64,000 bases of DNA, taken from contig NZ_BLPF01000001.1 in assembly GCF_011764425.1 (NCBI RefSeq), positions 2,223,001 to 2,287,000 on the forward strand, read 5' to 3'. Source of the DNA: Phytohabitans houttuyneae. Lineage in GTDB: Bacteria; Actinomycetota; Actinomycetes; Mycobacteriales; Micromonosporaceae. The notes under the pieces are model-generated. The model worked only from the letters and a program-made list of their open reading frames with translations, searched no databases and was not told where the DNA came from. A program made the position numbers and the translations under genes. The stretch's first letter is position 1. Each line of letters starts with the position of its first letter. Below are positions 1 through 64,000 of the stretch, one piece after another.

Positions 1-3000
1 CGCCTGTACGCCGGGGAAGTCCGCCGCGCCGCGGTCGGTGTTCCGCACGGTCAGCGTCACCTGGAACAGCGGGTGCCGGGCCAGCGACCGGATCGGTGCC
101 AGGTCTTCGACGAGCCGCTCGAACGGCACGTCCTGGTTGGCCATCGCGCCGAGGCTAGCCTCGCGGACCCGGGCCAGCACCTGCTGGAACTCCGGGTCGC
201 CGGACAGGTCGGTGCGGATCACCAGCGTGTTGACGAAGAACCCGATCAGGTCGTTCATGCCTTCGTCGGTACGGCCGGCGATCGGGAAGCCGATCGGGAT
301 GTCGGTACCACCGCCGAGGCGGGACAGCGTCACCGCGAGGGCGGCCTGCAGCACCATGAACGGCGTCGCGCCCTCGGCGCGGGCCAGGTCGACAAGCTGC
401 TGGTGTGCCTGCGCCGGCACGTCGAAGCGCACCTGGTAGCCGCGGTGTCCGACGACGGGCGGGCGCGGCCGGTCGTGCGGCAGCGCCAGCTCCTCCGGTA
501 CCCCGGCGAGCGCCTGCCGCCAGTAGGCGACCTGCTTGGAGAGCAGGCTCTCCGGGTCGCTGTCGTCGCCGAGCAGCTCGCGCTGCCACAGCGCGTAGTC
601 CGCGTACTGCACCGGCAGCGGGCCCCACACCGGCGCCTGTCCTTGCAGGCGGGCGGCGTACGCGGCGGACACGTCCCGCATCAGCGGGGCGCGCGACCAG
701 CCGTCGCTGGCGATGTGGTGCAGGACCAGGGCGAGCACGTGCTCGTCCGGGCCGCACTGGAAGAGCCAGGCCCGGATGGGCGCCTCGGCCGTCAGGTCGA
801 ATGCGTACCGCGCCGCCCGCTCCAGCTCGCCGGGCACGTCCTCGGCGGCGACGCGGCTGACCTGCAGCTGCCAGTCGAGCGCGTCCGGGTCGAGGATGTG
901 CTGGTACGGCTCGCCGTCCGCGGACGGGAAGACCGTGCGCAGCGGCTCGTGGCGGGCGATCACGTCCCGCAGCGCCGCCTCCAGCGCGGTGGCGTCGAGC
1001 GCGCCGGTCAGCCGCGCGGCCGCCGGGATGTTGTACGTGGGGCTCGGGCCTTCGAGCTGGGCCAGGAACCACAGGCGGCGCTGGGCGAACGACAGCGGTA
1101 CCCGCTCGGGGCGCTTGCCGGCCCGCAGCGCCGGTCGGGCCCGCTCGACGACCCGCGGCTCGGCCAGCCGCTCCGCCAGGCCGGCCGGGGTCGGCGCCTG
1201 GAAGAGCATCCGGATCTTGACTTCGGCGCCGAGCTTGGCGCGGATGCGGGACAGCAGCCGGATCGCGAGCAGCGAGTGGCCGCCCAGGTCGAAGAAGTTG
1301 TCGTCGACGCCGACCTCGTCCACGCCGAGGACCTGCGCGAAGATCTCGCACAGCGCCGCTTCCCGCTCGTTGGACGGTGCCCGCTTGGCGGTGGCCTGCT
1401 CCGGTGCGGGCAGGGCCCTGCGGTCGAGCTTCCCGCTGGCGGTCAGGGGCAGCGCGGGCAGCGTCACGATCGCCGACGGCACCATGTACTCCGGCAGCCG
1501 CTGGCCCACGAACGCCTTCAGCTCCTGCTCACCGGCACTACCCACGACGTACGCGACAAGTCGCCGGTCGCCGGCGACGTCCTCGCGGACGATGACCGCC
1601 GCCTGGGTCACCTCGCTGTGGCCGAGCAGCACCGCCTCGATCTCGCCCGGCTCGATCCGGAAGCCGCGGATCTTCACCTGCTCGTCGGCGCGGCCCAGGA
1701 ACACGAGCTGCCCGTCCGGTGTCCACTTCGCACGGTCGCCGGTGCGGTACATCCGCTCGCCGGTGCCGAACGGGCAGGCGACGAAGCGGGAGCCGGTCAG
1801 CGCGGAGCGGCCCACGTAGCCGCGAGCCACCCCCGCGCCGGCCGCGTAGAGCTCTCCGGCGACGCCGACCGGTACCGGCGCGAGTCCACTGTCGAGCACG
1901 AAGAGGCGGGTGTTGCCGATCGGCGAACCGATCGGCGCCGCTGTCCCGTCCAGTACCCCGGTGGTCAGCCGGGTGGTCGCGATGCCGACCGTCGTCTCGG
2001 TCGGTCCATAGTGGTTGAACACCGCCCGGCCGTCGCTGTCGGCGGCGGCGACAAGCTCGCGCAGCCAGCCGGTGGGCGCGGCCTCGCCGCCCAGGACAAG
2101 GGAACGGCGCGGCAGCACCGCGGTCATCGAGGAGCCGGCCGACAGCGCGGCCAGGTGCGACGGCACCGCCTTGACGTAGTCGATCCGCTGCTCGGCGAGG
2201 TAGCCGGCGACCGCGTTCGGGTCGACGACCGCCTGCTCGTCCAGGATGTGCAGCTGGCCGCCGGTGGCGAGGCAGACGAACACGACAGTGTTGCCGAGGT
2301 CGGTGACCTGGGCCTGCAGCAGCGCGTACCGGCTGTCCTGCCCGGTCCACTCCAGACGGTCGGAGACGCTCGACACGTAGTTGGCCAGGGAGCCGTGCGT
2401 GACGGCGACACCCTTGGGGGTGCCGGTCGAGCCGGAGGTGTAGATGACGTACGCCAGGTTGCCCGGCTCGGAGCGCACGCCGACCGGCGTCTCCGGGCCC
2501 TCGCCGCGCACGGCGTCGTCCAGCCGCACGACAGGTACCCCGGTGGGCAGGCCGGCCGGGTCGGCGGCGAGCACCAGCCGGGCGCCGCTGTCGGCGAGCA
2601 TGAACCCGATCCGGTCCGCCGGCAGCGCACCGTCGACCGGCAGGTAGGCCGCGCCGGCCTTCCACACGCCGAGGATCGCGGTGATCATCTCGATGCCGCG
2701 GGGCAGACAGAGTCCGACCACCGACTCGGCGCCGACGCCTTCGCGGCGCAGGTACCAGGCCAGCCGGTTCGCCGCCGCGTCGAGCTGGCGGTAGGTGACC
2801 TCGGACCCGTCGGCGACCACGGCCGCCGCGTCCGGCGCGAGCGCGGCCTGGCGCTCGAAGAGGTCGGTGACGGTGACGTCGGGCACCCGGATCGCGGTGT
2901 CGTTCCAGCCGTGCACCAGCCGGTCGCGCTCGGCCGGGTCGATCACGTCGACGGTGTGCACCTTCACGGCCGCCGACGCGGTCACCACGTCGAGGACGCG

Positions 3001-6000
3001 CGCGAACCAGCCGGCGAACCGCTGCGCGGCCGACTCGTCGAACAGGTCCGCCGCGACGGTCACCGACCCGCGCAGCCCGGCGGGGCGGCCTTCGCCGTCG
3101 AAGACCTCACCCACCATCACATCCATGTCGAACCGCGCCGCGGGGCGGACCGTCGACATCGGCTCGGCGGCGACGCCGGTCAGGTCGAGCACCGCTTCGG
3201 CCGTGTTGTGCAGCGTGAGGAGCACCTGGAAGAGCGGGTGGCGGGCCAGCGACCGGCTCGGCGCCAGCTCCTCGACAAGCCGCTCGAACGGCACCTCCTG
3301 GTGCGCCAGCGCGCCCAGCGTCGTCTCCCGCACCCGGGCCAGCACCTGCCGGAACTCCGGGTCGCCCGACAGGTCCGTACGGATGACGAGCGTGTTGACG
3401 AAGAACCCGACCAGGTCGTCCAGGGCTTCGTCGGTACGGCCCGCGATGGCCGAACCGATCGGCACGTCGTCACCCGCGCCGAGGCGGGACAGCGTCACCG
3501 CCAAAGCCGCCTGCAGCACCATGAACGGCGTCACGCCCTCGGCGCGCGCCAGCTCTCCCAGCCGCTGGTGCACGTCGGCCGGCACCTGCAGCGGCACGCT
3601 GTACCCGCGGTAGCTGGCCACCTGCGGGCGGGGCCGGTCGTGCGGCAGCGGAAGCTCTTCCGGGATGCCGGCGAGGGCCTCCCGCCAGTACCCGACCTGC
3701 TCGGCCAGCAGGCTCTCCGGGTCGCCTTCCTCGCCCAGCAGCTCCCGCTGCCACATGGCGAAGTCCGCGTACTGCACGGGCAGCGGCTCCCAGACCGGCG
3801 CCTTCCCGCCGACCCGAGCCGCGTACGCCGCGGACAGGTCCCGCGTCAGCGGCCGACCCGACCAACCGTCACCCGCGATGTGGTGCACCACAAGCACCAG
3901 CACGTGCTCGCCCGACCCGCCGTCGAACAGCCACGCCCGGACCGGCACCTCCACCGACAGGTCGAACGCGTGCCGCGTCACCTGGCCGATCGCGGCCGGC
4001 AGCCCGTCCGCCGCGACCTTGACGACCTCGAGCCGCCAGTCGAGCTGGGCCGGGTCGAGGATGTGCTGGTACGGCTCGCCGTCCACGGAGGGGAAGACGG
4101 TGCGCAGCGGCTCGTGGCGGGCGATCACGTCGCGCAGCGCCGCGTCCAGCGCCGCCGCGTCGACGCCGCTGCCCAGCCGGGCCACCATCGACAGGTTGTA
4201 GGTCGCGCTGGGGCCTTCGAGCTGGCCGAGGAACCACAGCCGCCGCTGCGAGAACGACAGCGGTACCCGCTCGGGCCGCGCGGCGGCGCGCAGCACGGGT
4301 CGCACCCTGTCGCTGCCGGCGCCGACCAGCCTGGCGGCGAGGGCGGCGACGGTCGGCGCCTCGAACAGCATCCGCAGCGGCAGCTCCATGCCGAGCACCG
4401 CCCGGATGCGGGAGATCAGCCGCACCGCGAGCAGCGAGTGGCCGCCCAGGCCGAAGAAGCTGTCGTCGACGCCGACCGTGTCCAGCCCCAGCACCTGCGC
4501 GAACGCGTCGCACAGCAGCTCTTCCTGCACGGTGGCCGGCGCCCTGCCGGCACCCGTGGCGTACTCCGGCAGCGGCAGCGCCTTGCGGTCCAGCTTGCCG
4601 TTGGCGGTCAGCGGCAGCTCGGCCAGCGTGACGATCGCCGAGGGCACCATGTACTGCGGCAGCCGCTGCCCGGTCAGCGCCAGCAGCTCGCCGGTGGCGA
4701 CCTCGCCGCCGGCCGGCACCACGTAGGCGACCAAGCGCTTGTCGCCGGGGGTGTCCTCGCGCACGATGACGGCCGCCTGCGCGACGTCGGCGTGGGTGAG
4801 CAGGACGGCTTCGACCTCGCCCGGCTCGATCCGGAACCCGCGGATCTTGACCTGCTCGTCCGCCCGGCCCAGGAAGACGAGCTGGCCGTCCACTGTCCAC
4901 TTGACCAGGTCACCGGTGCGGTACATCCGCTCACCGGAGCCGAACGGGCAGGCGACGAAGCGCTGCCCGGTCAGCGCGGCCCGGCCCACATATCCGCGGG
5001 CCAGCCCGACACCGGCGACGTACAGCTCGCCCGGAACCCCGACCGGCACCGGCGCGAGGCCGTCGTCGAGCACGAAGGCGCGGGTGTTCCGCAGCGGCCG
5101 GCCAACGAGCGCGGTCGGCCCTTCCACCCGCACCGACAGCGCGTCGACCGTGCACTCCGTCGGCCCGTACAGGTTGAACCCGATCGACTCGGCGGCTGCC
5201 AGGTCACGCCACAGCGGCTCCTCGACCGCCTCACCGCCCAGCGCCACGACGCGCGGGCGGTGCCGCGGGTCGGTCAGCAGGCCGGCGGGTACGAGCTGCT
5301 GTGCGTACGACGGGGTCACGTCCAGGAAGTCGATCCGCCGGTCGACCACGTACTCGACGAACTCGCGCGGGTCCAGCCGCACCTCGTCGTCCAGGACGTG
5401 CAGCTCGTGGCCGTCGCCCAGCAGCAGGATGCCTTCGAGCGAGGTGTCGAACGAGAACGACGCGCTCAGCGCGGCCCGCAGCCGCATCCCGGCCGCCGCC
5501 ACGTACTCGCCGCGGTGGTGGGCGAACATGTTGACCACGCCCCGGTGCTCCACCAGCACACCCTTCGGCGTGCCGGTCGAACCCGACGTGTAGATCACGT
5601 AGGCGGGGCTGCTGCCGCTGAGCACACCCAGCCGGTCCGCGTCCGTGACGTCGGCGGCGGACTGCCCGGCCAGCGTGGCCGAGGTCTCGGCGGCGTCCAG
5701 GACCAGGCGGCCCACGCCGCCCACGCTGTCCAGCGCCGCGTGCACGTTGACACTGTCCACAGTGGTCAACGCCAGCGTGGGAGCCGCGTCGTCCAGCAGG
5801 AACTCCACCCGCCCCGCGGGCAGGGTCGGGTCGATCGGCAGGTACGCGCCGCCGGCCTTCCACACCGCGAGCAGAGCAACCACCATGTCGGCCGAGCGCG
5901 GCAACGCCAGCGCCACCACCGACTCGGGTCCGACGCCGCGACCGATGAGGTACCGGGCCAGCCGGTTCGCCGCCGCGTTCAGCTCCGCGTACGAGCCGCG

Positions 6001-7488
6001 GTACGAGTCGCCGAAGACAAGCGCCGTCGCGTCCGGGGTACGCCGGACCTGCTCCTCGAACAGCGCCGGAAACGTCGTGTCCGGCAGCGCCGCCACGGTG
6101 TCGTTCCACGCGTGCAGGAGCAGGTCGCGCTCGGCCGGGTCGAGCACGTCGACGGTGTGCAGCGGCGCGTCGGGGGCGGTCGTGAGGACGTCCAGCGCCC
6201 GCGCGAACCAGGTGGCGAAGCGCTCGCCGGTCGCCGGGTCGAAGAGGTCGGCGGCGACGGTCAGCACGCCGCGCAGCCCGGCCGCACGGCCCTGGCCGTC
6301 GAAGGACTCGGCGGCCACGACGTCGAGGTCGAACTTCGCCGGTGCCAGCTCGGTCGAGTCGATTGCCGGCAGGCCGCTCTCCTTGCGGACGCCGGGCAGG
6401 TCGAGCGCGGCGTGCTCCACGTTCTGGACCGTGGTGAGCATGACCTGGAAGAGCGGGTGGCGGGCGAGGGAGCGGACCGGCGCGAGCTCTTCCACGAGCC
6501 GTTCGAAGGGGACGTCCTGGTGCGCCATCGCGCCCAGCGTCGCCGCGCGCACCCGGGCCAGCACCGTGCGGAAGGCCGGATCCCCGGACAGGTCGGTGCG
6601 GATCACGAGCGTGTTGGCGAAGAAGCCGACGAGGTCGTTCATCGCCTCGTCGGTGCGACCGGCGACCGGCGCGCCGATCGGGATGTCGGTTCCCGCGCCG
6701 AGGCGGGATAGCAGCATGGCCAGGGCGGCCTGCAGCGCCATGAACGGGGTGACACCCTCGGCGCGGGCGATGTCCGCGAGCCGCTGGTGCACGCCGGCGT
6801 CCACATGCCACGGCACGCGGTAGCCGCGGTCGCTGGCCATCGGCGGCCTCGGCCGGTCCGCCGGCAGCACAAGCTCCTCGGGCACGCCGGCGAGCGCGTC
6901 GCGCCAGTACCCGACCTGCGCGGAGAGCCGGCTGCTCGGGTCGGTCTCGTCGCCGAGCAGCTCGCGCTGCCACAGCGTGTAGTCGGCGTACTGCACCGGC
7001 AGCGGCTCCCAGCCGGGCTCCTCGCCCTGGCACCGCGCCGCGTACGCCACAGCCAGGTCCCGGCCCAGCGGCCCGCGCGACCATCCGTCGCTGGCGATGT
7101 GGTGCATGACGAGCACCAGCACCCGTTGCGCGGGGCCGGCGTCGAAGAACCAGGCCCGGATCGGCACCTCGGCGGAGAGGTCGAACGCGTGGCGGGTCGC
7201 CTGCGCCGTCGCGTCGTCGAGCTCTTCGGCGGTTGTCCGGACGACCTCGAGGCGCCAGTCCAGCTCGCGCGCGTCCACGATCTGCTGGTACGGCTCGCCG
7301 TCGACGGCGGGGAAGACGGTTCGCAGCGACTCGTGCCTGACGACCACGTCCCGCAGCGCCGCGTCGAGGGCGGCCACGTCCACGTCGCCGTCAAACCGCG
7401 TGACCATCGGAATGTTGTATGTCGGGCTCGGCCCATCCAACTGGGCCAGGAACCACAACCGGCGCTGCGCGAACGACAACGGAATCAT
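1..7488 (-). CDS. Non-ribosomal peptide synthetase, C-A-PCP-C-A-PCP-C..., 3' end beyond window
   Basis: A large peptide assembly-line enzyme, with 2496 codons open in one frame and no stop before the window edge. The ATG at 7488 has a strong AAGGAG site 8 bases upstream. Visible order: C1 (HHIASDG near residue 130), A1 ([14 protein letters not shown] near 630-643), PCP1 (LGGHSL near 1014), C2 (HHIAGDG near 1201), A2 (same A3 motif near 1677), PCP2 (LGGHSL near 2068), C3 (HHIASDG near 2255). All three condensation motifs are intact, and no epimerase or thioesterase is in view. Aligned by eye to GrsA, the A2 pocket reads D-L-T-K-V-G-H-V-G-K, essentially the published aspartate code. A1 reads D-T-E-D-A-G-L-V-D-K, with acidic residues that suggest a basic substrate (weak inference). 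It starts directly with a C domain, so an upstream partner or acyl starter is likely. An MbtH-like gene lies 240 bases upstream. Confidence 0.95.
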
Positions 7489-7635
7489 CAGTGCGTCTCC
7501 TTACGCATCGGCGCTACGCCGGCCCGATGCGGCGACCGAAGAGGCGCGAGCAGTGAGACCCACCGCTATTCACCACGCCGCCACGGGAATTCTTCCCATT
7601 GCTCCAGCGTGGACACTCCCCCGTAAACCTGTACC

Positions 7636-7669
7636 AGGAGATCCACGGGCTGTGCCTCGTGAATCTCCT
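7636..7669. other. Inverted repeat between mbtH-like gene and NRPS
   Basis: AGGAGAT (7636-7642) pairs with ATCTCCT (7663-7669), and an inner CACG/CGTG pair leaves a 10-base loop. There is no T-rich tail on either strand. It lies in the 240-base gap between the MbtH-like stop and the NRPS start. It could be an RNA stem that protects or attenuates the message, or an operator; the sequence does not decide. Confidence 0.4.
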
Positions 7670-7714
7670 GATACGTCCGTACTGATATCAGAGAATGTCC
7701 AGTGCCACCGACCG

Positions 7715-7732
7715 GTAGCAGTTACCTGCTAC
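7715..7732. terminator. Hairpin overlapping the MbtH-like stop codon
   Basis: GTAGCAG and CTGCTAC (7-base arms) surround a TTAC loop. The stem includes the stop codon of the MbtH-like gene at 7729-7731. No U-tract follows on the minus strand, so partial termination or 3'-end protection between mbtH and the NRPS is possible but unproven. A perfect 10-base palindrome CTGATATCAG lies nearby at 7682-7691. Confidence 0.35.
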
Positions 7733-7938
7733 TTCTTCTCCATGGCAGCGATCAGGCTGTTGGGCCGCATGTCGGTCCACGACTTCTCGATGTAGTCCAG
7801 ACACTCCTGGCGTCCAGCCTCACCGAACACCGCGTTCCAACCGTCCGGCACGTCCACGAAGACCGGCCAGAGCGAATGCTGGCCCTCGTCGTTGACCAGG
7901 ACCAGGTACATCGCGTCGGGGTCCTCGAAGGGATTCAT
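7729..7938 (-). CDS. MbtH-like NRPS accessory protein
   Basis: A 69-residue cytoplasmic chaperone of the MbtH family, which binds adenylation domains and is often required for their folding or activity. The family signature is present: [10 protein letters not shown] followed by VPDGW, then the C-terminal SWTDMRP segment. Length is typical (60-75 residues). The ATG at 7938 is preceded by an AAGGTGG-type ribosome site; the frame stays open further upstream but without family similarity. It lies upstream of and codirectional with the NRPS at 7488, separated by 240 bases, so it probably serves that enzyme. Confidence 0.95.
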
Positions 7939-8350
7939 CGACTTACCACCTTTCTCGGGTCGGGGCAACACTGCGTCAACGCACAGGCGCCGCGCTGGAC
8001 CTGGCATCACCGGGTCGCATGCGCTTGATCCACGACTACGGCGTCTCTGTACACGCACTGCGGCCACACGTGGACCGCGCAAATTTCAGCGCATCCCAGG
8101 GCCCAGAACAAGGCCGGCGGTCGAACAGCGCGCATGCGCCGTACAACCGCCGTGATGCCGCAGTTGGACAGGGGATAAAAGCGGTGGTGGCGCCGTTCAA
8201 CCGGCGTGTAGCCGCACTTGTACCGACACCGGCTGGACCGCGAGATGATGGCCCGTCGGCGGCTGGGACTCCTCCCGCACGAGCCCGGGCACAGTCTCGG
8301 CTGTACATGATCCGACGGCAAGGGCACCGCCCAGGGCACCTCTGACCTGC

Positions 8351-8374
8351 GCTGTCAAGGGCAACCTTGACAGC
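8351..8374. promoter_or_regulatory. 10-bp perfect inverted repeat with GCAA loop
   Basis: GCTGTCAAGG and CCTTGACAGC are exact reverse complements separated by GCAA. As RNA this is a 10-bp stem closed by a GNRA-type tetraloop; as DNA it is a good dimer-binding operator. No T-tract follows, so a simple terminator is less likely. It lies about 160 bases upstream of the first ABC ATPase. Confidence 0.5.
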
Positions 8375-8410
8375 TGACATCTGCTAGACCATTCTGCTAG
8401 CATCATAGTT

Positions 8411-8430
8411 GTTTACAGGTAGTAGTAAAC
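8411..8430. promoter_or_regulatory. GTTTAC-N8-GTAAAC inverted repeat, candidate operator
   Basis: Six-base perfect arms with an 8-base spacer lie about 100 bases upstream of the ABC ATPase at 8533, just after the TCTGCTAG direct repeat. The nearby GntR/YtrA-type gene (10631) encodes the kind of regulator that controls ABC operons of this sort, so this could be its site; that link is inference only. Confidence 0.4.
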
Positions 8431-8532
8431 CGCGCCGCTCCACGGTCGACTCGCGCGTGCGACCCGCTGCCGACGTTGAGCAGCAGACCCTTTTCCGTGT
8501 TCGTGTCTGAGAAAGGCCGCGAGGGTGCACCC

Positions 8533-9458
8533 ATGATCCCAGTCCTCCACACCCAAGGACTCACCAAACTCTACGGACAACACCCCGGCCTCATCGAGGC
8601 CAACCTCACCATCCCCGCCGGCCGCGTCGTCGGACTCGTCGGCCCCAACGGCGCCGGAAAATCCACCCTCCTCGGCCTCATCTCCGGCATGCACAAACCC
8701 ACCCACGGCACCATCCACGTCCTCGGCAACAAACCCGCCGCCAACGCCCACCAACTCGCCCGCGTCGGCTTCGTCGCCCAAGACACCCCCGTCTACCCCA
8801 CCCTCACCGTCGCCGACCACCTCAAACTCGGCGCCAAACTCAACAAAACCTGGGACCACCACCTCGCCCAACGCCGCATCAACCAAGTCGGCCTCAACCC
8901 CAACCACAAAGCCGGCCGACTCTCCGGCGGCCAACGCGCCCAACTCGCCCTCGCCCTCGCCGCCGCCAAACGACCCGACCTACTCATCTTCGACGAACCC
9001 GTCGCCGCCCTCGACCCCCTCGCCCGCCGACAATTCCTCCAAAACCTCATGGAATTCGTCAGCGAACTCAACGTCACCGTCATCCTCTCCTCACACCTAC
9101 TCTCCGACCTCGAACGCGTCTGCGACTACCTCATCCTCCTCGCCGCCGCCAAAGTCCAACTCGCCGGCGAAGTCGACGACCTCCTCGCCACCCACTTCCG
9201 CCTCACCACCACCCCCACGACCTCCACCACCTCCCACCCCAACTCGACATCATCACCACCCACCACACCAACCGACACACCACCCTCATCGCCCGACGCA
9301 CCACCACCACACCCATCCCCCACACCATCCACACCGAACGCATCGACCTCGAAGACATGGTCCTCGCCTACATGACCCGCGCCACCAACCCCACACCCAC
9401 CCAGGGCCCGATGACCCACCACAACACGACGTGGCCACACTCGATGGAGACCCGATGA
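8533..9458 (+). CDS. ABC transporter ATP-binding protein (copy 1), frame broken near its C-terminus
   Basis: ATP-hydrolysing subunit of an ABC-2-type exporter. Walker A GPNGAGKST, signature LSGGQ, Walker B LLIFDEP and the H-loop SSHLL are all intact before the break. The ATG at 8533 follows GAGGGTG. The frame is lost at the C5 run 9212-9216. Adding one C restores a C-terminus that matches ABC copy 2 (DLEDMVLAYM in both) and ends at TGA 9456-9458, overlapping the permease ATG; without it the product ends in a Thr/Pro-rich tail at 9375. Repaired length is 308 residues. Codon use is odd: wobble positions are almost all C, with AAA, CAA and GAA replacing AAG, CAG and GAG, unlike copy 2 and the permease. 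This suggests a separate origin. Confidence 0.85.
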
Positions 9459-10483
9459 TCTGGCTAACCTGGCGACAGTTCCGCAGCCAACTGCTGGCCA
9501 CCATCGCGGCACTTGTCGTCCTCACGGCGTACCTGCTGTACCTCGGCACGTCGATGCGCAGCGCCTACAACTCCGACATCCTCGGCTGCCTCGCGGCAAA
9601 CGGCTGCCAGCTCGACGACGCCAAGGACCGCTTCATCCAGGACTACCAAAACCTGGTGACCATTCCGGCCATCATCCTGATCGCTCTTCCCGCGATCATC
9701 GGGGTCTTCTGGGGCACGCCCCTGATCACCCGCGAGCTGGAGACCAACACCCACCGTCTGGTGTGGAACCAATCCATCACCCGCACCTACTGGCTCGCCA
9801 TCAAACTGACCATCATCGGTCTCACGGCGATCATCACGACCGCCGCGCTCTCGATCCTGCTCACCTGGGCCGCCAGCCGGTACGACCAGACGCTCGGCAA
9901 CCGTTTCGACCCGCTCTCCTTCGCCACCCGAAACGTCGCACCACTCGGCTACATCACCTTCGCCTTCATCCTCGGCACGACCATCGGGCTCTTCGTCCGC
10001 CGGACCGTCCCCGCCATGGCCGCCACCCTGCTGATCATCGGCGTCGTCCAGGTGCTGGTCCCCACGATCACGCGGCCCTACCTGCGTCCGCCCGTCACCG
10101 AGTCGGTCGCCTTCAACGAGAAGGTGCGTGAGGCCGGCGGGATCCTGGACATCGGCCGCGACCGTCCACTTGCGGTACTGGGCTACGCGATCCCAGGCGC
10201 GTTGACGCTGAACGACGAGGCGCCGCTGCTGGACTCGTCCGGCAAGACGATGTACGCGACGGATGTGCAGCAGTGCCTCAACGACGCCACCGGCGCGCCG
10301 CCGCAGGGCGAAGAGGAAGACCCGCTGGACGCCTGCATCGCCAGCAAGAACCTGCACTTCGAGGTGAAGACGCAGCCGGCGAGCCGCTACTGGTCATTCC
10401 AGTGGCTGGAAGGCGGCGCGTTCTTCGGCCTGGGGATGCTGCTGGCCGGTCTGGCATTTTGGCGGATCCGGCGCTTGGGCTAG
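9455..10483 (+). CDS. ABC-2 type transporter permease
   Basis: A 342-residue integral membrane subunit, with about six hydrophobic spans: one near the start (LLATIAALVVLTAYLL), three in the middle, one near residue 190 and a last span (FFGLGMLLAGLAFW) before a basic tail. A hydrophilic, presumably external, loop of about 100 residues precedes the last span and contains a pair of cysteines. The ATG at 9455 overlaps the stop of the upstream ATPase by ATGA, so the two are translationally coupled and probably form one exporter. Base composition is ordinary for the window, in contrast to that ATPase. Substrate unknown. Confidence 0.85.
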   Translation: MIWLTWRQFRSQLLATIAALVVLTAYLLYLGTSMRSAYNSDILGCLAANGCQLDDAKDRFIQDYQNLVTIPAIILIALPAIIGVFWGTPLITRELETNTHRLVWNQSITRTYWLAIKLTIIGLTAIITTAALSILLTWAASRYDQTLGNRFDPLSFATRNVAPLGYITFAFILGTTIGLFVRRTVPAMAATLLIIGVVQVLVPTITRPYLRPPVTESVAFNEKVREAGGILDIGRDRPLAVLGYAIPGALTLNDEAPLLDSSGKTMYATDVQQCLNDATGAPPQGEEEDPLDACIASKNLHFEVKTQPASRYWSFQWLEGGAFFGLGMLLAGLAFWRIRRLG

Positions 10484-10630
10484 GCGCAATCCCACCGCGC
10501 CAGCGCGCTCACTCGGTGCGTCGTGTCGGGCAATCACCCGGTGCGGCGCATCGAGCCGGTCGCGCGATCAACGGCATCACCGCACTTGGTAGCGTATCAG
10601 CTATGATCCTAGTTAAATGGCGGTGATCCC

Positions 10631-11020
10631 TTGATCGACTTCCAGCTTGACGTCCGTTCCGGCGTCGCACCGTACGTGCAGCTGGTCCAGCAGGTGCGCC
10701 ATGCCCTGCGCCTGGGTCTGCTGTCCGTCGGCGATCAACTACCGACGGTCAAGGAAGTCGTATCCAAACTGGCGATCAACCCTAACACCGTCCTCAAGGC
10801 GTACCGCGAGCTTGAGCACGAGGGGCTCGTGTCGCCCCGCCCCGGCATCGGCACCTTCGTGACCCGGAGCCTGGCCGACAGCACACTCGCCGCCCACGAG
10901 CCGCTGCGGCAGGAGCTGCTGCAGTGGTTCGCCAATGCGTACAAGGCGGGGCTCGACGCGGAAAGCATCGAAGCCCTCTTCATGACCACCTTCCGAGCCT
11001 CTGTAGGGGCATCGAAATGA
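10631..11020 (+). CDS. GntR-family (YtrA-type) transcriptional regulator
   Basis: A 129-residue short GntR protein. The winged helix covers about residues 10-75 (QLPTVKEVVSKLAINPNTVLK and the GIGTFV wing), followed by a short helical tail as in the YtrA subfamily, whose members control neighbouring ABC exporter genes. Translation starts at TTG 10631; no in-frame ATG is available nearby, and GGCGGTGA lies just upstream. Its stop overlaps the ATG of ABC ATPase copy 2 (ATGA). A TATGAT element at 10602-10607, inside ATCA-GCTA-TGAT, could be a -10 box with an autoregulatory site. Confidence 0.9.
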   Translation: MIDFQLDVRSGVAPYVQLVQQVRHALRLGLLSVGDQLPTVKEVVSKLAINPNTVLKAYRELEHEGLVSPRPGIGTFVTRSLADSTLAAHEPLRQELLQWFANAYKAGLDAESIEALFMTTFRASVGASK

Positions 11021-11931
11021 CATTCGCGCTTGAGGCGACCAATCTGGGCAAGAGCTACGGACGCCACGAGGCGCTCATCGACTGCAACATCAAGATCCCG
11101 ATGGGACGTGTCGTGGGCCTGGTCGGGCCCAACGGTGCCGGCAAGTCGACCCTCCTGGGCCTCGCGTGCGGCCTGCTCGAGCCGACGACCGGCAGCGTCA
11201 CCGTCCTCGGCGAGCGGCCCGGCACCAGCGCCGCCCAGCTTTCACGGGTCGGCTTCGTCGCGCAGGACACGCCGCTCTACCCCGACCTGACCGTCGGTGA
11301 GCACCTCCGGCTCGGCGCGAAGCTCAACCCCCGGTGGGACAGCCGGATGGCCGAGGAGCGCGTCCGGCAGCTCAACCTCGACCTCAAGCGCAAGGCCGCG
11401 CGGCTCTCCGGCGGCCAGCGCGCTCAGCTCGCCCTGACGATCGCCGGCGCCAAGCGACCCGAGCTGCTCATCTTCGACGAGCCGGTCGCCGCGCTCGACC
11501 CGCTGGCGCGGCGCGCGTTCCTGCAAAACCTGATGGAGCTCGTCGCCGACCTCGAGCTGACCGTCGTGCTCTCCTCACACCTGCTCAGCGACCTTGAGCG
11601 GGTCTGTGACTACCTCGTCGTGCTCGCGCAGGGGCGGGTGCAGCTGGCCGGACCGGTCGAGGACCTGCTCGCCAGCCACTACCGGCTGATCGGCGGGCGC
11701 GAGGAGCTCGACTCGCTGCCACCGGGCACCGAGGTGATCCAGGCCGAGCACACCGGCCGCCAGAGCACGCTGACCATCCACGCGCCGAGCCCGCCGCCCG
11801 CGTCCGCCACTGTGCAGGCGCAGCGGCTCGACCTCGAGGACATGGTCCTGGCGTACATGGGCCGTGCCGCGAGAGCGGCCGGCGAGGGCTGGTCGACGCC
11901 GGACCCGAGCACGCCCGAGCCGGTCAGCTGA
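11017..11931 (+). CDS. ABC transporter ATP-binding protein (copy 2)
   Basis: A 304-residue ATPase homologous to copy 1 along its whole length: Walker A GPNGAGKST, signature LSGGQ, Walker B LLIFDEP, H-loop SSHLL, and C-terminal DLEDMVLAYM. The ATG overlaps the GntR stop by ATGA, a coupled regulator-ATPase pair. No permease follows; the next gene is a convergent dehydrogenase. It may therefore share the permease at 9455-10483, or its own permease has been lost. Codon use is typical for the window (CTG, GAG, AAG), unlike copy 1. Confidence 0.9.
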   Translation: MTFALEATNLGKSYGRHEALIDCNIKIPMGRVVGLVGPNGAGKSTLLGLACGLLEPTTGSVTVLGERPGTSAAQLSRVGFVAQDTPLYPDLTVGEHLRLGAKLNPRWDSRMAEERVRQLNLDLKRKAARLSGGQRAQLALTIAGAKRPELLIFDEPVAALDPLARRAFLQNLMELVADLELTVVLSSHLLSDLERVCDYLVVLAQGRVQLAGPVEDLLASHYRLIGGREELDSLPPGTEVIQAEHTGRQSTLTIHAPSPPPASATVQAQRLDLEDMVLAYMGRAARAAGEGWSTPDPSTPEPVS

Positions 11932-11934
11932 GCG

Positions 11935-13077
11935 TCACAGGCCGAGGCTGCGCCCGATGATCTCCTTCATGATCTCGGTGGTGCCGCCGTAGATGGTCTG
12001 GACGCGACTGTTGAGCCAGGCCTTCGCGACCGGGTACTCCATCATGTAGCCGTAGCCGCCGTGCAGCTGCACGCACCGGTCGGCCACCTTGTTCTGCAGC
12101 TCGGTCGTCCACCACTTCGCCTTGGCCGCGTCGACCACGCTCAGCCGCCCCGCGTTGAACTCCCGCACGCAGTGGTTGAGGAACGTCCGGGCGATCGTCA
12201 CCTCGGTGTCCAGCTCGGCCAGCAGGAAGCGGTTGTGCTGGAACTTGCCGATCGGCCGGCCGAACGCCTCGCGGTCGCGGGCGTACGTGAGCGTGATGTC
12301 CAGCAGCTTTTCGCAGGCGGCGACCGCGGCCACCGCGATGCCGAGCCGCTCGCGGGGCAGGTTGGCCATGAGGTGGTAGAAGCCGTGGTTTTCCGTACCG
12401 ATGAGGTTGCCGGCGGGCACGCGGCAGTCGTCGAAGAAGAGCTCGGCCGTGTCGTTGGCCTTCAGGCCCACCTTTTCCAGCCGCCGGCCGCGGGAGAAGC
12501 CGGCCGCGCCGCGCTCGACCGCGATGAGGCTCACGCCGTGCGCGCCCTCGTCCGGCGCGGTCTTGGCGACGACGACCACGAGGTCGGCCATGTCGCCGTT
12601 GGTGATGAACGTCTTTTGTCCATTGAGGACCCACGAGTCGCCGTCACGCACCGCTGACGTACGCACGCCGGCGAGGTCGGAGCCGGCGCCCGGCTCGCTC
12701 ATCGCGATCGCGGTGACGATGTCGCCGGAGCAGAACCCGGGCAGCCACCGCTTGCGCTGCTCGTCAGTGGTCAGCTCGGTCAGGTACGGCGCGACGACGT
12801 CGTTGTGCAGCCCGAAGCCGAGGCCGGAGCAGCCGGAGGCCACGACCTCCTCGACCAGCACCGTGTTGAAGCGGAAGTCGCGCTGCCCACCCCCGCCGTA
12901 CTCCTCGTCGACGTCCATGCCGAGCAGCCCGGCCGCACCGGCCTTGCGCCACACCTCACGGTCGACGATGCCGTCCTGCTCCCACGCGTCGTGGAAGGGC
13001 ACCGCCTCGCGGGCCAGGAACTCCCGGCACAGCGCGCGAAACTCCTCGTGGACCGGCTCGTACAGCTCCTGCTCCAT
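11935..13077 (-). CDS. Acyl-CoA dehydrogenase
   Basis: A 380-residue FAD flavoprotein that introduces the alpha-beta double bond in acyl-CoA. FAD/substrate motifs are present: AMSEPGAGSDL (residues 125-135), GQKTFITNG (153-161) and the C-terminal QLHGGYGY. The usual catalytic glutamate in the C-terminal YEGT motif is Gly here (YGGTTEIM, 363-370). A Glu at residue 243 in PRERLGIA sits where long-chain and isovaleryl-CoA dehydrogenases carry theirs, so it belongs to that subgroup and should be active. The natural substrate cannot be read from sequence. The ATG at 13077 is followed by a full N-terminal helical domain. It converges with ABC copy 2, leaving 3 bases between the two stops. Confidence 0.92.
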   Translation of the reverse strand: MEQELYEPVHEEFRALCREFLAREAVPFHDAWEQDGIVDREVWRKAGAAGLLGMDVDEEYGGGGQRDFRFNTVLVEEVVASGCSGLGFGLHNDVVAPYLTELTTDEQRKRWLPGFCSGDIVTAIAMSEPGAGSDLAGVRTSAVRDGDSWVLNGQKTFITNGDMADLVVVVAKTAPDEGAHGVSLIAVERGAAGFSRGRRLEKVGLKANDTAELFFDDCRVPAGNLIGTENHGFYHLMANLPRERLGIAVAAVAACEKLLDITLTYARDREAFGRPIGKFQHNRFLLAELDTEVTIARTFLNHCVREFNAGRLSVVDAAKAKWWTTELQNKVADRCVQLHGGYGYMMEYPVAKAWLNSRVQTIYGGTTEIMKEIIGRSLGL

Positions 13078-13174
13078 GCCTACCCCGCTCCGCCGCTCGG
13101 CGCTTGTCCGCCGTCGGGCCCAAGGCCCGTAGCCTCGCGTCTCCCGCTCATCACGCCAGTGTCTCAGGTCGGCC

Positions 13175-14959
13175 TCAGCGGTACCCCCGCGCCTGCAGTT
13201 CGAAGAGCTCGGCGTAGACGCCGCCCAGCTGGATCAGCTCGTCGTGGCTGCCGACCTCGGCCACGTGCCCGTCGCGCAGCAGCACGATGAGGTCGGCCAT
13301 CCGGACGGTGGAGAAGCGGTGCGAGACAAGCAGCGTGATCGCGCTCGTCGCGGCGCCGAAGTGGCTCGCCCGGCTGAACCGCTCGTACAGCGCGTGCTCG
13401 GCGGCGGTGTCGAGGCTCGCGCTCGGCTCGTCGAGGACGAGCAGGCTCGGATAGGGGCGCATCATCGCCCGCGCGAGGGCGAGCCGCTGCCACTGCCCGA
13501 GCGACAGGTCCACCCCGTCCGGCCACTGTGGACCGAGCTGGGTCCGCAGCCGGTGTGGCAACCCTTCGACGAGCGGGCGGGCGCCGGCCCGGTCGAGGGC
13601 GTCCCACACGTGCGCGTCGTCGTCCATCCGGTCGAGCCGCCCGACGCCGACCGCCTCGCGTACCAGCAGCTCGAAGCGGACGAAGTCCTGAAACGACGCG
13701 GACAGCGCCGCCGTCCACCGCTCCTGGCCGAGCGCGCGCAGGTCGGTGCCGCCCACGGTGATCGCGCCGCCGGTCGGTGGGTACAGCCCGCACAGCAGCT
13801 TCACGAGCGTGGTCTTGCCGGTTCCGTTTTCCCCCACCAGCGCGACCGTGGCGCCGACCGGCAGCCGCAACGACACGCCCCGGAGGATGTCGGCGCCGGT
13901 CCCGGGGTAGCGGAAGCTCACGTCCCGCAGCTCGATGTCACCGGCGGCGGGCCCGGACGCGGCGGGCGTGCGCGGGGCCGGCACGGCCGGCGTGGTGTCG
14001 CCGACGTCGTACAGCCACCGCAGGCGCCGCACGTCCAGCAGCGCGCGCCGCACACCGCTCATGGCACCGCTGAACTCGTCCACCTGCTCGGTGAGCCGGA
14101 TGGCCAGCGCGAGCACCAGCAGGACCTGGCCGGGCGTGGCGCGGCCGCCCACCGCCTCCCGCACGACGAACGCCATCGCCAGCACGAAGATCACCGAGAA
14201 GGCCAACCAACCGGCGACGGTGAACGCCAAGGCGCGACCCTCGGCCGCGTCGACAGCGCGGTACGCCCGCCGCGAGGCGGCGCCGAAGCGGTCGCGCACG
14301 AACCCCTCCGCGCGGTTCACCTTGATCTCCTTGGCCGGACCCGCGTTGGCGGCGAGCCCGAACAGCCGGTCGGCCAGCCGCAGCGACGGGGCTGCGCGCT
14401 CGTCTCCGCGGACCCGGACCACCTCGCCCCGGCCGCCGAGGTAGATCGCCGGCACGGCGGCCGCGACCAGCGCCACCAGCACCCAGTGCACGCTGGCGAG
14501 CGCGAACAGCACCACGCCCATCAGGACGGCCGCCTGCAGCAACGCGATCGCGCGCACCAGCACATCGCCCAGTGCGGAGGCCCTGTCGCGCGCCTGCTCG
14601 ATCCGGTCGTGAAACTCCGGGCGCTCCAGGTGGTCCAGCGTGTGCGGCGCGGTCGACACGCGCAGCAGCCGCCGCTCGAAGGCGAAGTTCGTCTTCTCGC
14701 GGAGGGTCATCTCCAGCTTGCCGGCCGGGTGGTTGAAGGCGGAGCTGCCGACGTCGGCCAGCGCGAGCAGGGCGGCCCATCCCACGGCCGCGCGCACGTC
14801 GCCGCGCAGGCCGGCGTCGACCAGCAGGCCGAGCGCCACGGCGTCCAGCGGCGTGAGGACGGCGGCGGCCAGCCGCATCGCGACGACGGTGGCGGCGAGC
14901 CGGGGGTCGGTGCGCAGCACGTCGCGCAGGATCGGCGCGGTCCGCCGCCCCTTCGTCAC
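13175..14959 (-). CDS. ABC exporter, fused membrane and ATPase domains (second subunit)
   Basis: A 594-residue half-transporter: an N-terminal type-I exporter membrane domain of about 330 residues, then an ATPase with Walker A GENGTGKTT, signature LSLGQW (variant of LSGGQ), Walker B LLVLDEPSASLD and H-loop LLVSHR. The start is GTG 14959, overlapping the stop of the upstream subunit by GTGA. The two subunits most likely form a heterodimer with one degenerate site, as suggested by LSLGQ here versus LSGGQ in the partner. Substrate unknown; the NRPS peptide is one possibility but lies 5.7 kb away beyond unrelated genes. Confidence 0.9.
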   Translation of the reverse strand: MTKGRRTAPILRDVLRTDPRLAATVVAMRLAAAVLTPLDAVALGLLVDAGLRGDVRAAVGWAALLALADVGSSAFNHPAGKLEMTLREKTNFAFERRLLRVSTAPHTLDHLERPEFHDRIEQARDRASALGDVLVRAIALLQAAVLMGVVLFALASVHWVLVALVAAAVPAIYLGGRGEVVRVRGDERAAPSLRLADRLFGLAANAGPAKEIKVNRAEGFVRDRFGAASRRAYRAVDAAEGRALAFTVAGWLAFSVIFVLAMAFVVREAVGGRATPGQVLLVLALAIRLTEQVDEFSGAMSGVRRALLDVRRLRWLYDVGDTTPAVPAPRTPAASGPAAGDIELRDVSFRYPGTGADILRGVSLRLPVGATVALVGENGTGKTTLVKLLCGLYPPTGGAITVGGTDLRALGQERWTAALSASFQDFVRFELLVREAVGVGRLDRMDDDAHVWDALDRAGARPLVEGLPHRLRTQLGPQWPDGVDLSLGQWQRLALARAMMRPYPSLLVLDEPSASLDTAAEHALYERFSRASHFGAATSAITLLVSHRFSTVRMADLIVLLRDGHVAEVGSHDELIQLGGVYAELFELQARGYR

Positions 14960-16800
14960 CGCTCCCCCGAGAGCTGGAAGCGTTCGGCCTGCTGGCGGAA
15001 GGCCGCCGCGTACACCCCGCCCGCCGCGAGCAGCGCGTCGTGCGAGCCGTCTTCGACCACCCGCCCGCCGCCGAGCACGACGATCCGGTCGGCCCGGCGC
15101 ACGTTGGCGAAGCGGTGTGAGATGAGCAGGGTGGTGCTGCCGCTGGTCACGGTCAGGATCCGCTCGAACAGCGCCGCCTCCGCCCGCACATCGAGGTTGG
15201 CGGTGGGCTCGTCGAGGATCAGCACGCTCGCGCCGGCGTGGCGGCCGGCCAGTGCGCGGGCCAGCGCGACCTTCTGCCACTGGCCTCCGGACAGCTCGAC
15301 GCCACGGTCGAACTCACGCCCGAGCACGGTGTCCAGGCCGTGCGGCAGCGCGTCGGCCAGATCGGCGGCAGCGGCGTCGGCAAGCATCCGCCGGGTACCG
15401 CCGTCGTCGAGGTCGCCGCCCGCGCCCGCGGCGACGTTCTCCCGGAGGGTGAGCGGGTAGCGCACGTAGTCCTGAAAGATCGCCGCGACGTGCCGCCGCC
15501 ACGCGAAGGGGTCCAGCTCGCGCAGGTCGGTGCCGTCGACGGTGATCCGGCCCGCGGACGGCTGGTAGAGGCCACACAGCAGCTTCACCAGGGTGGTCTT
15601 TCCGGCGCCGTTGTCGCCGACGACGGCCAGCGACCGGCCGGCCGCGATGCTCAGGTCGAGACCGCTGAGCACGTCCGGCCCGCCGGGGTACGCGAACGAC
15701 ACCCGGTCGAACCGGATCTCCCGGGCGGGCCGTACGTCCGCGGTCCGGGCGGCGCCGCCGGGCGCTGGATGCGCCACGCGCTGCGCCGACAGCAGCGGCG
15801 TGGCGCCGATCGCGAGGCGGGACAGGTCGTTGTAGCTGGGCGTCAGCCGCCAGACCTGGCCGGCCGCCAGCACGTACAGCGCGGTGGCCGTCAACGACTG
15901 CCGCCCGGTGGCCAGCTCCCACCCCAGGGCGCCGAAGACCGCCAGGTAGCCGGCGGTCACCGACGCGACCGGCGGCAGAAACCGGCGCAGCCGGGTCGTC
16001 CGCTCGCGCCAGAGTGGCACCATGCCGGCCAGGTAGTGCGCGGCGAACCGGTCGCGGACGAAGCCGCCGAGGCCGAAGACGCGCAACTCCTTGGCGGCTG
16101 CCGCGTCGGTGCCGAGGCCGCGGAAGTAGCTTGCCCTGGCCTGCTCCGGCGTACGCTCCACCCAGCTGCGGGCGACCTTGCCGTGCTCGGACCGGAAGTA
16201 CATGTCCCACGGCAGGAACGTCAGCAGCAGCACCAGCGGCGTCCACCAGTGAAAGGTGACCAGGATTCCCGCCGCGGCAAGCCCCTGCAGCCGCCCGGAG
16301 ATCAGGCCGGCGACCGCCCGGATGGCGTCGTCGGCGCCGAAGGTGGCCGATCGGGTGTCCTGCGCCAGCGTGGCGGCGTCACGCAACGCGCCGTGCTCGA
16401 CGTGTCCGAGCCCCGGCCGGCCGAGCGTCGCGTCCATGACCCGGTCGCGCACGAGCACGTCCAACCGCGCGCCCATGACGCGTCCCAGCGACCACTGGAC
16501 GGCCGGCGTCACCTGAGCGATGAAGTAGGCCACCGCCATCGTTCCCAGTCCGATGTAGACGGAATTGGCGGCGGCGGATCCGGCGCCCTGCTCGGCCGCC
16601 TCCGGAAGTCCGCCCACGACGGCGCTGACCGCGACCATCTGGATCATCGGGAACGCGGCCGTGGCGACCGCGGTCACGGCCAGCAGGGCGGTCAGCGGAC
16701 GGCTGACCCGCCACGCCGCGACCGCGACGGTGCGGGCGCTGCGCCACAGCCCGTCGGCTGGGCTGAGGCTGCGCCACCACCGGACCGCCGTCTCACGCAT
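14956..16800 (-). CDS. ABC exporter, fused membrane and ATPase domains (first subunit)
   Basis: A 614-residue half-transporter with a membrane domain (hydrophobic spans near residues 30-65, 85-105, 160-190 and 270-310) and an ATPase with Walker A GDNGAGKTT, signature LSGGQW, Walker B VLILDEPTANLD and H-loop LLISHR. The ATG at 16800 follows GGAGGTGGC closely; a GTG at 16821 in the same frame is an alternative. It is first of a coupled pair with the gene at 13175-14959. Of the two it carries the canonical signature motif, so the consensus ATP site is probably formed with this one. Confidence 0.9.
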   Translation of the reverse strand: MRETAVRWWRSLSPADGLWRSARTVAVAAWRVSRPLTALLAVTAVATAAFPMIQMVAVSAVVGGLPEAAEQGAGSAAANSVYIGLGTMAVAYFIAQVTPAVQWSLGRVMGARLDVLVRDRVMDATLGRPGLGHVEHGALRDAATLAQDTRSATFGADDAIRAVAGLISGRLQGLAAAGILVTFHWWTPLVLLLTFLPWDMYFRSEHGKVARSWVERTPEQARASYFRGLGTDAAAAKELRVFGLGGFVRDRFAAHYLAGMVPLWRERTTRLRRFLPPVASVTAGYLAVFGALGWELATGRQSLTATALYVLAAGQVWRLTPSYNDLSRLAIGATPLLSAQRVAHPAPGGAARTADVRPAREIRFDRVSFAYPGGPDVLSGLDLSIAAGRSLAVVGDNGAGKTTLVKLLCGLYQPSAGRITVDGTDLRELDPFAWRRHVAAIFQDYVRYPLTLRENVAAGAGGDLDDGGTRRMLADAAAADLADALPHGLDTVLGREFDRGVELSGGQWQKVALARALAGRHAGASVLILDEPTANLDVRAEAALFERILTVTSGSTTLLISHRFANVRRADRIVVLGGGRVVEDGSHDALLAAGGVYAAAFRQQAERFQLSGER

Positions 16801-16884
16801 GCCACCTCCGGTCCGGTTCACACGGGTACGCGAAGGGCCGGCAGCGGTCCGGCCGGTGGGCCTGAAAGCCCAGCGAGCAGGTTA

Positions 16885-17531
16885 CTACTTGGCCAACGCC
16901 CGCGCGGCGACCTTCAGGTCGGCGACCAGGCCGTCGAACGCCGCGTCGCGGTCGTCGGCGCGCAGCACCGCGGACGGGTGGATCGTGGCCATGGCCTGGA
17001 TCTCCGCCACCGGAAAGTCTTCCGGGTGCTGCGCCGACGCCGGCCACGGCAGCAGCTCGCCGCGCGAGCGGGTCACCCGGAACGACGGGCCGAGCAGCGC
17101 CTTCGCCGCGGTCGCGCCCAGCACCACGATCAGCTCCGGCTTCAGCAGCGACAGCTCGGCCACCAGCCACGGCCGGCACGCCTCGATGTGCACCCGGTCC
17201 GGGTCTGGTGGATGCGCCGCTTGCCGCGCTGCTCGAAGCGGAAGTGCTTCACCGCGTTCGTGATGTAGATGTGGGCGGGGTCGATGCCGGCCTCGTCGAC
17301 CGCGCGGCGCAGCAGATGGCCGGCCGGGCCGACGAAGGGCAGGCCCTTCTGGTCCTCGACGTCGCCGGGCTGCTCGCCCACGAATACCACCCGGGCGTGC
17401 GCGTCGCCCCGGCCGAACACCACCTGCGTGGCGTCCTGGTAAAGCTCGCAGCCCTTGCACGAAGGGGCGGCCGCCTTCAGCTTGTCGAGCGTGCGGGCGT
17501 CGTCCGGGACGAACTCCTGCGCTGTCGTCAC
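16885..17531 (-). CDS. UdgX-type uracil-DNA glycosylase, single-base frame break
   Basis: DNA repair enzyme of the family 4/UdgX group. The first half reads QPGDVEDQKGLPFVGPAG (active-site loop) and reaches KRRIH, the R-loop whose histidine forms the covalent uracil adduct in UdgX. The rest (VHIEACRPW, VLGATAA, ATIHPSAVLR) is in another frame. Adding one base at the GGG run 17201-17203 joins them into a normal protein of 215 residues. Cysteines in CKGC and ACRPW are the expected iron-sulfur ligands. The GTG start at 17531 overlaps the upstream mocR stop (GTGA). The conserved active-site residues on both sides of the break argue for a sequencing artefact rather than a dead gene. Confidence 0.88.
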
Positions 17532-18876
17532 CGCACTGTTCTACCCCATTCGGGCGGGGACGATGCGGCCGCGGCCACCGCGTCGGCGAGCGGCGGAATG
17601 TCCGACTCTTTGAGTGGGCTGATCGTGATCCGGACGCCGGGCGGCGTGGCCTGCCGGTACAGCGCGCCGGGCGCCACCGCGTACCCCGCATCGCGGAGGC
17701 TGGTGACCGCGCGCGTCTCGTCGGCGACGGGGATCCAGACGTTGATGCCGGTCCGCCCGTACGCCGTCACCCCGCGCTCGGCGAACGCGGCCAGCAGCCC
17801 GTTGCGCCGCCGGTCGTAGCTGTGGCCCGCCGCCACCACGCCGGCCGCGACCGCCGGGTCGCGCCACAGCCCGACGGCCAGCCGCTGGAGCAGCGTGGAG
17901 ACCCACCCGGCGCCGAGCCGCATCCGGCCGGTGACGCGCGCCACGGTGGCTTCGTCGCCGCCGAGGGCGGCCAGGCGCAGGTCGGCGCCGTAGGGCTTGG
18001 AGGCCGAGCGGAGGAATGCCCAGGTCCGCGTCGCACCGGCCAGCGGATGCAGCGGTACGTCCGCCAGCTCGCCGGCGTGGTCGTCCTCGATCAGCAGTAC
18101 CCCATCCTGGCCGGCCAGCAGCGCGCGCAGCTCGCCGGCCCGGTCGGCGGTGAGGTAGGCGCCGGTCGGGTTGTGCGCGCGGGTGGTGACCACGACGGCC
18201 CGGGCGCCGGCCGCGAGCGCCGTCTTGAGGCCGTGTGGCGTCGGGCCCTCGCCGTCGACCGGCACCGGGACGGCCCGCAGCCCGAGCGCCGCGACGAGGT
18301 CGAGGAAGTTGGACCAGCCGGGGTCCTCGACCGCCACCGCGTCGCCGGGGCGCAGGTGCGCGGTGAGCAGCCGCTCGGCACCGTCGAGGGCGCCGCTGGT
18401 GACCGTGACCGCGGGCGCGTCCACCCCGTCGGCGGCGAAGCGGGCGCGGATCATGTCGGCCAGCTCGGGCAGGACACCGGCATCCGCGTACCCACTCGGG
18501 GGCCGACCTGCGCGGCGAGCACGGCCAGCTGCGGACCGAGCGGTGGCAGCAGGCTGCGGTCCGGCTCTCCGGCCGAGAGGTCGAGCGCGCCCGGCGGGAC
18601 GAGCGGGCGCAGCGCGGCGCGGGTGGCGGTGACCGGCGGGCGGGGGCGGATCCGTGTGCCGTTGCGCCCGGCGGTCTCGATCACGCCGCGCTGGCGGAGC
18701 ACCTGGTACGCCTTGGCGACCGTCCCCGGGCTCACGCCTAGCTCGTCGGCGAGCGCCCGCACGGCCGGCAGCGGCGCCCCGGAGAGCAGCTCGCCGGTGC
18801 GCACGCCCGACTCCACGCTCGCCGAAATCTCGGCTGACGTGGTCCCACTGATCTGATAATGTACTGGCACAGTCAC
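17528..18876 (-). CDS. MocR/PdxR-type regulator (GntR helix-turn-helix plus aminotransferase domain), frame break
   Basis: The N-terminal 75 residues form a GntR winged helix (LADELGVSPGTVAKAY). The remainder is a fold-type-I aminotransferase domain with HNPTGAYL and a PLP-lysine candidate in SASKPYGADLR. The two parts lie in different frames; one extra base near the CCC at 18491-18493 joins them as VGYADAGVLPELADM, giving 449 residues. MocR proteins use PLP as ligand or cofactor and commonly control divergent genes; here the divergent gene is a PNPOx-GNAT fusion. The GTG start at 18876 is 9 bases from a TATAGT box on its strand, so the mRNA may be leaderless. Confidence 0.88.
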
Positions 18877-18879
18877 AGT

Positions 18880-18895
18880 TTTGTACTATAACAAA
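18880..18895. promoter_or_regulatory. Overlapping divergent promoters with TTTGT-N6-ACAAA operator
   Basis: TTTGT (18880-18884) and ACAAA (18891-18895) form an inverted repeat around ACTATA. Read rightward, TACTAT is a -10-like box for the PNPOx-GNAT gene; read leftward, TATAGT is a -10 box for mocR. A MocR dimer bound here would control both directions. Confidence 0.55.
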
Positions 18896-18919
18896 CTTTC
18901 ACGGGGAGGGCGTGTCGGG

Positions 18920-20164
18920 GTGTACGAGCAGACGGAGCGGACCACCGCCAAGCGGGAGCGGGACCGGATGAGCTACGAGCGCGCCACCGCCCACGCGATC
19001 CTCGACGAGGCATACCACTGCGCGCTCGGGTTCACTGTGGACGGTGAGCCGCGGGTGCTGCCGACGCTGCACGTGCGGGTCGGCGAGACGGTCTACGTGC
19101 ACGGATCCACCGGCAGCCGACCCCTGCTCGCCGCGCGCGGTGACGACGGGCTGCGGGTGTGCCTCACCGTCACCCAGCTCGACGGCCTGGTGCTGGCCCG
19201 CTCGCAGTTTCATCACAGCGCCAACTACCGGTCGGTGATTGCGCACGGCGTGGCCCACCTCGTCACCAGCGAGGAGGAGAAGCGCACCGCGCTCAACGCG
19301 CTGGTCGACAAGATCGGACGCGGGCGCTCGGCGCAGACCCGCGTCCCCACCCGCAAGGAGCTCGCCGAGACCGCGATGCTGGCGCTGCCGCTGCGCGAGG
19401 TGTCGGTCAAGGCGCGGGCCGGCGGTGTCCTGGAGGACGAGGACGACCTCGCCTTGCCGTACTGGGCGGGCGTGGTCCCGCTGCGTCTCGTGCCGGGCAT
19501 GCCCGAGCCGGACGCCGGCGTCACCGTGCCGGTCCCCCACTACCTGCGGCCGCCCCGCTCCCCCTGGCTGACGCCCGAGCCGCTGTACGGCGACCACGTC
19601 ATCCTCGAGCCGCTGGACGTGGCGCACGCGGACGAGCTGTTCGCGGCGACCCGCGATCCCGAGGTGTGGCAGCACCTGACGCACGCACAGCCGGCCGACA
19701 GCGACGCGATGGCCGAGCTGATCGCCGACGCGCTTCGCATGCACCACACCGGCGCCCGCGTGCCGTGGGTCCAGCGCGACGCCGTGACCGGCGAGGTGAT
19801 CGGCACCACGTCGTATTACGAGGTGAACGAGACGAAGCGGGCACTCGGCATCGGCTACACGTTCCTCAGCCGGCGTTGTTGGCGCACGGGGGTCAACACG
19901 GAGGCCAAGCTGCTGCTGCTCACCCGCGCGTTCGAGGAGTTGGGCGCGGTGCGGGTGGTGTGGCACACCGACACGCGCAACGAGCGTTCGCAGGCCGCCA
20001 TCGAGCGGTTGGGCGCGCGACGCGAGGGCGTGCTGCGGATGCACCGGCTGCGCGCGGACGGCGCGTGGTACGACAGCGTGCAGTACGCGATGACGGTCGA
20101 CGAGTGGCCAGCGGCACACAACCGGCTGCGGGAAAGGCTTCGTGCCCCGCTGACGGTGGGGTGA
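18920..20164 (+). CDS. Fusion of PNPOx-like flavin/B6-binding domain and GNAT acetyltransferase
   Basis: A protein of about 414 residues. Residues about 15-200 resemble the pyridoxamine-5'-phosphate-oxidase-like split-barrel family (ILDEAYHCALGF, LHVRVGETVYVHG, SQFHHSANYRSV). Residues 230-400 form a RimJ/RimL-type N-acetyltransferase (VILEPLDVAHADELF, IGYTFLSRRCWRTGVNTEAK, NERSQAAIERLGARREG). The GTG at 18920 is chosen because GGGGAGGG lies upstream; an ATG at 18968 would still keep both domains. It is divergent from MocR and coupled (GTGA overlap) to LeuE. This context suggests a small regulon for a B6-related or amino-compound resistance/export function; the substrate is unknown. Confidence 0.85.
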   Translation: MYEQTERTTAKRERDRMSYERATAHAILDEAYHCALGFTVDGEPRVLPTLHVRVGETVYVHGSTGSRPLLAARGDDGLRVCLTVTQLDGLVLARSQFHHSANYRSVIAHGVAHLVTSEEEKRTALNALVDKIGRGRSAQTRVPTRKELAETAMLALPLREVSVKARAGGVLEDEDDLALPYWAGVVPLRLVPGMPEPDAGVTVPVPHYLRPPRSPWLTPEPLYGDHVILEPLDVAHADELFAATRDPEVWQHLTHAQPADSDAMAELIADALRMHHTGARVPWVQRDAVTGEVIGTTSYYEVNETKRALGIGYTFLSRRCWRTGVNTEAKLLLLTRAFEELGAVRVVWHTDTRNERSQAAIERLGARREGVLRMHRLRADGAWYDSVQYAMTVDEWPAAHNRLRERLRAPLTVG

Positions 20165-20820
20165 GTATTGGGCCCGTGCTGGGGATCACCGACATCTGGA
20201 CCTACGTGCTGGGCACGGTCGCAATCGTGCTCCTGCCCGGGCCCAACTCGCTCTTCGTGCTCTCCACGGCGGCCCGGCGCGGCGTTCCGTCCGGCTACCG
20301 CGCCGCCGCGGGCGTCTTCCTCGGCGACACGGTGCTCATGGTGCTCTCGGCCGCGGGTCTCGCTTCGCTCCTGAAGGCGTACCCGCCGGTGTTTCTCACC
20401 ATCAAGTACGGCGGCGCCATCTACCTGGGCTTCGTCGGCGTCCAGATGCTCCGGGGCGCCTGGCGGCGGTGGCGCTCGCCGGCACCGGTGGCCGTCGCAT
20501 CCCAGCAGGCGGCGGCCCCGCAGGTGTACCACCCCTTCCGCCGGGCCGCGCTGATCAGCCTGCTCAACCCGAAGGCGATCCTGTTCTTCGTCTCGTTCTT
20601 CATCCAGTTCGTTGATCCGTCGTACGCGTACCCGGCCCTGTCGTTCCTGGCGTTGGGCTTGATCGCGCAGCTGGCCAGCACGCTGTACCTGACGCTGCTC
20701 ATCTTTGCCGGCACGTTTCTTGCCGCCCAGTTCCGGCGCCGCCGCCGGCTGGCGGCCGGCGCCGCGACCGCGGCCGGCACGCTGTTTCTGGGCTTCGGCC
20801 TCAAGCTCGCGACGGGTTGA
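20161..20820 (+). CDS. leuE: LeuE-type amino acid exporter (LysE superfamily)
   Basis: A 219-residue inner membrane exporter with about six spans. Strong resemblance to E. coli LeuE in the N-terminal LLPGPNSLFVLS, GVFLGDTVLMVLS, and central LNPKAILFFVSFFIQF motifs. The GTG at 20161 overlaps the upstream stop; another GTG at 20176 is possible. Being in one operon with the PNPOx-GNAT fusion under MocR, it may export an amino acid or an acetylated amino compound. The E. coli protein exports leucine; the substrate here is not established. Confidence 0.88.
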   Translation: MSIGPVLGITDIWTYVLGTVAIVLLPGPNSLFVLSTAARRGVPSGYRAAAGVFLGDTVLMVLSAAGLASLLKAYPPVFLTIKYGGAIYLGFVGVQMLRGAWRRWRSPAPVAVASQQAAAPQVYHPFRRAALISLLNPKAILFFVSFFIQFVDPSYAYPALSFLALGLIAQLASTLYLTLLIFAGTFLAAQFRRRRRLAAGAATAAGTLFLGFGLKLATG

Positions 20821-20923
20821 AAACCGCCCGGCGGAGGTTACGGCGGAATTGCGGAAGGGCTCCCGCCGGAGGCAAGAAAGGCCGCCGCTGTCGAAATATC
20901 GCTTCGAAAGGTTTTCGCAGGGC

Positions 20924-20970
20924 TTGACAGGCAATGGGTCCAACCCGGAACATGCCTGTTAACGTGAACA
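20924..20970 (+). promoter_or_regulatory. Promoter and LacI-type operator 1 upstream of lacI-araB-araD
   Basis: A consensus -35 TTGACA lies at 20924-20929, with only a weak -10 (around GGAACAT) at normal spacing. TGTTAACGTGAACA (20957-20970) follows, inside a CCTGTT...AACAGG inverted repeat. It is one of six matches to TGTTAnCGnTnACA in 20.9-27.3 kb, so it is probably the site by which the repressor controls its own operon. Confidence 0.65.
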
Positions 20971-21011
20971 GGCGTGTTTTATCACCTGGTTTGAGAACGG
21001 GGCCCAGACAC

Positions 21012-22103
21012 ATGGTGGAGCGGCGACCAGACCTATCGGGGCGCGGACCGCGCCGGCAGGTCGGGATGGTCGATGTGGCCCGACTCGCTGGAGTCTCCCA
21101 CATGACGGTCTCTCGCGTCATCAACGATCAGCCGACCGTCAGTCAGGTGACCCGCCAGCGCGTGCTCGCCGCCATGACCGAGCTGGGCTACCGGCCCAAC
21201 GTGGCCGCCCGCGCGCTCGTCACCGGCCGCACCCGCACACTCGGCGTGGTCAGCATCGACACCACGCTCTACGGACCGGCCTCCATGCTGCTGGCCATCG
21301 AGCGGGCGGCGCGCGACATCGGATACGCGATCAGCATCGCGAGCCTGCCAAGCGTCGACCGGCGCTCGTTCGGCGAGGCGTTCGAGGCGTTGATGGCCCA
21401 GGCCGTCGAGGGCATCATCGCGATCACACCGCACACCTCGACCACGACGGCCCTGCGCCACGTGCCCAAGGACATCCCGGTCGTGGCGGTCGAGGGCGGC
21501 CGCGCGCCGGTGCCCACCGTCGCGGTCGACCAGCGGCTCGGCGCCCGCCTCGCCACCGAGCACCTGCTCTCCCTCGGCCACCACACGGTGGCGCACATCG
21601 CCGGGCCGGGCGACTGGCACGAGGCGCAGGAGCGCGAGCGCGGCTGGCGCGACGCGCTCACCGACGCCGAGCACGAGATCCCCGAGCTGGTGCGCGGCGA
21701 CTGGAGCCCGCGCTCCGGCTACGTGGCCACCCGCAGCCTCATCGGCACACCCGGCCTGACGGCCATCTTCGTGGCAAACGACCAGATGGCCATCGGCGCG
21801 CTGCGGGCCCTCTCCGAGGCCGGCATCCGGGTGCCCGACGAGGTGAGCATCGTCGGCTTCGACGACATCCCGGAGGCGGAGTTCTTCACGCCGCCGCTGA
21901 CCACGCTGCGCCAGGAGTTCGGCGAGGTCGGCCGGCAGAGCCTCGCGCTGTTGATGGAGCAGGTGGAGGGGGCGCCGCGCTCGCGCCGCCGTATCGTCAT
22001 ACCGCCGGAGTTCATCGTCCGCGAAAGCACCCGCGCCCCGGGAAAGGCGGGATCCGGTCCGAGGAGCGCGGCGACGAAGACAGCCGCCCGGAGCGCAAGA
22101 TGA
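21012..22103 (+). CDS. LacI-family repressor, probably of arabinose genes
   Basis: A 363-residue regulator with a complete LacI DNA-binding domain (VDVARLAGVSHMTVSRVIN, hinge GYRPNVAARALVTGRT) and a periplasmic-binding-fold effector domain ending in IVGFDDIPEAEFFTPPLTTLRQ. ATG 21012 is used because it gives the normal N-terminal length; ATG 21066 is an internal alternative. It ends in a basic Ala/Arg/Lys-rich tail of about 25 residues. It lies 43 bases before araB in the same direction, with operator sequence upstream, so it is likely autoregulatory and arabinose-responsive (inference from neighbours). Confidence 0.92.
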   Translation: MVERRPDLSGRGPRRQVGMVDVARLAGVSHMTVSRVINDQPTVSQVTRQRVLAAMTELGYRPNVAARALVTGRTRTLGVVSIDTTLYGPASMLLAIERAARDIGYAISIASLPSVDRRSFGEAFEALMAQAVEGIIAITPHTSTTTALRHVPKDIPVVAVEGGRAPVPTVAVDQRLGARLATEHLLSLGHHTVAHIAGPGDWHEAQERERGWRDALTDAEHEIPELVRGDWSPRSGYVATRSLIGTPGLTAIFVANDQMAIGALRALSEAGIRVPDEVSIVGFDDIPEAEFFTPPLTTLRQEFGEVGRQSLALLMEQVEGAPRSRRRIVIPPEFIVRESTRAPGKAGSGPRSAATKTAARSAR

Positions 22104-22146
22104 GCGAAGCAAGCCAGCCAAAACAAGCCCCCCGCTGAGGAAGCCC

Positions 22147-23823
22147 ATGTCCCACGCTGTTAACGCTAACGAACCCCCTCGCTACGTCGTCGGCGTCGAC
22201 TACGGCACGCTGTCCGGCCGCGCCCTCGTGGTCCGCGTCCACGACGGCGCCGAGATGGGCACGGCCGTACACGAGTACCGGCACGGCGTCATCGACCGCA
22301 CCCTCCCGGCCACCGGCGCGGCGCTGCCGCCCGACTGGGCGCTGCAGGACCCCGAGGACTACCTCGACGTGCTGCGCACCGCCGTGCCGGCCGCCATCGC
22401 CGACGCGGGCATCGACCCGGCGCTGGTGATCGGCATCTCCACCGACTTCACGGCGTGCACGGTGCTGCCCACGCTCGCCGACGGCACCCCGCTGTGCCGG
22501 CTGCCGGAGCTGGCCGGGCGGCCGCACGCGTACACGAAGCTGTGGAAACACCACGCGGCGCAGGGGCAGGCCGACCGCATCAACGCGCTCGCGCACGAGC
22601 GCGGCGAGCCCTGGATCAACCGGTACGGCGGGAAGATCTCCTCCGAGTGGCAGTTTGCCAAGGGGCTGCAGCTGCTGGAGGAGGACCCGGAGGTCTACGC
22701 GCGCGCCGAGCGGTGGATCGAGGCGGCCGACTGGATCGTATGGCAGCTGTGCGGCACCGAGACCCGAAACGTCTGCACCGCCGGCTACAAGGGCATCTAC
22801 CAGGACGGCAGCTACCCCAGCGCCGAGTACCTGGCCGCGCTCAACCCGGACTTCGCCGGCTTCGTGGCCAAGCTCGAACACCCGCTGCTGCCGCTCGGCG
22901 CGCTCGCCGGCGGGCTGACCGCGCGGGCCGCGGCGTGGACCGGGCTGCCCGAGGGCATCGCGGTCGCCGCCGGCAACGTCGACGCACATGTGACCGCACC
23001 CGCGGCGCAGGCCATCACGCCCGGCCAGCTCGTCATGATCATGGGTACCTCCACCTGCCACGTCATGAACGGCGACACGCTCGCCGAGGTCCCCGGCATG
23101 TGCGGCGTCGTCGACGGCGGCATCGTGGCCGGCGGGTACGGGTACGAGGGTGGGCAGAGCGGCGTCGGCGACATCTTCGCGTGGTTCGTCGACTCCTCCC
23201 TCCCGGCCGACTACAAGGCCGAGGCGGAGCGGCGGGGCATCGGGCCGCACGAGTACCTCAGCGAGCTCGCCGCCGCCCAGAAGGTGGGGCAGCACGGCCT
23301 GGTCGCGCTCGACTGGCACAACGGCAACCGCTCAGTGCTCGTCGACCACGAGCTGTCCGGCGTGATCGTGGGCCAGACACTCGCCACCCGCCCGGAGGAC
23401 GTCTACCGGGCGCTTGTCGAGGCCACCGCGTTCGGCACCCGGACGATCATCGACGCGTTCGAGGGCTCGGGCCTGCCGGTCAGCGAGCTCGTCGCGGCCG
23501 GCGGCCTGCTGAAAAACGCGTTCCTCATGCAGCTCTACGCGGACGTCACCGGCCGCCCCATCTCGGTGATCGGCTCGGAGCAGGGCCCCGCGCTCGGCTC
23601 GGCGATCCACGCGGCGGTGGCCGCCGGTGCCTACCCCGACGTGCCGGCCGCGGCCGCCGCGATGGGCCGCGTCGAGCGCCGGGTGTACGAGCCGGACGCC
23701 GCGCGCACCAAGGCGTACGAGGCGCTCTACGAGGAGTACCGCACCTTGCACGACTACTTCGGCCGTGGGGAGAACGACGTGCTGCACCGGCTGCGCCGGA
23801 TCCGGAACGAGGCCCGCGGATGA
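22147..23823 (+). CDS. araB: Ribulokinase AraB
   Basis: A 558-residue FGGY-family kinase that phosphorylates L-ribulose to L-ribulose-5-phosphate in cytosolic L-arabinose catabolism. The N-terminal phosphate loop GVDYGTLSGR, the STDFTACTVLP segment, the ATPase segment MGTSTCHVMN and C-terminal AAGGLLKNAFLMQLYADV match AraB. GAGGAAG precedes ATG 22147. An operator-like TGTTAACGCTAACG lies inside codons 4-9. Its TGA overlaps the araD ATG. Confidence 0.95.
   Translation: MSHAVNANEPPRYVVGVDYGTLSGRALVVRVHDGAEMGTAVHEYRHGVIDRTLPATGAALPPDWALQDPEDYLDVLRTAVPAAIADAGIDPALVIGISTDFTACTVLPTLADGTPLCRLPELAGRPHAYTKLWKHHAAQGQADRINALAHERGEPWINRYGGKISSEWQFAKGLQLLEEDPEVYARAERWIEAADWIVWQLCGTETRNVCTAGYKGIYQDGSYPSAEYLAALNPDFAGFVAKLEHPLLPLGALAGGLTARAAAWTGLPEGIAVAAGNVDAHVTAPAAQAITPGQLVMIMGTSTCHVMNGDTLAEVPGMCGVVDGGIVAGGYGYEGGQSGVGDIFAWFVDSSLPADYKAEAERRGIGPHEYLSELAAAQKVGQHGLVALDWHNGNRSVLVDHELSGVIVGQTLATRPEDVYRALVEATAFGTRTIIDAFEGSGLPVSELVAAGGLLKNAFLMQLYADVTGRPISVIGSEQGPALGSAIHAAVAAGAYPDVPAAAAAMGRVERRVYEPDAARTKAYEALYEEYRTLHDYFGRGENDVLHRLRRIRNEARG
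22158..22171. promoter_or_regulatory. LacI-type operator 2 inside the araB start region
   Basis: TGTTAACGCTAACG matches 13 of 14 positions of the palindrome at 27272-27285 apart from permitted A/G variation. It lies within the first ten codons of araB, where bound repressor could act as a roadblock or loop partner of operator 1. Confidence 0.6.
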
Positions 23824-24515
23824 CATCACCTGAAGCTCGTCGGAATGGGACCAGGCAGGCGCTTTCAGCCGACCAGCTGCGCAAGGACCTCGTCGGGCTG
23901 CACGACGAGCTGATCCGGTGGGGCCTGGTGGTCTGGACCGCCGGGAACGTCTCGGCCCGCGTGCCCGGCGAGGACCTTTTCGTCATCAAGCCCAGCGGCG
24001 TGTCGTACGACGAGCTGACTCCCGACTCGATGGTCGTGTGCGACCTGGACGGCAAGCTCGTCGAGGGCGCGTTCTCACCGTCCAGCGACACCGCCGCCCA
24101 CGCGTACGTCTACCGCGCGATGCCCGAGGTCGGCGGCGTGGTGCACACCCACTCCACGTATGCGACCGCGTGGGCCGCGCGCGGCGAGGCGGTGCCGTGC
24201 GTGCTGACCGCGATGGCCGACGAGTTCGGCGCGGAGATCCCGGTCGGCCCGTTCGCGCTCATCGGCGGCGACGACATCGGCAAGGGCATCGTGGCGACGC
24301 TGAGCGGGCACCGCTCGCCGGCCGTGCTGATGCAAAACCATGGGGTGTTCACGATCGGCAAGAGCGCCCGTGCGGCGGTCAAGGCGGCGGTCATGTGCGA
24401 AGACGTGGCCCGCACCGTCCACATCGCACGGCAGCTCGGTGAGCCGCTCCCCATCGCGCAGTCCGACATAGACAAGCTGTACGACAGGTACCAGAACGTC
24501 TACGGACAGCGCTGA
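23820..24515 (+). CDS. araD: L-ribulose-5-phosphate 4-epimerase AraD
   Basis: A 231-residue class II aldolase/epimerase that interconverts L-ribulose-5-phosphate and D-xylulose-5-phosphate, feeding the pentose phosphate pathway. Recognisable motifs: TAGNVSARVPGEDLFVIKPSG, the zinc-binding HTHSTYATAWA, and MQNHGVFTIG with the third His. Overlaps araB by ATGA. The isomerase araA, needed to complete the pathway, is not in the window. Confidence 0.95.
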   Translation: MTSPEARRNGTRQALSADQLRKDLVGLHDELIRWGLVVWTAGNVSARVPGEDLFVIKPSGVSYDELTPDSMVVCDLDGKLVEGAFSPSSDTAAHAYVYRAMPEVGGVVHTHSTYATAWAARGEAVPCVLTAMADEFGAEIPVGPFALIGGDDIGKGIVATLSGHRSPAVLMQNHGVFTIGKSARAAVKAAVMCEDVARTVHIARQLGEPLPIAQSDIDKLYDRYQNVYGQR

Positions 24516-24524
24516 CAAAGACGT

Positions 24525-24563
24525 GGAGGTCTGGTCGGGGATGGTGGGCCCCGCCAGACCTCC
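24525..24563. terminator. Bidirectional terminator hairpin between araD and GH43
   Basis: GGAGGTCTGG (24525-24534) pairs perfectly with CCAGACCTCC (24554-24563), followed inside by a bulged T and CGGGG/CCCCG, giving about 15 base pairs and an 8-base loop. It lies between two converging genes and fits a shared, intrinsic-like terminator of the GC-rich type without a long U-tract. Confidence 0.8.
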
Positions 24564-24577
24564 TCGCTTGCGCGCTC

Positions 24578-26005
24578 CTACTCCAGCACGTACGTCGCGT
24601 CCGCGCGGTCGGTGGCCGTGCTGATCGGCTGCACGTACAGCAGGTTCGACGAGTGCCGGATGTACCGGCCGGCGAAGTTGGCCGACTCGAACGACACGGC
24701 CGCCGAGTCGGCGAGGCCGGCGCGGCGGAAGAAGCTCGCGTCGGCGCGGAAGGTCGCCGAGCCGTCGTTGCGCTCCACCCACATCTCGTAGTTGCGGTGC
24801 CGCAGGTAGTACCCCGGGAAGTTGGTCGACTCCAGTGAGACCGTGCCGCCGCCGTTGAGGCCGGTGACGATGCGGAACTGGGAGTCGGCGAGGTTTGTCA
24901 CGTTCGCCTCGACCCGCGCGCGGTACTCCCAGTGCCGGATGTACCGGTCGGCGAGGTTGTACGAGCGCAGCCGCTGCGGCGTGGGCCCGTCGGCGACCGG
25001 GATGCCGAAGTTCGGCGTGCCGTCGGCGTTCCAGTAGAACTTCTGGATGCGCGTGCGGCGGTTGGGGTCGTTGAGCGGGTCACCGCTGATGTCGCGGTAG
25101 CTGCGGTCGTGGTAGACGAGGATGTCGCTCTGGCCGTCCTCCGAGACGGTGAACGAGTTGTGTCCCGGCCCGTACTGGCTCGTCGAGGCGTTGCTGCGGA
25201 AGACCGGCTGAGGGCTCTTGGTCCATGACGAGGGGTTCATCAGGTTGCTGGTGGCCGAGGCGGTGAGCAGCCCGATGCAGTAGTTGGCGTCGGTGGCGCT
25301 CGCCGAGAACGTCATGAAGACCCGGCCGTTGCGCTGGATGACCGCTGCCCCTTCGTTGACCCGGTGGCCGATGGTCTCCCAGGAGTTCGTGGGGACGCTG
25401 ATCCGCGCCGGTGTACCCGATATGGTCCATGGGTTTGACATGGGCGCGAGATAGAGGTTGGTGCCGCTGCCGACGGCCGGATCGTTCTGCGCCCAGGCCA
25501 GGTAACGTGTTCCATTGTGGACGAACGTGGTCGCGTCCAGCGAAAACGTGCTGAGCGGCGTGACGATGCGGCCCCGCTCGGTCCAGGAGCCGGTGAGCGG
25601 GTTGGCGGAGGCGTTCTCCAGCACGTACATCCGGATGGCCCAGACGTCGTCGCTGCGGCCGGCGGCGAAGTAGATGTACCACCGGTTGTTGATGTAGTGA
25701 ATTTCCGGGGCCCAGATGTGCGCGGCCATCTCGCCGCTGGTGTGACGGCGCCAGATGACGGTTTCGGCCGCGGAGGCGAGGCCCTGCAGCGTGGTGGCGC
25801 GGCGCAGCACGATGCGGTCGTATTCGGGTGCCGTCGCGGTCATGTAGTAGTAGCCGTCGGTGTGCTTCACGATGTGCGGGTCGGCTCGCTGCGCGACGAG
25901 TGAGTTCGTGTACTGGACGGCGGGCGCCGCCCCGGCCGGCGCGGCGACGATCAGGCTCGCGGCCAGGCTTGCCGCCACGGCCAGGCCCGCGGTGACTTTC
26001 CGCAT
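24578..26005 (-). CDS. Secreted GH43 alpha-L-arabinofuranosidase with AbfB (CBM42) domain
   Basis: A 475-residue exported glycosidase. The Sec signal peptide spans residues 1-26 (basic start, hydrophobic core, APAGAA). The GH43 five-bladed propeller covers about 30-320, with the likely base Asp in ADPHIV, the modulating Asp in LDATTF and the acid Glu in NEGAAV. The AbfB arabinofuranose-binding domain covers about 335-475, with its repeated FxxYYxRH-like elements. It would release L-arabinose from arabinan or arabinoxylan outside the cell. Located 22 bases downstream of the lacI-like gene at 26028-26951, with an operator in between, and convergent with araBD. Confidence 0.92.
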   Translation of the reverse strand: MRKVTAGLAVAASLAASLIVAAPAGAAPAVQYTNSLVAQRADPHIVKHTDGYYYMTATAPEYDRIVLRRATTLQGLASAAETVIWRRHTSGEMAAHIWAPEIHYINNRWYIYFAAGRSDDVWAIRMYVLENASANPLTGSWTERGRIVTPLSTFSLDATTFVHNGTRYLAWAQNDPAVGSGTNLYLAPMSNPWTISGTPARISVPTNSWETIGHRVNEGAAVIQRNGRVFMTFSASATDANYCIGLLTASATSNLMNPSSWTKSPQPVFRSNASTSQYGPGHNSFTVSEDGQSDILVYHDRSYRDISGDPLNDPNRRTRIQKFYWNADGTPNFGIPVADGPTPQRLRSYNLADRYIRHWEYRARVEANVTNLADSQFRIVTGLNGGGTVSLESTNFPGYYLRHRNYEMWVERNDGSATFRADASFFRRAGLADSAAVSFESANFAGRYIRHSSNLLYVQPISTATDRADATYVLE

Positions 26006-26018
26006 GGCGAATCTCCTC

Positions 26019-26032
26019 TGTTAACGTTCACA
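26019..26032. promoter_or_regulatory. LacI-type operator 3 upstream of GH43
   Basis: TGTTAACGTTCACA lies 14 bases upstream of the GH43 start and overlaps the last codons of the upstream lacI-like gene. This position suits repression of a GH43 promoter or a roadblock for read-through from the upstream gene. Confidence 0.6.
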
Positions 26033-26951
26033 TGGGATGCGCGGCGCTGTCCCGCTCCACAAAGGACGGCGAGAAGCGCACGTGCCGCAGGATCCGCACG
26101 CCGGCGTCGATCTGCCGGACCACCAGCTCGACACCGGCGCGGCCGAGCGCGGCGAGGTCCTGCCGCACCGTGGTCAGCGGCGGCTGCAGGAACGGAGCTT
26201 CGGGGATGTCGTCGAAACCGACGACGCTGACATCGTCTGGCACGATGCGGCCGGCAAGGTGCAACGCCCGCAGCGCGCCGAGTGCCATCTGGTCGTTGGC
26301 ACAGAAGATCGCCGTCACGGCGCGGTCGGCCATGAGCTGGCGAGCCGCCTCGAAACCCGACCGCACGCCCCAGTCACCGGGGACCACGAGCCCCACCGGC
26401 ACACCCGCCTCGGCCAGCGCCGCCCGCCAGCCGGCCGCCCGCTCGCGCGCCTCCGGCCAGCCGGCCGGGCCGGCGATGTGGTGGACGGTGGGATGCCCGA
26501 GGTCGAGCAGGTGCCGCGTGGCCGTGGCCGCGCCCGAGACGTTGTCGAAGCCAACCACCGGCACACCCTCGGCCTCGCCGGCGCCGACGGCCAGCAGCGG
26601 CAGGTCCGCCGGGATGCTGGCCAGCGCGGCGAGCGCCGGGTCGGTCGGCGCGACGGCGAGGATGCCGTCGACGACGCGGTCACACAGGGTATCGACGGCG
26701 CCCGCGACCGAGCCGGCGTCGAGCGAGCGCGCGCTGACGACGGTGAGCGGATGGCCGGCGGCGCGAGCGGCGCGCATGATCGCGTAAACCGTCGACGTGG
26801 GACCGGTGAGCGAGGTGTCGAAGGCGACCAGGCCGAGCGCGTGTGACCGGCCCGGCGCCGGACTGCGGGAGGCGGTCCGATGTGGTACACCAGCCACGCG
26901 GGCGACGCCCGTCATCACCGGCCTGTCCCGCAGCCGCCGCGCACCGCGCAT
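26028..26951 (-). CDS. LacI-family protein lacking most of the DNA-binding domain
   Basis: A 307-residue protein homologous to the repressor at 21012-22103 across the effector domain (same ALGLVAFDTS start and VVGFDDIPEAPFLQPPLTTVRQ end). The N-terminus keeps helix 1 and part of helix 2 (GVARVAGVPHRTASR), then jumps straight to the end of the hinge (GRSHALG). About 32 residues (rest of helix 2, helix 3, hinge helix) are missing in frame. GGGAGG precedes ATG 26951; a GTG/ATG-type extension up to 27056 adds no domain. It probably cannot bind DNA normally. It could be a remnant, an arabinose-binding buffer or a dimer-forming modulator of the intact repressor (speculative). Confidence 0.88.
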   Translation of the reverse strand: MRGARRLRDRPVMTGVARVAGVPHRTASRSPAPGRSHALGLVAFDTSLTGPTSTVYAIMRAARAAGHPLTVVSARSLDAGSVAGAVDTLCDRVVDGILAVAPTDPALAALASIPADLPLLAVGAGEAEGVPVVGFDNVSGAATATRHLLDLGHPTVHHIAGPAGWPEARERAAGWRAALAEAGVPVGLVVPGDWGVRSGFEAARQLMADRAVTAIFCANDQMALGALRALHLAGRIVPDDVSVVGFDDIPEAPFLQPPLTTVRQDLAALGRAGVELVVRQIDAGVRILRHVRFSPSFVERDSAAHPM

Positions 26952-26986
26952 GGGGACCTCCCTCGGGGCCGGCGCGTCAGTGGCAG

Positions 26987-27000
26987 TGTTAGCGCTCACA
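26987..27000. promoter_or_regulatory. LacI-type operator 4 upstream of the second lacI
   Basis: TGTTAGCGCTCACA, 36 bases upstream of the ATG at 26951, matches the operator consensus and would place the lacI2-GH43 transcript under the arabinose repressor. Confidence 0.6.
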
Positions 27001-27199
27001 CCGACACTGTCAAGGGGTTGACTTGGATCGATCTCTTCGGTTAGAACGACGGTCATCGACGTCTCCGGCCGCCTGCCGCGCGGGGTGCACCCGGAGCCAC
27101 AGGTCCACCGCTTTCCGCTGCTAGCGGCCGGTGGCCACGCCAGCGGGGGCCACCGGGCGTCCTGCCAGGTACCACCGAAGTCACGATTCTGTGAACCTC

Positions 27200-27228
27200 T
27201 TGACGCAGGTGGGAGTGAGCGTTAACAC
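27200..27228 (+). promoter_or_regulatory. Promoter of sugar-binding protein overlapped by operator 5
   Basis: TTGACG (27200-27205) and TAACAC (27223-27228) are separated by 17 bases, a good housekeeping-type promoter for the gene at 27308. The operator, read on the minus strand as TGTTAACGCTCACT, occupies 27214-27227 and covers the spacer and -10, so bound repressor would block RNA polymerase directly. Confidence 0.65.
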
Positions 27229-27271
27229 TCTCGCAAACACACTCATGCCACCGCGACGCGTGTCGCGGTGA

Positions 27272-27285
27272 TGTTAGCGCTAACA
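27272..27285. promoter_or_regulatory. LacI-type operator 6, perfect 14-bp palindrome
   Basis: TGTTAGCGCTAACA is fully self-complementary and lies between the predicted transcription start and the ATG at 27308. It is the best-formed of the six sites and defines the consensus used for the others. Confidence 0.7.
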
Positions 27286-27307
27286 GCGATGGCGAGGAGT
27301 GCGAGAC

Positions 27308-28284
27308 ATGCGCAGACAGATATCGACTATCCTGCTGACCGCCGCGCTGGTCGGCGGGCTCACCGCGTGCGGTGGCGGCGACGAGGCCGGTTCCGGTTCG
27401 GACGATGGGAAGATCACCCTCGGGTTCTCCCAGGTCGGTGCCGAAAGCGGCTGGCGTACCGCGAACACCAAGTCGATCCAGGAATCGGCCAAAACGGCCG
27501 GGATCGACCTGAAGTTCTCCGACGCCCAGCAGAAACAGGAAAACCAGATCAAAGCCATCCGCTCGTTCATCCAGCAGAAGGTCGACATCATCGCCTTCTC
27601 CCCGGTGGTCGAGTCCGGCTGGGACACCGTCCTGAAAGAAGCCAAGGACGCCAAGATCCCGGTCATCCTCACCGACCGGGCCATCGACTCCCCCGACACC
27701 AGCCTCTACAAGACCTTCATCGGCTCCGACTTCATCGAAGAAGGCAAAAAAGCCGGTGACTGGCTGGTCAAGGAGTACGCCAGCAGCACCGACCCGGTCA
27801 ACATCGTCGAACTGCAAGGCACCACCGGCTCCGCCCCCGCCAACGACCGGATGAAGGGCTTCGGCGACGTCATCGCCACCGAACCCAAATTCAAGATCGT
27901 CGCCTCGCAGACCGGCGAGTTCACCCGGGCCAAGGGCAAAGAAGTCATGGAAGCCTTCCTCAAGTCCAACCCCGACATCGACGTGCTCTACGCCCACAAC
28001 GACGACATGGGCCTGGGCGCCATCGAAGCCATCGAAGGCGCCGGCAAGAAACCCGGCACCGACATCAAAATCATCACCGTCGACGCCGTCAAAGACGGCA
28101 TGCAAGCCCTCGCCGACGGCAAAATCAACTTCATCGTCGAGTGCTCCCCCTGCTCGGCCCACAACTCATGGAACTGGTCAAAAAGGTCCACGCCGGCGAA
28201 ACCGTCGAAACCCGCGTGATCACCAAGGAGACCACCTTCACCCAGGAACAAGCCAAGGCCGCCCTCCCCGAGCGGCAGTACTGA
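27308..28284 (+). CDS. Sugar ABC transporter substrate-binding lipoprotein (YtfQ-like), frame break near the end
   Basis: Lipoprotein receptor of a ribose/galactofuranose-type ABC importer. Signal peptide with lipobox LTAC (Cys near residue 18). The mature part matches YtfQ: GFSQVGAESGWRTANT, QQKQENQIKAIRSF, LTDRAID, VELQGTTGSAPANDR, VYAHNDDMGLGAIEAI-like. The frame is lost at the C5 run 28146-28150; one added C restores LLGPQLMELVKKVHAGE and a stop at 28282-28284 (325 residues). ATG 27308 has GAGGAG 8 bases upstream. It is followed at once by a strong terminator and no ATPase or permease gene. Probable ligand is arabinose or arabinofuranose, from context. Confidence 0.88.
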
Positions 28285-28291
28285 CACACCT

Positions 28292-28325
28292 GTCGGCGCC
28301 CCGCCCGAGTGGGCGGGGCGCCGAC
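28292..28325 (+). terminator. Strong terminator after the sugar-binding protein
   Basis: GTCGGCGCCCCGCCC and GGGCGGGGCGCCGAC form a perfect 15-bp stem with a GAGT loop, beginning 8 bases after the stop codon. It is very stable although no U-run follows. It makes the sugar-binding protein gene effectively monocistronic. Confidence 0.85.
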
Positions 28326-28547
28326 GGCTTCGCCGCCTCGTCCATTGGGCGGGCGGCGCCGGCTCGCCGCCTTCGCGGTTAACCCGTGCACGCCGCCCTT
28401 GATCGAGGCCGCACGCTGTGATCGTGGTCTTTCACTGCCCCTGGAAGGGCAGCAAACGTCCACGATCTGCGAGCTCCCCTTCGCCGTCGCTGCCGATCAA
28501 GGGATCGGTCGGCGGTCAGGGACGAGTGACAGGCGGCGGCAACGCCT
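28326..28547. other. Gene-free spacer before the tandem repeat
   Basis: About 220 bases of GC-rich sequence without a supported gene, promoter or RNA. Part of the longer gene-free stretch 28285-29928, the rest of which is repeat (see the following entries). Confidence 0.5.
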
Positions 28548-29170
28548 CGTGATCGGCACGGGAGTTCACGTCAGCGCCGATCGCGGGAGCCGCTAGGAAG
28601 CTCGCAGCGCTCTCAAGCTGGGCGCATCACTGCGCCCAGCTTGAGAGCCACGCGGACAGTACGGGTCGGGTAGTCAAGCGGCGGAAGGGGCGGCCACGAA
28701 ACGCGTGATCGCGCGGGGTTCCCTCCACCACCGATCGTGAGTGAGACCCGCTAGGACACTCACAACAGGCGCTGGGACCACCATTGCGCCCAGCTTGAGA
28801 GCCGCGCCGACAGTATGGGCTTGGGTGCTCAAGCGACGGAAGCAGCGGCCACGAAACCCGTGATCCTCCCGGGGATTTCACCCAGCACCGATCGCGGGAC
28901 CCGCTAGGAGGCTCGCAGCGCTCTCAAGCTGGGCGCATCACTGCGCCCAGCTTGAGAGCCACGCGGAGAGTGCGGGGTTGGGTGGTCAAGCAGCGGAAGC
29001 AACGGCCACAAAACTCGTGATCCGCATGGGACTTTGACCTCAGCACCGGTCGTGGGACCCGCCAGGACGCCGGCAGCGCGCCCTGGGCGCAACAATGCGC
29101 CCAGCTTGAGAGCGACGCGGACAGTGCGGGGGTTGAGTGGTGAGCGGCGGGAGCAGCGGGCCACGAGAGC
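28548..29170. repeat. Four tandem copies of a 155-157 bp unit containing a long hairpin
   Basis: Copies begin with GTGATC at 28548, 28705, 28860 and 29017, and each ends near GGCCACGAAAC/GAG. Shared blocks include CACCGATCGCGGGACCCG, CTAGGAGGCTCGCAGCG and CAGCTTGAGAGCC. Copies 1 and 3 carry a perfect 18-bp inverted repeat with a TCAC loop (28609-28648 and 28920-28959); copy 4 keeps 9 bp of it (CTGGGCGCA/TGCGCCCAG) and copy 2 only the right arm. Copies 1 and 3 resemble each other more than their neighbours, suggesting a 312-bp dimer that was duplicated. No coding frame spans the copies. Confidence 0.9.
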
Positions 29171-29834
29171 AGGCGGCAGCGCGGCCCCTCATCCGCGACC
29201 AGTCGAACGCCGTGGCTGACCCGCACCAGGCGCGAGACCGCTATCCGCAAACCCGCGGCTGGACGCGAAGACCGCCGCCCGCGATCCGCACGCGATGGCG
29301 AGGCTCCGTCACACAGCTCCACCGCGACCAGACGTAACGACCGCCGGGCACAACCCGACCTCGGTCGCGACCAGGCGCGAAGGCCAAGCCCCGGCACTGC
29401 CGCCGCAGCCGCGACCCGACGCCAGGGCCGGCCAGCCGCAACCGGCCTTGGCTGCGGCCGGGGCGCGAGACCGAGCCCCGCAGCGCGGCTCTGATCGCGA
29501 CCAAGAGCGAAGACCGCCGCCCCCACCCCAGCACACTCACCACTACCAAGCGCGAAGGCCAAGCCGGCGGGCGCGGCCCCGCACCTGCGACCAGACGCCA
29601 AGGCCAGCCCGCGGCACAGCACACAACCCCGACCAGCGAACGCCGAGCCCGCGGCACAACCCACAACCGCGACCGGGCGCGAAAGCTGAGCCCGCGGCAC
29701 GACCCCACTACCGCGATCAGATGCGAAGGCCGCGCCCGTAGCCGCGACCCGCGCGAAGAACGCCGCCGCGGTCAGAGGCCAAGGCCGCGGCCGCGGCGCG
29801 GCTCTGAGCGCGACCAAACGCGAAGCGCAACGCT
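29171..29834. repeat. Degenerate repeat-rich GC region
   Basis: About 660 bases in which short blocks recur irregularly every 45-60 bases: GCGACCAGACGCGAAGGCC-like, AAGCCCGCGGCACA-like and CACAACCGCGACC-like. No intact gene is seen. Long reading frames exist on both strands but have repetitive Arg/Ala/Pro composition with no domain, so I treat them as chance. It may be a decayed tandem array. Confidence 0.6.
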
Positions 29835-29878
29835 GCGGGAGCAACGGTCCGGACCACGGCGGACATCGCGGTAGCTCA
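29835..29878. repeat. Dispersed 44-bp repeat, copy 1
   Basis: Begins GCGGGAGCAACGGTCCGG and ends CATCGCGGTAGCTCA. It contains the perfect palindrome GGTCCGGACC. One mismatch to copy 2 (39976-40019) and a few to copy 3 (51344-51387). It sits just before the terminator of spo0M. Confidence 0.85.
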
Positions 29879-29886
29879 GGAAAGAA

Positions 29887-29914
29887 TGAGGGCCCCGCAC
29901 CGGCGAGGCCCTCA
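29887..29914 (-). terminator. Terminator of spo0M-like gene
   Basis: TGAGGGCC (29887-29894) and GGCCCTCA (29907-29914) form an 8-bp stem with a 12-base loop, 14 bases beyond the stop codon of the leftward spo0M gene. The reading direction supports termination on the minus strand. Confidence 0.7.
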
Positions 29915-29928
29915 CGCGCGCGACAAGG

Positions 29929-30882
29929 TCACTCGCCGAAGTCGCCGAAGTCGCCTCCGCCGTCGAAGACGTCGTCCATCGCCTCGCCCAGGACCATGCC
30001 GCCCAGGATGCCGGCGCCGGCGCCCGCGATGACCGCGCCCGCGCCCATGCCGCCGCGGCCGTGGCCGCGTTGGCCGCCGTGGAAGCCGTGCGTTGCGCGC
30101 AGGCTGGAGTAGCGGTCGCTGGCCGAGCGGACCCAGCCGTCGACGACGCTGGCCCAGTCGGTCTGGTCGACTGTGGCGTGCTCGACGCGGAAGCGGCCGT
30201 AGGCGTCGTGGCCGCTGCTCAGGAAGCCGCCGCGCTTGTCGAACTCCAGGATTACCTCGACGCCCTGTTGGTCGGCGACGAAGGTGAGCTCGACCTCGTT
30301 GATGCCGCCGGCGTACTGGGGTGGTGGGAAGAACTCGATCTCCTGGTAGAACGGCAGCTGCTGGTTGACGCCGTAGATGCGGCCGCGCTCCAGGTCGGCG
30401 CTCTTGAAGCGGAAGCCCAGCCGGTTGAAGGCGTCGAGGATGCGCTCCTGTGCGGGCAGCGGGTGCACCTGCACCGGGTCGAGGTCGCCCTTGTCGACGG
30501 CGCGGGCCACGGCCAGCTCGGTGCGCAGGCCCATGGTCATGCCGCGCAGACGCTGGCCGTACACGTCGGTGACCGGGGCTTCCCACGGCACCGGGAAGCT
30601 GAACGGGATCTCCTTGCGCTCGCCCTTGCCGAGCGGGAAGGCGCCCGCCACCGCGATGCGGTGGAACTCCACTGTGGAGTCGTAGTTGGCGTCGCCACTT
30701 TCCACCTCCACGCGGGTCACCAGCCCGAGCGCGACCTGGTCGATTTTGACGTCGTGGTCGCCACCCAGGATGTGGATCTGACCGTCGAGGGTCAGGCCCG
30801 GCCGGGTGTTGGAGTTGGAGAGCACGGTGTCGACGGACGGTCCGCCGACGCCGAAGGCGCCCAACAACTTCTTGAATACCAT
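29929..30882 (-). CDS. spo0M: Spo0M-like sporulation-control protein (arrestin-like fold)
   Basis: A 317-residue cytoplasmic protein. The N-terminal 250 residues match the Spo0M/SpoOM family (VFKKLLGAFGVGGPSVDTVL, GQIHILGGDHDVKIDQV, FHRIAVAGAFPL, IPFSFPVPWEAPVT), a Bacillus sporulation-control family widespread in actinomycetes. The C-terminal 60 residues are Gly-rich with a hydrophobic stretch (GAGAVIAGAGAGILGGMVLG) and an acidic GDFGDFGE tail. AGGAG precedes ATG 30882. It is 8 bases downstream of the stop of the CBS-protein gene at 30891, so probably the last gene of that operon. Its role in actinomycetes is not defined. Confidence 0.88.
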   Translation of the reverse strand: MVFKKLLGAFGVGGPSVDTVLSNSNTRPGLTLDGQIHILGGDHDVKIDQVALGLVTRVEVESGDANYDSTVEFHRIAVAGAFPLGKGERKEIPFSFPVPWEAPVTDVYGQRLRGMTMGLRTELAVARAVDKGDLDPVQVHPLPAQERILDAFNRLGFRFKSADLERGRIYGVNQQLPFYQEIEFFPPPQYAGGINEVELTFVADQQGVEVILEFDKRGGFLSSGHDAYGRFRVEHATVDQTDWASVVDGWVRSASDRYSSLRATHGFHGGQRGHGRGGMGAGAVIAGAGAGILGGMVLGEAMDDVFDGGGDFGDFGE

Positions 30883-30890
30883 CGATGCTC

Positions 30891-31946
30891 CTATCGCATC
30901 CGCCGGCCCTGCGGCACGGCATCCGTCTCGTCGTCGAACTCGCCGATGACCTCTTCGAGCAGGTCTTCCAGGGCGACGAAGCCGACCGTGCCTTCGCCCC
31001 TGCTGACCAGCGCCAGCTGGGCGCGGTCCGCCCGCATCGCCGCGACCGCCTCGGTGACCGTCGCCGTGGCCGGCAGGACGGAGGGCTCCGTCATCAGCTC
31101 GGTCGCGGTGGCCGGCCGCCCGAAGGTGGTCGCCTTTACAGCGTCCCTTACGTGGACCAGCCCGACCAGTTCCCCGTTCGGGCCGGAAACGGCGAGACGT
31201 GATCGCCCGCAGCCGCGCGAGATCGCCTCGATCCGCTCGGCGGTCGCGTCGGCGGGCACGGTGACCAGCTCGGCCAGCGGCTGCATCACGGACGCGACGG
31301 TGGTGCGCTGGAGCTGGAGCATGCTGGACAGCAGCTGCTCCTGGTCGGCCGCGAGCGTGCCGTGCTCGCGCGACTGCTCCAGCAGGATGCGCAGCTCCTC
31401 CGGGCCGTGCACCTGGGCGAGCTGGTCCTGCGGCTCCACTTTGACCAGTCGCAGCACGCCGTTGGCGAGGCCGTTGAAGAGCACCAGGGCCGGCCGCGTC
31501 AGCCGCGCGAACGCCCGGAACGGCAGCGCCAGCAGCAGCGCCGACCGCTCGGGGTCGGTGATCGCCCACGACTTGGGCGCCATCTCGCCGACCACCAGGT
31601 GGAGGAAGCCGACCAGCAGCAGCGCCACGATGAACGCGATCACGTGGCCGGCGGTGTCGGGCAGCCCGACCGCGTGCAGGGCCGGGCCGAGCACGTGCTC
31701 GATCGCCGGCTCGGCGAGCGCGCCAAGGCCCAGCGTGCACAGCGTGATGCCGAGCTGCGCGCCGGCGAGCATGACGGACAGCTCGCGGGAGCCTTCGAGA
31801 GCCGCGCGGGCGGCGCGGCTGCCGTCGGCGGCGGCCTGCTCGAGGCGGTAGCGCTTGCTGCCCACCAGCGCGAACTCGGCGGCCACGAAGAAGCCGTTGA
31901 GCGCCAGCAGCAGCACCGACAAGATCAAAGCCCAGGTGGTGCTCAT
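30891..31946 (-). CDS. DUF21/CBS-domain membrane protein (CorC/HlyC-like), short form
   Basis: A 351-residue membrane protein with an N-terminal DUF21 (CNNM) domain of about four hydrophobic segments (WALILSVLLLALNGFFVAAEF, LGITLCTLGLGAL, VIAFIVALLLVGFLHLV) and paired CBS domains (VASVMQPLAELVTVPA, ELMTEPSVLPATATV). It lacks the C-terminal CorC_HlyC domain of its neighbour. Proteins of this kind act in magnesium or divalent-cation efflux. ATG 31946 overlaps the stop of the longer paralogue by ATGA; the two probably function together. Confidence 0.9.
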   Translation of the reverse strand: MSTTWALILSVLLLALNGFFVAAEFALVGSKRYRLEQAAADGSRAARAALEGSRELSVMLAGAQLGITLCTLGLGALAEPAIEHVLGPALHAVGLPDTAGHVIAFIVALLLVGFLHLVVGEMAPKSWAITDPERSALLLALPFRAFARLTRPALVLFNGLANGVLRLVKVEPQDQLAQVHGPEELRILLEQSREHGTLAADQEQLLSSMLQLQRTTVASVMQPLAELVTVPADATAERIEAISRGCGRSRLAVSGPNGELVGLVHVRDAVKATTFGRPATATELMTEPSVLPATATVTEAVAAMRADRAQLALVSRGEGTVGFVALEDLLEEVIGEFDDETDAVPQGRRMR

Positions 31947-33238
31947 GAGGGCACCTCCAGGCGTACCGACTCGGGCACGTGGCGCTGCACGGACTCGACG
32001 GAGAGCACCGCACCGTCGATCTCGACGCGGTCGCCGACCGAGGGGACCCGGCCCAGCTCGCGCATCACGAGGCCGGAGACCGTGTCGTACTCGGGGGCCT
32101 CTGGCAGCTCGACGCCGGTCGCGTCGGCCACCTCGTCGATGCGCCAGCGCGCGGGCACGAGCCACGAGCCGTCCGGCTGGCGGCGGGGTGCCGGCTCCGG
32201 GTGGTCGTCTTCGTCGCGGATCGGGCCGACCAGCTCCTCGGCGATGTCCTCCAGCGTGATGACGCCGGCGAAACCGCCGTACTCGTCGACCACGCACGCC
32301 ATCTGCCGGTGCCCGGAGCGCAGGCGGTCGAGCACGGCGGGCAGCGGGAGGGTACCGGGCACCATCAACGGCGTCACGGCCAGCGAGCGCACCGGCGTGG
32401 TGGAGCGCTCGGCGGGCGGTACCTCCATGACGTCGGTGATGCTCACGATCCCGGTCACGTCGTCGACCCCGTCGCCGCTCTGCACGGGAAAGCGGGAGTG
32501 TCCCGTCTCCAGCAGGTCGACGATGCGGCGCACCGGGTCGTCGGCGCGCACGGTGTGCACGGCGACGCGGGGCACCATCACCTCGTCGGCGGTGAGGCGG
32601 CGGAAGTCGAGGCCCCGGTCGAGCAGCATGGAGATCTGCGCGTCAAGGTGCCCCTCGGCGCGTGACTTCGCGATGATCTGCTCCAGGTCCTCGGCGGTGG
32701 CGCCGGACGGCAGCTCCTCGATCGGCTCGACGCCGACCCGCCGGAGCAGCCGCGCCGCCGCCATGTCGAAGACGCGGATCAGCGGCGCGAACACTTTCAG
32801 GTACATCAGCGTGGACCGGCTCAGCGCCCGCGCCAGCCGCTCCGGGCGGGCGATGGCCAGGTTTTTCGGTGCCAGCTCGCCAAGCACCATCTGGATGACG
32901 GTGGACAGCAGCAACACAAGGATCACGGACACCGGCAGGCTCACCGCGCGGGACACGCCGGCCGTGCCGAGCAGGTCGGCGAGCCCTTCACCGACGAAGG
33001 GCTCCGCCACGTAACCCACGAGCAGCACGGTGACCGTGATGCCCAGCTGCGCGCCCGAAAGCATGAACGAGAGCCGTCCGGTCACCACCAGCGCCCGCGC
33101 GGCGGCCTGGTCGCCCTCGTCGGCGAGGCGGCGCAGCTTGCCCCGGTCGACGGCGACGTAGCCGAACTCCTGCGCGACGAAGTATCCGGTCAGCGCGGTG
33201 AGCAGCAGGATGAGAAGAAGGCCGATCGCGATCAGCAT
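31943..33238 (-). CDS. DUF21-CBS-CorC/HlyC membrane protein, long form
   Basis: A 431-residue protein: DUF21 membrane domain (residues 1-190, with LSFMLSGAQLGITVTVLLVGYVAEPF-like first segments and VLGELAPKNLAI), two CBS domains (MVPRVAVHTVRADDPV, LMVPGTLPLPAV, YGGFAGVITLEDIAEELVG) and the C-terminal CorC_HlyC transporter-associated domain (SWLVPARWRIDEV). Likely cation homeostasis. Its start overlaps the end of the antiporter gene, completing an antiporter-CBS-CBS-spo0M operon. Confidence 0.92.
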   Translation of the reverse strand: MLIAIGLLLILLLTALTGYFVAQEFGYVAVDRGKLRRLADEGDQAAARALVVTGRLSFMLSGAQLGITVTVLLVGYVAEPFVGEGLADLLGTAGVSRAVSLPVSVILVLLLSTVIQMVLGELAPKNLAIARPERLARALSRSTLMYLKVFAPLIRVFDMAAARLLRRVGVEPIEELPSGATAEDLEQIIAKSRAEGHLDAQISMLLDRGLDFRRLTADEVMVPRVAVHTVRADDPVRRIVDLLETGHSRFPVQSGDGVDDVTGIVSITDVMEVPPAERSTTPVRSLAVTPLMVPGTLPLPAVLDRLRSGHRQMACVVDEYGGFAGVITLEDIAEELVGPIRDEDDHPEPAPRRQPDGSWLVPARWRIDEVADATGVELPEAPEYDTVSGLVMRELGRVPSVGDRVEIDGAVLSVESVQRHVPESVRLEVPS

Positions 33239-34503
33239 CGCTGGCTCTCTGTGGAGGTCGTGCGCCGGGTGTCACCCGGCTCGGTACTACTGCCCTCCTG
33301 GGCAGGTGCCACGATCATGGACCGCATCCTATCGGAGCTGCCTGAACGTTTCCTGGGAGCGACAAGCCACTCCGACCGGATGACCGCGAGCGGGCCGATC
33401 ACCGCGAGCACGAGCACGTAGCCCGCGACGAAGGGCGCGATCCGCGAATCCAGGCCCGCGGCGACCGCGAGCGAGCCCAGAATCAGCGAGAACTCCCCGC
33501 GGGTGAGCACGGTCAGGCCGATGTTGGCGGCTTCCTGTCGACCGTACCCGTGCAGCCGCGCGGCGAGCACCCCAGCGGCGATGTTGAGAACGACGGTGAG
33601 CACCACCGCCGCCGCGATCGGCAGCAGCACCGGTCGGAGGTCTCCCGGGTCGATGGTCAGGCCGAACGTGAAGAAGAAGATCGCCGCGAAGCCGTCCCGC
33701 AGCGGCCGCACCAGCGAGCGCACGCGGTCGGCGGCGGTCGAGCCGCCCAGCACCAGACCGATCATGAACGCGCCGATCGCGTCCGACACGCCCAGCTCCT
33801 CCGCCACGCCCGCCGAGAGCACGGCAAGCCCGACGAAGAAGACGACAAGCAGCTCGTCGTTGAACACGCGCAGGAGCCGCCCGGCCGCGCGGGCGCCCCA
33901 CCGGGCCAGCGCGGCGAGCACGATCAGGAACCCGAACGCCTTGGCCAGGTCGGTCGCCACCTCCGCCGGCCCGCTCGCGTTGCCCAGCACCGGCTGGAGC
34001 ATCGCCAGGTAGAGCGCGAGGAAGATGTCCTCGATCACGATCACGCCGAGGATCAGCCGCGACTCGGGGTTGCGCAGCCGGCCGGTCTCGACCAGCAGTT
34101 TCGTGACGATCGCCGACGACGAGATGCCGACCACGCCGGCGACCACCAGCGCCTCGCGCGTGCCCCACCCGAAGGCGAAGCCGAGCGCGAGGCCGCCGCC
34201 GATGTTCAGGACCAGGTAGCCGAGGCCGGCCGCGAGCATGCGGCGGCCGCCCGCGACCAGGTCGTCGGTGTGAAACTCCAGGCCGAGGTAGAAGAGCAGG
34301 AAGACGAGGCCGAGCGCGGCGATCAGGGCCAGGTCGCCGGGGTCCTCGACGAGCGCGAGGCCGGGCGTGTGCGGGCCGAACACCACGCCCGCGAGCATGA
34401 ACAGGGGAATCGTGGGCAGGCCGATCCTGGCTCCGAGGCGGGCCAGTACGGCCGCCGCCAGGAACGCCCCGCCCAGGGCAACGAGTGCATCGCCAACGTG
34501 CAT
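33232..34503 (-). CDS. CPA2-family cation/proton antiporter (KefB-like membrane domain)
   Basis: A 423-residue membrane protein with about twelve spans. CPA2 hallmarks: IPLFMLAGVVFGPHTPG, LGLVFLLFYLGLEF, VVGISSSAIVTKLL and LTVLTRGEFSLIL. No C-terminal TrkA-N domain is attached; the tail is short and Ser/Thr-rich. It would exchange K+ or Na+ for protons. ATG 34503 follows GTGGAGG at good distance; GTG 34518 is an alternative. First gene of the operon with the two CBS proteins. Confidence 0.9.
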   Translation of the reverse strand: MHVGDALVALGGAFLAAAVLARLGARIGLPTIPLFMLAGVVFGPHTPGLALVEDPGDLALIAALGLVFLLFYLGLEFHTDDLVAGGRRMLAAGLGYLVLNIGGGLALGFAFGWGTREALVVAGVVGISSSAIVTKLLVETGRLRNPESRLILGVIVIEDIFLALYLAMLQPVLGNASGPAEVATDLAKAFGFLIVLAALARWGARAAGRLLRVFNDELLVVFFVGLAVLSAGVAEELGVSDAIGAFMIGLVLGGSTAADRVRSLVRPLRDGFAAIFFFTFGLTIDPGDLRPVLLPIAAAVVLTVVLNIAAGVLAARLHGYGRQEAANIGLTVLTRGEFSLILGSLAVAAGLDSRIAPFVAGYVLVLAVIGPLAVIRSEWLVAPRKRSGSSDRMRSMIVAPAQEGSSTEPGDTRRTTSTESQRC

Positions 34504-34561
34504 GAGGTGTGCCTCCACTCCACGCCGGGGTCACGGCGTGTTGATCTCGATGCGGGCGAGG

Positions 34562-34891
34562 TCAGTGGAGGTTTGGTGGTGCCCGTGAGGAGTGCGGTGC
34601 CGATGCGACGGCGGCGGGCAGGGCCGGGTCGGGCTCGGCCACCGCCGCCGGCGCGGCGTCCGCGCCTGGTGGAAGAGCATTATTTGGTACGGGCGTGAGG
34701 TCCAGCCGCTGGTCGTGAGTTGCCATCGCGGGGGCGGTGTGCACGACCGCGGCACCGATCGAAGCGGGGCCGTGTGCGATGGCGCCGACCGGGGCGGCCG
34801 TGGAGGCGGCCCCGTGCACGCTGGTGAGGGCCAGGACGGCGAGGAGGGCAGCGGCGAGTACGCGGCCGACCGCCGCCGCCGTACCCCGCAT
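34562..34891 (-). CDS. Small exported Ala/Pro-rich protein of unknown function
   Basis: A 109-residue protein with a clear Sec signal (RGTAAAVGRVLAAALLAVLALTSVHGAAS). The mature part is low-complexity, rich in Ala, Pro and His, without cysteine or known domain. GGGAG lies 7 bases before ATG 34891. It is transcribed toward the antiporter operon, 58 bases before it, and divergent from lhr. Function not recognised. Confidence 0.65.
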   Translation of the reverse strand: MRGTAAAVGRVLAAALLAVLALTSVHGAASTAAPVGAIAHGPASIGAAVVHTAPAMATHDQRLDLTPVPNNALPPGADAAPAAVAEPDPALPAAVASAPHSSRAPPNLH

Positions 34892-34978
34892 GAAGGATCT
34901 CCCGCCCCTGGCTGAGGGGTAAGTCGATCGGACCGAATCGGTCGTTACGTTTCGGTCCTGTCGCACCCTCGGGGCAGT

Positions 34979-37900
34979 ATGGGTTCCGTGGTGGATGTGC
35001 TGGAGCGCTTCGGGCGGGCGACGCGGGAGTGGTTCGGTGCCGCTTTCGCGGCGCCGACCGGGGCGCAGGCCGGCGCGTGGCAGGCGATCGGCGACGGTCA
35101 CCACGCGCTGGTCGTGGCACCCACCGGCTCGGGCAAGACGCTCGCCGCGTTCCTCTGGTCGCTCGACCAGCTGGCCCGCGAGCCGCTCCCCGCCGATCCG
35201 AAGCGGCGCTGCCGCGTGCTCTACGTGAGCCCGCTCAAGGCGCTCGCGGTCGACGTCGAGCGCAACCTGCGGGCGCCTTTGACCGGCATCCGCCACGCCG
35301 CCGCGCGCCTCGGCATCCCGCCGCCCGACATCACGGTCGGCATGCGCACGGGCGACACGCCGGCCGACGAGCGGCGGGCGTTCCAGCGCACCCCGCCGGA
35401 CATCCTGATCACCACGCCGGAGTCGCTGTTCCTGCTGCTCACCTCGGCCGCGCGGGAGTCGCTGGCCGGCGTCGAGACGGTGATCGTCGACGAGGTGCAC
35501 GCGGTCGCCGCCACCAAGCGCGGCGCGCACCTCGCGCTCTCCCTTGAGCGGCTCGACGCGATGCTCCCCGGCCGGCCCAGCGCATCGGCCTGTCCGCCAC
35601 CGTGCGGCCGATCGAGGAGACGGCCCGCTTCCTCGGCGGCTCCCGCCACGTCGAGGTGGTCCAGCCGCGCACCGCCAAGACCATCGAGGTCAGCGTGCAG
35701 GTGCCGGTCGAAGACATGACGCAGCTCGACGAGGTGGGCGAGCCCGAGGAGGGTTCACGCCGCGCGTCGATCTGGCCGGCTGTCGAGGAGCGGGTCTTCG
35801 ACCTGATCGGGCAGCACCGGTCCACGATCGTGTTCACCAACTCGCGGCGTTCCGCCGAGCGCCTCTGCGCGCGGCTCAACGAGCTGGCGACGGACGCCTT
35901 TTCCGAGTCGTCAGGCGAAGCCCCACGAGTCGAAATGGGCGCCCGACACGAGATCGACGCCCTGCCCGCCGCGATCATGGCGCAGTCCGGGGCGGCCACC
36001 GGCGCGCCACCGGTGATCGCCCGCGCGCACCACGGCAGCGTCTCCCGCGAGGAGCGCAAGCACATCGAGGAGGCGCTCAAGTCGGGCCAGCTGCCCGCGG
36101 TGGTCGCCACGTCCAGCCTCGAGCTCGGCATCGACATGGGCGCGGTCGACCTTGTCGTGCAGATCGAGGCACCGCCCAGCGTCGCCGCCGGGCTGCAGCG
36201 CATCGGCCGCGCCGGCCACCAGGTGGGCGCGGTCTCCCGCGGCGTGGTGTTCCCCAAGCACCGCGGTGACCTGCTCTCCTGCGCGGTGGTCGCCGAGCGG
36301 ATGGGCGACGGCGCGATCGAGGAGCTGCGCTACCCGCGCAACCCGCTCGACGTGCTCGCCCAGCAGATCGTCGCGATGGTCGCGCTCGACCAGTGGACGC
36401 TGGCCGACCTCACCACGCTGGTCCGCCGCGCCGCGCCCTTCGCCGAGCTGCCCGACTCGGCGCTGCACGCGGTGCTCGACATGCTTTCCGGGCGCTACCC
36501 GTCGACCGCGTTCGCCGAGCTGCGCCCCCGCCTGGTCTGGGACCGCGCGGGCGACCTGCTCAGCGGCCGCCCCGGCGCCCAGCGGCTCGCGGTGACCAGC
36601 GGCGGCACGATCCCCGACCGCGGCCTCTTCGGGGTCTTTCTGGCCGGCGCCGAGCGGGCCGCGCGGGTCGGCGAGCTCGACGAGGAAATGGTGTACGAGT
36701 CTCGCGTCGGCGACGTCTTCCTGCTCGGCTCCACGTCCTGGCGCATCGAGGACATCACGCCCGACCGGGTGCTCGTCTCCCCGCGCCGGGTGCGGCCGCG
36801 CGGATGCCGTTCTGGAAGGGCGACCAGCCCGGCCGCCCCGTCGAGCTGGGCCGCGCGATCGGCGCCCGGCTGCGCGCGCTGGTGCGGCAGGACGACGAGA
36901 CCGCCACCGCGGCGCTGCGCGCGGGCGGGCTCGACGACTGGGCCGCCGGCAACCTGATGGCCTACCTGCGCGAGCAGCGCGAGGCGACCCGCGCGCTGCC
37001 CGACGACCGCACGGTGGTGGTCGAGCGCTTCCGCGACGAGCTCGGCGACTGGCGGCTGGCCGTCCACTGTGTCCTCGGCGCGAAGGTCAACGGCCCCTGG
37101 GCGCTCGCGGTGGCCCGCCGCCTCACCGAGCGATACGGGGTGGACGCCCAGGTCATGCCCTCCGACGACGGCATCGTGGTGCGGCTGCCCGACACCGCCG
37201 ACCAGCCGCCCGGCGCCGAGCTGGTCGCCTTCGACCCGGAGGAGATCACCCAGCTGGTCGAGGAGTCGGTGGGCACGTCGGCGCTGTTCGCGTCTCGCTT
37301 CCGCGAGTGCGCCGCCCGCTCGCTCCTTCTCCCCCGCCGCGACCCGCGCCGCCGCCAGCCGCTGTGGCAGCAGCGGCAGAAGGCGGCCCAGCTGCTCGAC
37401 GTCGCCAGGGAGTACGCGGACTTTCCGGTCACCCTCGAAGCGGCCCGCGAGTGCCTGCAGGACGTCTTCGACGTGCCCGGCCTGGTCGGGCTGATGCGCG
37501 ACGTGGCGGCCCGCAAGGTGCGCCTGGTCGAGGTGGAGAGCGCCAAGCCGTCACCGTTCGCGCGGTCGCTGCTGTTCGGCTACGTCGGCGCCTTCCTGTA
37601 CGAGGGGGACGCGCCGCTCGCCGAGCGCCGCGCCGCCGCGCTCGCGCTCGACTCCACGCTGCTCGGCGAGCTGCTCGGCCGGGTCGACCTGCGCGAGCTG
37701 CTGGAGCCGGCGGTGGTCACCGCCACCGAGCAGCAGCTGCAGTGGCTCACCGACGAGCGCCGCCCCCGCGACGCCGAAGACGTGGCCGAGCTGCTGCGCC
37801 TGCTGGGCGACCTCTCTGATCTTGATATTTCCGCTCGGGGTGCACTCCCGGAGTGGCCTGCCGAGCTGGAGCGTGCCAAGCGTGCTCTGCGCGTGCGCAT

Positions 37901-39518
37901 CGCCGGCGAAGACCGGTGGATCGCCGTCGAAGACGCGGGGCGCTACCGCGACGCGCTCGGCGTGGCGCTGCCGGTGGGCGTGGCCCAGGCGTATGTCGAG
38001 CCGGTGCCCGACCCGCTCGGCGACCTCGTCGCGCGGTACGCACGGACGCACGGCCCGTTCACCGCCGCCGCCTGCGCCGCCCGATTCGGCCTCGGCGTGT
38101 TCGTGGTCGAGCAGGCGCTGCGCCGCCTCGCCGCGACCGGGCGGGTGGTCTCCGGGGAGTTCTCGCCGGAGGGGGCGGGGGCTGAGTGGTGCGACGCCGA
38201 GGTGCTGCGCATGCTGCGCCGCCGCTCGCTGGCCGCGCTGCGCCGCGAGATCGAGCCGGTGCCGCCGCGCGCGCTCGCCACGTTCCTGCCGAGGTGGCAG
38301 CACCTCGGCGCCTCCTCCCGCGGCGTCGAGGCGGTCGCCGCCGCGGTCGAGCAGCTGCAGGGCGCCGCCGTGCCGGCCTCGGCCCTGGAGCGGCTCGTGC
38401 TGCCCGGGCGGGTGGCCGACTACTCCCCGGCGTACCTTGACGAGCTCTGCTCCTCCGGCGAGGTGCTGTGGGCCGGCTCCGGCGCTATCGCCGGTGGTGA
38501 CGGGTGGGTCACCTTGGCGTACGCGGATGTGGCCCCGCTCCTGCTCCCCCCGCCGGACGAGTCACTCGCGCTCACCCCGCTGCACCAGGGCGTGCTCGAC
38601 GCGCTCGCCGACGGGCAGGCGCTGTTCTTCCGCGCCCTCTCCGACCGGGTCGGCTCCACCGACGACGCCGACCTGTCCGCCGCGGTGTGGGACCTGGTGT
38701 GGGCGGGCTGGCTGACAAACGACACCCTCGCCCCGCTGCGCACCCTCCTCGGCGGCGGTGGCGGCGCCCACCGCGCCAAGCCGTCCGCGCCCCGCACCCG
38801 CTACCGCCGCCCCGGCCGGGTCGCCCTCCCGTCCCGCACCGGCCCGCCGACGGTGGCGGGTCGCTGGTCGAGGCTGCCGGAGCGCGACACCGACCCCACC
38901 CGCCGCGCCGCCGCCGTCGCCGACGCGCTGCTGGAGCGGCACGGCGTGGTCACCAGAGGCGCGGTGGTGGCCGAGGGCGTCACCGGCGGCTTCGCCGCCG
39001 TCTACCCGGTGCTCGCCGCCTTGGAGGAGCGCGGCGCCGCCCGCCGTGGCTACTTCGTGGAGGGCCTGGGCGCCGCGCAGTTCGCCGTGCCGGGCGCGGT
39101 CGACCGGCTGCGCGCGCTCGCCGACGAGCACCGCCGCACCCCGACCGCGCTGGTGCTGGCCGCCACCGATCCCGCCAGCCCGTTCGGCGCGGCGCTGCCC
39201 TGGCCCGAGCGCGTGGTCGCCCAGGAGGGCGCCGGCCACCGCCCCGGCCGCAAGGCAGGCGCCCTCGTGGTCCTGGTGGCCGGCGAGCTGACCCTCTACG
39301 TAGAACGCGGCGGCCGCACCCTACTATCCTTTGTGGACGACGGGGAGGCGCTGGCCGCCGCCGCCAAGGCACTCGCCGACGCGGTCCACACAGGAGCGTT
39401 GGGCGCACTGTCCGTGGAGCGCGCCGACGGCGAGGCCGTCTTCACCTCACCGCTGCGCGACGCCCTCACCGCCGCCGGCTTCCGCGCCAGCCCGCGAGGC
39501 TTGCGCCTACGCGGGTAG
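34979..39518 (+). CDS. lhr: Lhr-type ATP-dependent DNA helicase, two single-base frame breaks
   Basis: A large SF2 helicase of the Lhr family, involved in DNA repair in actinobacteria. Walker A VVAPTGSGKT, DEVH box IVDEVHAV, SSLELGIDMGAVD and QRIGRAGHQVG are present, followed by the winged-helix and long C-terminal Lhr regions (MPFWKGDQPGRPVELG, the C-terminal glycosylase-like part ending ASPRGLRLRG). The frame breaks at the C4 runs 35566-35569 and 36779-36782; adding one C in each gives a continuous protein of 1513 residues, the normal length, with expected junctions RPAQRIGLSATVRP and VSPAPGAAARMPFW. Two like-direction errors in one essential-looking gene favour sequence error over decay. 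Confidence 0.92.
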
Positions 39519-39901
39519 CGCCGGCCGGGGCCTTCGCGATCCGCTCCGGCCTCTGCGTGGCTTGTCGCGCCGTGCGCGTGGGGTGCGCTCGCGGGCGGAC
39601 CGCGGCTGTTGTGGGCCGGTCCATCTCGGTGGTTGCTGGCCGCGGAGCCTGTCGCGCCGGCTCGGGCTTGTCGTCGTCCTTCTTGCGCTCGACCGGGCGG
39701 CTCGGCTGGCCGGCTTCGCGCCGCTGGCCCCGGCCGTTTGCGGTCCAGCCAGGAACACAGCGTCGCCCGCCCATTGGCTGTCGAGCGAGAGCAGCGCTTG
39801 GTGCCCTACACGCCGGACTCGTGGTAGACGTCGGCGGGCTGCCGGGGTTGAGGCGGCGGGCGCCCTGGGATTGGGACCGGCGCTGTCCGTGGGCGGTCGT
39901 G

Positions 39902-39921
39902 TGGGCGCATCGGTGCGCCCA
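39902..39921. repeat. Diverged hairpin of the 156-bp repeat family
   Basis: TGGGCGCA-TCGG-TGCGCCCA followed by GGTTGAGAGCCAC corresponds to the loop-proximal stem and right flank of the 28.6-kb hairpin (GGGCGCA-TCAC-TGCGCCC, CTTGAGAGCCAC). The outer left arm is not conserved. Confidence 0.7.
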
Positions 39922-39975
39922 GGTTGAGAGCCACCCGCGACGTCGCTGAGCTGGCCCACCGCGGAGGGTGAGGCC

Positions 39976-40019
39976 GCGGGAGCAACGGTCCGGACCACCG
40001 CGGACATCGCGGTAGCTCA
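39976..40019. repeat. Dispersed 44-bp repeat, copy 2
   Basis: One mismatch relative to copy 1 at 29835-29878. Its left flank GAGGGTGAGGCC is shared with copy 3 (GAAGGGTGAGGCC), so the unit is longer in these two. Core palindrome GGTCCGGACC. Confidence 0.85.
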
Positions 40020-40151
40020 CATCTACTCAGGTTTGATCTTTTGGCGGCACCCCACCAGGAAGCGCGGCCCGATGCGTGCGCGAGGTCGCCGGCGGGCCAG
40101 CGCGGAGGCGCCCAGGTCGAGATCGCTGAGCTGGCCCACGGCACCGCGCCG

Positions 40152-40475
40152 CTACGCGTGGGCGAGCAGGTCCGCTAGGAGGCGTTCGCCGGCGGGCCAG
40201 GGGCCGTGGCCGCTCGCTGTGTTGAGGTGGCCGACGGTGTGGGTGGCGACCCAGCGCGCGACGGTCAGGCAGCCCAGGCTCGTCGCGACGAGGACGGCCG
40301 GCTCGGGGTCGGCGGCCAGCGCGGCGTCGAGTGCGGCCACGCGGGCGTCGAGGTCGGTGTCGGGGGTGGTGCGGCGGCGCACCCACGTGTACTCGGGGTG
40401 CGCCGCGGCCCACAGGCTCATCCAGTGTGCCGGCCCGGCCGGGCTGCGGCCGGGCACCAGCAGCACGCGGGTCAT
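40152..40475 (-). pseudogene. RBBP9/YdeN-type serine hydrolase with a large internal deletion
   Basis: 107 residues against a usual 170-190. The start (TRVLLVPGRSPAGPAHWMS, HPEYTW) and the end (GHLNTASGHGPWPAGERLL) match the family, and the nucleophile serine (VATSLGC) and the terminal histidine are kept. The middle, which should hold the lid and the catalytic Asp, is missing between VARWVATHT and VGHLNTAS. The deletion is in frame, so this is not a one-base artefact. ATG 40475 overlaps the upstream LLM-oxidoreductase stop. Probably inactive. Confidence 0.75.
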
Positions 40476-41380
40476 GGCAGCTGGGGTGCCACCTCGGCGG
40501 CGAACACGTCCAGGTGGTCGAGGTCGCCGAGGTCGAGGATCTGCAGGAAGAAGCGGGTGGCGCCGAGCTCGGCGTACCGGCCGATCTGGTCGACCACCTC
40601 GGACGGCGTGCCGGTGATGTGGGCGCGGCCGCCGACGTGTTCGTTGCGGGCCCTCGCCTCGGCTGACGTCCGTCCACATGCGACTGTGTGCGCGGCGGAG
40701 AGGACGAGCGGCGTCTCGCGCCCCTGGGTGGCGCAGGCTTCGCGCACGCGCTCGTACACGGCGCGGGTCTCGTCGAGGCCCCGGAACGGCACGTTGAACT
40801 CGTCGGCGTAGCGGGCGGCCAGCGCGGGCGTGCGCTTCGGGCCGGCGCCGCCGATGATGACCGGCGGGCTGGGCGCCTGCGCCGGCTTGGGCAGCGCGGG
40901 CGAGTCGGTGAGCCGGTAGTGGTCACCGTGGAAGGTGAAGCGCTCGCCGACCGGGGTGCGCCACAGGCCGGTGATGATCTCCAGCTGCTCCTCGAGGCGG
41001 TCGAAGCGCTCGCCCACCGGCGGGAACGGGATGCCGTACGCGGAGTGCTCCGCCTCGAACCACCCCGCGCCGAGCCCGAACTCGATGCGCCCGCCGCTCA
41101 TCTGGTCGGCCTGCGCCACCGCGATCGCCAGCGGCCCCGGCAGCCGGAACGTCGCCGACGACACAAGCGTGCCCAGCCGGATGCGGCTCGTCTGCACGGC
41201 CAGCGCGGCCAGCGTCAGCCACGCGTCGGTGGGGCCGGGCAGGCCCGCGGTGTCCATGGACAGGAAGTGGTCGGAGCGGAAGAAGCCGTCGAAGCCACAC
41301 TCCTCCGCGTGTTGGGCCACTTTCCGCAGGTCGTCGTAGGAGGCGCCCTCTTGTGGCTCGGTGAAGATGCACAAGCGCAT
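40472..41380 (-). CDS. F420-dependent LLM-class oxidoreductase
   Basis: A 302-residue luciferase-like TIM-barrel protein (MRLCIFTEPQEGASYDDL, GFDGFFRSDH, RIRLGTLVSSATFRLPG, GRIEFGLGAGWFEAEH, VIIGGAGPKRTP). This subgroup uses F420 in actinomycetes; the substrate is not predictable. ATG 41380 is preferred over GTG 41389 because family members start right before MRLCIF. Overlaps the truncated hydrolase gene (ATGA) and is divergent from the SAM hydrolase gene. Confidence 0.9.
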   Translation of the reverse strand: MRLCIFTEPQEGASYDDLRKVAQHAEECGFDGFFRSDHFLSMDTAGLPGPTDAWLTLAALAVQTSRIRLGTLVSSATFRLPGPLAIAVAQADQMSGGRIEFGLGAGWFEAEHSAYGIPFPPVGERFDRLEEQLEIITGLWRTPVGERFTFHGDHYRLTDSPALPKPAQAPSPPVIIGGAGPKRTPALAARYADEFNVPFRGLDETRAVYERVREACATQGRETPLVLSAAHTVACGRTSAEARARNEHVGGRAHITGTPSEVVDQIGRYAELGATRFFLQILDLGDLDHLDVFAAEVAPQLP

Positions 41381-41449
41381 GTGGATCACTCTATCGGGGG
41401 TGGCGGGACGGTACGGACACGAGCAGCTATCCCCCGCTAACGTTCAGGC

Positions 41450-42235
41450 ATGGCCGGCTTCGAGTGGATCAGCTTCACGACCGACTACGGGCTTTCGGAC
41501 GGATTCGTCGCCTCCTGCCACGGGGTGATCGCGCGCGTCGCGCCCGAGGTGCGGGTCATCGACGTCACACACGCCGTGGCGCCGGGTGACGTGCCACGCG
41601 GGGCGGCTGTGCTCGCGCAGACGGTGCCGCACCTGCCGCCGGCGGTACACATCGCGGTGGTGGATCCCGGTGTGGGCACCGCCCGGCGCGGTGTCGCGGC
41701 GCGCACGCCCGGCGGCGTCCTGGTCGGCCCGGACAACGGCCTGCTGCCGTGGGCGGCGGACGCGCTCGGTGGCATACAGGAGCTGGTGGAGCTGGCCAAC
41801 CAGGAGTGGTTCCTGTCCGACGTGTCGCGCACCTTCCACGGCCGCGACATCTTCGCGCCGGTCGCCGCCCGCCTCGCGCTCGGCGCGGACCTCGCCGACG
41901 CCGGCCCCGCCACCGACCCCGCGACGCTCATCCGCCTGCCCGAGCCGGTCGTCGCGGTCGGCGACGGGTGGCTGGAGGCGGAGGTGCTGACGATCGACAG
42001 GTTCGGCAACGTGCAGCTCGCGGCCGGCGGCGATGCGCTGGACGGGCTGGGCGAGCACCTGCGGGTGGGCGGCGTGCGCGCGGTCCGGGGCACGACCTTC
42101 GGAGCGGTGGCGCCGGGCGGGCTCGTGGTCTATGTGGACTCCGCCGGCCGCGCGGCGGTCGCCGTCAACGGCGGGCGGGCCGCCGTCGTGCTCTCGGTCA
42201 CCCCAGGCGACGTGGTACGGCTCGTCGCCGCCTGA
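41450..42235 (+). CDS. SAM hydrolase (DUF62, S-adenosyl-L-methionine hydroxide adenosyltransferase)
   Basis: A 261-residue protein of the family that hydrolyses S-adenosylmethionine to adenosine and methionine, homologous to fluorinase and chlorinase. The Asp-Arg-His set of the hydrolases is visible: Asp in VVDPGVGT, Arg just after (ARRGV), His in TFHGRDIFAP. FTTDYGLSDGFV and VGPDNGLL complete the N-domain, and DRFGNVQL opens the C-domain. The halogenase-specific insertion is not evident. Stands alone, divergent from the LLM oxidoreductase. Confidence 0.92.
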   Translation: MAGFEWISFTTDYGLSDGFVASCHGVIARVAPEVRVIDVTHAVAPGDVPRGAAVLAQTVPHLPPAVHIAVVDPGVGTARRGVAARTPGGVLVGPDNGLLPWAADALGGIQELVELANQEWFLSDVSRTFHGRDIFAPVAARLALGADLADAGPATDPATLIRLPEPVVAVGDGWLEAEVLTIDRFGNVQLAAGGDALDGLGEHLRVGGVRAVRGTTFGAVAPGGLVVYVDSAGRAAVAVNGGRAAVVLSVTPGDVVRLVAA

Positions 42236-42255
42236 GCACGCGGACGGTGGTGGCA

Positions 42256-42760
42256 TCACCCGCGGACCGCGAGGAGCCCGACGCCGGCCGGCAGCTTGGT
42301 GCGCGGCTGTAGCTCGCCGGTGGTGGTGTCCAGCAGCTCCAGCTGGCGCGCGGGCGTTGGCTCGGCGCCGGACCGGTGTTGCAGGAGCAGGCCGCCCGGC
42401 ACGACGGCGACAACCTGGCGGGAGTCCTCGAGCGACATGGTGCGGCTGCCGTCCGGGTCGACGACGTCCGGGGCCTGCACCGGGTCGGGCAACGCGTACC
42501 GCCGGGTGACCCGGCTGCTCTCGATGTCGACGGCGAGCACGTCGTCGCTCGCGGCTCCCCGCCGGGCAGCGGCACCAAGGGCCGCACGAGCAGGCTCCGG
42601 CCGTCGGTCCGCAGCTGCCCGCTGGCGAGCATCTGGTCGGTCTGCCGTTGCCGCTCCGTGAGCCACGGCGTCAGGTCGGTGCTGAGGTTAGCAGGTACGC
42701 GACCCGCGAGAGCCAGGAGAGGCGGGCCCGTACGAAGTCGCGGAAGCCGTCGTCATCCAT
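42256..42760 (-). pseudogene. Sigma-factor start joined to tail of a second gene (deletion remnant)
   Basis: From ATG 42760 the frame encodes DDDGFRDFVRARLSWLSRVAYLLT, a typical SigE-family ECF sigma start, then stops at 42671-42673. Starting near 42690 in another frame is the C-terminal part of a different protein (LSTDLTPWLTERQRQTDQML... ending LLDTTTGELQPRTKLPAGVGLLAVRG, stop at 42256), of the kind often encoded just downstream of such sigma genes. A deletion of most of the sigma gene and the beginning of the next would explain this. The tail itself also has a one-base break at the C4 run 42557-42560. Not functional as it stands. Confidence 0.7.
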
Positions 42761-42980
42761 GCGAACCCCTCGCGCCGGAAGCGGTAACCCTTCACCCGAC
42801 TACACGACCGCCACTCACGAAGAGGTTGGAACCATGCGGTAGTCAGCATCCCGACGTGCAGATCCTGGCCGGCTTCGCCGGCGTCGACCAGTCGGCAACG
42901 CCGTCCTCCTTGCGGAAGTCGGCGACGGCCTCGATCGTGCTGGCTGTCGTAGCGGGCCGGGCGGTGAGCTGGGTGACGCG
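42761..42980. other. Spacer between sigma remnant and GNAT gene
   Basis: About 220 bases, presumably holding the old sigma-gene promoter. A minus-strand stretch encodes EAVADFRKEDGVADW-like sequence that may be a gene fragment, but I cannot assign it. Confidence 0.4.
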
Positions 42981-43727
42981 CTAGATGCGGTGGTGTACCC
43001 AGACGTTGGGCTCGACGTAGACGGCGATGTCCTGGTCGACGTCGCACAGTACGGGGTTGAGCGCCTCCTCCACGTGCACCGGGCCGCTCTTGTCGAACGG
43101 CAGGCCGGTCCACTCGCGCCAGCGGGCTAGCTGGCCGGGCATCACCATGCTGGTGTGCGCGACGTTCACGATCGTGCCGCCGGCGCGGACGTGTACCCGC
43201 AGCCACGGGTCGTGGGGCAGGCCGTCCTCGCGGGTCCACGTGACGTACTCCTCGATGGGCACGTCGGGGTGTTCGTGCTTGCCGCTCGGCCGCACCGGCG
43301 CCACCAGGTCCGCGAAGCCCAGCCGGGCGGCGTTGGCGCGCATCGCCTCCAGCATGCGGCCGGAGAGGCCGCCGCGGCGCAGGTCGGGGCGGATGAAGAT
43401 CTCGATCGCGGACACGATCGTGGGGGTGTTGCCGCTCAGGCGGTCGTGCACCGACGTGCGGATCACCCAGTCCCACCCGCCGTCGGGCATGCCGTCGGCC
43501 GGGTCGTCCTCCCACAGAATCGGCACCGAGTGCGCCTTGGCGATCGGCTGCCCCGTGTCGCCGTCGACGGCGATCAGCACGTACTCGGGGTAGGCGGTCA
43601 GGTGGTACCGGAAGAAGAGGCCGCCGGTCGGGTCCTGGGACATGAACTGCGGCCACAGCCCTTCGAGCTGGCCGAGCATCTGACCCCACTCGGGGCGGGC
43701 GGCGACGGTCGCGATCTGGATGTCCAC
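42981..43727 (-). CDS. GNAT-family N-acetyltransferase
   Basis: A 248-residue protein with a central GNAT fold: IEIFIRPDLRRGGLSGRMLEAM is the acetyl-CoA-binding segment (RRGGLSG in place of the common RGQGLG). The N-terminal QLEGLWPQFMSQDP and the C-terminal half (VTWTREDGLPHDPWLRVHVRAGG) are typical of a larger actinobacterial subgroup of unknown substrate. ATG 43727 gives the full domain. Downstream of, and codirectional with, the MFS exporter at 43782. Confidence 0.85.
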   Translation of the reverse strand: MDIQIATVAARPEWGQMLGQLEGLWPQFMSQDPTGGLFFRYHLTAYPEYVLIAVDGDTGQPIAKAHSVPILWEDDPADGMPDGGWDWVIRTSVHDRLSGNTPTIVSAIEIFIRPDLRRGGLSGRMLEAMRANAARLGFADLVAPVRPSGKHEHPDVPIEEYVTWTREDGLPHDPWLRVHVRAGGTIVNVAHTSMVMPGQLARWREWTGLPFDKSGPVHVEEALNPVLCDVDQDIAVYVEPNVWVHHRI

Positions 43728-43781
43728 GCCGCCATCGTAAGGAGGGGGCCCGCGTCGCGGGCCCCTCCTTTTCGAGCGCTG

Positions 43782-45239
43782 TCAGTGCGCGCGGGCCTTG
43801 CGCGGCAGCAGGAACCCGAGCGCGAACGCCAGGCCGGTCAGGCCGAGCGTGAGCAGCGCGGTCCACTTGGCGGCGTCGACCCACACGTCCAGCGCGAGCT
43901 GCTGGCCGACCACCCCGAAGAACACGGTGCCCAGCACCGCCACGCCGAGCGAGGCGCCGAGCTGCTGGAGCGACTCCAGCGCGCCGGCCGCGGAGCCGAC
44001 CTCGTGATCCTCGACCTCACCCATGATGATGTCGAAGAGCGGCACGAAGATCATGCCCATCCCGAAGCCGAAGATCACCAGCGGCGTGATCAGGTGCGCG
44101 GTGCCGACCTCGGCGCCCACGGCCTGGAAGACCAGGTACACGCCGGCCACGCCGGTCGCCATCAGGGCCAGGCCGAGGTGCAGGATGCGGCGGCCGAGCT
44201 TGGCCATCATCGCCACCGCGAAGCCGGAGCCGAGGAAGGCGCCGACCGCCCACGCGGCCATCGTGAGGCTGGCGCGCATCGGGCTGTAGCCGAGGCCGAG
44301 CTGGAGGAAGAGGCCCACCGCGAGGGAGAAGCCGACCACCGCGCCGAAGAAGACGACCACGAAGGCGACGCCGGAGGTGTACGAGCGGCGGGTGAAGACG
44401 CTCAGCTCGACCAGCGGCACCCCACCGGCCCGGCGGCGCCGCAGCTGCTGCACCGCGAACGCGGCCAGCACCGCCACCGAACCGGCCAGCATCACGAACG
44501 TCCACGCCGGCCAGCCCAGCTCGCGCCCCTGCACCAGCGGGTACACCAGCAGGAACATGCCCACCCCGGCGAGCAGCGCGCCGGTCAGGTCGAGCCGGGT
44601 GTTGCGGGCCGACGGCGGGACGGCGGGCAGCGCGCGGAGGCCGGCGAGCAGGGCGAAGAGGCCGAGCGGCACGTTGATCAGGAAGATCATCCGCCACCCG
44701 CTGCCGAAGACGTCGGCGTCGACGAGCAGGCCGGCGACGATCGGGCCGAGGATCGTCGAACCGCCGATGACCGGGCCGAACGCGGCGAACGCCTTGCCGA
44801 TCTCCCGCGGCGGGAACAGGTCGCGGACCAGGCCGAACGCCTGCGGGATCATCACCGCGGCGCACAGGCCCTGCAGCACCCGCGCGCCGACGAGGGTCGC
44901 CGGCGACCACGCGGCCGCGCACGCGACCGAGGTGACGAGGAAGCCGACCACGCCGGCGGTCATCATCCGCTTGCGCCCGTACATGTCGCCGAGGCGGCCG
45001 CCGGTCAGCAGGCCGACCGCGAGGGCCAGCGTGTAGCCGGCGGCGATCCACTGCAGCGACGCGTACGAGCCGCCGAGCTCGGCGCGGATCGACGGCGCGG
45101 CGACGTTGACCACTGTCGCGTCGAGCAGGTTCATGATCATGGCGGCCAGTACCGCGAAGAGCCCGAGCCAACGGCGGTCCTTGCGCTCCACATCCGCCGC
45201 GGGCGGAGCCAGTACCGGTGCTTCCAGCATCGTCGTCAT
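43782..45239 (-). CDS. MFS exporter, DHA2/EmrB-QacA family
   Basis: A 485-residue drug/proton antiporter type transporter with 14 expected spans. Motif A-like GGRLGDMYGRKRMM after the second span and motif D1-like LLDATVVNVAAPSIR in the first are clear. Divergent from a WYL regulator, with a 10-bp inverted repeat between the two; this arrangement suggests regulated efflux of a toxic compound. The substrate is unknown. Confidence 0.92.
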   Translation of the reverse strand: MTTMLEAPVLAPPAADVERKDRRWLGLFAVLAAMIMNLLDATVVNVAAPSIRAELGGSYASLQWIAAGYTLALAVGLLTGGRLGDMYGRKRMMTAGVVGFLVTSVACAAAWSPATLVGARVLQGLCAAVMIPQAFGLVRDLFPPREIGKAFAAFGPVIGGSTILGPIVAGLLVDADVFGSGWRMIFLINVPLGLFALLAGLRALPAVPPSARNTRLDLTGALLAGVGMFLLVYPLVQGRELGWPAWTFVMLAGSVAVLAAFAVQQLRRRRAGGVPLVELSVFTRRSYTSGVAFVVVFFGAVVGFSLAVGLFLQLGLGYSPMRASLTMAAWAVGAFLGSGFAVAMMAKLGRRILHLGLALMATGVAGVYLVFQAVGAEVGTAHLITPLVIFGFGMGMIFVPLFDIIMGEVEDHEVGSAAGALESLQQLGASLGVAVLGTVFFGVVGQQLALDVWVDAAKWTALLTLGLTGLAFALGFLLPRKARAH

Positions 45240-45257
45240 GACTAGAACGCTAAAGGT

Positions 45258-45284
45258 CCATTAGGAAGAGTCCGTTCCTAATGG
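45258..45284. promoter_or_regulatory. Operator CCATTAGGAA-N7-TTCCTAATGG between MFS exporter and WYL regulator
   Basis: Two perfect 10-base arms separated by GAGTCCG, centred in the 63-base divergent spacer. AT-rich arms stand out from surrounding sequence. It must overlap promoter elements in both directions and is the obvious binding site of the regulator encoded from 45303. Confidence 0.75.
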
Positions 45285-45302
45285 TCTGGCAATATCAGAA
45301 AC

Positions 45303-46271
45303 ATGTTGGAGACCTCGGCGCGGCTGCTGCGCCTGCTCTCGCTCTTGCAGACCCCGCGCGAGTGGTCCGGCACCGAGCTGGCCCGCCGCCTGGAGGTGAG
45401 CACCCGCACGGTGCGCAACGACGTGGAGCGGCTGCGCCAGCTCGGCTACCCGGTGCACGGCACCCGCGGCTCGGACGGCGGCTACCGCCTGGCCGCCGGC
45501 ACCGCGATGCCACCCCTCCTACTCGACGACGAAGAGGCCGTGGCGGTCGCGGTCGGGCTGCGCACGGCGGCCGGCGGCGGCATCACCGGCATCGAGGAGA
45601 CCTCGCTGCGCGCGCTCGCCAAGCTCGAACAGGTGCTGCCCAGCCGCCTGCGCCACCGGGTGAACGCGCTGCAGACGTACACGGTGAAGGTGACCTCGGA
45701 CCGCGGGCCGCGGGTCGACGCGGCGGTCCTCACCGCGATCGCCGCCGCCTGCCGCGACCGCGAGCGGCTGCGCTTCGACTACCGCGACCGCGGCGGCGCG
45801 GCGACGGTGCGCAGCGTCGAGCCGTACCGGTTGGTCAACTGGGGTCGCCGCTGGTACCTGGTGGCCTGGGACACGGAGCGGCGCGACTGGCGCACGTTCC
45901 GGGTGGACCGGCTGGCCCCGCTGACACCGACCGGCCCTCGCTTCGCCCCGCGCGAGCTTCCCGACGACGACGTCGCGGCGTACGTGGCCCGCCGCGTCGG
46001 CTCGGCGCCCTGGCGGGTCACGGTGAGCGTCACCGTGCACGCGCCGGCCGAGCGGATGGCGGAGCGGGTGCCACCCTCGGCCGGGATGTTCGAGGCGGTC
46101 GACGCGGAGACCTGCGTGTTTCGCACCGGCGCGGACAACCCGGAGACGCTCGCGGTGTGGCTGGGAATGCTGGGCGCCGACTTCGAGGTCACCGAGCCGC
46201 CCGAGCTCGTGGAGCACCTGCGCGCGCTTGCCAACCGTTACCACCGCTCGACGCCCGGTGCGGGAGGATAG
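45303..46271 (+). CDS. WYL-domain (YafY/DeoR-type) transcriptional regulator
   Basis: A 322-residue regulator with an N-terminal HTH_11/DeoR helix-turn-helix (TELARRLEVSTRTVRNDVERLRQLGYPV) and a WYL domain (residues about 145-215, VEPYRLVNWGRRWYLVAWD) plus the WCX C-terminal part. WYL domains sense nucleic acids or small ligands. Divergent from the MFS exporter, and so its likely controller. Confidence 0.92.
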   Translation: MLETSARLLRLLSLLQTPREWSGTELARRLEVSTRTVRNDVERLRQLGYPVHGTRGSDGGYRLAAGTAMPPLLLDDEEAVAVAVGLRTAAGGGITGIEETSLRALAKLEQVLPSRLRHRVNALQTYTVKVTSDRGPRVDAAVLTAIAAACRDRERLRFDYRDRGGAATVRSVEPYRLVNWGRRWYLVAWDTERRDWRTFRVDRLAPLTPTGPRFAPRELPDDDVAAYVARRVGSAPWRVTVSVTVHAPAERMAERVPPSAGMFEAVDAETCVFRTGADNPETLAVWLGMLGADFEVTEPPELVEHLRALANRYHRSTPGAGG

Positions 46272-46276
46272 GAGTC

Positions 46277-47095
46277 GTGCCCGAGGGTGACACCGTCTGG
46301 AACACCGCCCGCGCGCTGCACCGCGCCCTGGCCGGTGGGCGGGTCACGGCCAGCGACTTCCGGGTGCCGCAGCTCGCCACCGTCGACCTCACCGGCTGGA
46401 CGGTGCTCGAGTCGGCCAGCCGCGGCAAGCACCTGCTGCTGCGGCTGCGCGGCCCGGAGACAGGAGCGAGCGCGGACGGCGGCGACCGCGACGGTGGGCG
46501 GCACCTGACCCTCCACTCGCACCTGCGGATGGACGGGGCCTGGCGGGCGTACGCGCCGGGTGAAAGGTGGGCGGCCCGGCCGGCGCACCTGATCCGCGCG
46601 GTGCTGCGCACGGCCGACGCGGTGGCGGTCGGCTACCACATACACGATCTCGCGCTGGTCCCCTCCGAAGAGGAAAAGGGCCTGGTCGGGCACCTCGGGC
46701 CGGACCTGCTCGGCGCCGACTGGGATCCCGCGGAGGCGGTGCGGCGGCTGGCCGCGCAGCCGGACACCGCGATCGCCGAGGCGCTGCTCGACCAGCGCAA
46801 CCTCGCCGGCATCGGCAACCTCTACAAGTGCGAGGTGCTCTTCCTGCGCGGCGTCGACCCGTGGACACCGGTGCGGGACGTGCCCGACCTCGCGGCCATG
46901 GTCACGCTCGCCCAGAAGCTCCTGGCCGCCAACCGCGGGCGGTGGACGCAGTCGACGACGGGCTCGCTGCGCAAGACCGAGACCACTTATGTGTACGGGC
47001 GCCGCGCGCAGCCCTGCCGCCGCTGCGGCACAGCGATCCGGAAGGTGGAGCAGGCCGAGCGCGTCACGTACTGGTGCCCCCGCTGTCAGACGTGA
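46277..47095 (+). CDS. nei: Formamidopyrimidine/endonuclease VIII-type DNA glycosylase (Nei family)
   Basis: A 272-residue base-excision repair enzyme. After removal of the initiator residue the protein begins PEGDTVWNTA, with the catalytic proline and adjacent glutamate. The H2TH region reads LLDQRNLAGIGNLYKCEVLF, and the C-terminal zinc finger is C-x2-C-x16-C-x2-C (CRRC...CPRC). GTG 46277 follows AGGATAGGAG. It starts 5 bases after the WYL regulator stop, so it can be cotranscribed. Nei1 versus Nei2 assignment is not attempted. Confidence 0.92.
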   Translation: MPEGDTVWNTARALHRALAGGRVTASDFRVPQLATVDLTGWTVLESASRGKHLLLRLRGPETGASADGGDRDGGRHLTLHSHLRMDGAWRAYAPGERWAARPAHLIRAVLRTADAVAVGYHIHDLALVPSEEEKGLVGHLGPDLLGADWDPAEAVRRLAAQPDTAIAEALLDQRNLAGIGNLYKCEVLFLRGVDPWTPVRDVPDLAAMVTLAQKLLAANRGRWTQSTTGSLRKTETTYVYGRRAQPCRRCGTAIRKVEQAERVTYWCPRCQT

Positions 47096-47814
47096 CCCTC
47101 GCCCACCCGCGCGATCAGGTTGGCCGCGGCCGGCGGGTCACCCGGCAGCGGCGCGATCCGCACGTGGTCGATCATCGAGCGGACCGCGGCGGCCGCGTCG
47201 TCGCGGATGAGGGTCACCACCCTTTCGGGTGACATGCGGGCCATCGGCGCCTCGGCCGCAAAGAGCGAGGGGGTACGCGCGCCCGCCTCGAGCAGCAGCG
47301 TCACCGCCTCCCAGCCGCTGTCCGCCCCGGGCACCTCGACCGCGAGCACGGCCAGCCCGTCGGGCACCGCGTCCCGGTACAGCTCGGCGAAGCGGGCTCG
47401 CAGATGCTCGGCGCTCGCGAAGTCCGCGCAGAGAATCACCCGGACGGGTGCCAGCGCCACGCTCGCCCACGCCTGCACCAGCGCGCTCACCGCCGTGGTC
47501 GGCGGGCCGTCCGAGGCCAGCTGCTCGTACAGCGTGCGCACGTCGTCCAAGGTGTCCCGGATGCCGTACCCCGCCTGCGCCCGCTCCCGCCCCAACTGCG
47601 CGTACGCCGCCGCGGCCGCCCGCCCCTCGACGAGCGCGCGGGTGACCGCGTCCACCCCGGGGACCCACCAGTCCTCCGGCGCCCACCCCTGCTCCCTGGA
47701 ACCGGCGCGCCAGGCGTCGCGCAACGCCTCGCCGTCCGTCCGGTGCCGGTAGATCGTCCGGGCCCGCCGCTCCGCGGCCTTCGCCGAGAGCCACCGGTCG
47801 CCATCCATCGCCAT
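47086..47814 (-). CDS. Conserved actinobacterial protein, possibly with a degenerate GGDEF-like domain
   Basis: A 242-residue protein beginning AMDGDRWLSAKAAERRARTIYRHRTDG, with DWWVPGVDAVTRAL at residues 50-65. The second half (LVQAWASVALAPVRVILC, EHLRARFAELYRD) has the outline of a GGDEF fold without a GGDEF motif, so any cyclase activity is unlikely. I know this arrangement only as a family of uncharacterised Micromonosporaceae proteins. ATG 47814 has GGGAG 7 bases upstream; an upstream frame to 47871 adds nothing. Divergent from the sigma fusion at 48020 and overlapping nei by 10 bases at the ends. Confidence 0.65.
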   Translation of the reverse strand: MAMDGDRWLSAKAAERRARTIYRHRTDGEALRDAWRAGSREQGWAPEDWWVPGVDAVTRALVEGRAAAAAYAQLGRERAQAGYGIRDTLDDVRTLYEQLASDGPPTTAVSALVQAWASVALAPVRVILCADFASAEHLRARFAELYRDAVPDGLAVLAVEVPGADSGWEAVTLLLEAGARTPSLFAAEAPMARMSPERVVTLIRDDAAAAVRSMIDHVRIAPLPGDPPAAANLIARVGEGHV

Positions 47815-48019
47815 TAACCCGCTCCCACGTTCGGTGCGAAACCCTGGCCGTCCGGGCTTCGTCACCTCCACGACAGGGCGACCCCGGGGTTATGACTCCG
47901 ATTTTCGCGAGAGGATTAATCGGGACAACACGGACGGGTGGCGTGACAAGCCGCGAAGTGTGGCGTTGTCCCAGTGACTTCCCCCGAACGGTGCTTTCCC
48001 CGAACCCGTGGCAGGGCAG

Positions 48020-50358
48020 ATGACTGACTTCTCCGCCGACTCCGCGCAAGCCTCCGACGCGGAGCTGATCGCGGCCGTCCGCGGCGGCGACACCGCGGCC
48101 TACGAGTCGCTCTACCGCCGGCACGTGGAGGCCGCCCGCCGCATGACCCGCACGCTCGTGCCCGACCCGGCCGACGTGGAGGATCTCGTCGCCGAGGCGT
48201 TCGCGAAGCTGCTCGCGACGCTGGAGGAGGGCGGCGGGCCGGAGTCCGCTTTCCGGCCGTACCTGCTCACGACCATCCGCCGCCTCTTCTACGACCGGAC
48301 CCGCCGGGTCCGCCGCGAGTCGGTGACCGGCGACCCCGAGGCGCACGACCCCGGGGTGCCCTTCGTGGACACGGCCGTCCAGGGGATGGAGTACACCTTC
48401 GTCGCGCGCGCCTTCGCCCGCCTGCCCGAACACTGGCAGACCGTGCTGTGGCACACCGAGGTCGAGGGCGAGAATCCGGCCGACGTGGCGCCGCTGATGG
48501 GGCTGACGCCCAACGGCGTGGCGGCGATGGCGTACCGGGCCCGCGAGCGGCTGCGCCAGTACTACCTGCAGGAGCACATCGCCGCCGACCCGGACGACGA
48601 GTGCCGGTGGTCGATCGAGCGGCTGGGCGCGCACGTCCGCAGTGGACTGTCCCGGCGGGACAGCCGGCGCGTCGAGTCCCATCTGGACGAGTGCCGCCGC
48701 TGCCACCTGCTCTTCGTCGAGCTCGCCGAGGTGAACGCGGGCATGCGCGAGGTGCTTGCCGGTGCGCTGCTGGCCGGCTCGGCCGGTGCGTACCTCGGCG
48801 CCGGGGCTCCACCGCCGGCTCCGGGCTCGGGCTCGCCGGCCGGCTCGTGCGGCGCCGCTCGGTGCAGGTGGCGGCCGGCGCTGCGGCGGTGGCCGCGGCA
48901 GCCGCGCTCGTGATGCTGCTGGCCGGCCAGCCCGTACCGGTGGCCGAGCAGCCACCACCCGGTCCCCAGGCGGTCGCACCGCTGAACCCGCCCGCCGTGG
49001 CCCCGCCGGCCTCGCCCGCGCCGTCGACAGTGCCGCCGTCCACGGTGGCACCCTCGCGGCCGGCGACACCCGCACCCGTGACGCCGCCCTCGCCCTCGCC
49101 CACGCCGCGCGCGGTGCCGGTGACGGCGCGGCTGGAGCCGGTGGGCACGCTGGTGCGCGGTCGGCCGGGCGTGCTCGCGCTGACCGTCATCCACCCTGGA
49201 CAGTCCGGCGGCACCGGTGGCGGCTCCGCCCTGCCGGCCGCGCCGGACACCGGCCCGCTCACCGCGCAGGTGACGCTCCCTCGTGGAGTGTCGCTGCGCG
49301 CCGGTCCGGCCGGCGACGGGTGGACGTGCGCCGCCAGCCGGTGCGGGCGGGCCGCGCTGGCCGCCGGTGGCACCACCCGCGCGTACCTGCCGGTCGCGGT
49401 CTCCGGCACGGCCGGCGGCGAAGCACCGAGCGTGCGGCTCACCGCGCCCCGCGCCCGCACGGTCGCGGTCACCGCACCGGCCGGGGTACAGGCCACCGGC
49501 CTGCCCGCGGTCTTCGCCGGCACGGCGCCCGCCGCGCTCGCGGTCGGCGGCAACTCGCTGCTGTCCTGCGGCGGCACGTCGCGCACGTGCGGGGACGCGC
49601 GTTCGGGGCAGCGGGAGGCGGACAACGGCGACTACCACATGACGCGGTACGCCGACCCGCAGGCGCCGGCCGGTTACCCGTACGGCGCGGCGGTCAGCGC
49701 AGCCACGATCCCGGTCCGCGGCAAGGTGCTCTGGGCCGGCCTCTACTGGTCCGGCACCGGACCCCGGCCGAACGAACCTGTCGCGCGGCTGCGTCCGCCC
49801 GGCGCGGACGGGTACGTGCCGGTGAGCGCCACGCGCGTGGACACGGCGTCGGGCGGTGACTTCGGCGCCGTGTACCAGGCGTGGGCCGACGTCACCTCAC
49901 TGGTGCGGGGCAGCCGCGGCGGCACGTGGTGGGTGGCGGTGGACAAGCAGGCGTTCAAGGGCGGCTACAACGCGTACGGCGGCTGGGCTCTGCTCCTGGT
50001 CGTCGACGGCGGCGGTCCACAGCGGACGGTCGCGGTGTTCGACGGCTTCACGCCGCTGTCCCGCGGAGCCTCCTACTCGTCCCCACTGTGGGCGGTGCCC
50101 GGGGCGGCGAGCGTCGGGCTTGTCGCGTGGGAGGGCGACCGGGTGCTCGCCGGTGACCGGCTGGCGGTCGGCGGCGCGGCGGTCGGCGGCGACAACGTGG
50201 CCGCGGGCCGGGCGGACGGCACACCGGCGGGCTGGCACACGCTCGGCACGGACGCCCGCGTGCTCCCCGCCCGCCCGCGCAGCCCCGCGCTCACCGCCTC
50301 GGCGGCGACGGACGCGTGGCTGCTCGGCCCGGTGGCTCTCGTGACCGGTCCTAACTGA
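48020..50358 (+). CDS. ECF sigma factor fused to zinc-binding anti-sigma-like segment, membrane span and extracytoplasmic domain; one frame break
   Basis: Residues about 10-175 form sigma regions 2 and 4 (AYESLYRRHVEAARRM, DVEDLVAEAFAKLL; TVLWHTEVEGENPADVAPLMGL). Then HLDECRRC (H-x3-C-x2-C) gives an anti-sigma zinc motif. The frame breaks in 48803-48810; one added base continues into a membrane span (AAVAAAAALVMLL), a Pro/Ala/Thr-rich linker of about 70 residues, and a roughly 380-residue exported part with Cys pairs and segments such as KVLWAGLYWSGTG and WWVAVDKQAFKGGYNAYGGW. Repaired length 779. The plan implies a membrane-held sigma released by proteolysis when the outer domain senses a signal. 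ATG 48020 is preferred to GTG 48008. Confidence 0.85.
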
Positions 50359-50728
50359 AGCTGTACGGCCCGAAGCGGCCCCACGCCACGATGGCGCAGA
50401 GCACGAGCAGCACGAGGTTGGCGGCGACCATCGGCCACTCCTTGCGGCGCCCGTGCACGATCGCCGCGCCGATCATCACGATCACCAGGCCCGTGGCGGC
50501 GATCGGCACGAGCACCGGGGCGATGTCGAGGATCGCCGGCAGGACAAGCCCGATGCCGCCGAGCAGGTCGGCCGCGCCGATCGCCTTCACGGTGCCGGGC
50601 GAGTAGCTGTCGACCCAGCCGAGCCCGGACGCGGCAAGCTTTTCCTTCGACTGCACGAGCTTCAGCAGCCCGGCGATGACGAAGGCGGCGGCGAGCACGC
50701 CAGCAATGATCCACAACACCACGTTCAC
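50351..50728 (-). CDS. DoxX-family membrane protein
   Basis: A 125-residue protein with four hydrophobic spans (WIIAGVLAAAFVIAGLLKL, AADLLGGIGLVLPAI, VPIAATGLVIVMIGAAIVHG, VAANLVLLVLCAIVAW), the DoxX pattern. Cellular role unknown; DoxX-like proteins are linked to redox or quinone-related membrane functions. Divergent from a MarR regulator with an operator-like spacer, so probably repressed by it. Its end overlaps the sigma fusion by 8 bases. Confidence 0.88.
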   Translation of the reverse strand: MNVVLWIIAGVLAAAFVIAGLLKLVQSKEKLAASGLGWVDSYSPGTVKAIGAADLLGGIGLVLPAILDIAPVLVPIAATGLVIVMIGAAIVHGRRKEWPMVAANLVLLVLCAIVAWGRFGPYSFS

Positions 50729-50740
50729 TGCGCCTCCACG

Positions 50741-50784
50741 TCACTTAAAGCGTGAACCGCAAGCTAGTGCTTGATCACTTAAAG
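50741..50784. promoter_or_regulatory. MarR/DoxX divergent control region
   Basis: TCACTTAAAG occurs twice (50741-50750 and 50775-50784), flanking the inverted repeat CAAGC-TAGT-GCTTG (50760-50773). The symmetrical AT-rich block fits MarR dimers bound over both promoters. Confidence 0.6.
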
Positions 50785-50809
50785 ACGCAAGTAAAGATAT
50801 GATCTCGGG

Positions 50810-51283
50810 GTGGAGCCGAGGTGGCTGGACGCCGGCGAGCAGGAGACGTGGCTCGCCCTCGTGAGCGTCCTCATCCGGCTGCCGGCGGCGCTCGACCGGC
50901 AGTTGCAGCGGGACGCCGGGATAAGCCACTTCGAGTACCAGGTGCTCGCCGGCCTTTCCATGTCGCCGCGGCGGACGCTGCGGATGAGCGATCTGGCCAC
51001 CTTCGCCGACGCGTCGCTGCCCCGCCTCTCCCAGGTGGTCGCCCGGCTGGAGCGGCGCGGCTGGGTGCGGCGCGCACCCGACCCCGACGACGGCCGCTAC
51101 ACGCTGGCGATCCTCACCGATGACGGCTGGGACAAGGTGGTGGCGACCGCCCCCGGACACGTCGAGGAGGTGCGCCGCCTCGTATTCGACCCGACGACCA
51201 GGGCACAGCAGCACCAGCTCGGCACGATCGGGAGGCGCATCATGGGTGCCATCGACCCGGACGGCCCCTGCCCGCCGCGCTGA
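50810..51283 (+). CDS. MarR-family transcriptional regulator
   Basis: A 157-residue winged-helix regulator: ISHFEYQVLAGLSMSPRRTLRMSDLA, recognition helix DASLPRLSQVVARLERRGW and wing RRAPDPDDGRYTLAILTDDG. GTG 50810 is used; it follows a purine-rich GATATGATCTCGGG stretch. Probably controls itself and the divergent doxX gene through the spacer. Confidence 0.92.
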   Translation: MEPRWLDAGEQETWLALVSVLIRLPAALDRQLQRDAGISHFEYQVLAGLSMSPRRTLRMSDLATFADASLPRLSQVVARLERRGWVRRAPDPDDGRYTLAILTDDGWDKVVATAPGHVEEVRRLVFDPTTRAQQHQLGTIGRRIMGAIDPDGPCPPR

Positions 51284-51343
51284 GATGCCGGGAGCCGCCG
51301 CAGGCGGCCGCTCTGACCGTGACCAACCGCGAAGGGTGAGGCC

Positions 51344-51387
51344 GCGGGAGCAACGGTCCGGACCACGACGGGCGTCGCGGTAGCTCG
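51344..51387. repeat. Dispersed 44-bp repeat, copy 3
   Basis: Same unit as 29835 and 39976, with a few substitutions in the right half (CACGACGGGCGTCGCGG) and an intact GGTCCGGACC core. It lies between marR and the converging pspM. Confidence 0.82.
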
Positions 51388-51409
51388 AATCCGTGTCTGT
51401 AAAGGGCCC

Positions 51410-52218
51410 TCAGGCGGTCTGGGGTGGCGTGCGCAGCTGGTCGGGGATGCGCATCGGCTCGGTGAGGTCGCGCAGCTCGGCGAGCCCGGCCGCGACCCCG
51501 CGCAGCATGTCGCTCGCCTCGGTGAGCCGCGAGACGGCAGGGTGCTCGGTGGCGGCGCGGCCGTCCTCGGCCACGTAGCTGGCGGCGGCCGCGACAAGCC
51601 GCTCGTAGGCCACGACACCGCTGTCCAGCTGCTCGACCAGCGTGCGCCGCGCCTCCTCCAGCGCGGGCCGCGAGTCGGGCGGCGCGAAACGCAGGGCCTT
51701 GTCGACGCTCGCCACCCGGTGGGCAAGGTCGCGCAGCGACTGCTCGGCCACCGCGGCCTCCAGCACGGCGGGCTCGCCGGGACCGGTCAGCCGGCTGGAC
51801 AGGCCGGAGAGGGTGAGCGACGCGCGGTCGAGGCGGGTCCAGTGCCCGAGCGCCGCCGAGCCGCGCATCGAAAAGCGGGCCTGCTGGCGGCGGACCTCGT
51901 CGAGGGCGGAGCGGCCGACCGGCAGGCGCTGGACGGCGGCCAGCAGCTTGGCGCGGGCCTGCTCCCCGGCCGCGACGGGGTCGAGCGGTGGCGGCGCGGG
52001 CTCGGCGGCCAGCGCGCGGAAGTCGACCCACCGCCACGCGGCGAGCGCGATCGAGCCGCCGGCCGCGGCGGCCCAGGCCGCGTCGGGCAGGCCAAGGCCG
52101 GAATACGGCGTGAGCACCGCCGCGGCACCCCCAGGCCCGCGGCGAGCACGCTCCACCGGCGCGCGGAACGGCGCAGCCGGCGAAGCCGCCGGAAGTAGCG
52201 GGCCCGGGGATCCTTCAC
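51410..52218 (-). CDS. pspM: PspM-like phage-shock envelope-stress protein, one frame break
   Basis: The start KDPRARYFRRLRRLRRSARRW and two short hydrophobic stretches (LTPYSGLGLPDAAWAAAAGGSIALAAW) are followed by a long helical region, as in actinobacterial PspM, the membrane partner next to PspA. The frame breaks at the C5 run 52128-52132; one extra base joins SVLAAGLG to GAAAVLTPY, giving 269 residues. Twelve bases downstream of pspA in the same operon. Confidence 0.85.
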
Positions 52219-52230
52219 CGCATGCTCCCG

Positions 52231-53094
52231 CTAGCCGGCCGCGCTGGCGTCGCCGGCGGACTTTTCCTTGTTGGCCAAGCTCGCCCGGATCTGGTCGAGG
52301 CGCGCGACCCCGGCCGAGTCGGCGGGGCTCGCCTGCTCGACGGCGGGGGTCGCTGGCTTGGAGGCCAGCTTGTCGCCGGCCATGCTGGCCCGGATCTGCT
52401 CCAGCCGCGAGGAGCCGGCGAGGTCCAACGTGGACTTCTGGATCTCGAGCATGCGGCCCTCGACCGAGTTGCCGGCCAGCTCGGCGCGGCCCATCGCGTT
52501 GGCGTAGCGGCGCTCGATCTTTTCGCGCACCTCGTCGAGCGACGGCGTGTTGCCCGGCGCGGCCAGCGCGGACATCGACTCCAGCGAGCGGGCCACGCTC
52601 TCCTGCATCTTGGCCTGCTCGAGCTGGCTCAGCAGCTTGGTGCGCTCGGCCAGCTTCTGCTGCAGGACCATCGCGTTGTTTTCGACCGCCTGGCGGGCCT
52701 GGCCCGCGGCGCCGAGCGCCTGGTCGTGCAGCGTCTTGAGGTCTTCCATCGACTGCTCGGCGGCGACCAGCTGGGTGGCGAGCGTCTGTGCGGTCTGCTC
52801 GTACTTACCCGCCTCGGGCTCGTCGCCGCCGGCCCGGGACTTGTCCGCGAGCACCAGCGCCTGGCGGGCCATCGACTGGAGCTTTTCCACCTCGGACATC
52901 TGGCGGGAGAGCTTCATCTCGAGCTGCCGCTGGTTACCGATGACGGCGGCCGCCTGCTGGACGAGCGCCTGGTGCTGGCGCTGCGCGTCTTCGATCGCCT
53001 GCTGGATCTGCACCTTGGGATCGGCGTACTCGTCGATCTTGGCGCCGAACAACGCCAAAAAGTAGCGCCAGCCCTTGACGAACGGGTTCGCCAT
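52231..53094 (-). CDS. pspA: PspA/Vipp1 (IM30) membrane-stress protein
   Basis: A 287-residue, almost wholly coiled-coil ESCRT-III-like protein that coats and repairs stressed inner membrane. The N-terminal amphipathic helix ([21 protein letters not shown]), the [14 protein letters not shown] motif and long Gln/Glu/Lys heptads are diagnostic. The C-terminal extension has two similar segments (LEQIRASMA and LDQIRASLA). Downstream of clgR, as in mycobacteria. Confidence 0.95.
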
Positions 53095-53284
53095 CTCCGC
53101 GGTATCCCCTCAGTGTCAGCACTCTGGTCGGGCCGCCACCGCTGGGACGACAGGCCCCCGCGGTCCGGCAGAGTTCCATACTCCCAGCCCGGCGCCAACC
53201 CGTCATGCGACCTCAGGGGGATATCCGGGTATGTGCCGACGCGCCTGGGTGGCTGCCGCCCCGCAGGCGTCAACCCTACGCGCG

Positions 53285-53833
53285 TCAGGCGACGCAGACT
53301 ACATCGCGGTCGCGCGGGGTGGGACGCACGGTGCGCGTGGTGCGCAGGACCGCGGCCAGCGGGGTGTCCTGGCGGACGGAGACGGAGACCGCACCGTCGG
53401 TGATCTTGCCAGAAGCGACCTTGCTGGGCCTGGCCATGCGGTGCACCGCGGCCTCGGGCTGGCTCGGGGTCTCCTCGCCGGCGCCCGCCTTGGCCGGCAC
53501 CGGGGCCGGTGCCGGGGTGGGCGCGGGAGTGCTCGACGGCGGCGTCTCGCGGCTCTCGCGCGCGCCGCCCTGTGCCGGGACGAGCACGTGCTCCATCTGC
53601 TCGGCCAGCGCCATCTCGTCGCTGACCTCGCGCAACAGCTCCGAGAGCTGGGCGCCGAGGGCCTCGCAGATCGAGGCGAGCAGCTCGCTGGACGCCTCCT
53701 TCTGCCCCCGCTCGATCTCGGAGAGATATCCGAGGCTCACGTTGGCAGCGGTGGAGACCTCGCGCAGGGTGCGGTGCTGCCCCTGCCGGCGCGCGCGTAG
53801 TGCGTCACCGATCACACGGCGTAGCAGGATCAT
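53285..53833 (-). CDS. clgR: ClgR-type XRE transcriptional activator
   Basis: A 182-residue protein. The HTH covers about residues 20-75 ([34 protein letters not shown]) and is characteristic of ClgR, which activates clp protease and psp genes. A Pro/Ala-rich linker (about 100-130) and a C-terminal segment ending VVCVA follow; a small hydrophobic C-terminus fits the ClpP-dependent turnover known for ClgR (inference). Upstream of pspA by 190 bases, which probably hold a pspA promoter. Confidence 0.92.
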
Positions 53834-53960
53834 CGCACCTCCCCTGGAAACGCTGCCCGCAACGTTACCCGCTTCCAGGCCCGGCGACAGCTTCCCACTT
53901 GCGCAACCTTGCTGGCCGCACCTGTTCCGTGACCAACCGGAGGAGGCGGCCCAAGATTCC

Positions 53961-55037
53961 TCAGAGGCGGTCCATGAGCAGGCGGAGGGCCTCGACGACG
54001 CTCGCCGCGCGGATGGCTGGGCGGCCGCCGTCCAGCGAGAGTTCGCGCACGGCTGAACCGGTCGGGCCGGCCACGGCCACGTAGACGAGGCCCACGGGCT
54101 TGCCGCCCTGCGGCTCCGGGCCGGCGACTCCCGTAGTGGACACCCCCCAGTCGGCGCCGCAGCGGGCCCGGCCGCCCTCGGCCAGCGCGAGCGCCACGTC
54201 CGGGTCGACCGGGCCGCGCTCGTCGAGCAGCTCCTCCGGCACTCCGGCCAGCGCCGCCTTGAGTTCGGTCGCGTAGACCACCAGGCCGCCGCGGAAGACC
54301 GCGCTCGCGCCGGCCACCTCGACGACCGTGGCCGCGACGAGGCCGCCGGTGAGCGACTCGACGGTGGCGAGCGTCTCTTTCCGCTCCGCCAGGGCGTGCA
54401 CCACTCCTGCGGCAGCCGGTGGGACGGTGGCCGGGCTCAGCGCTTCAGGCACGCGCCGCCCCCGCATGCGCAGGGCCCGGAGGGTGTAGTCGAGGCCTGT
54501 GGCGACGGTCACGGCGACCGCGGCCGCCATGATCCACGGGCCGACGTCGGCGAGCGGCTCGGGAAACGGCCACAGGTACCACCCGATCGCCAGGATCTGG
54601 AGCGTCGTCTTGATCTTGCCGCCCCGGCTGGCCGCGATCACGCCGTACCGGATCACCCAGAAGCGCAGCAGCGTCACGCCCACCTCGCGCACCAGGATCA
54701 CCACCGTCACCCACCAGGGCAGCCGGTCGTACCAGGACAGCAGCACCAGCGCCGCGCCGGTGAGCGCCTTGTCGGCGATCGGGTCGGCGACCTTGCCGAA
54801 CGAGGTGATCAGCCCATACCGCCGGGCGATCCAGCCGTCGACGAAGTCGGTCAGCGACGCGAGCCCGAACGTCAGGCAGGCCGCGATCCGCCAGTCTCGC
54901 CCGATCATGTCGGACGCCACGACCATCGCCACGAACAGCGGCACCATGACCAGCCGGAGCGCGGTGATCGCGTTCGCCGCGTTGACGAGCGGGACGGGAG
55001 GCACGGGCACCGCCTGTACGGCCGGCTCGCCGGTCAC
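53961..55037 (-). CDS. pgsA: Phosphatidylglycerophosphate synthase PgsA joined to CinA C-terminal (PncC) domain
   Basis: Residues 1-200: CDP-alcohol phosphatidyltransferase with the motif D-x2-D-G-x2-A-R-x8-G-x3-D-x3-D ([15 protein letters not shown]...[10 protein letters not shown]), which makes phosphatidylglycerophosphate. Residues 210-358: CinA C-terminal domain ([40 protein letters not shown]), nicotinamide-nucleotide amidohydrolase. The two are usually separate overlapping genes. Adding one G at the C5/G5 run 54459-54463 would end PgsA at a TGA and leave a GTG start for CinA, so the fusion may be an artefact. GTG 55037 overlaps the rimO stop. Confidence 0.88.
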
Positions 55038-56467
55038 GGCACGGCCCGCGGAGCCGCGGAGACCATTTCAGTGGGCACGGCCACGAGGTCGACGCCCTCG
55101 GTCGCGACGACCGTGGCGCGCACCAGGTCGCCCGGGAGCAGGGCGGCCAGGTCGGCGCCACCGTCGGCCAGCGTCACCGAGCCGTCGACCTCCGGCGCCT
55201 GGTGTGCGGCGCGGCCCTCGACCTCGCCGCCCTCGACGGTGTCGACCAGCACCTCGACCACCGAGCCGACCCGGTCGGCGGCCCGCTGGGCGCACAGCTC
55301 CTCGGAGAGGGCGAGCAGCTTGTCGTACCTCCGCTTGACGGTCGCCCGCGCGACCTTGCCGGTCATCGTGGCGGCCTCGGTGCCGTCCTCGTCGCTGTAG
55401 TCGAACACGCCGATCGCGTCGAGCCGCGCCCCGGTGAGGAAACGCACCAGCTCGTCCACATCGGACCTGGTCTCGCCGGGGAAGCCCACGATGAAGTTGC
55501 TTCGCGCGCCGGCCTCCGGCGCGAGCGCCCGCACCGACTCCAGCAGCTCCAGGAAGCGCTCGGTCGAGCCGAACCGCCGCATCCGCCGCAGCACCGGCTC
55601 GCTGGAGTGCTGGAAGGACAGGTCGAAGTACGGCGCGACGCCGGGTGTGGTGGCAATCACCTCGACAAGCCCGGGGCGCGTCTCGGCGGGCTGCAGGTAG
55701 CTGGCCCGCACCCGCACGATGCCCTCGACGGCCGCGAGCTGCGGCAGGAGCTTTTCCAGCAGGCGGGGGTCGCCGAGATCCTTGCCGTACGACGTGGAGT
55801 TTTCGCTCACCAGCACCAGCTCGCGGACGCCCGTCTTGGCCAGCCACTCGGCCTCGGCGAGCAGCTCGTCGGGGGTGCGCGAGACGAACGCGCCGCGGAA
55901 CGCCGGGATCGCGCAGAACGCGCACCGGCGGTCGCACCCGCTCGCCAGCTTCAGCGAGGCGACCGGCCCCTCCTGCAGGCGGCGCCGGCGCAGGTGCTTC
56001 GGCAGGTGCCCGGGGACCACGACGTCGCTGTCGCGCCGGGCGACCGGCGTGAGCGGCAGCAGCTGGCGGCGGTCGCGCGGGGTGTGCGCGTCGAGCCGCT
56101 CACCGGCCAGCACCGCGTCGAGCCGCGCGGTGATCTCCGGGTAGTCGTCGAAGCCGAGCACCGCGTGCGCCTCGGGGAGGCTGTCGGCGAGCTCCCGCCC
56201 GTACCGCTCGGCCATGCACCCGGCCGCGACCACCTTCGCGCCGGTGTCGGCGGCGGCCATCAGCGTCTGGATCGAGTCCTGCTTGGCCTTGTCGACGAAG
56301 CCGCACGTGTTGACCAGCACCACGTCGGCCCGCTCACCGTCGGTGGTGACCTCCCACCCGTCGGCGTGCAGGCGGCCGGCCAGCTCCTCCGAGTCGACTT
56401 CGTTTCGGGCGCAGCCGAGTGTCAGCAGGGCTACGCGACGGGTTTCGGCGGAGGAGGGAGACACCAC
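55034..56467 (-). CDS. rimO: Ribosomal protein S12 methylthiotransferase RimO
   Basis: A radical-SAM enzyme of about 477 residues that methylthiolates the conserved Asp of ribosomal protein S12. The N-terminal UPF0004 domain cysteines are in [14 protein letters not shown] and AAGCMAE; the radical-SAM C-x3-C-x2-C is in [16 protein letters not shown]; the C-terminal TRAM domain covers the last 70 residues. The GTG at 56467 or 56464 is the likely start. First gene of the rimO-pgsA-cinA-clgR-pspA-pspM series. Confidence 0.95.
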
Positions 56468-56536
56468 CCGAGGGTACCGGTCCCAGCAGCGGAAGCACCT
56501 GAGGCGTCCGTACCGGAAGTGCGAGACGATCGAGAG

Positions 56537-57790
56537 GTGAGCGAGCAGATCAGCAACTGGGCCGGCAATGTCACCTTCACCGCGACGCGCCTGCACCGCC
56601 CCACGACCGTGGCGGAGCTTCAGGCGCTCGTCGCCGGCGCGGAGCGGATCCACGCGCTCGGCACGGCCCACTCCTTCAGCCGGGTGGCCGACTCCCCCGG
56701 CGACCTCGTCACGGTGGCCGGGCTGCCGCCGGTGATGGACGTGGACACGGCCGCCGGCACGGTCACCGTCTCGGCCGGCCTGCGGTACGGCGAGCTGGCG
56801 CCCTACCTGAACGACAAGGGGTACGCGCTGCACAACCTCGGCTCGCTGCCGCACCTGTCGGTGGCCGGGGCGTGCGCGACCGGTACGCACGGGTCCGGCA
56901 TGCGCAACGGCGGGCTGGCCACGGCCGTCACCGCGATGGAGCTGGTGACGGCCGGCGGCGAGGTGGTACACGTCCGTCGGGGCGACGACATCTTCGACGC
57001 GGTGGTGGTGGGGCTCGGCGCGTTCGGCGTCGCCACGCGGCTCACCCTCGAGCTGCAGCCGGCGTTCGAGGTGGAGCAGTACGTGTACGACGACCTGCCA
57101 TTCACCGCGCTCCGCGAGCACTTCACCGAGGTGATGGCCGCGGCGTACAGCGTGAGCGCCTTCACCGACTGGGCCGGCCCGACGATCCGCAACATCTGGG
57201 TCAAGCGCCGCGTCGACGAGCCGCTCCCGCCACCGGAGCGGTGGCTCGGCGCGGTGCGCGCGGACGGCCCCCGCCACCCCGTGCCCGGCATGCCCGCGGA
57301 AAACTGCACCGAGCAGCTCGGCGTGCGCGGCCCGTGGCACGCGCGGCTGCCGCACTTCCGGCTGGAGTTCACCCCGAGCAGCGGGGAGGAGCTGCAGACG
57401 GAGTACTTCGTGGCGCGCGAGGACGCGGTGGCCGCGCTGGAGGCGCTGGACGGCGTGCGGGACCGGATCGCGCCGGTGCTGCAGATCTGCGAGATCCGCA
57501 CGATAGCGGCCGACCGGCTGTGGCTCAGCCCGTCCTATGGGCGCGACAGCGTCGCCTTCCACTTCACCTGGGTCAAGGACGCCGCCGCGGTCGCGCCGGC
57601 GGTGGCGGCGATCGAGGAGCGGCTGGCCCCGTTCGGCGCGCGCCCGCACTGGGGAAAGGTCTTCGCGATGGCGCCCGAGGTGGTCGCCGAGCGCTACCCG
57701 CGCCTGCGCGACGCGGCGGCCCTGGCGCGCGCCCGCGACCCGCACGGCACCTTCCGCAACGAGATGCTCGACCGCTACCTGAACGGCTGA
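56537..57790 (+). CDS. aldO: Alditol (xylitol/sorbitol) oxidase
   Basis: A 417-residue FAD enzyme that oxidises the terminal hydroxyl of polyols with release of hydrogen peroxide. Near-complete agreement in motif order with Streptomyces Ald[11 protein letters not shown], the flavin-attachment histidine in [67 protein letters not shown] and [11 protein letters not shown] 56537 gives the standard length. Divergent from rimO. Confidence 0.94.
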
Positions 57791-57810
57791 AAGGCGCTAG
57801 CATCCCCGGA

Positions 57811-58254
57811 GTGACGGACATCGATGTTGATCACCCACTCGACCCGCCCGCCGGCAGCTGGCAGGAAGAGCACCTGAGCCGCTACGTGCGCACCGGTGGC
57901 GAGGACGGACATATCTGGAACGGCGCGCCCACGCTCCTGCTCACCACCCGCGACCGCGAGCTGGGGCGGGCCCGCCGCACCGGACTGATCTACGGCCGCG
58001 ACGGCGATCGGTACCTCGTGGTCGCCTCCGCCGGCGGGCGGGCGGAACACCCCATCTGGTACCAGAACCTCTCGGCGGATCCCGAAGTGCTCGTGCAGGT
58101 CTTCGACGAGCGGTTTCCCGCGCGGGCACGGTCCGCGGACCCGGACGAGAAGCCCCGCCTCTGGCAGATCATGACCGGGATCTGGCCGGCCTATGACGAC
58201 TACCAGGCGCAGACCGAGCGCGAGATCCCACTGGTGATCATCGAACGTGTCTAA
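57811..58254 (+). CDS. Deazaflavin (F420)-dependent nitroreductase-family protein
   Basis: A 147-residue split-barrel protein of the DDN family: GTRRKSGLLYG-like RARRTGLIYGRDGDRYLVVAS, HPIWYQNLSADPEVLVQV and the C-terminal RLWQIMTGIWPAYDDYQAQTER. Members use reduced F420 on quinones or nitro compounds. GTG 57811 fits the family N-terminus; no convincing ribosome site is seen. Twenty bases after aldO, so possibly cotranscribed. Confidence 0.88.
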   Translation: MTDIDVDHPLDPPAGSWQEEHLSRYVRTGGEDGHIWNGAPTLLLTTRDRELGRARRTGLIYGRDGDRYLVVASAGGRAEHPIWYQNLSADPEVLVQVFDERFPARARSADPDEKPRLWQIMTGIWPAYDDYQAQTEREIPLVIIERV

Positions 58255-59520
58255 GTGATCACAGAGGGGTACCCGCAACCCCAAGGGAGTGTGCGAAGAT
58301 ACGTCGTGTTTACCCAGCGTGACCAAGGGTCCACTCCGACAGTGACCGCACCGCGCCAGCTCACCGGCGTCGGCGCGAGTGAGCTGGCCGACTCGCGGGA
58401 GGCCGGCTACGCCGCCGCCTCGGCCGCCGCGGCAAGCCTGGCGGGCGCGCCGGCCACCCTCGTCATCGTGTTCACCTCGGTCCGCTACGACCTCGGCGAG
58501 CTGCTCGACGGCGTCCGCGCGGTCACCGGCACGGCACCGCTGGTGGGCGCCTCGTCCAGCGGCCACTTCCACGACGGCGTGCTGGTCGAGCCGGGCGAGG
58601 GCGTGGTGGTGCTGGTGCTCGGACCCGGGCCGTACCGGTTCGGCGTCGCCTCGGCCACCGGCCTGCGCGAGGACGCGTTCGCCGCCGGTCGGGAGATGAC
58701 CCGCGCGGCCCGCGCCGCCGCCGGTCCGGAGCGGCTCGCGCACGCGGCGATCATCCTGCTCTCCGACGGGCTCGCCGGCCACCAGCAGACGCTGCTCAGC
58801 GGCGTCCACCGGGTGGCGGGTGCGTCGGTGCCGGTGGCCGGCGGTGCGGCCGGCGACGACCGGCGGCTGGAGCGGACCTTCGTCTTCCACGACGGCGAGG
58901 TGCTGACCGACGCCGCGGTGGCGGTGTGGATCGACTCGCCCCACCGCCTCGACGTGGTGGTGGCGCACGGCTGGCGGCCGGTGAGCCTCCCGCTGCTTGT
59001 CACCCGCGTCGACGGCACGGTGCTGCACGAGATCGGCGGGCGGCCGGCGCTCGACGCCTTCCGCGAGCACTTCCCGCACGGCGAGGAGGTGGAGCGCGCC
59101 CTGCGGTACGCGCCGGTGGACGGCTGGCCGCGCTCGCACGCGCTCGGGCTGATCGAGCCGGACGGCACCCAGCTGGTCCGCGGGGCGTACCTGGACGAGG
59201 AGGGCCAGGTCCACACGTTCGCGCCGCTCCCGCCGTACTCCGCGGTCCAGATCATGGCGTGCGAGCCCGACGACCTGCTGGAGGTCGCCGACGGCATCGC
59301 GTCCGGCGCGGTCTCCGGGCGCGAGCCGGGCGTGCTGCTTGTCTTCAGCTGCGTCGCCCGCTTCGACATCCTCCGCGACCGCGGCGCCGAGGAGGCCCGT
59401 CGCCTGCAGGCGGCGGCCGCCAGTGTGCCCACGTTCGGCTTCTTCACCTACGGCGAGTTCGCCCGCACGACAAGCGTCGCCGGCTACCACAACGCCACGG
59501 TGGCGGCGATAGCACTGTGA
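58255..59520 (+). CDS. FIST-domain sensory protein
   Basis: A 421-residue protein at most, with FIST N (LVIVFTSVRYDLGELLDGVRAV, GASSSGHFHDG) and FIST C (PHGEEVERALRYAPVDGW... VLLVFSCVARFDIL, FGFFTYGEFA) domains. FIST domains are thought to bind small ligands such as amino acids and occur with signalling modules. The start is uncertain: GTG 58255 abuts the upstream stop, and GTG 58291 or 58306 would shorten it slightly. A strong hairpin and a GGDEF-EAL protein follow. Confidence 0.88.
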   Translation: MITEGYPQPQGSVRRYVVFTQRDQGSTPTVTAPRQLTGVGASELADSREAGYAAASAAAASLAGAPATLVIVFTSVRYDLGELLDGVRAVTGTAPLVGASSSGHFHDGVLVEPGEGVVVLVLGPGPYRFGVASATGLREDAFAAGREMTRAARAAAGPERLAHAAIILLSDGLAGHQQTLLSGVHRVAGASVPVAGGAAGDDRRLERTFVFHDGEVLTDAAVAVWIDSPHRLDVVVAHGWRPVSLPLLVTRVDGTVLHEIGGRPALDAFREHFPHGEEVERALRYAPVDGWPRSHALGLIEPDGTQLVRGAYLDEEGQVHTFAPLPPYSAVQIMACEPDDLLEVADGIASGAVSGREPGVLLVFSCVARFDILRDRGAEEARRLQAAAASVPTFGFFTYGEFARTTSVAGYHNATVAAIAL

Positions 59521-59553
59521 GAAAGCGAGCTGGCGCGGCGGCGCCTGGACGGA

Positions 59554-59589
59554 GCCGGCCCGCCGACGAAGTCGGGGTTTCGGGCCGGC
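59554..59589 (+). terminator. Nested hairpin between FIST and GGDEF-EAL genes
   Basis: GCCGGCCCG (59554-59562) pairs with CGGGCCGGC (59581-59589); inside, CCGAC-GAA-GTCGG forms a second stem, followed by GGTTT. A stable partial terminator or RNA-processing site that could uncouple the two genes. Confidence 0.6.
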
Positions 59590-59641
59590 GGAGGAAGGCG
59601 TCGCCTTCAGCGCCGCGCGAGCGAGCGAACCCGGAGTTGCT

Positions 59642-62280
59642 GTGAGAGAGCCGGGCGGGGGATTGAGCAGGTTGCGGCGCTGCGAAAGCAGCTGGACGAG
59701 GCGTCCAGCGCGGTTCGCGAGGCGTACCGGGACACGACGCGCCTGATCCGGCTGCTCGCGGCCGTCGGCCAGCCGTCCTCGCCGGAGGAACTGACCGACC
59801 GGATGCTGCAGGTCCTCTCCGACGTGTTCTCCGCGGACGTGACGATGCTCGCCCACGTCGCGCCGCCGCAGATGGTCGTGCACCACTCCTGCGGCCTGGC
59901 CGAAGACGACCCGGCGCACGGCACGGGCTGGAGCCTGCCCGCGGAGGCCGCCGCGCTGCTCGGCCGGGCGGGGGTCGCCACGCTGGGCGCGACGGGCGCG
60001 GAGGCGATGCCCGCGCCGCTGGCCGCGCTCGGCACCCGCTTCGCGGTGTGGATCCCGCTCGACCTCACCGCCGACCCGGGCGACGTGCTGGTGCTGTGCC
60101 GGAGCACGGGCGAGGAGTTCACCCAGCTCGACCTGCAGGTGCTGGCGTCGGTGACGCACCGGCTGCGGATGGCGCTGCGCGAGCGCGAGCAGAGCGCGGT
60201 CATGGCCCGCCTCGCCCAGTCCGGCCACCTGCTGGCCCGCCACCTCGACCTGTCTCCGCTGCTCGACGAGGCCGCCACCCTGCTGCGCGAGCTGACCACC
60301 GCCGACGACGCCTGGGTGATCACCGTCCGCGACGGCCGCGCGGTGCGGCAGGCGCACAGCGGTGTCGACGACACGCTCGAGCCGGGCGACTGGCTGCCGG
60401 GGTGGGAGGAGGTGTGCCGCGGCACGCCGTACACGCTGCTCGACGGCCACCGGCGCCTCATCTGCGTGCCGGTGATGCGCGACGGCGAGCCGTGCGCGCT
60501 GCTTTACGCGGCCCGTTCGCTGCCCCGCCCGATGACCGGCGAGGCGGTCGAGATCCTCGCCGTGTTCGCCAACTACGTGGCGGCCGCGATCAGCAACGCC
60601 GAGCTGTACCGCGCGCTCGGCCAGAGCGAGTCGTCGCTGCGCCTGATCACCGACTCGATCAGCGACCTTGTGGCGATGGTCGGCCCGGACGGCCGCTTCG
60701 CGTACGCCTCGCCCTCGCACGGTCGGGAGCTGGCCCGCGAGCCGGACCGGCTGGTGGGGAGGCGGGTGACCGACTTCGTCCACCCCGACGACCGCGAGCG
60801 GCTGGAGAGCGCGCTGGCGGGTGCCGCCTCCGGAGACAAGGTGGAGTACCGGCTGCGCACCGGCTCAGGCCACTGGACCTGGGTGGAGAGCGCGCTGCGC
60901 CCGGCACCGTCGGCCGGCGGCACCGTGGTGCTCTCCTCGCGCGTGATCGACGACCGCAAGCGGCTGGAAGACGAGCTGCGCCTGCGCGCCACCCACGACC
61001 CGCTGACCGGGCTGGCCAATCGCACGCTCGTGGCGCAGCGGCTGACCGAGGCGCTGGCCGACGCCGAGGGCGCCGGCCACGTGGGGTTGCTCTTCTGCGA
61101 CCTCGACAGGTTCAAGGCGGTCAACGACCGGCTCGGTCACGAGGCCGGCGACGACCTGCTCAAGCAGGTGGCCGCCCGCCTGCGGCACAGCCTGCGCCCC
61201 GGCGACCTGCTCGGACGGTTCGGCGGCGACGAGTTCGTCGTGGTGCTCGACGGCGTGGGTGACCTCGCCGACGTCGCGCAGGTCGGCCGGCGGGTGGCCC
61301 GCGCGCTGGACGACACGTTCCGGCTGCACGACGAGCCGGTGCGCATCTCGGCGAGCGTCGGCGGTGTGCTCGGCGTGCGCCGCCGTACCACGGCGAGCGC
61401 GATGCTCCGCGACGCCGACGCCGCCATGTACGCGGCCAAGGACCGCGGCCTCGGGCTGATCGAGGTGTTCGACGACGCCGCGTCGAGCCGTTCGCTGGAC
61501 CGGCTGGGGCTGCGCTCCGACCTGCTCGGCGCGCTGGAGGGCGACCAGTTCGCGGTGCACTACCAGCCGATCTGCGACCTGGGCAGCGGGCAGGTGGTGG
61601 CGTTCGAGGCGTTGCTGCGGTGGACGCATCCGCAGCGCGGGCCGGTGCCGCCGGACGTGTTCATCCCGCTCGCCGAGGAGACCGGCGCGATCGTCCCCAT
61701 CGGACACTGGGTGCTCGAGCAGTCCTGCCGCGAGCTGGCCCGGTGGGGTGCGATGGGCGCGAAGCGGATCCGGGTCAACGTCAACCTGTCGCCGGTGCAG
61801 CTGCAGCAGCCGCACCTGGCCCGCGAGCTGCTCGACATCGTGCAGCGCTCCGGAGTGGACCCCGGCGACGTGTGCCTGGAGGTGACCGAGCACAGCTACC
61901 TGCGCGAAGACGTCACCGAGAGCGCGGCGGTGCTGCGCACGGCCGGGCTGCACTTCGCGCTCGACGACTTCGGCACGTCGTACTCCAGCCTCAACTACCT
62001 CAAGTGGTTTCCGATCGACCTGCTCAAAGTGGACCAGTCGTTCGTCGGCGGGGTGGCGGCCAGCGACACCGACCGCGGCATCGTGCGGGCCGTGCTGGCG
62101 ATCGCCGACTCGCTGCGCCTCGGCGTGGTGGCCGAGGGCGTGGAGACCGAGGAGCAGCGGGCCGCCCTGCTCGCGCTGGGTTGCCCGCTGGGCCAGGGCA
62201 ACCTGCTGTCCCCGCCGCTGACGCCGGACGCGGCCGCCGAGCTACTGGCCGGCGACCGCCACTCGCTCGCCGCCTCCTGA
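59642..62280 (+). CDS. GAF-PAS-GGDEF-EAL cyclic-di-GMP protein, frame break at the fifth to eighth codons
   Basis: Order: short coiled segment (VAALRKQLDEASSAVREAY), two GAF-like domains (about 40-160 and 170-320), PAS (about 325-440), GGDEF (FGGDEFVVVL, with an upstream R-x2-D inhibitory site RPGD) and EAL (FEALLRW, EVTEHSYL, DDFGTSYSSLNYL, AEGVETEEQ). Both active-site signatures are intact, so cyclase and phosphodiesterase activities are possible. GTG 59642 has GGAG upstream, but its frame joins the rest only if one G is added to the G5 run 59657-59661 (879 residues); otherwise the first ATG is 59803, which would cut the N-terminal helix. It follows the FIST gene, a plausible input partner. 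Confidence 0.9.
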
Positions 62281-62736
62281 GGCCGAGGGCATCGGGTACG
62301 GCTCGCGGAGCGTGAACGCCTCCGGGCCGGGGCCATCGCGGTCGAGCAGCGCCAGCCGCTCGCGCGCCTCCCGCAGCGTCGGCACCGTGCCGGCCGGCAC
62401 CCACCACAGCACGAGGTGCGAGCCGAGCGCCTGGTGCGAAAACCACTCCCGGCGGCGGCGCAGCTGCTCCAGGTGGGTGGCGTCGCGGTACGTGAAGTCG
62501 CGCAGCGCCTCGACCGACTCCCAGACCGACATGTTCACCATCAGGTCGGGCCCGAACGGGCGCAGGGCGGTGGCGTCGTCCGCACCCTCCCCGACGAGCC
62601 GCCACACGAAGCCGGGTGCGGCGTCCGCGCGTGCGTTGATGAGCGCGAGCTCGTCGACGAAGCCCGCCATGGAGGGGTCGTCGAGCGGCGCGCGGGGATA
62701 GGCGACGTTGAGCTGGGCCAAGTGATATTCGCTCAC
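62242..62736 (-). CDS. DUF3291-domain protein
   Basis: A 164-residue protein starting SEYHLAQLNVAYPRAPLDDPSMAGFVDELALINARAD, then GFVWRLVGEG and VWESVEALRDFTYR, as in DUF3291, a dimeric alpha-beta-barrel related to antibiotic-biosynthesis monooxygenases. Function unknown. GTG 62736 matches the family start; ATG 62754 would overlap the upstream regulator. The last 13 codons overlap the end of the GGDEF-EAL gene on the other strand. Confidence 0.85.
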   Translation of the reverse strand: MSEYHLAQLNVAYPRAPLDDPSMAGFVDELALINARADAAPGFVWRLVGEGADDATALRPFGPDLMVNMSVWESVEALRDFTYRDATHLEQLRRRREWFSHQALGSHLVLWWVPAGTVPTLREARERLALLDRDGPGPEAFTLREPYPMPSASGGGERVAVAGQ

Positions 62737-62743
62737 GGCCGTA

Positions 62744-63397
62744 CTATAAATCATCGCTCTTGTTTTTAGAAAGGCTCACGCAGCAGTGGTCCGGCACCGG
62801 ATCCAGCCGGGCCGACCAGCCCTCCGCGGCGGCGCCCTCCAGCACTCCCTCGACGAGCGCCAGGTTCATGCCGCAGACCAGCGGCGGGAAGCGCTGGGCG
62901 AGCTGGTGGAAGGGGCAGTTGCGCAGGCGTACCAGCGAATCGTCGGTCTCGGGCTGGTAGCCGCGGCCGGCGAGCACCTCGACGGGGTCGGCGCCCACCC
63001 CGGCGGCCGCTCCCGCCTCCCGCCCGCGCCGGCGGGCGACGTCGTAGGCCGCCGCGTCGGCGCCGGCGCGCTCGATGCCCTCGGCGAGCAGCTCGGCGGC
63101 GGACAGGTAGGACCGCGGCGGCACGCTCACGGCACGCTCGCCGGCCGCCCGCCGGTAGAGCTTCGCGGGCCGCCCGGCACCCGGCCCGGAACGCCCGCTC
63201 CGCCGCGCGAACGACACCTCCAGCAGGCCGGCGTCGACGAGCTTGTCGAGATGGAACGCGGCGAGCGTGCGGCCGACCCCGAGTGCCGTGGCGACCTCGT
63301 CCCGCCCCAGCGGCTCGGCGCCGGCCTCGGCCACCACCTGGTACGCCGACCGCCGCACAGGGTCGGTCAGCAGCGCCAACGCCTCTAAATCCTCCAC
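62744..63397 (-). CDS. ArsR-like HTH regulator (COG2345 type) with C-terminal cysteines
   Basis: A 217-residue protein with a winged HTH at residues 5-85 (LLTDPVRRSAYQVVAEAG, DEVATALGVGRTLAAFHLDKLVDAGLLEV, GRPAKLYRRA). The C-terminal domain has NCPFHQLAQRFPPLVCG and a final DHCCVSL, a cysteine pattern resembling regulators with an iron-sulfur cluster such as SufR, though spacing differs. GTG 63397 has a TATTGT box 6 bases upstream, so the transcript may be leaderless. Seven bases upstream of the DUF3291 gene; the two form an operon. Confidence 0.85.
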   Translation of the reverse strand: MEDLEALALLTDPVRRSAYQVVAEAGAEPLGRDEVATALGVGRTLAAFHLDKLVDAGLLEVSFARRSGRSGPGAGRPAKLYRRAAGERAVSVPPRSYLSAAELLAEGIERAGADAAAYDVARRRGREAGAAAGVGADPVEVLAGRGYQPETDDSLVRLRNCPFHQLAQRFPPLVCGMNLALVEGVLEGAAAEGWSARLDPVPDHCCVSLSKNKSDDL

Positions 63398-63435
63398 AAA
63401 TTGACAATAGAGGGTGCGAGGCCCCTTGCGGCAGG

Positions 63436-64000
63436 TCAGGCGTTGGCCGCCGCGGTCGCGAGCAGCCGCGCGAGCTCGTCCGGCCGGGTGAGCATCGGCC
63501 AGTGTCCCGAGTCGATGTCGACGAGGTCGAGGTGCTTGGCCTTGGCCAGCTCGGGCGCGTCACCGCCGTCGATCCATCCGCGCGCCTGCTCCGGCGTGAA
63601 CTCGGGGCACACGACAAGCACCGGCACGTCGTACCGCCGCTCGTCGGTCAGCCGCACCACGCCGCGGGCCACGGCCTCGGGCACCGGGATGGCGGCGGCG
63701 GCGAACCGCTGCCTGGCCTGCTCGTCGAGGTCGGCGGCGTCCGCCCCTCGAACGGGCCCCAGCCGGGAAAGGGCATGGCGCCTGCCTCGATCGGGAGGAA
63801 GTCGGCGTAGACCTCCCCGTCGCCGGACGGGAAGCCGCCGATGAGCGCGACCGTGGCCACCCGCTCGGGCCGTGCGTCGGCGGCCAGCCAGGCCAGCGTG
63901 CAGGCGGCCGAGTGCCCCACCACCATCGGCCTTCCGGACGCCGAGTCGACGGCGGCGAGCACGGCCGCCACCTGGTCGTCGAACGTCGCGGAGCCGGATC
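63436..64000 (-). CDS. Alpha/beta hydrolase, 5' end beyond the window, one frame break
   Basis: Partial hydrolase. From the right edge: FDDQVAAVLAAVDSASGRP, the nucleophile elbow VVGHSAACTLAWLA, ALIGGFPSGDGEVYADFLP, then a break at the C4 run 63744-63747. One added base continues as ADAADLDEQARQRFAAAAIPVPEAVARGVVRL and ends with the catalytic-His segment DIDSGHWPMLTRPDELARLL. Ser and His are thus on opposite sides of the break. The N-terminus and oxyanion HG motif lie outside the window. Confidence 0.85.
   Translation of the reverse strand, partial: IRLRDVRRPGGGRARRRRLGVRKADGGGALGRLHAGLAGRRRTARAGGHGRAHRRLPVRRRGGLRRLPPDRGRRHALSRLGPVRGADAADLDEQARQRFAAAAIPVPEAVARGVVRLTDERRYDVPVLVVCPEFTPEQARGWIDGGDAPELAKAKHLDLVDIDSGHWPMLTRPDELARLLATAAANA

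Follow-up and report, generated by a model that had tools for sequence, protein, structure and literature searches.

Most ECF switches depend on an anti-sigma factor and a sensor that are separate proteins; the question raised by this locus is whether a single protein can hold all of these parts. The locus lies in a 64,000-nt stretch of the Phytohabitans houttuyneae genome (GCF_011764425.1, NZ_BLPF01000001.1, 2,223,001-2,287,000, forward strand), hereafter the window, whose internal numbering is used throughout. The original prediction had read here one chain made of a sigma factor, an anti-sigma domain, a membrane span and an exported sensor, interrupted by a one-base frame break near 48803. 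Is this chain real, what is its exported part, and how would it work?

As judged from its sequence and that of its relatives, the gene is a real fusion of an ECF sigma factor, a zinc-type anti-sigma domain, a membrane span, a Pro-rich linker and an exported part (Table 1). In the window, these parts form one protein only when the frame break is allowed for. In both P. suffuscus and P. maris, an ATG occupies the equivalent position at the start of the sigma gene. Sigma regions 2 and 4 and the zf-HC2 domain all lie within frame 2 (48008-48913), and the sigma part also scores 58.7 bits with the NCBIfam model TIGR02937, against a cut-off of 42.9. The zinc motif is entire, with C-x25-H-x3-C-x2-C at 48602-48703; Hx3Cx2C is given as the signature of the class I (zinc) anti-sigma domain in excerpts of PMC7406223. 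From charge, the span is predicted to be oriented N-in/C-out. The exported part follows in frame 1 at 49120-50355, with its stop at 50358. An exported domain of roughly 380 residues behind a low-complexity linker had been foreseen: both are present, and the exported part is somewhat larger than that, the linker having about 64 residues and the folded ectodomain 412.

Table 1 Features of the fusion gene and of its upstream neighbourhood, in window coordinates
Feature	Positions	Strand	Basis and remarks
Divergent gene: helical N-domain and degenerate GGDEF-like C-domain	47086..47871	-	start probably 47814
Candidate conserved upstream element (ATGAC...), diverged form	47890..47922		TGACGCG recurrence in relatives
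Sigma + anti-sigma part	48020..48913	+	frame 2, ATG 48020; GTG 48008 is an alternative start
Sigma-70 region 2	48110..48316	+	PF04542, E 9.7e-13, over cut-off
Sigma-70 region 4	48404..48553	+	PF08281, E 2.9e-5, 24.1 bits, just below cut-off 25.7
Zinc-type anti-sigma domain (zf-HC2)	48602..48706	+	PF13490, E 4.8e-7, 30.2 bits, cut-off 22.2
One-base frame break region	48780..48866	+	tblastn frame change vs two congeners, GC3 phase switch
Ala-rich membrane span, preceded by RRRS	48868..48924	+	frame 1, mean hydropathy 2.38, 19 residues
Pro-rich low-complexity linker	48925..49119	+	frame 1, 65 residues, 25 Pro
Stalk, Ig-like, DUF11/CLIPPER type	49120..49479	+	first ~120 residues of ectodomain; boundary approximate
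Head, all-beta, DUF3344-related, conserved Cys pair	49480..50355	+	~290 residues; alignment, model

The break is located where it had been proposed: the GC3 phase switches near 48805, and the single-frame proteins of P. suffuscus and P. maris, aligned to the window by tblastn, shift frame at the same place. Frame 1 offers GTG codons at 48847, 48862, 48868 and 48889, with no clear ribosome site before any of them, so that a split gene, with separate initiation of the second half, is unsupported. The reading frames of the window were compared with the matching regions of both congeners. A first tblastn pass found 11 of the 28 ORFs of matching regions for P. suffuscus (G351) and 6 of the 22 for P. 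maris (G397) in more than one frame, many of them being shadow ORFs; restriction to ORFs with coding-like GC3 left 7/30 and 4/27 flagged, respectively. The GC3 phase switches at each of the three breaks common to both comparisons (36780, 48805 and 63750); two further breaks, at 17202 and 18.5-18.8 kb, show up in the P. suffuscus comparison only. A supposed break near 56500 is the boundary between two divergent genes, and those near 28 kb and 53 kb fall in reading frames that are not coding-like. Because two other window genes are broken relative to both congeners, assembly error is the likeliest and simplest cause, a recent real lesion being the second option; the window assembly probably contains indel errors. 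Artefact or recent lesion, the break is uninformative about how the family works.

A true break in this strain, leaving the gene to make a short soluble protein with sigma and zinc domains, no anchor and no ectodomain, is unlikely. The break is present in the assembly and the product up to 48913 retains both domains; one more genome has a broken fusion, with the break inside the linker (G364, L202), and excerpts of PMC5826349 describe a stop within the Pro-rich region of the S. clavuligerus ortholog of SCO4117, where its authors suspect a sequence error. Against a true lesion stand the other breaks in the window, which point to assembly error, and the purifying selection on both halves of the gene (dN/dS of 0.19-0.25 and 0.37-0.43). 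Pro-rich, high-GC linkers may be error-prone. Programmed frameshifting or phase variation at the junction, giving soluble and membrane-held forms, is highly improbable: the window gene and L202 are both interrupted between the sigma part and the ectodomain, but at differing sites, other window genes are broken as well, and most fusions need no shift, 40 ORFs having both parts in one frame. Another ORF, L204, stops after the stalk.

In relatives the chain is uninterrupted: across at least four actinomycete lineages, the parts occupy one open frame, which upholds the one-protein architecture originally proposed. Genome contigs were scanned with the C-terminal 264 residues, giving 147 relatives, 80 of which were retained. 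The sigma part and the ectodomain are in the same frame in 40 of the 60 ORFs that have a sigma part; this count includes at least three second copies (L101/L001, L102/L002, L109/L004) and is no measure of prevalence, the loci having mostly been found via the ectodomain. We chose 37 relatives as single open frames, omitting L202 (broken), L204 (short), L148 (distant) and re-fetched copies; they belong to Micromonosporaceae, Thermomonosporaceae, Streptosporangiaceae and Micrococcales. All 37 carry C-x25-H-x3-C-x2-C; with the window included, the predicted H-x3-C-x2-C motif is found in 38 of 38 rows. All 37 also have a span with a mean hydropathy above 1.6. The 70 residues past the span contain from 2 (L021) to 33 prolines; in L021 the detected span may be the wrong segment. 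Within Phytohabitans, the gene is a single open frame in three other genomes (797, 808 and 793 aa) and is divided over two contigs in a fourth; a fifth has no match. In L021, L055 and L077, the fusions are 1094-1332 aa long, with additional DUF11-like repeats between span and head; the stalk length is variable.

The exported domain had not been recognised in the original prediction. Taken alone, the frame-1 part of the window gives no match at E<=1 in Pfam or NCBIfam, and chance matches only against PDB sequences (E 0.98 and 2.5); NCBIfam has no match on any of the 107 rows of the ectodomain alignment. Among these 107 members, 13 match PF11824 (DUF3344) at E<=0.001, the best at 8.7e-10, and two match PF01345 (DUF11); the window protein itself matches neither of them in Pfam. 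The head family thus appears to reach DUF3344, and the exported domain would be no orphan but a DUF3344-related head on a DUF11/CLIPPER-like stalk. In the head, C157 is invariant and C150 nearly so.

An AlphaFold (AF2) model of the ectodomain, built from the 107-sequence alignment, is nearly all beta, with a mean pLDDT of 95.4. Foldseek found no whole-domain match for it in the PDB, its 19 matches at E<=0.001 having TMq <=0.21. The Foldseek list also has, above that E-value, 9IFR (prob 1.00, TMt 0.53, E 4.2e-3, aligned range not given), described as a solved CLIPPER domain in excerpts of PMC12617251. The first 120 residues of the ectodomain look like a DUF11/CLIPPER-type Ig domain.

The same head occurs in proteins devoid of a sigma part, where the stalk-like part is repeated behind it. 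This set was drawn from loci up to L129; 24 locus ids were dropped as known or likely fusion tails or re-fetched copies (including the contig-cut L003, L045 and L072), and 65 ORFs remain. At least 41 of the 65 have one or more DUF11-like repeats after the head and at least 8 of the 65 have an LPxTG-like end, both figures being lower bounds, with many ORFs cut by locus ends. The head is mostly near the N-terminus in these ORFs and C-terminal in the fusions. Lone head ORFs of 393-424 aa are found in five Streptomyces-type genomes of one genus (L139-L143, L252-L256); NPCBM in the sigma relatives of this genus (six of seven scanned) is the reason for taking it to be Streptomyces. A GT4 glycosyltransferase adjoins the lone head in 5/5 of these loci, followed by Wzy-like, MurJ-like or sugar-transferase genes where further neighbours were scanned (L253, L254, L255).

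Fibrillar surface proteins with DUF3344 and DUF11 (CLIPPER) appear to have the same head and stalk types, as described in parts of PMC9210967 and PMC12617251; a fibrillar adhesin survey places DUF3344 in a cluster of ambiguous function, perhaps catalytic (excerpts of PMC9210967). Unlike the fusions, these surface proteins are without a sigma factor. We found no sigma factor with a DUF3344/DUF11 ectodomain in the literature, among the matches listed, which is no proof of absence.

We then asked how the sigma part relates to known fusions. The sigma query has relatives in 16 of 296 genomes of the phylum, ECF52-type proteins with NPCBM included. As a positive control, NPCBM was found by scanning in six of seven Streptomyces-type relatives, L094 being without it; the window frame-1 part has no Pfam match to NPCBM. 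In a 62-row tree of the sigma part, the NPCBM set is a clade of eight with 100/100 support, consisting of seven rows labelled NPCBM (of which L086, contig-cut, is unscanned) and L094. The window sigma falls apart from it, in a clade of 22 (96/92). Head-bearing proteins are distributed on the tree with five changes of label, and with 20 of 59 inner branches open no single clade is shown for them. Membership in ECF52 is rejected on both counts, absence of NPCBM and position outside the NPCBM clade. The window's clade also contains a second sigma of the same genome (L098, C1:4983360-4983902), which shows 61% identity across residues 9-189 and lacks the zinc domain, the span and the ectodomain; this free paralog might share promoters with the fusion.

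The general design is known from ECF52/SCO4117, ECF48, ECF53 and IutY; what is new is the ectodomain and the partner gene. IutY is not known to have an adhesin-like ectodomain, and unlike the fusions it belongs to an iron-starvation cell-surface signalling system of a Gram-negative bacterium. In RsgI/SigI, the sigma and the anti-sigma are separate proteins. In part order the fusion resembles ECF52: SCO4117 of Streptomyces coelicolor, as described in excerpts of PMC5826349, joins an ECF sigma, a zinc finger, a span, a Pro-rich extension and a C-terminal surface domain in one actinobacterial protein, an order that the window shows only if the frame break is bridged. That protein ends in an NPCBM carbohydrate-binding domain (same excerpts), whereas the window protein ends in a DUF11-like stalk and a DUF3344-related head. 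ECF53 and ECF48, likened here by description only, have a predicted C-terminal fused anti-sigma, membrane spans and regulatory extensions of up to 400 residues, and IutY (ECF243, Pseudomonas putida) is a sigma fused to its own membrane anti-sigma and freed by Prc and RseP (both from excerpts of PMC8999054). The likeness to RsgI/SigI of Clostridium thermocellum lies in the sensing outside the cell and in the cut by RseP in the membrane helix, followed by ClpXP (excerpts of PMC12203970).

The original prediction also pointed to the divergent, degenerate GGDEF-like gene as a possible partner. This guess is supported because a gene of its family adjoins the sigma gene in 22 of the 39 sigma loci, 21 times divergently. 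The sole convergent case is L209, whose sigma ORF has no ectodomain. Thirteen of the 22 partner-bearing loci are rows of the profile used, initially recovered in a tblastn search that took the window gene as its query. No partner gene is in view in the 17 other loci: five Planotetraspora, nine Micromonosporaceae, two Actinomadura and L021, the last with too little upstream sequence to show one. A search of 200 family genomes gave 16 strong places with fetched loci, counting the window. In 12 of them the gene is divergent to a sigma ORF; one place shares its strand with a weak partial sigma match, another is convergent, and L197 and L198 have no sigma ORF alongside. These two are extra partner copies in two genomes of the genus, with no sigma gene in the surrounding 8.5 kb (L207, L208).

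This partner is likely a degenerate GGDEF protein. Its C-terminal half, compared once with 13 GGDEF domains of its own genome, gave an hhalign probability of 96.0 (E 4e-9), and the catalytic GG[D/E]EF signature is absent at the aligned place. The weak matches of the partner profile fall in open frames of 512-1157 aa, presumably GGDEF proteins. In the profile libraries, 14 partner members have no Pfam GGDEF match, the window's own gene has none in Pfam or NCBIfam, and 24 partner rows give scattered single NCBIfam matches, the best at E 0.017. The partner model has a pLDDT of 89.4; Foldseek found nothing in the PDB at E<=0.001, with diguanylate cyclase (GGDEF) chains recurring among the 50 matches listed. 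A globin-like N-domain was dropped, its matches being at chance level only.

Beyond the domain order, its conservation and the partner linkage, which are read from sequence, we infer inhibition, cleavage, ligand and regulon. The protein is probably a one-protein, membrane-held ECF sigma switch with an adhesin-type ectodomain, freed by regulated proteolysis. The zinc anti-sigma domain would restrain, in cis, the cytoplasmic sigma domains of the same chain, with the Ala-rich span and the Pro-rich linker connecting them to the stalk and adhesin-type head outside. The most plausible cue at the cell surface would be contact with a surface, or a polysaccharide of the wall or outside the cell, a guess made because the head occurs in surface proteins and at glycosyltransferase loci. 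Proteases would then cut the linker or stalk, after which a protease of the site-2 type would cut within the membrane span. The fragment so released would join RNA polymerase, perhaps once trimmed at its anti-sigma end. It is possible that ClpXP strips this end after the membrane cut, since the Ala-rich span is like the RseP/ClpXP substrate region in RsgI (excerpts of PMC12203970). The degenerate GGDEF protein would act as a linked cytoplasmic modulator or target. M50 proteases are present in the genome of the window, and also in 14/14 control genomes.

That the window protein must be cleaved, as originally predicted, is an extrapolation from SCO4117 and IutY, the nearest characterised proteins, which suggest proteolytic release (excerpts of PMC5826349 and PMC8999054). 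We regard it as quite unlikely that the sigma is active while tethered, or is switched by a conformational change through the membrane with no proteolysis. A proposal cited in the SCO4117 paper leaves room for a conformational change (excerpts of PMC5826349), but one span with a Pro-rich linker behind it would be a poor mechanical relay, and IutY is activated by proteolysis (excerpts of PMC8999054).

In the membrane-held switch freed by proteolysis, one chain would span from RNA polymerase to the cell surface, with a sensor shaped like an adhesin head on its stalk. If this switch works as proposed, filamentous actinomycetes would have a direct path by which exopolysaccharide or contact with a surface controls transcription. 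A bolder form, which we advance tentatively and consider rather unlikely, is that adhesion itself gates the sigma: the inverted adhesin-type head, on its stalk and anchored by its own sigma/anti-sigma part, would sense binding to extracellular polysaccharide or to a surface, leading to proteolysis and transcription, with the catalytically dead GGDEF partner tying the switch to, or replacing, the c-di-GMP control of surface life. A tie to c-di-GMP biology is testable through the linked pseudo-GGDEF gene. DUF3344 is widespread and has no known function, and its use in a sensor would give a handle on what it binds.

The original prediction had suggested looking for a promoter motif upstream of 48020. 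The heptamer TGACGCG recurs in 18 of the 34 regions upstream of the sigma gene, against 13 for the best shuffled 7-mer, with 10 of the 18 carriers in one genus. It is in none of the three Phytohabitans rows, the window having a different form, and no assignment to -35/-10 elements was reached. The element begins with ATG; a coding nature was rejected, the frame differing between relatives.

On its other side, the fusion is flanked at 51410-53833 by convergent genes of the Rv2743c-family, PspA/IM30 and HTH types, a set which resembles the actinobacterial ClgR-PspA envelope operon. The set lies beside the fusion, at least in part, in four other Phytohabitans genomes. Among the loci fetched, PspA-type genes adjoin the fusion in this genus only, and operon partners besides the divergent gene were rejected on this ground; the proximity is a hint of envelope biology. 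Between the fusion and this set, DoxX-like and MarR-type genes are found at 50351-51283 in the window; they are also there in P. maris, and not in P. suffuscus.
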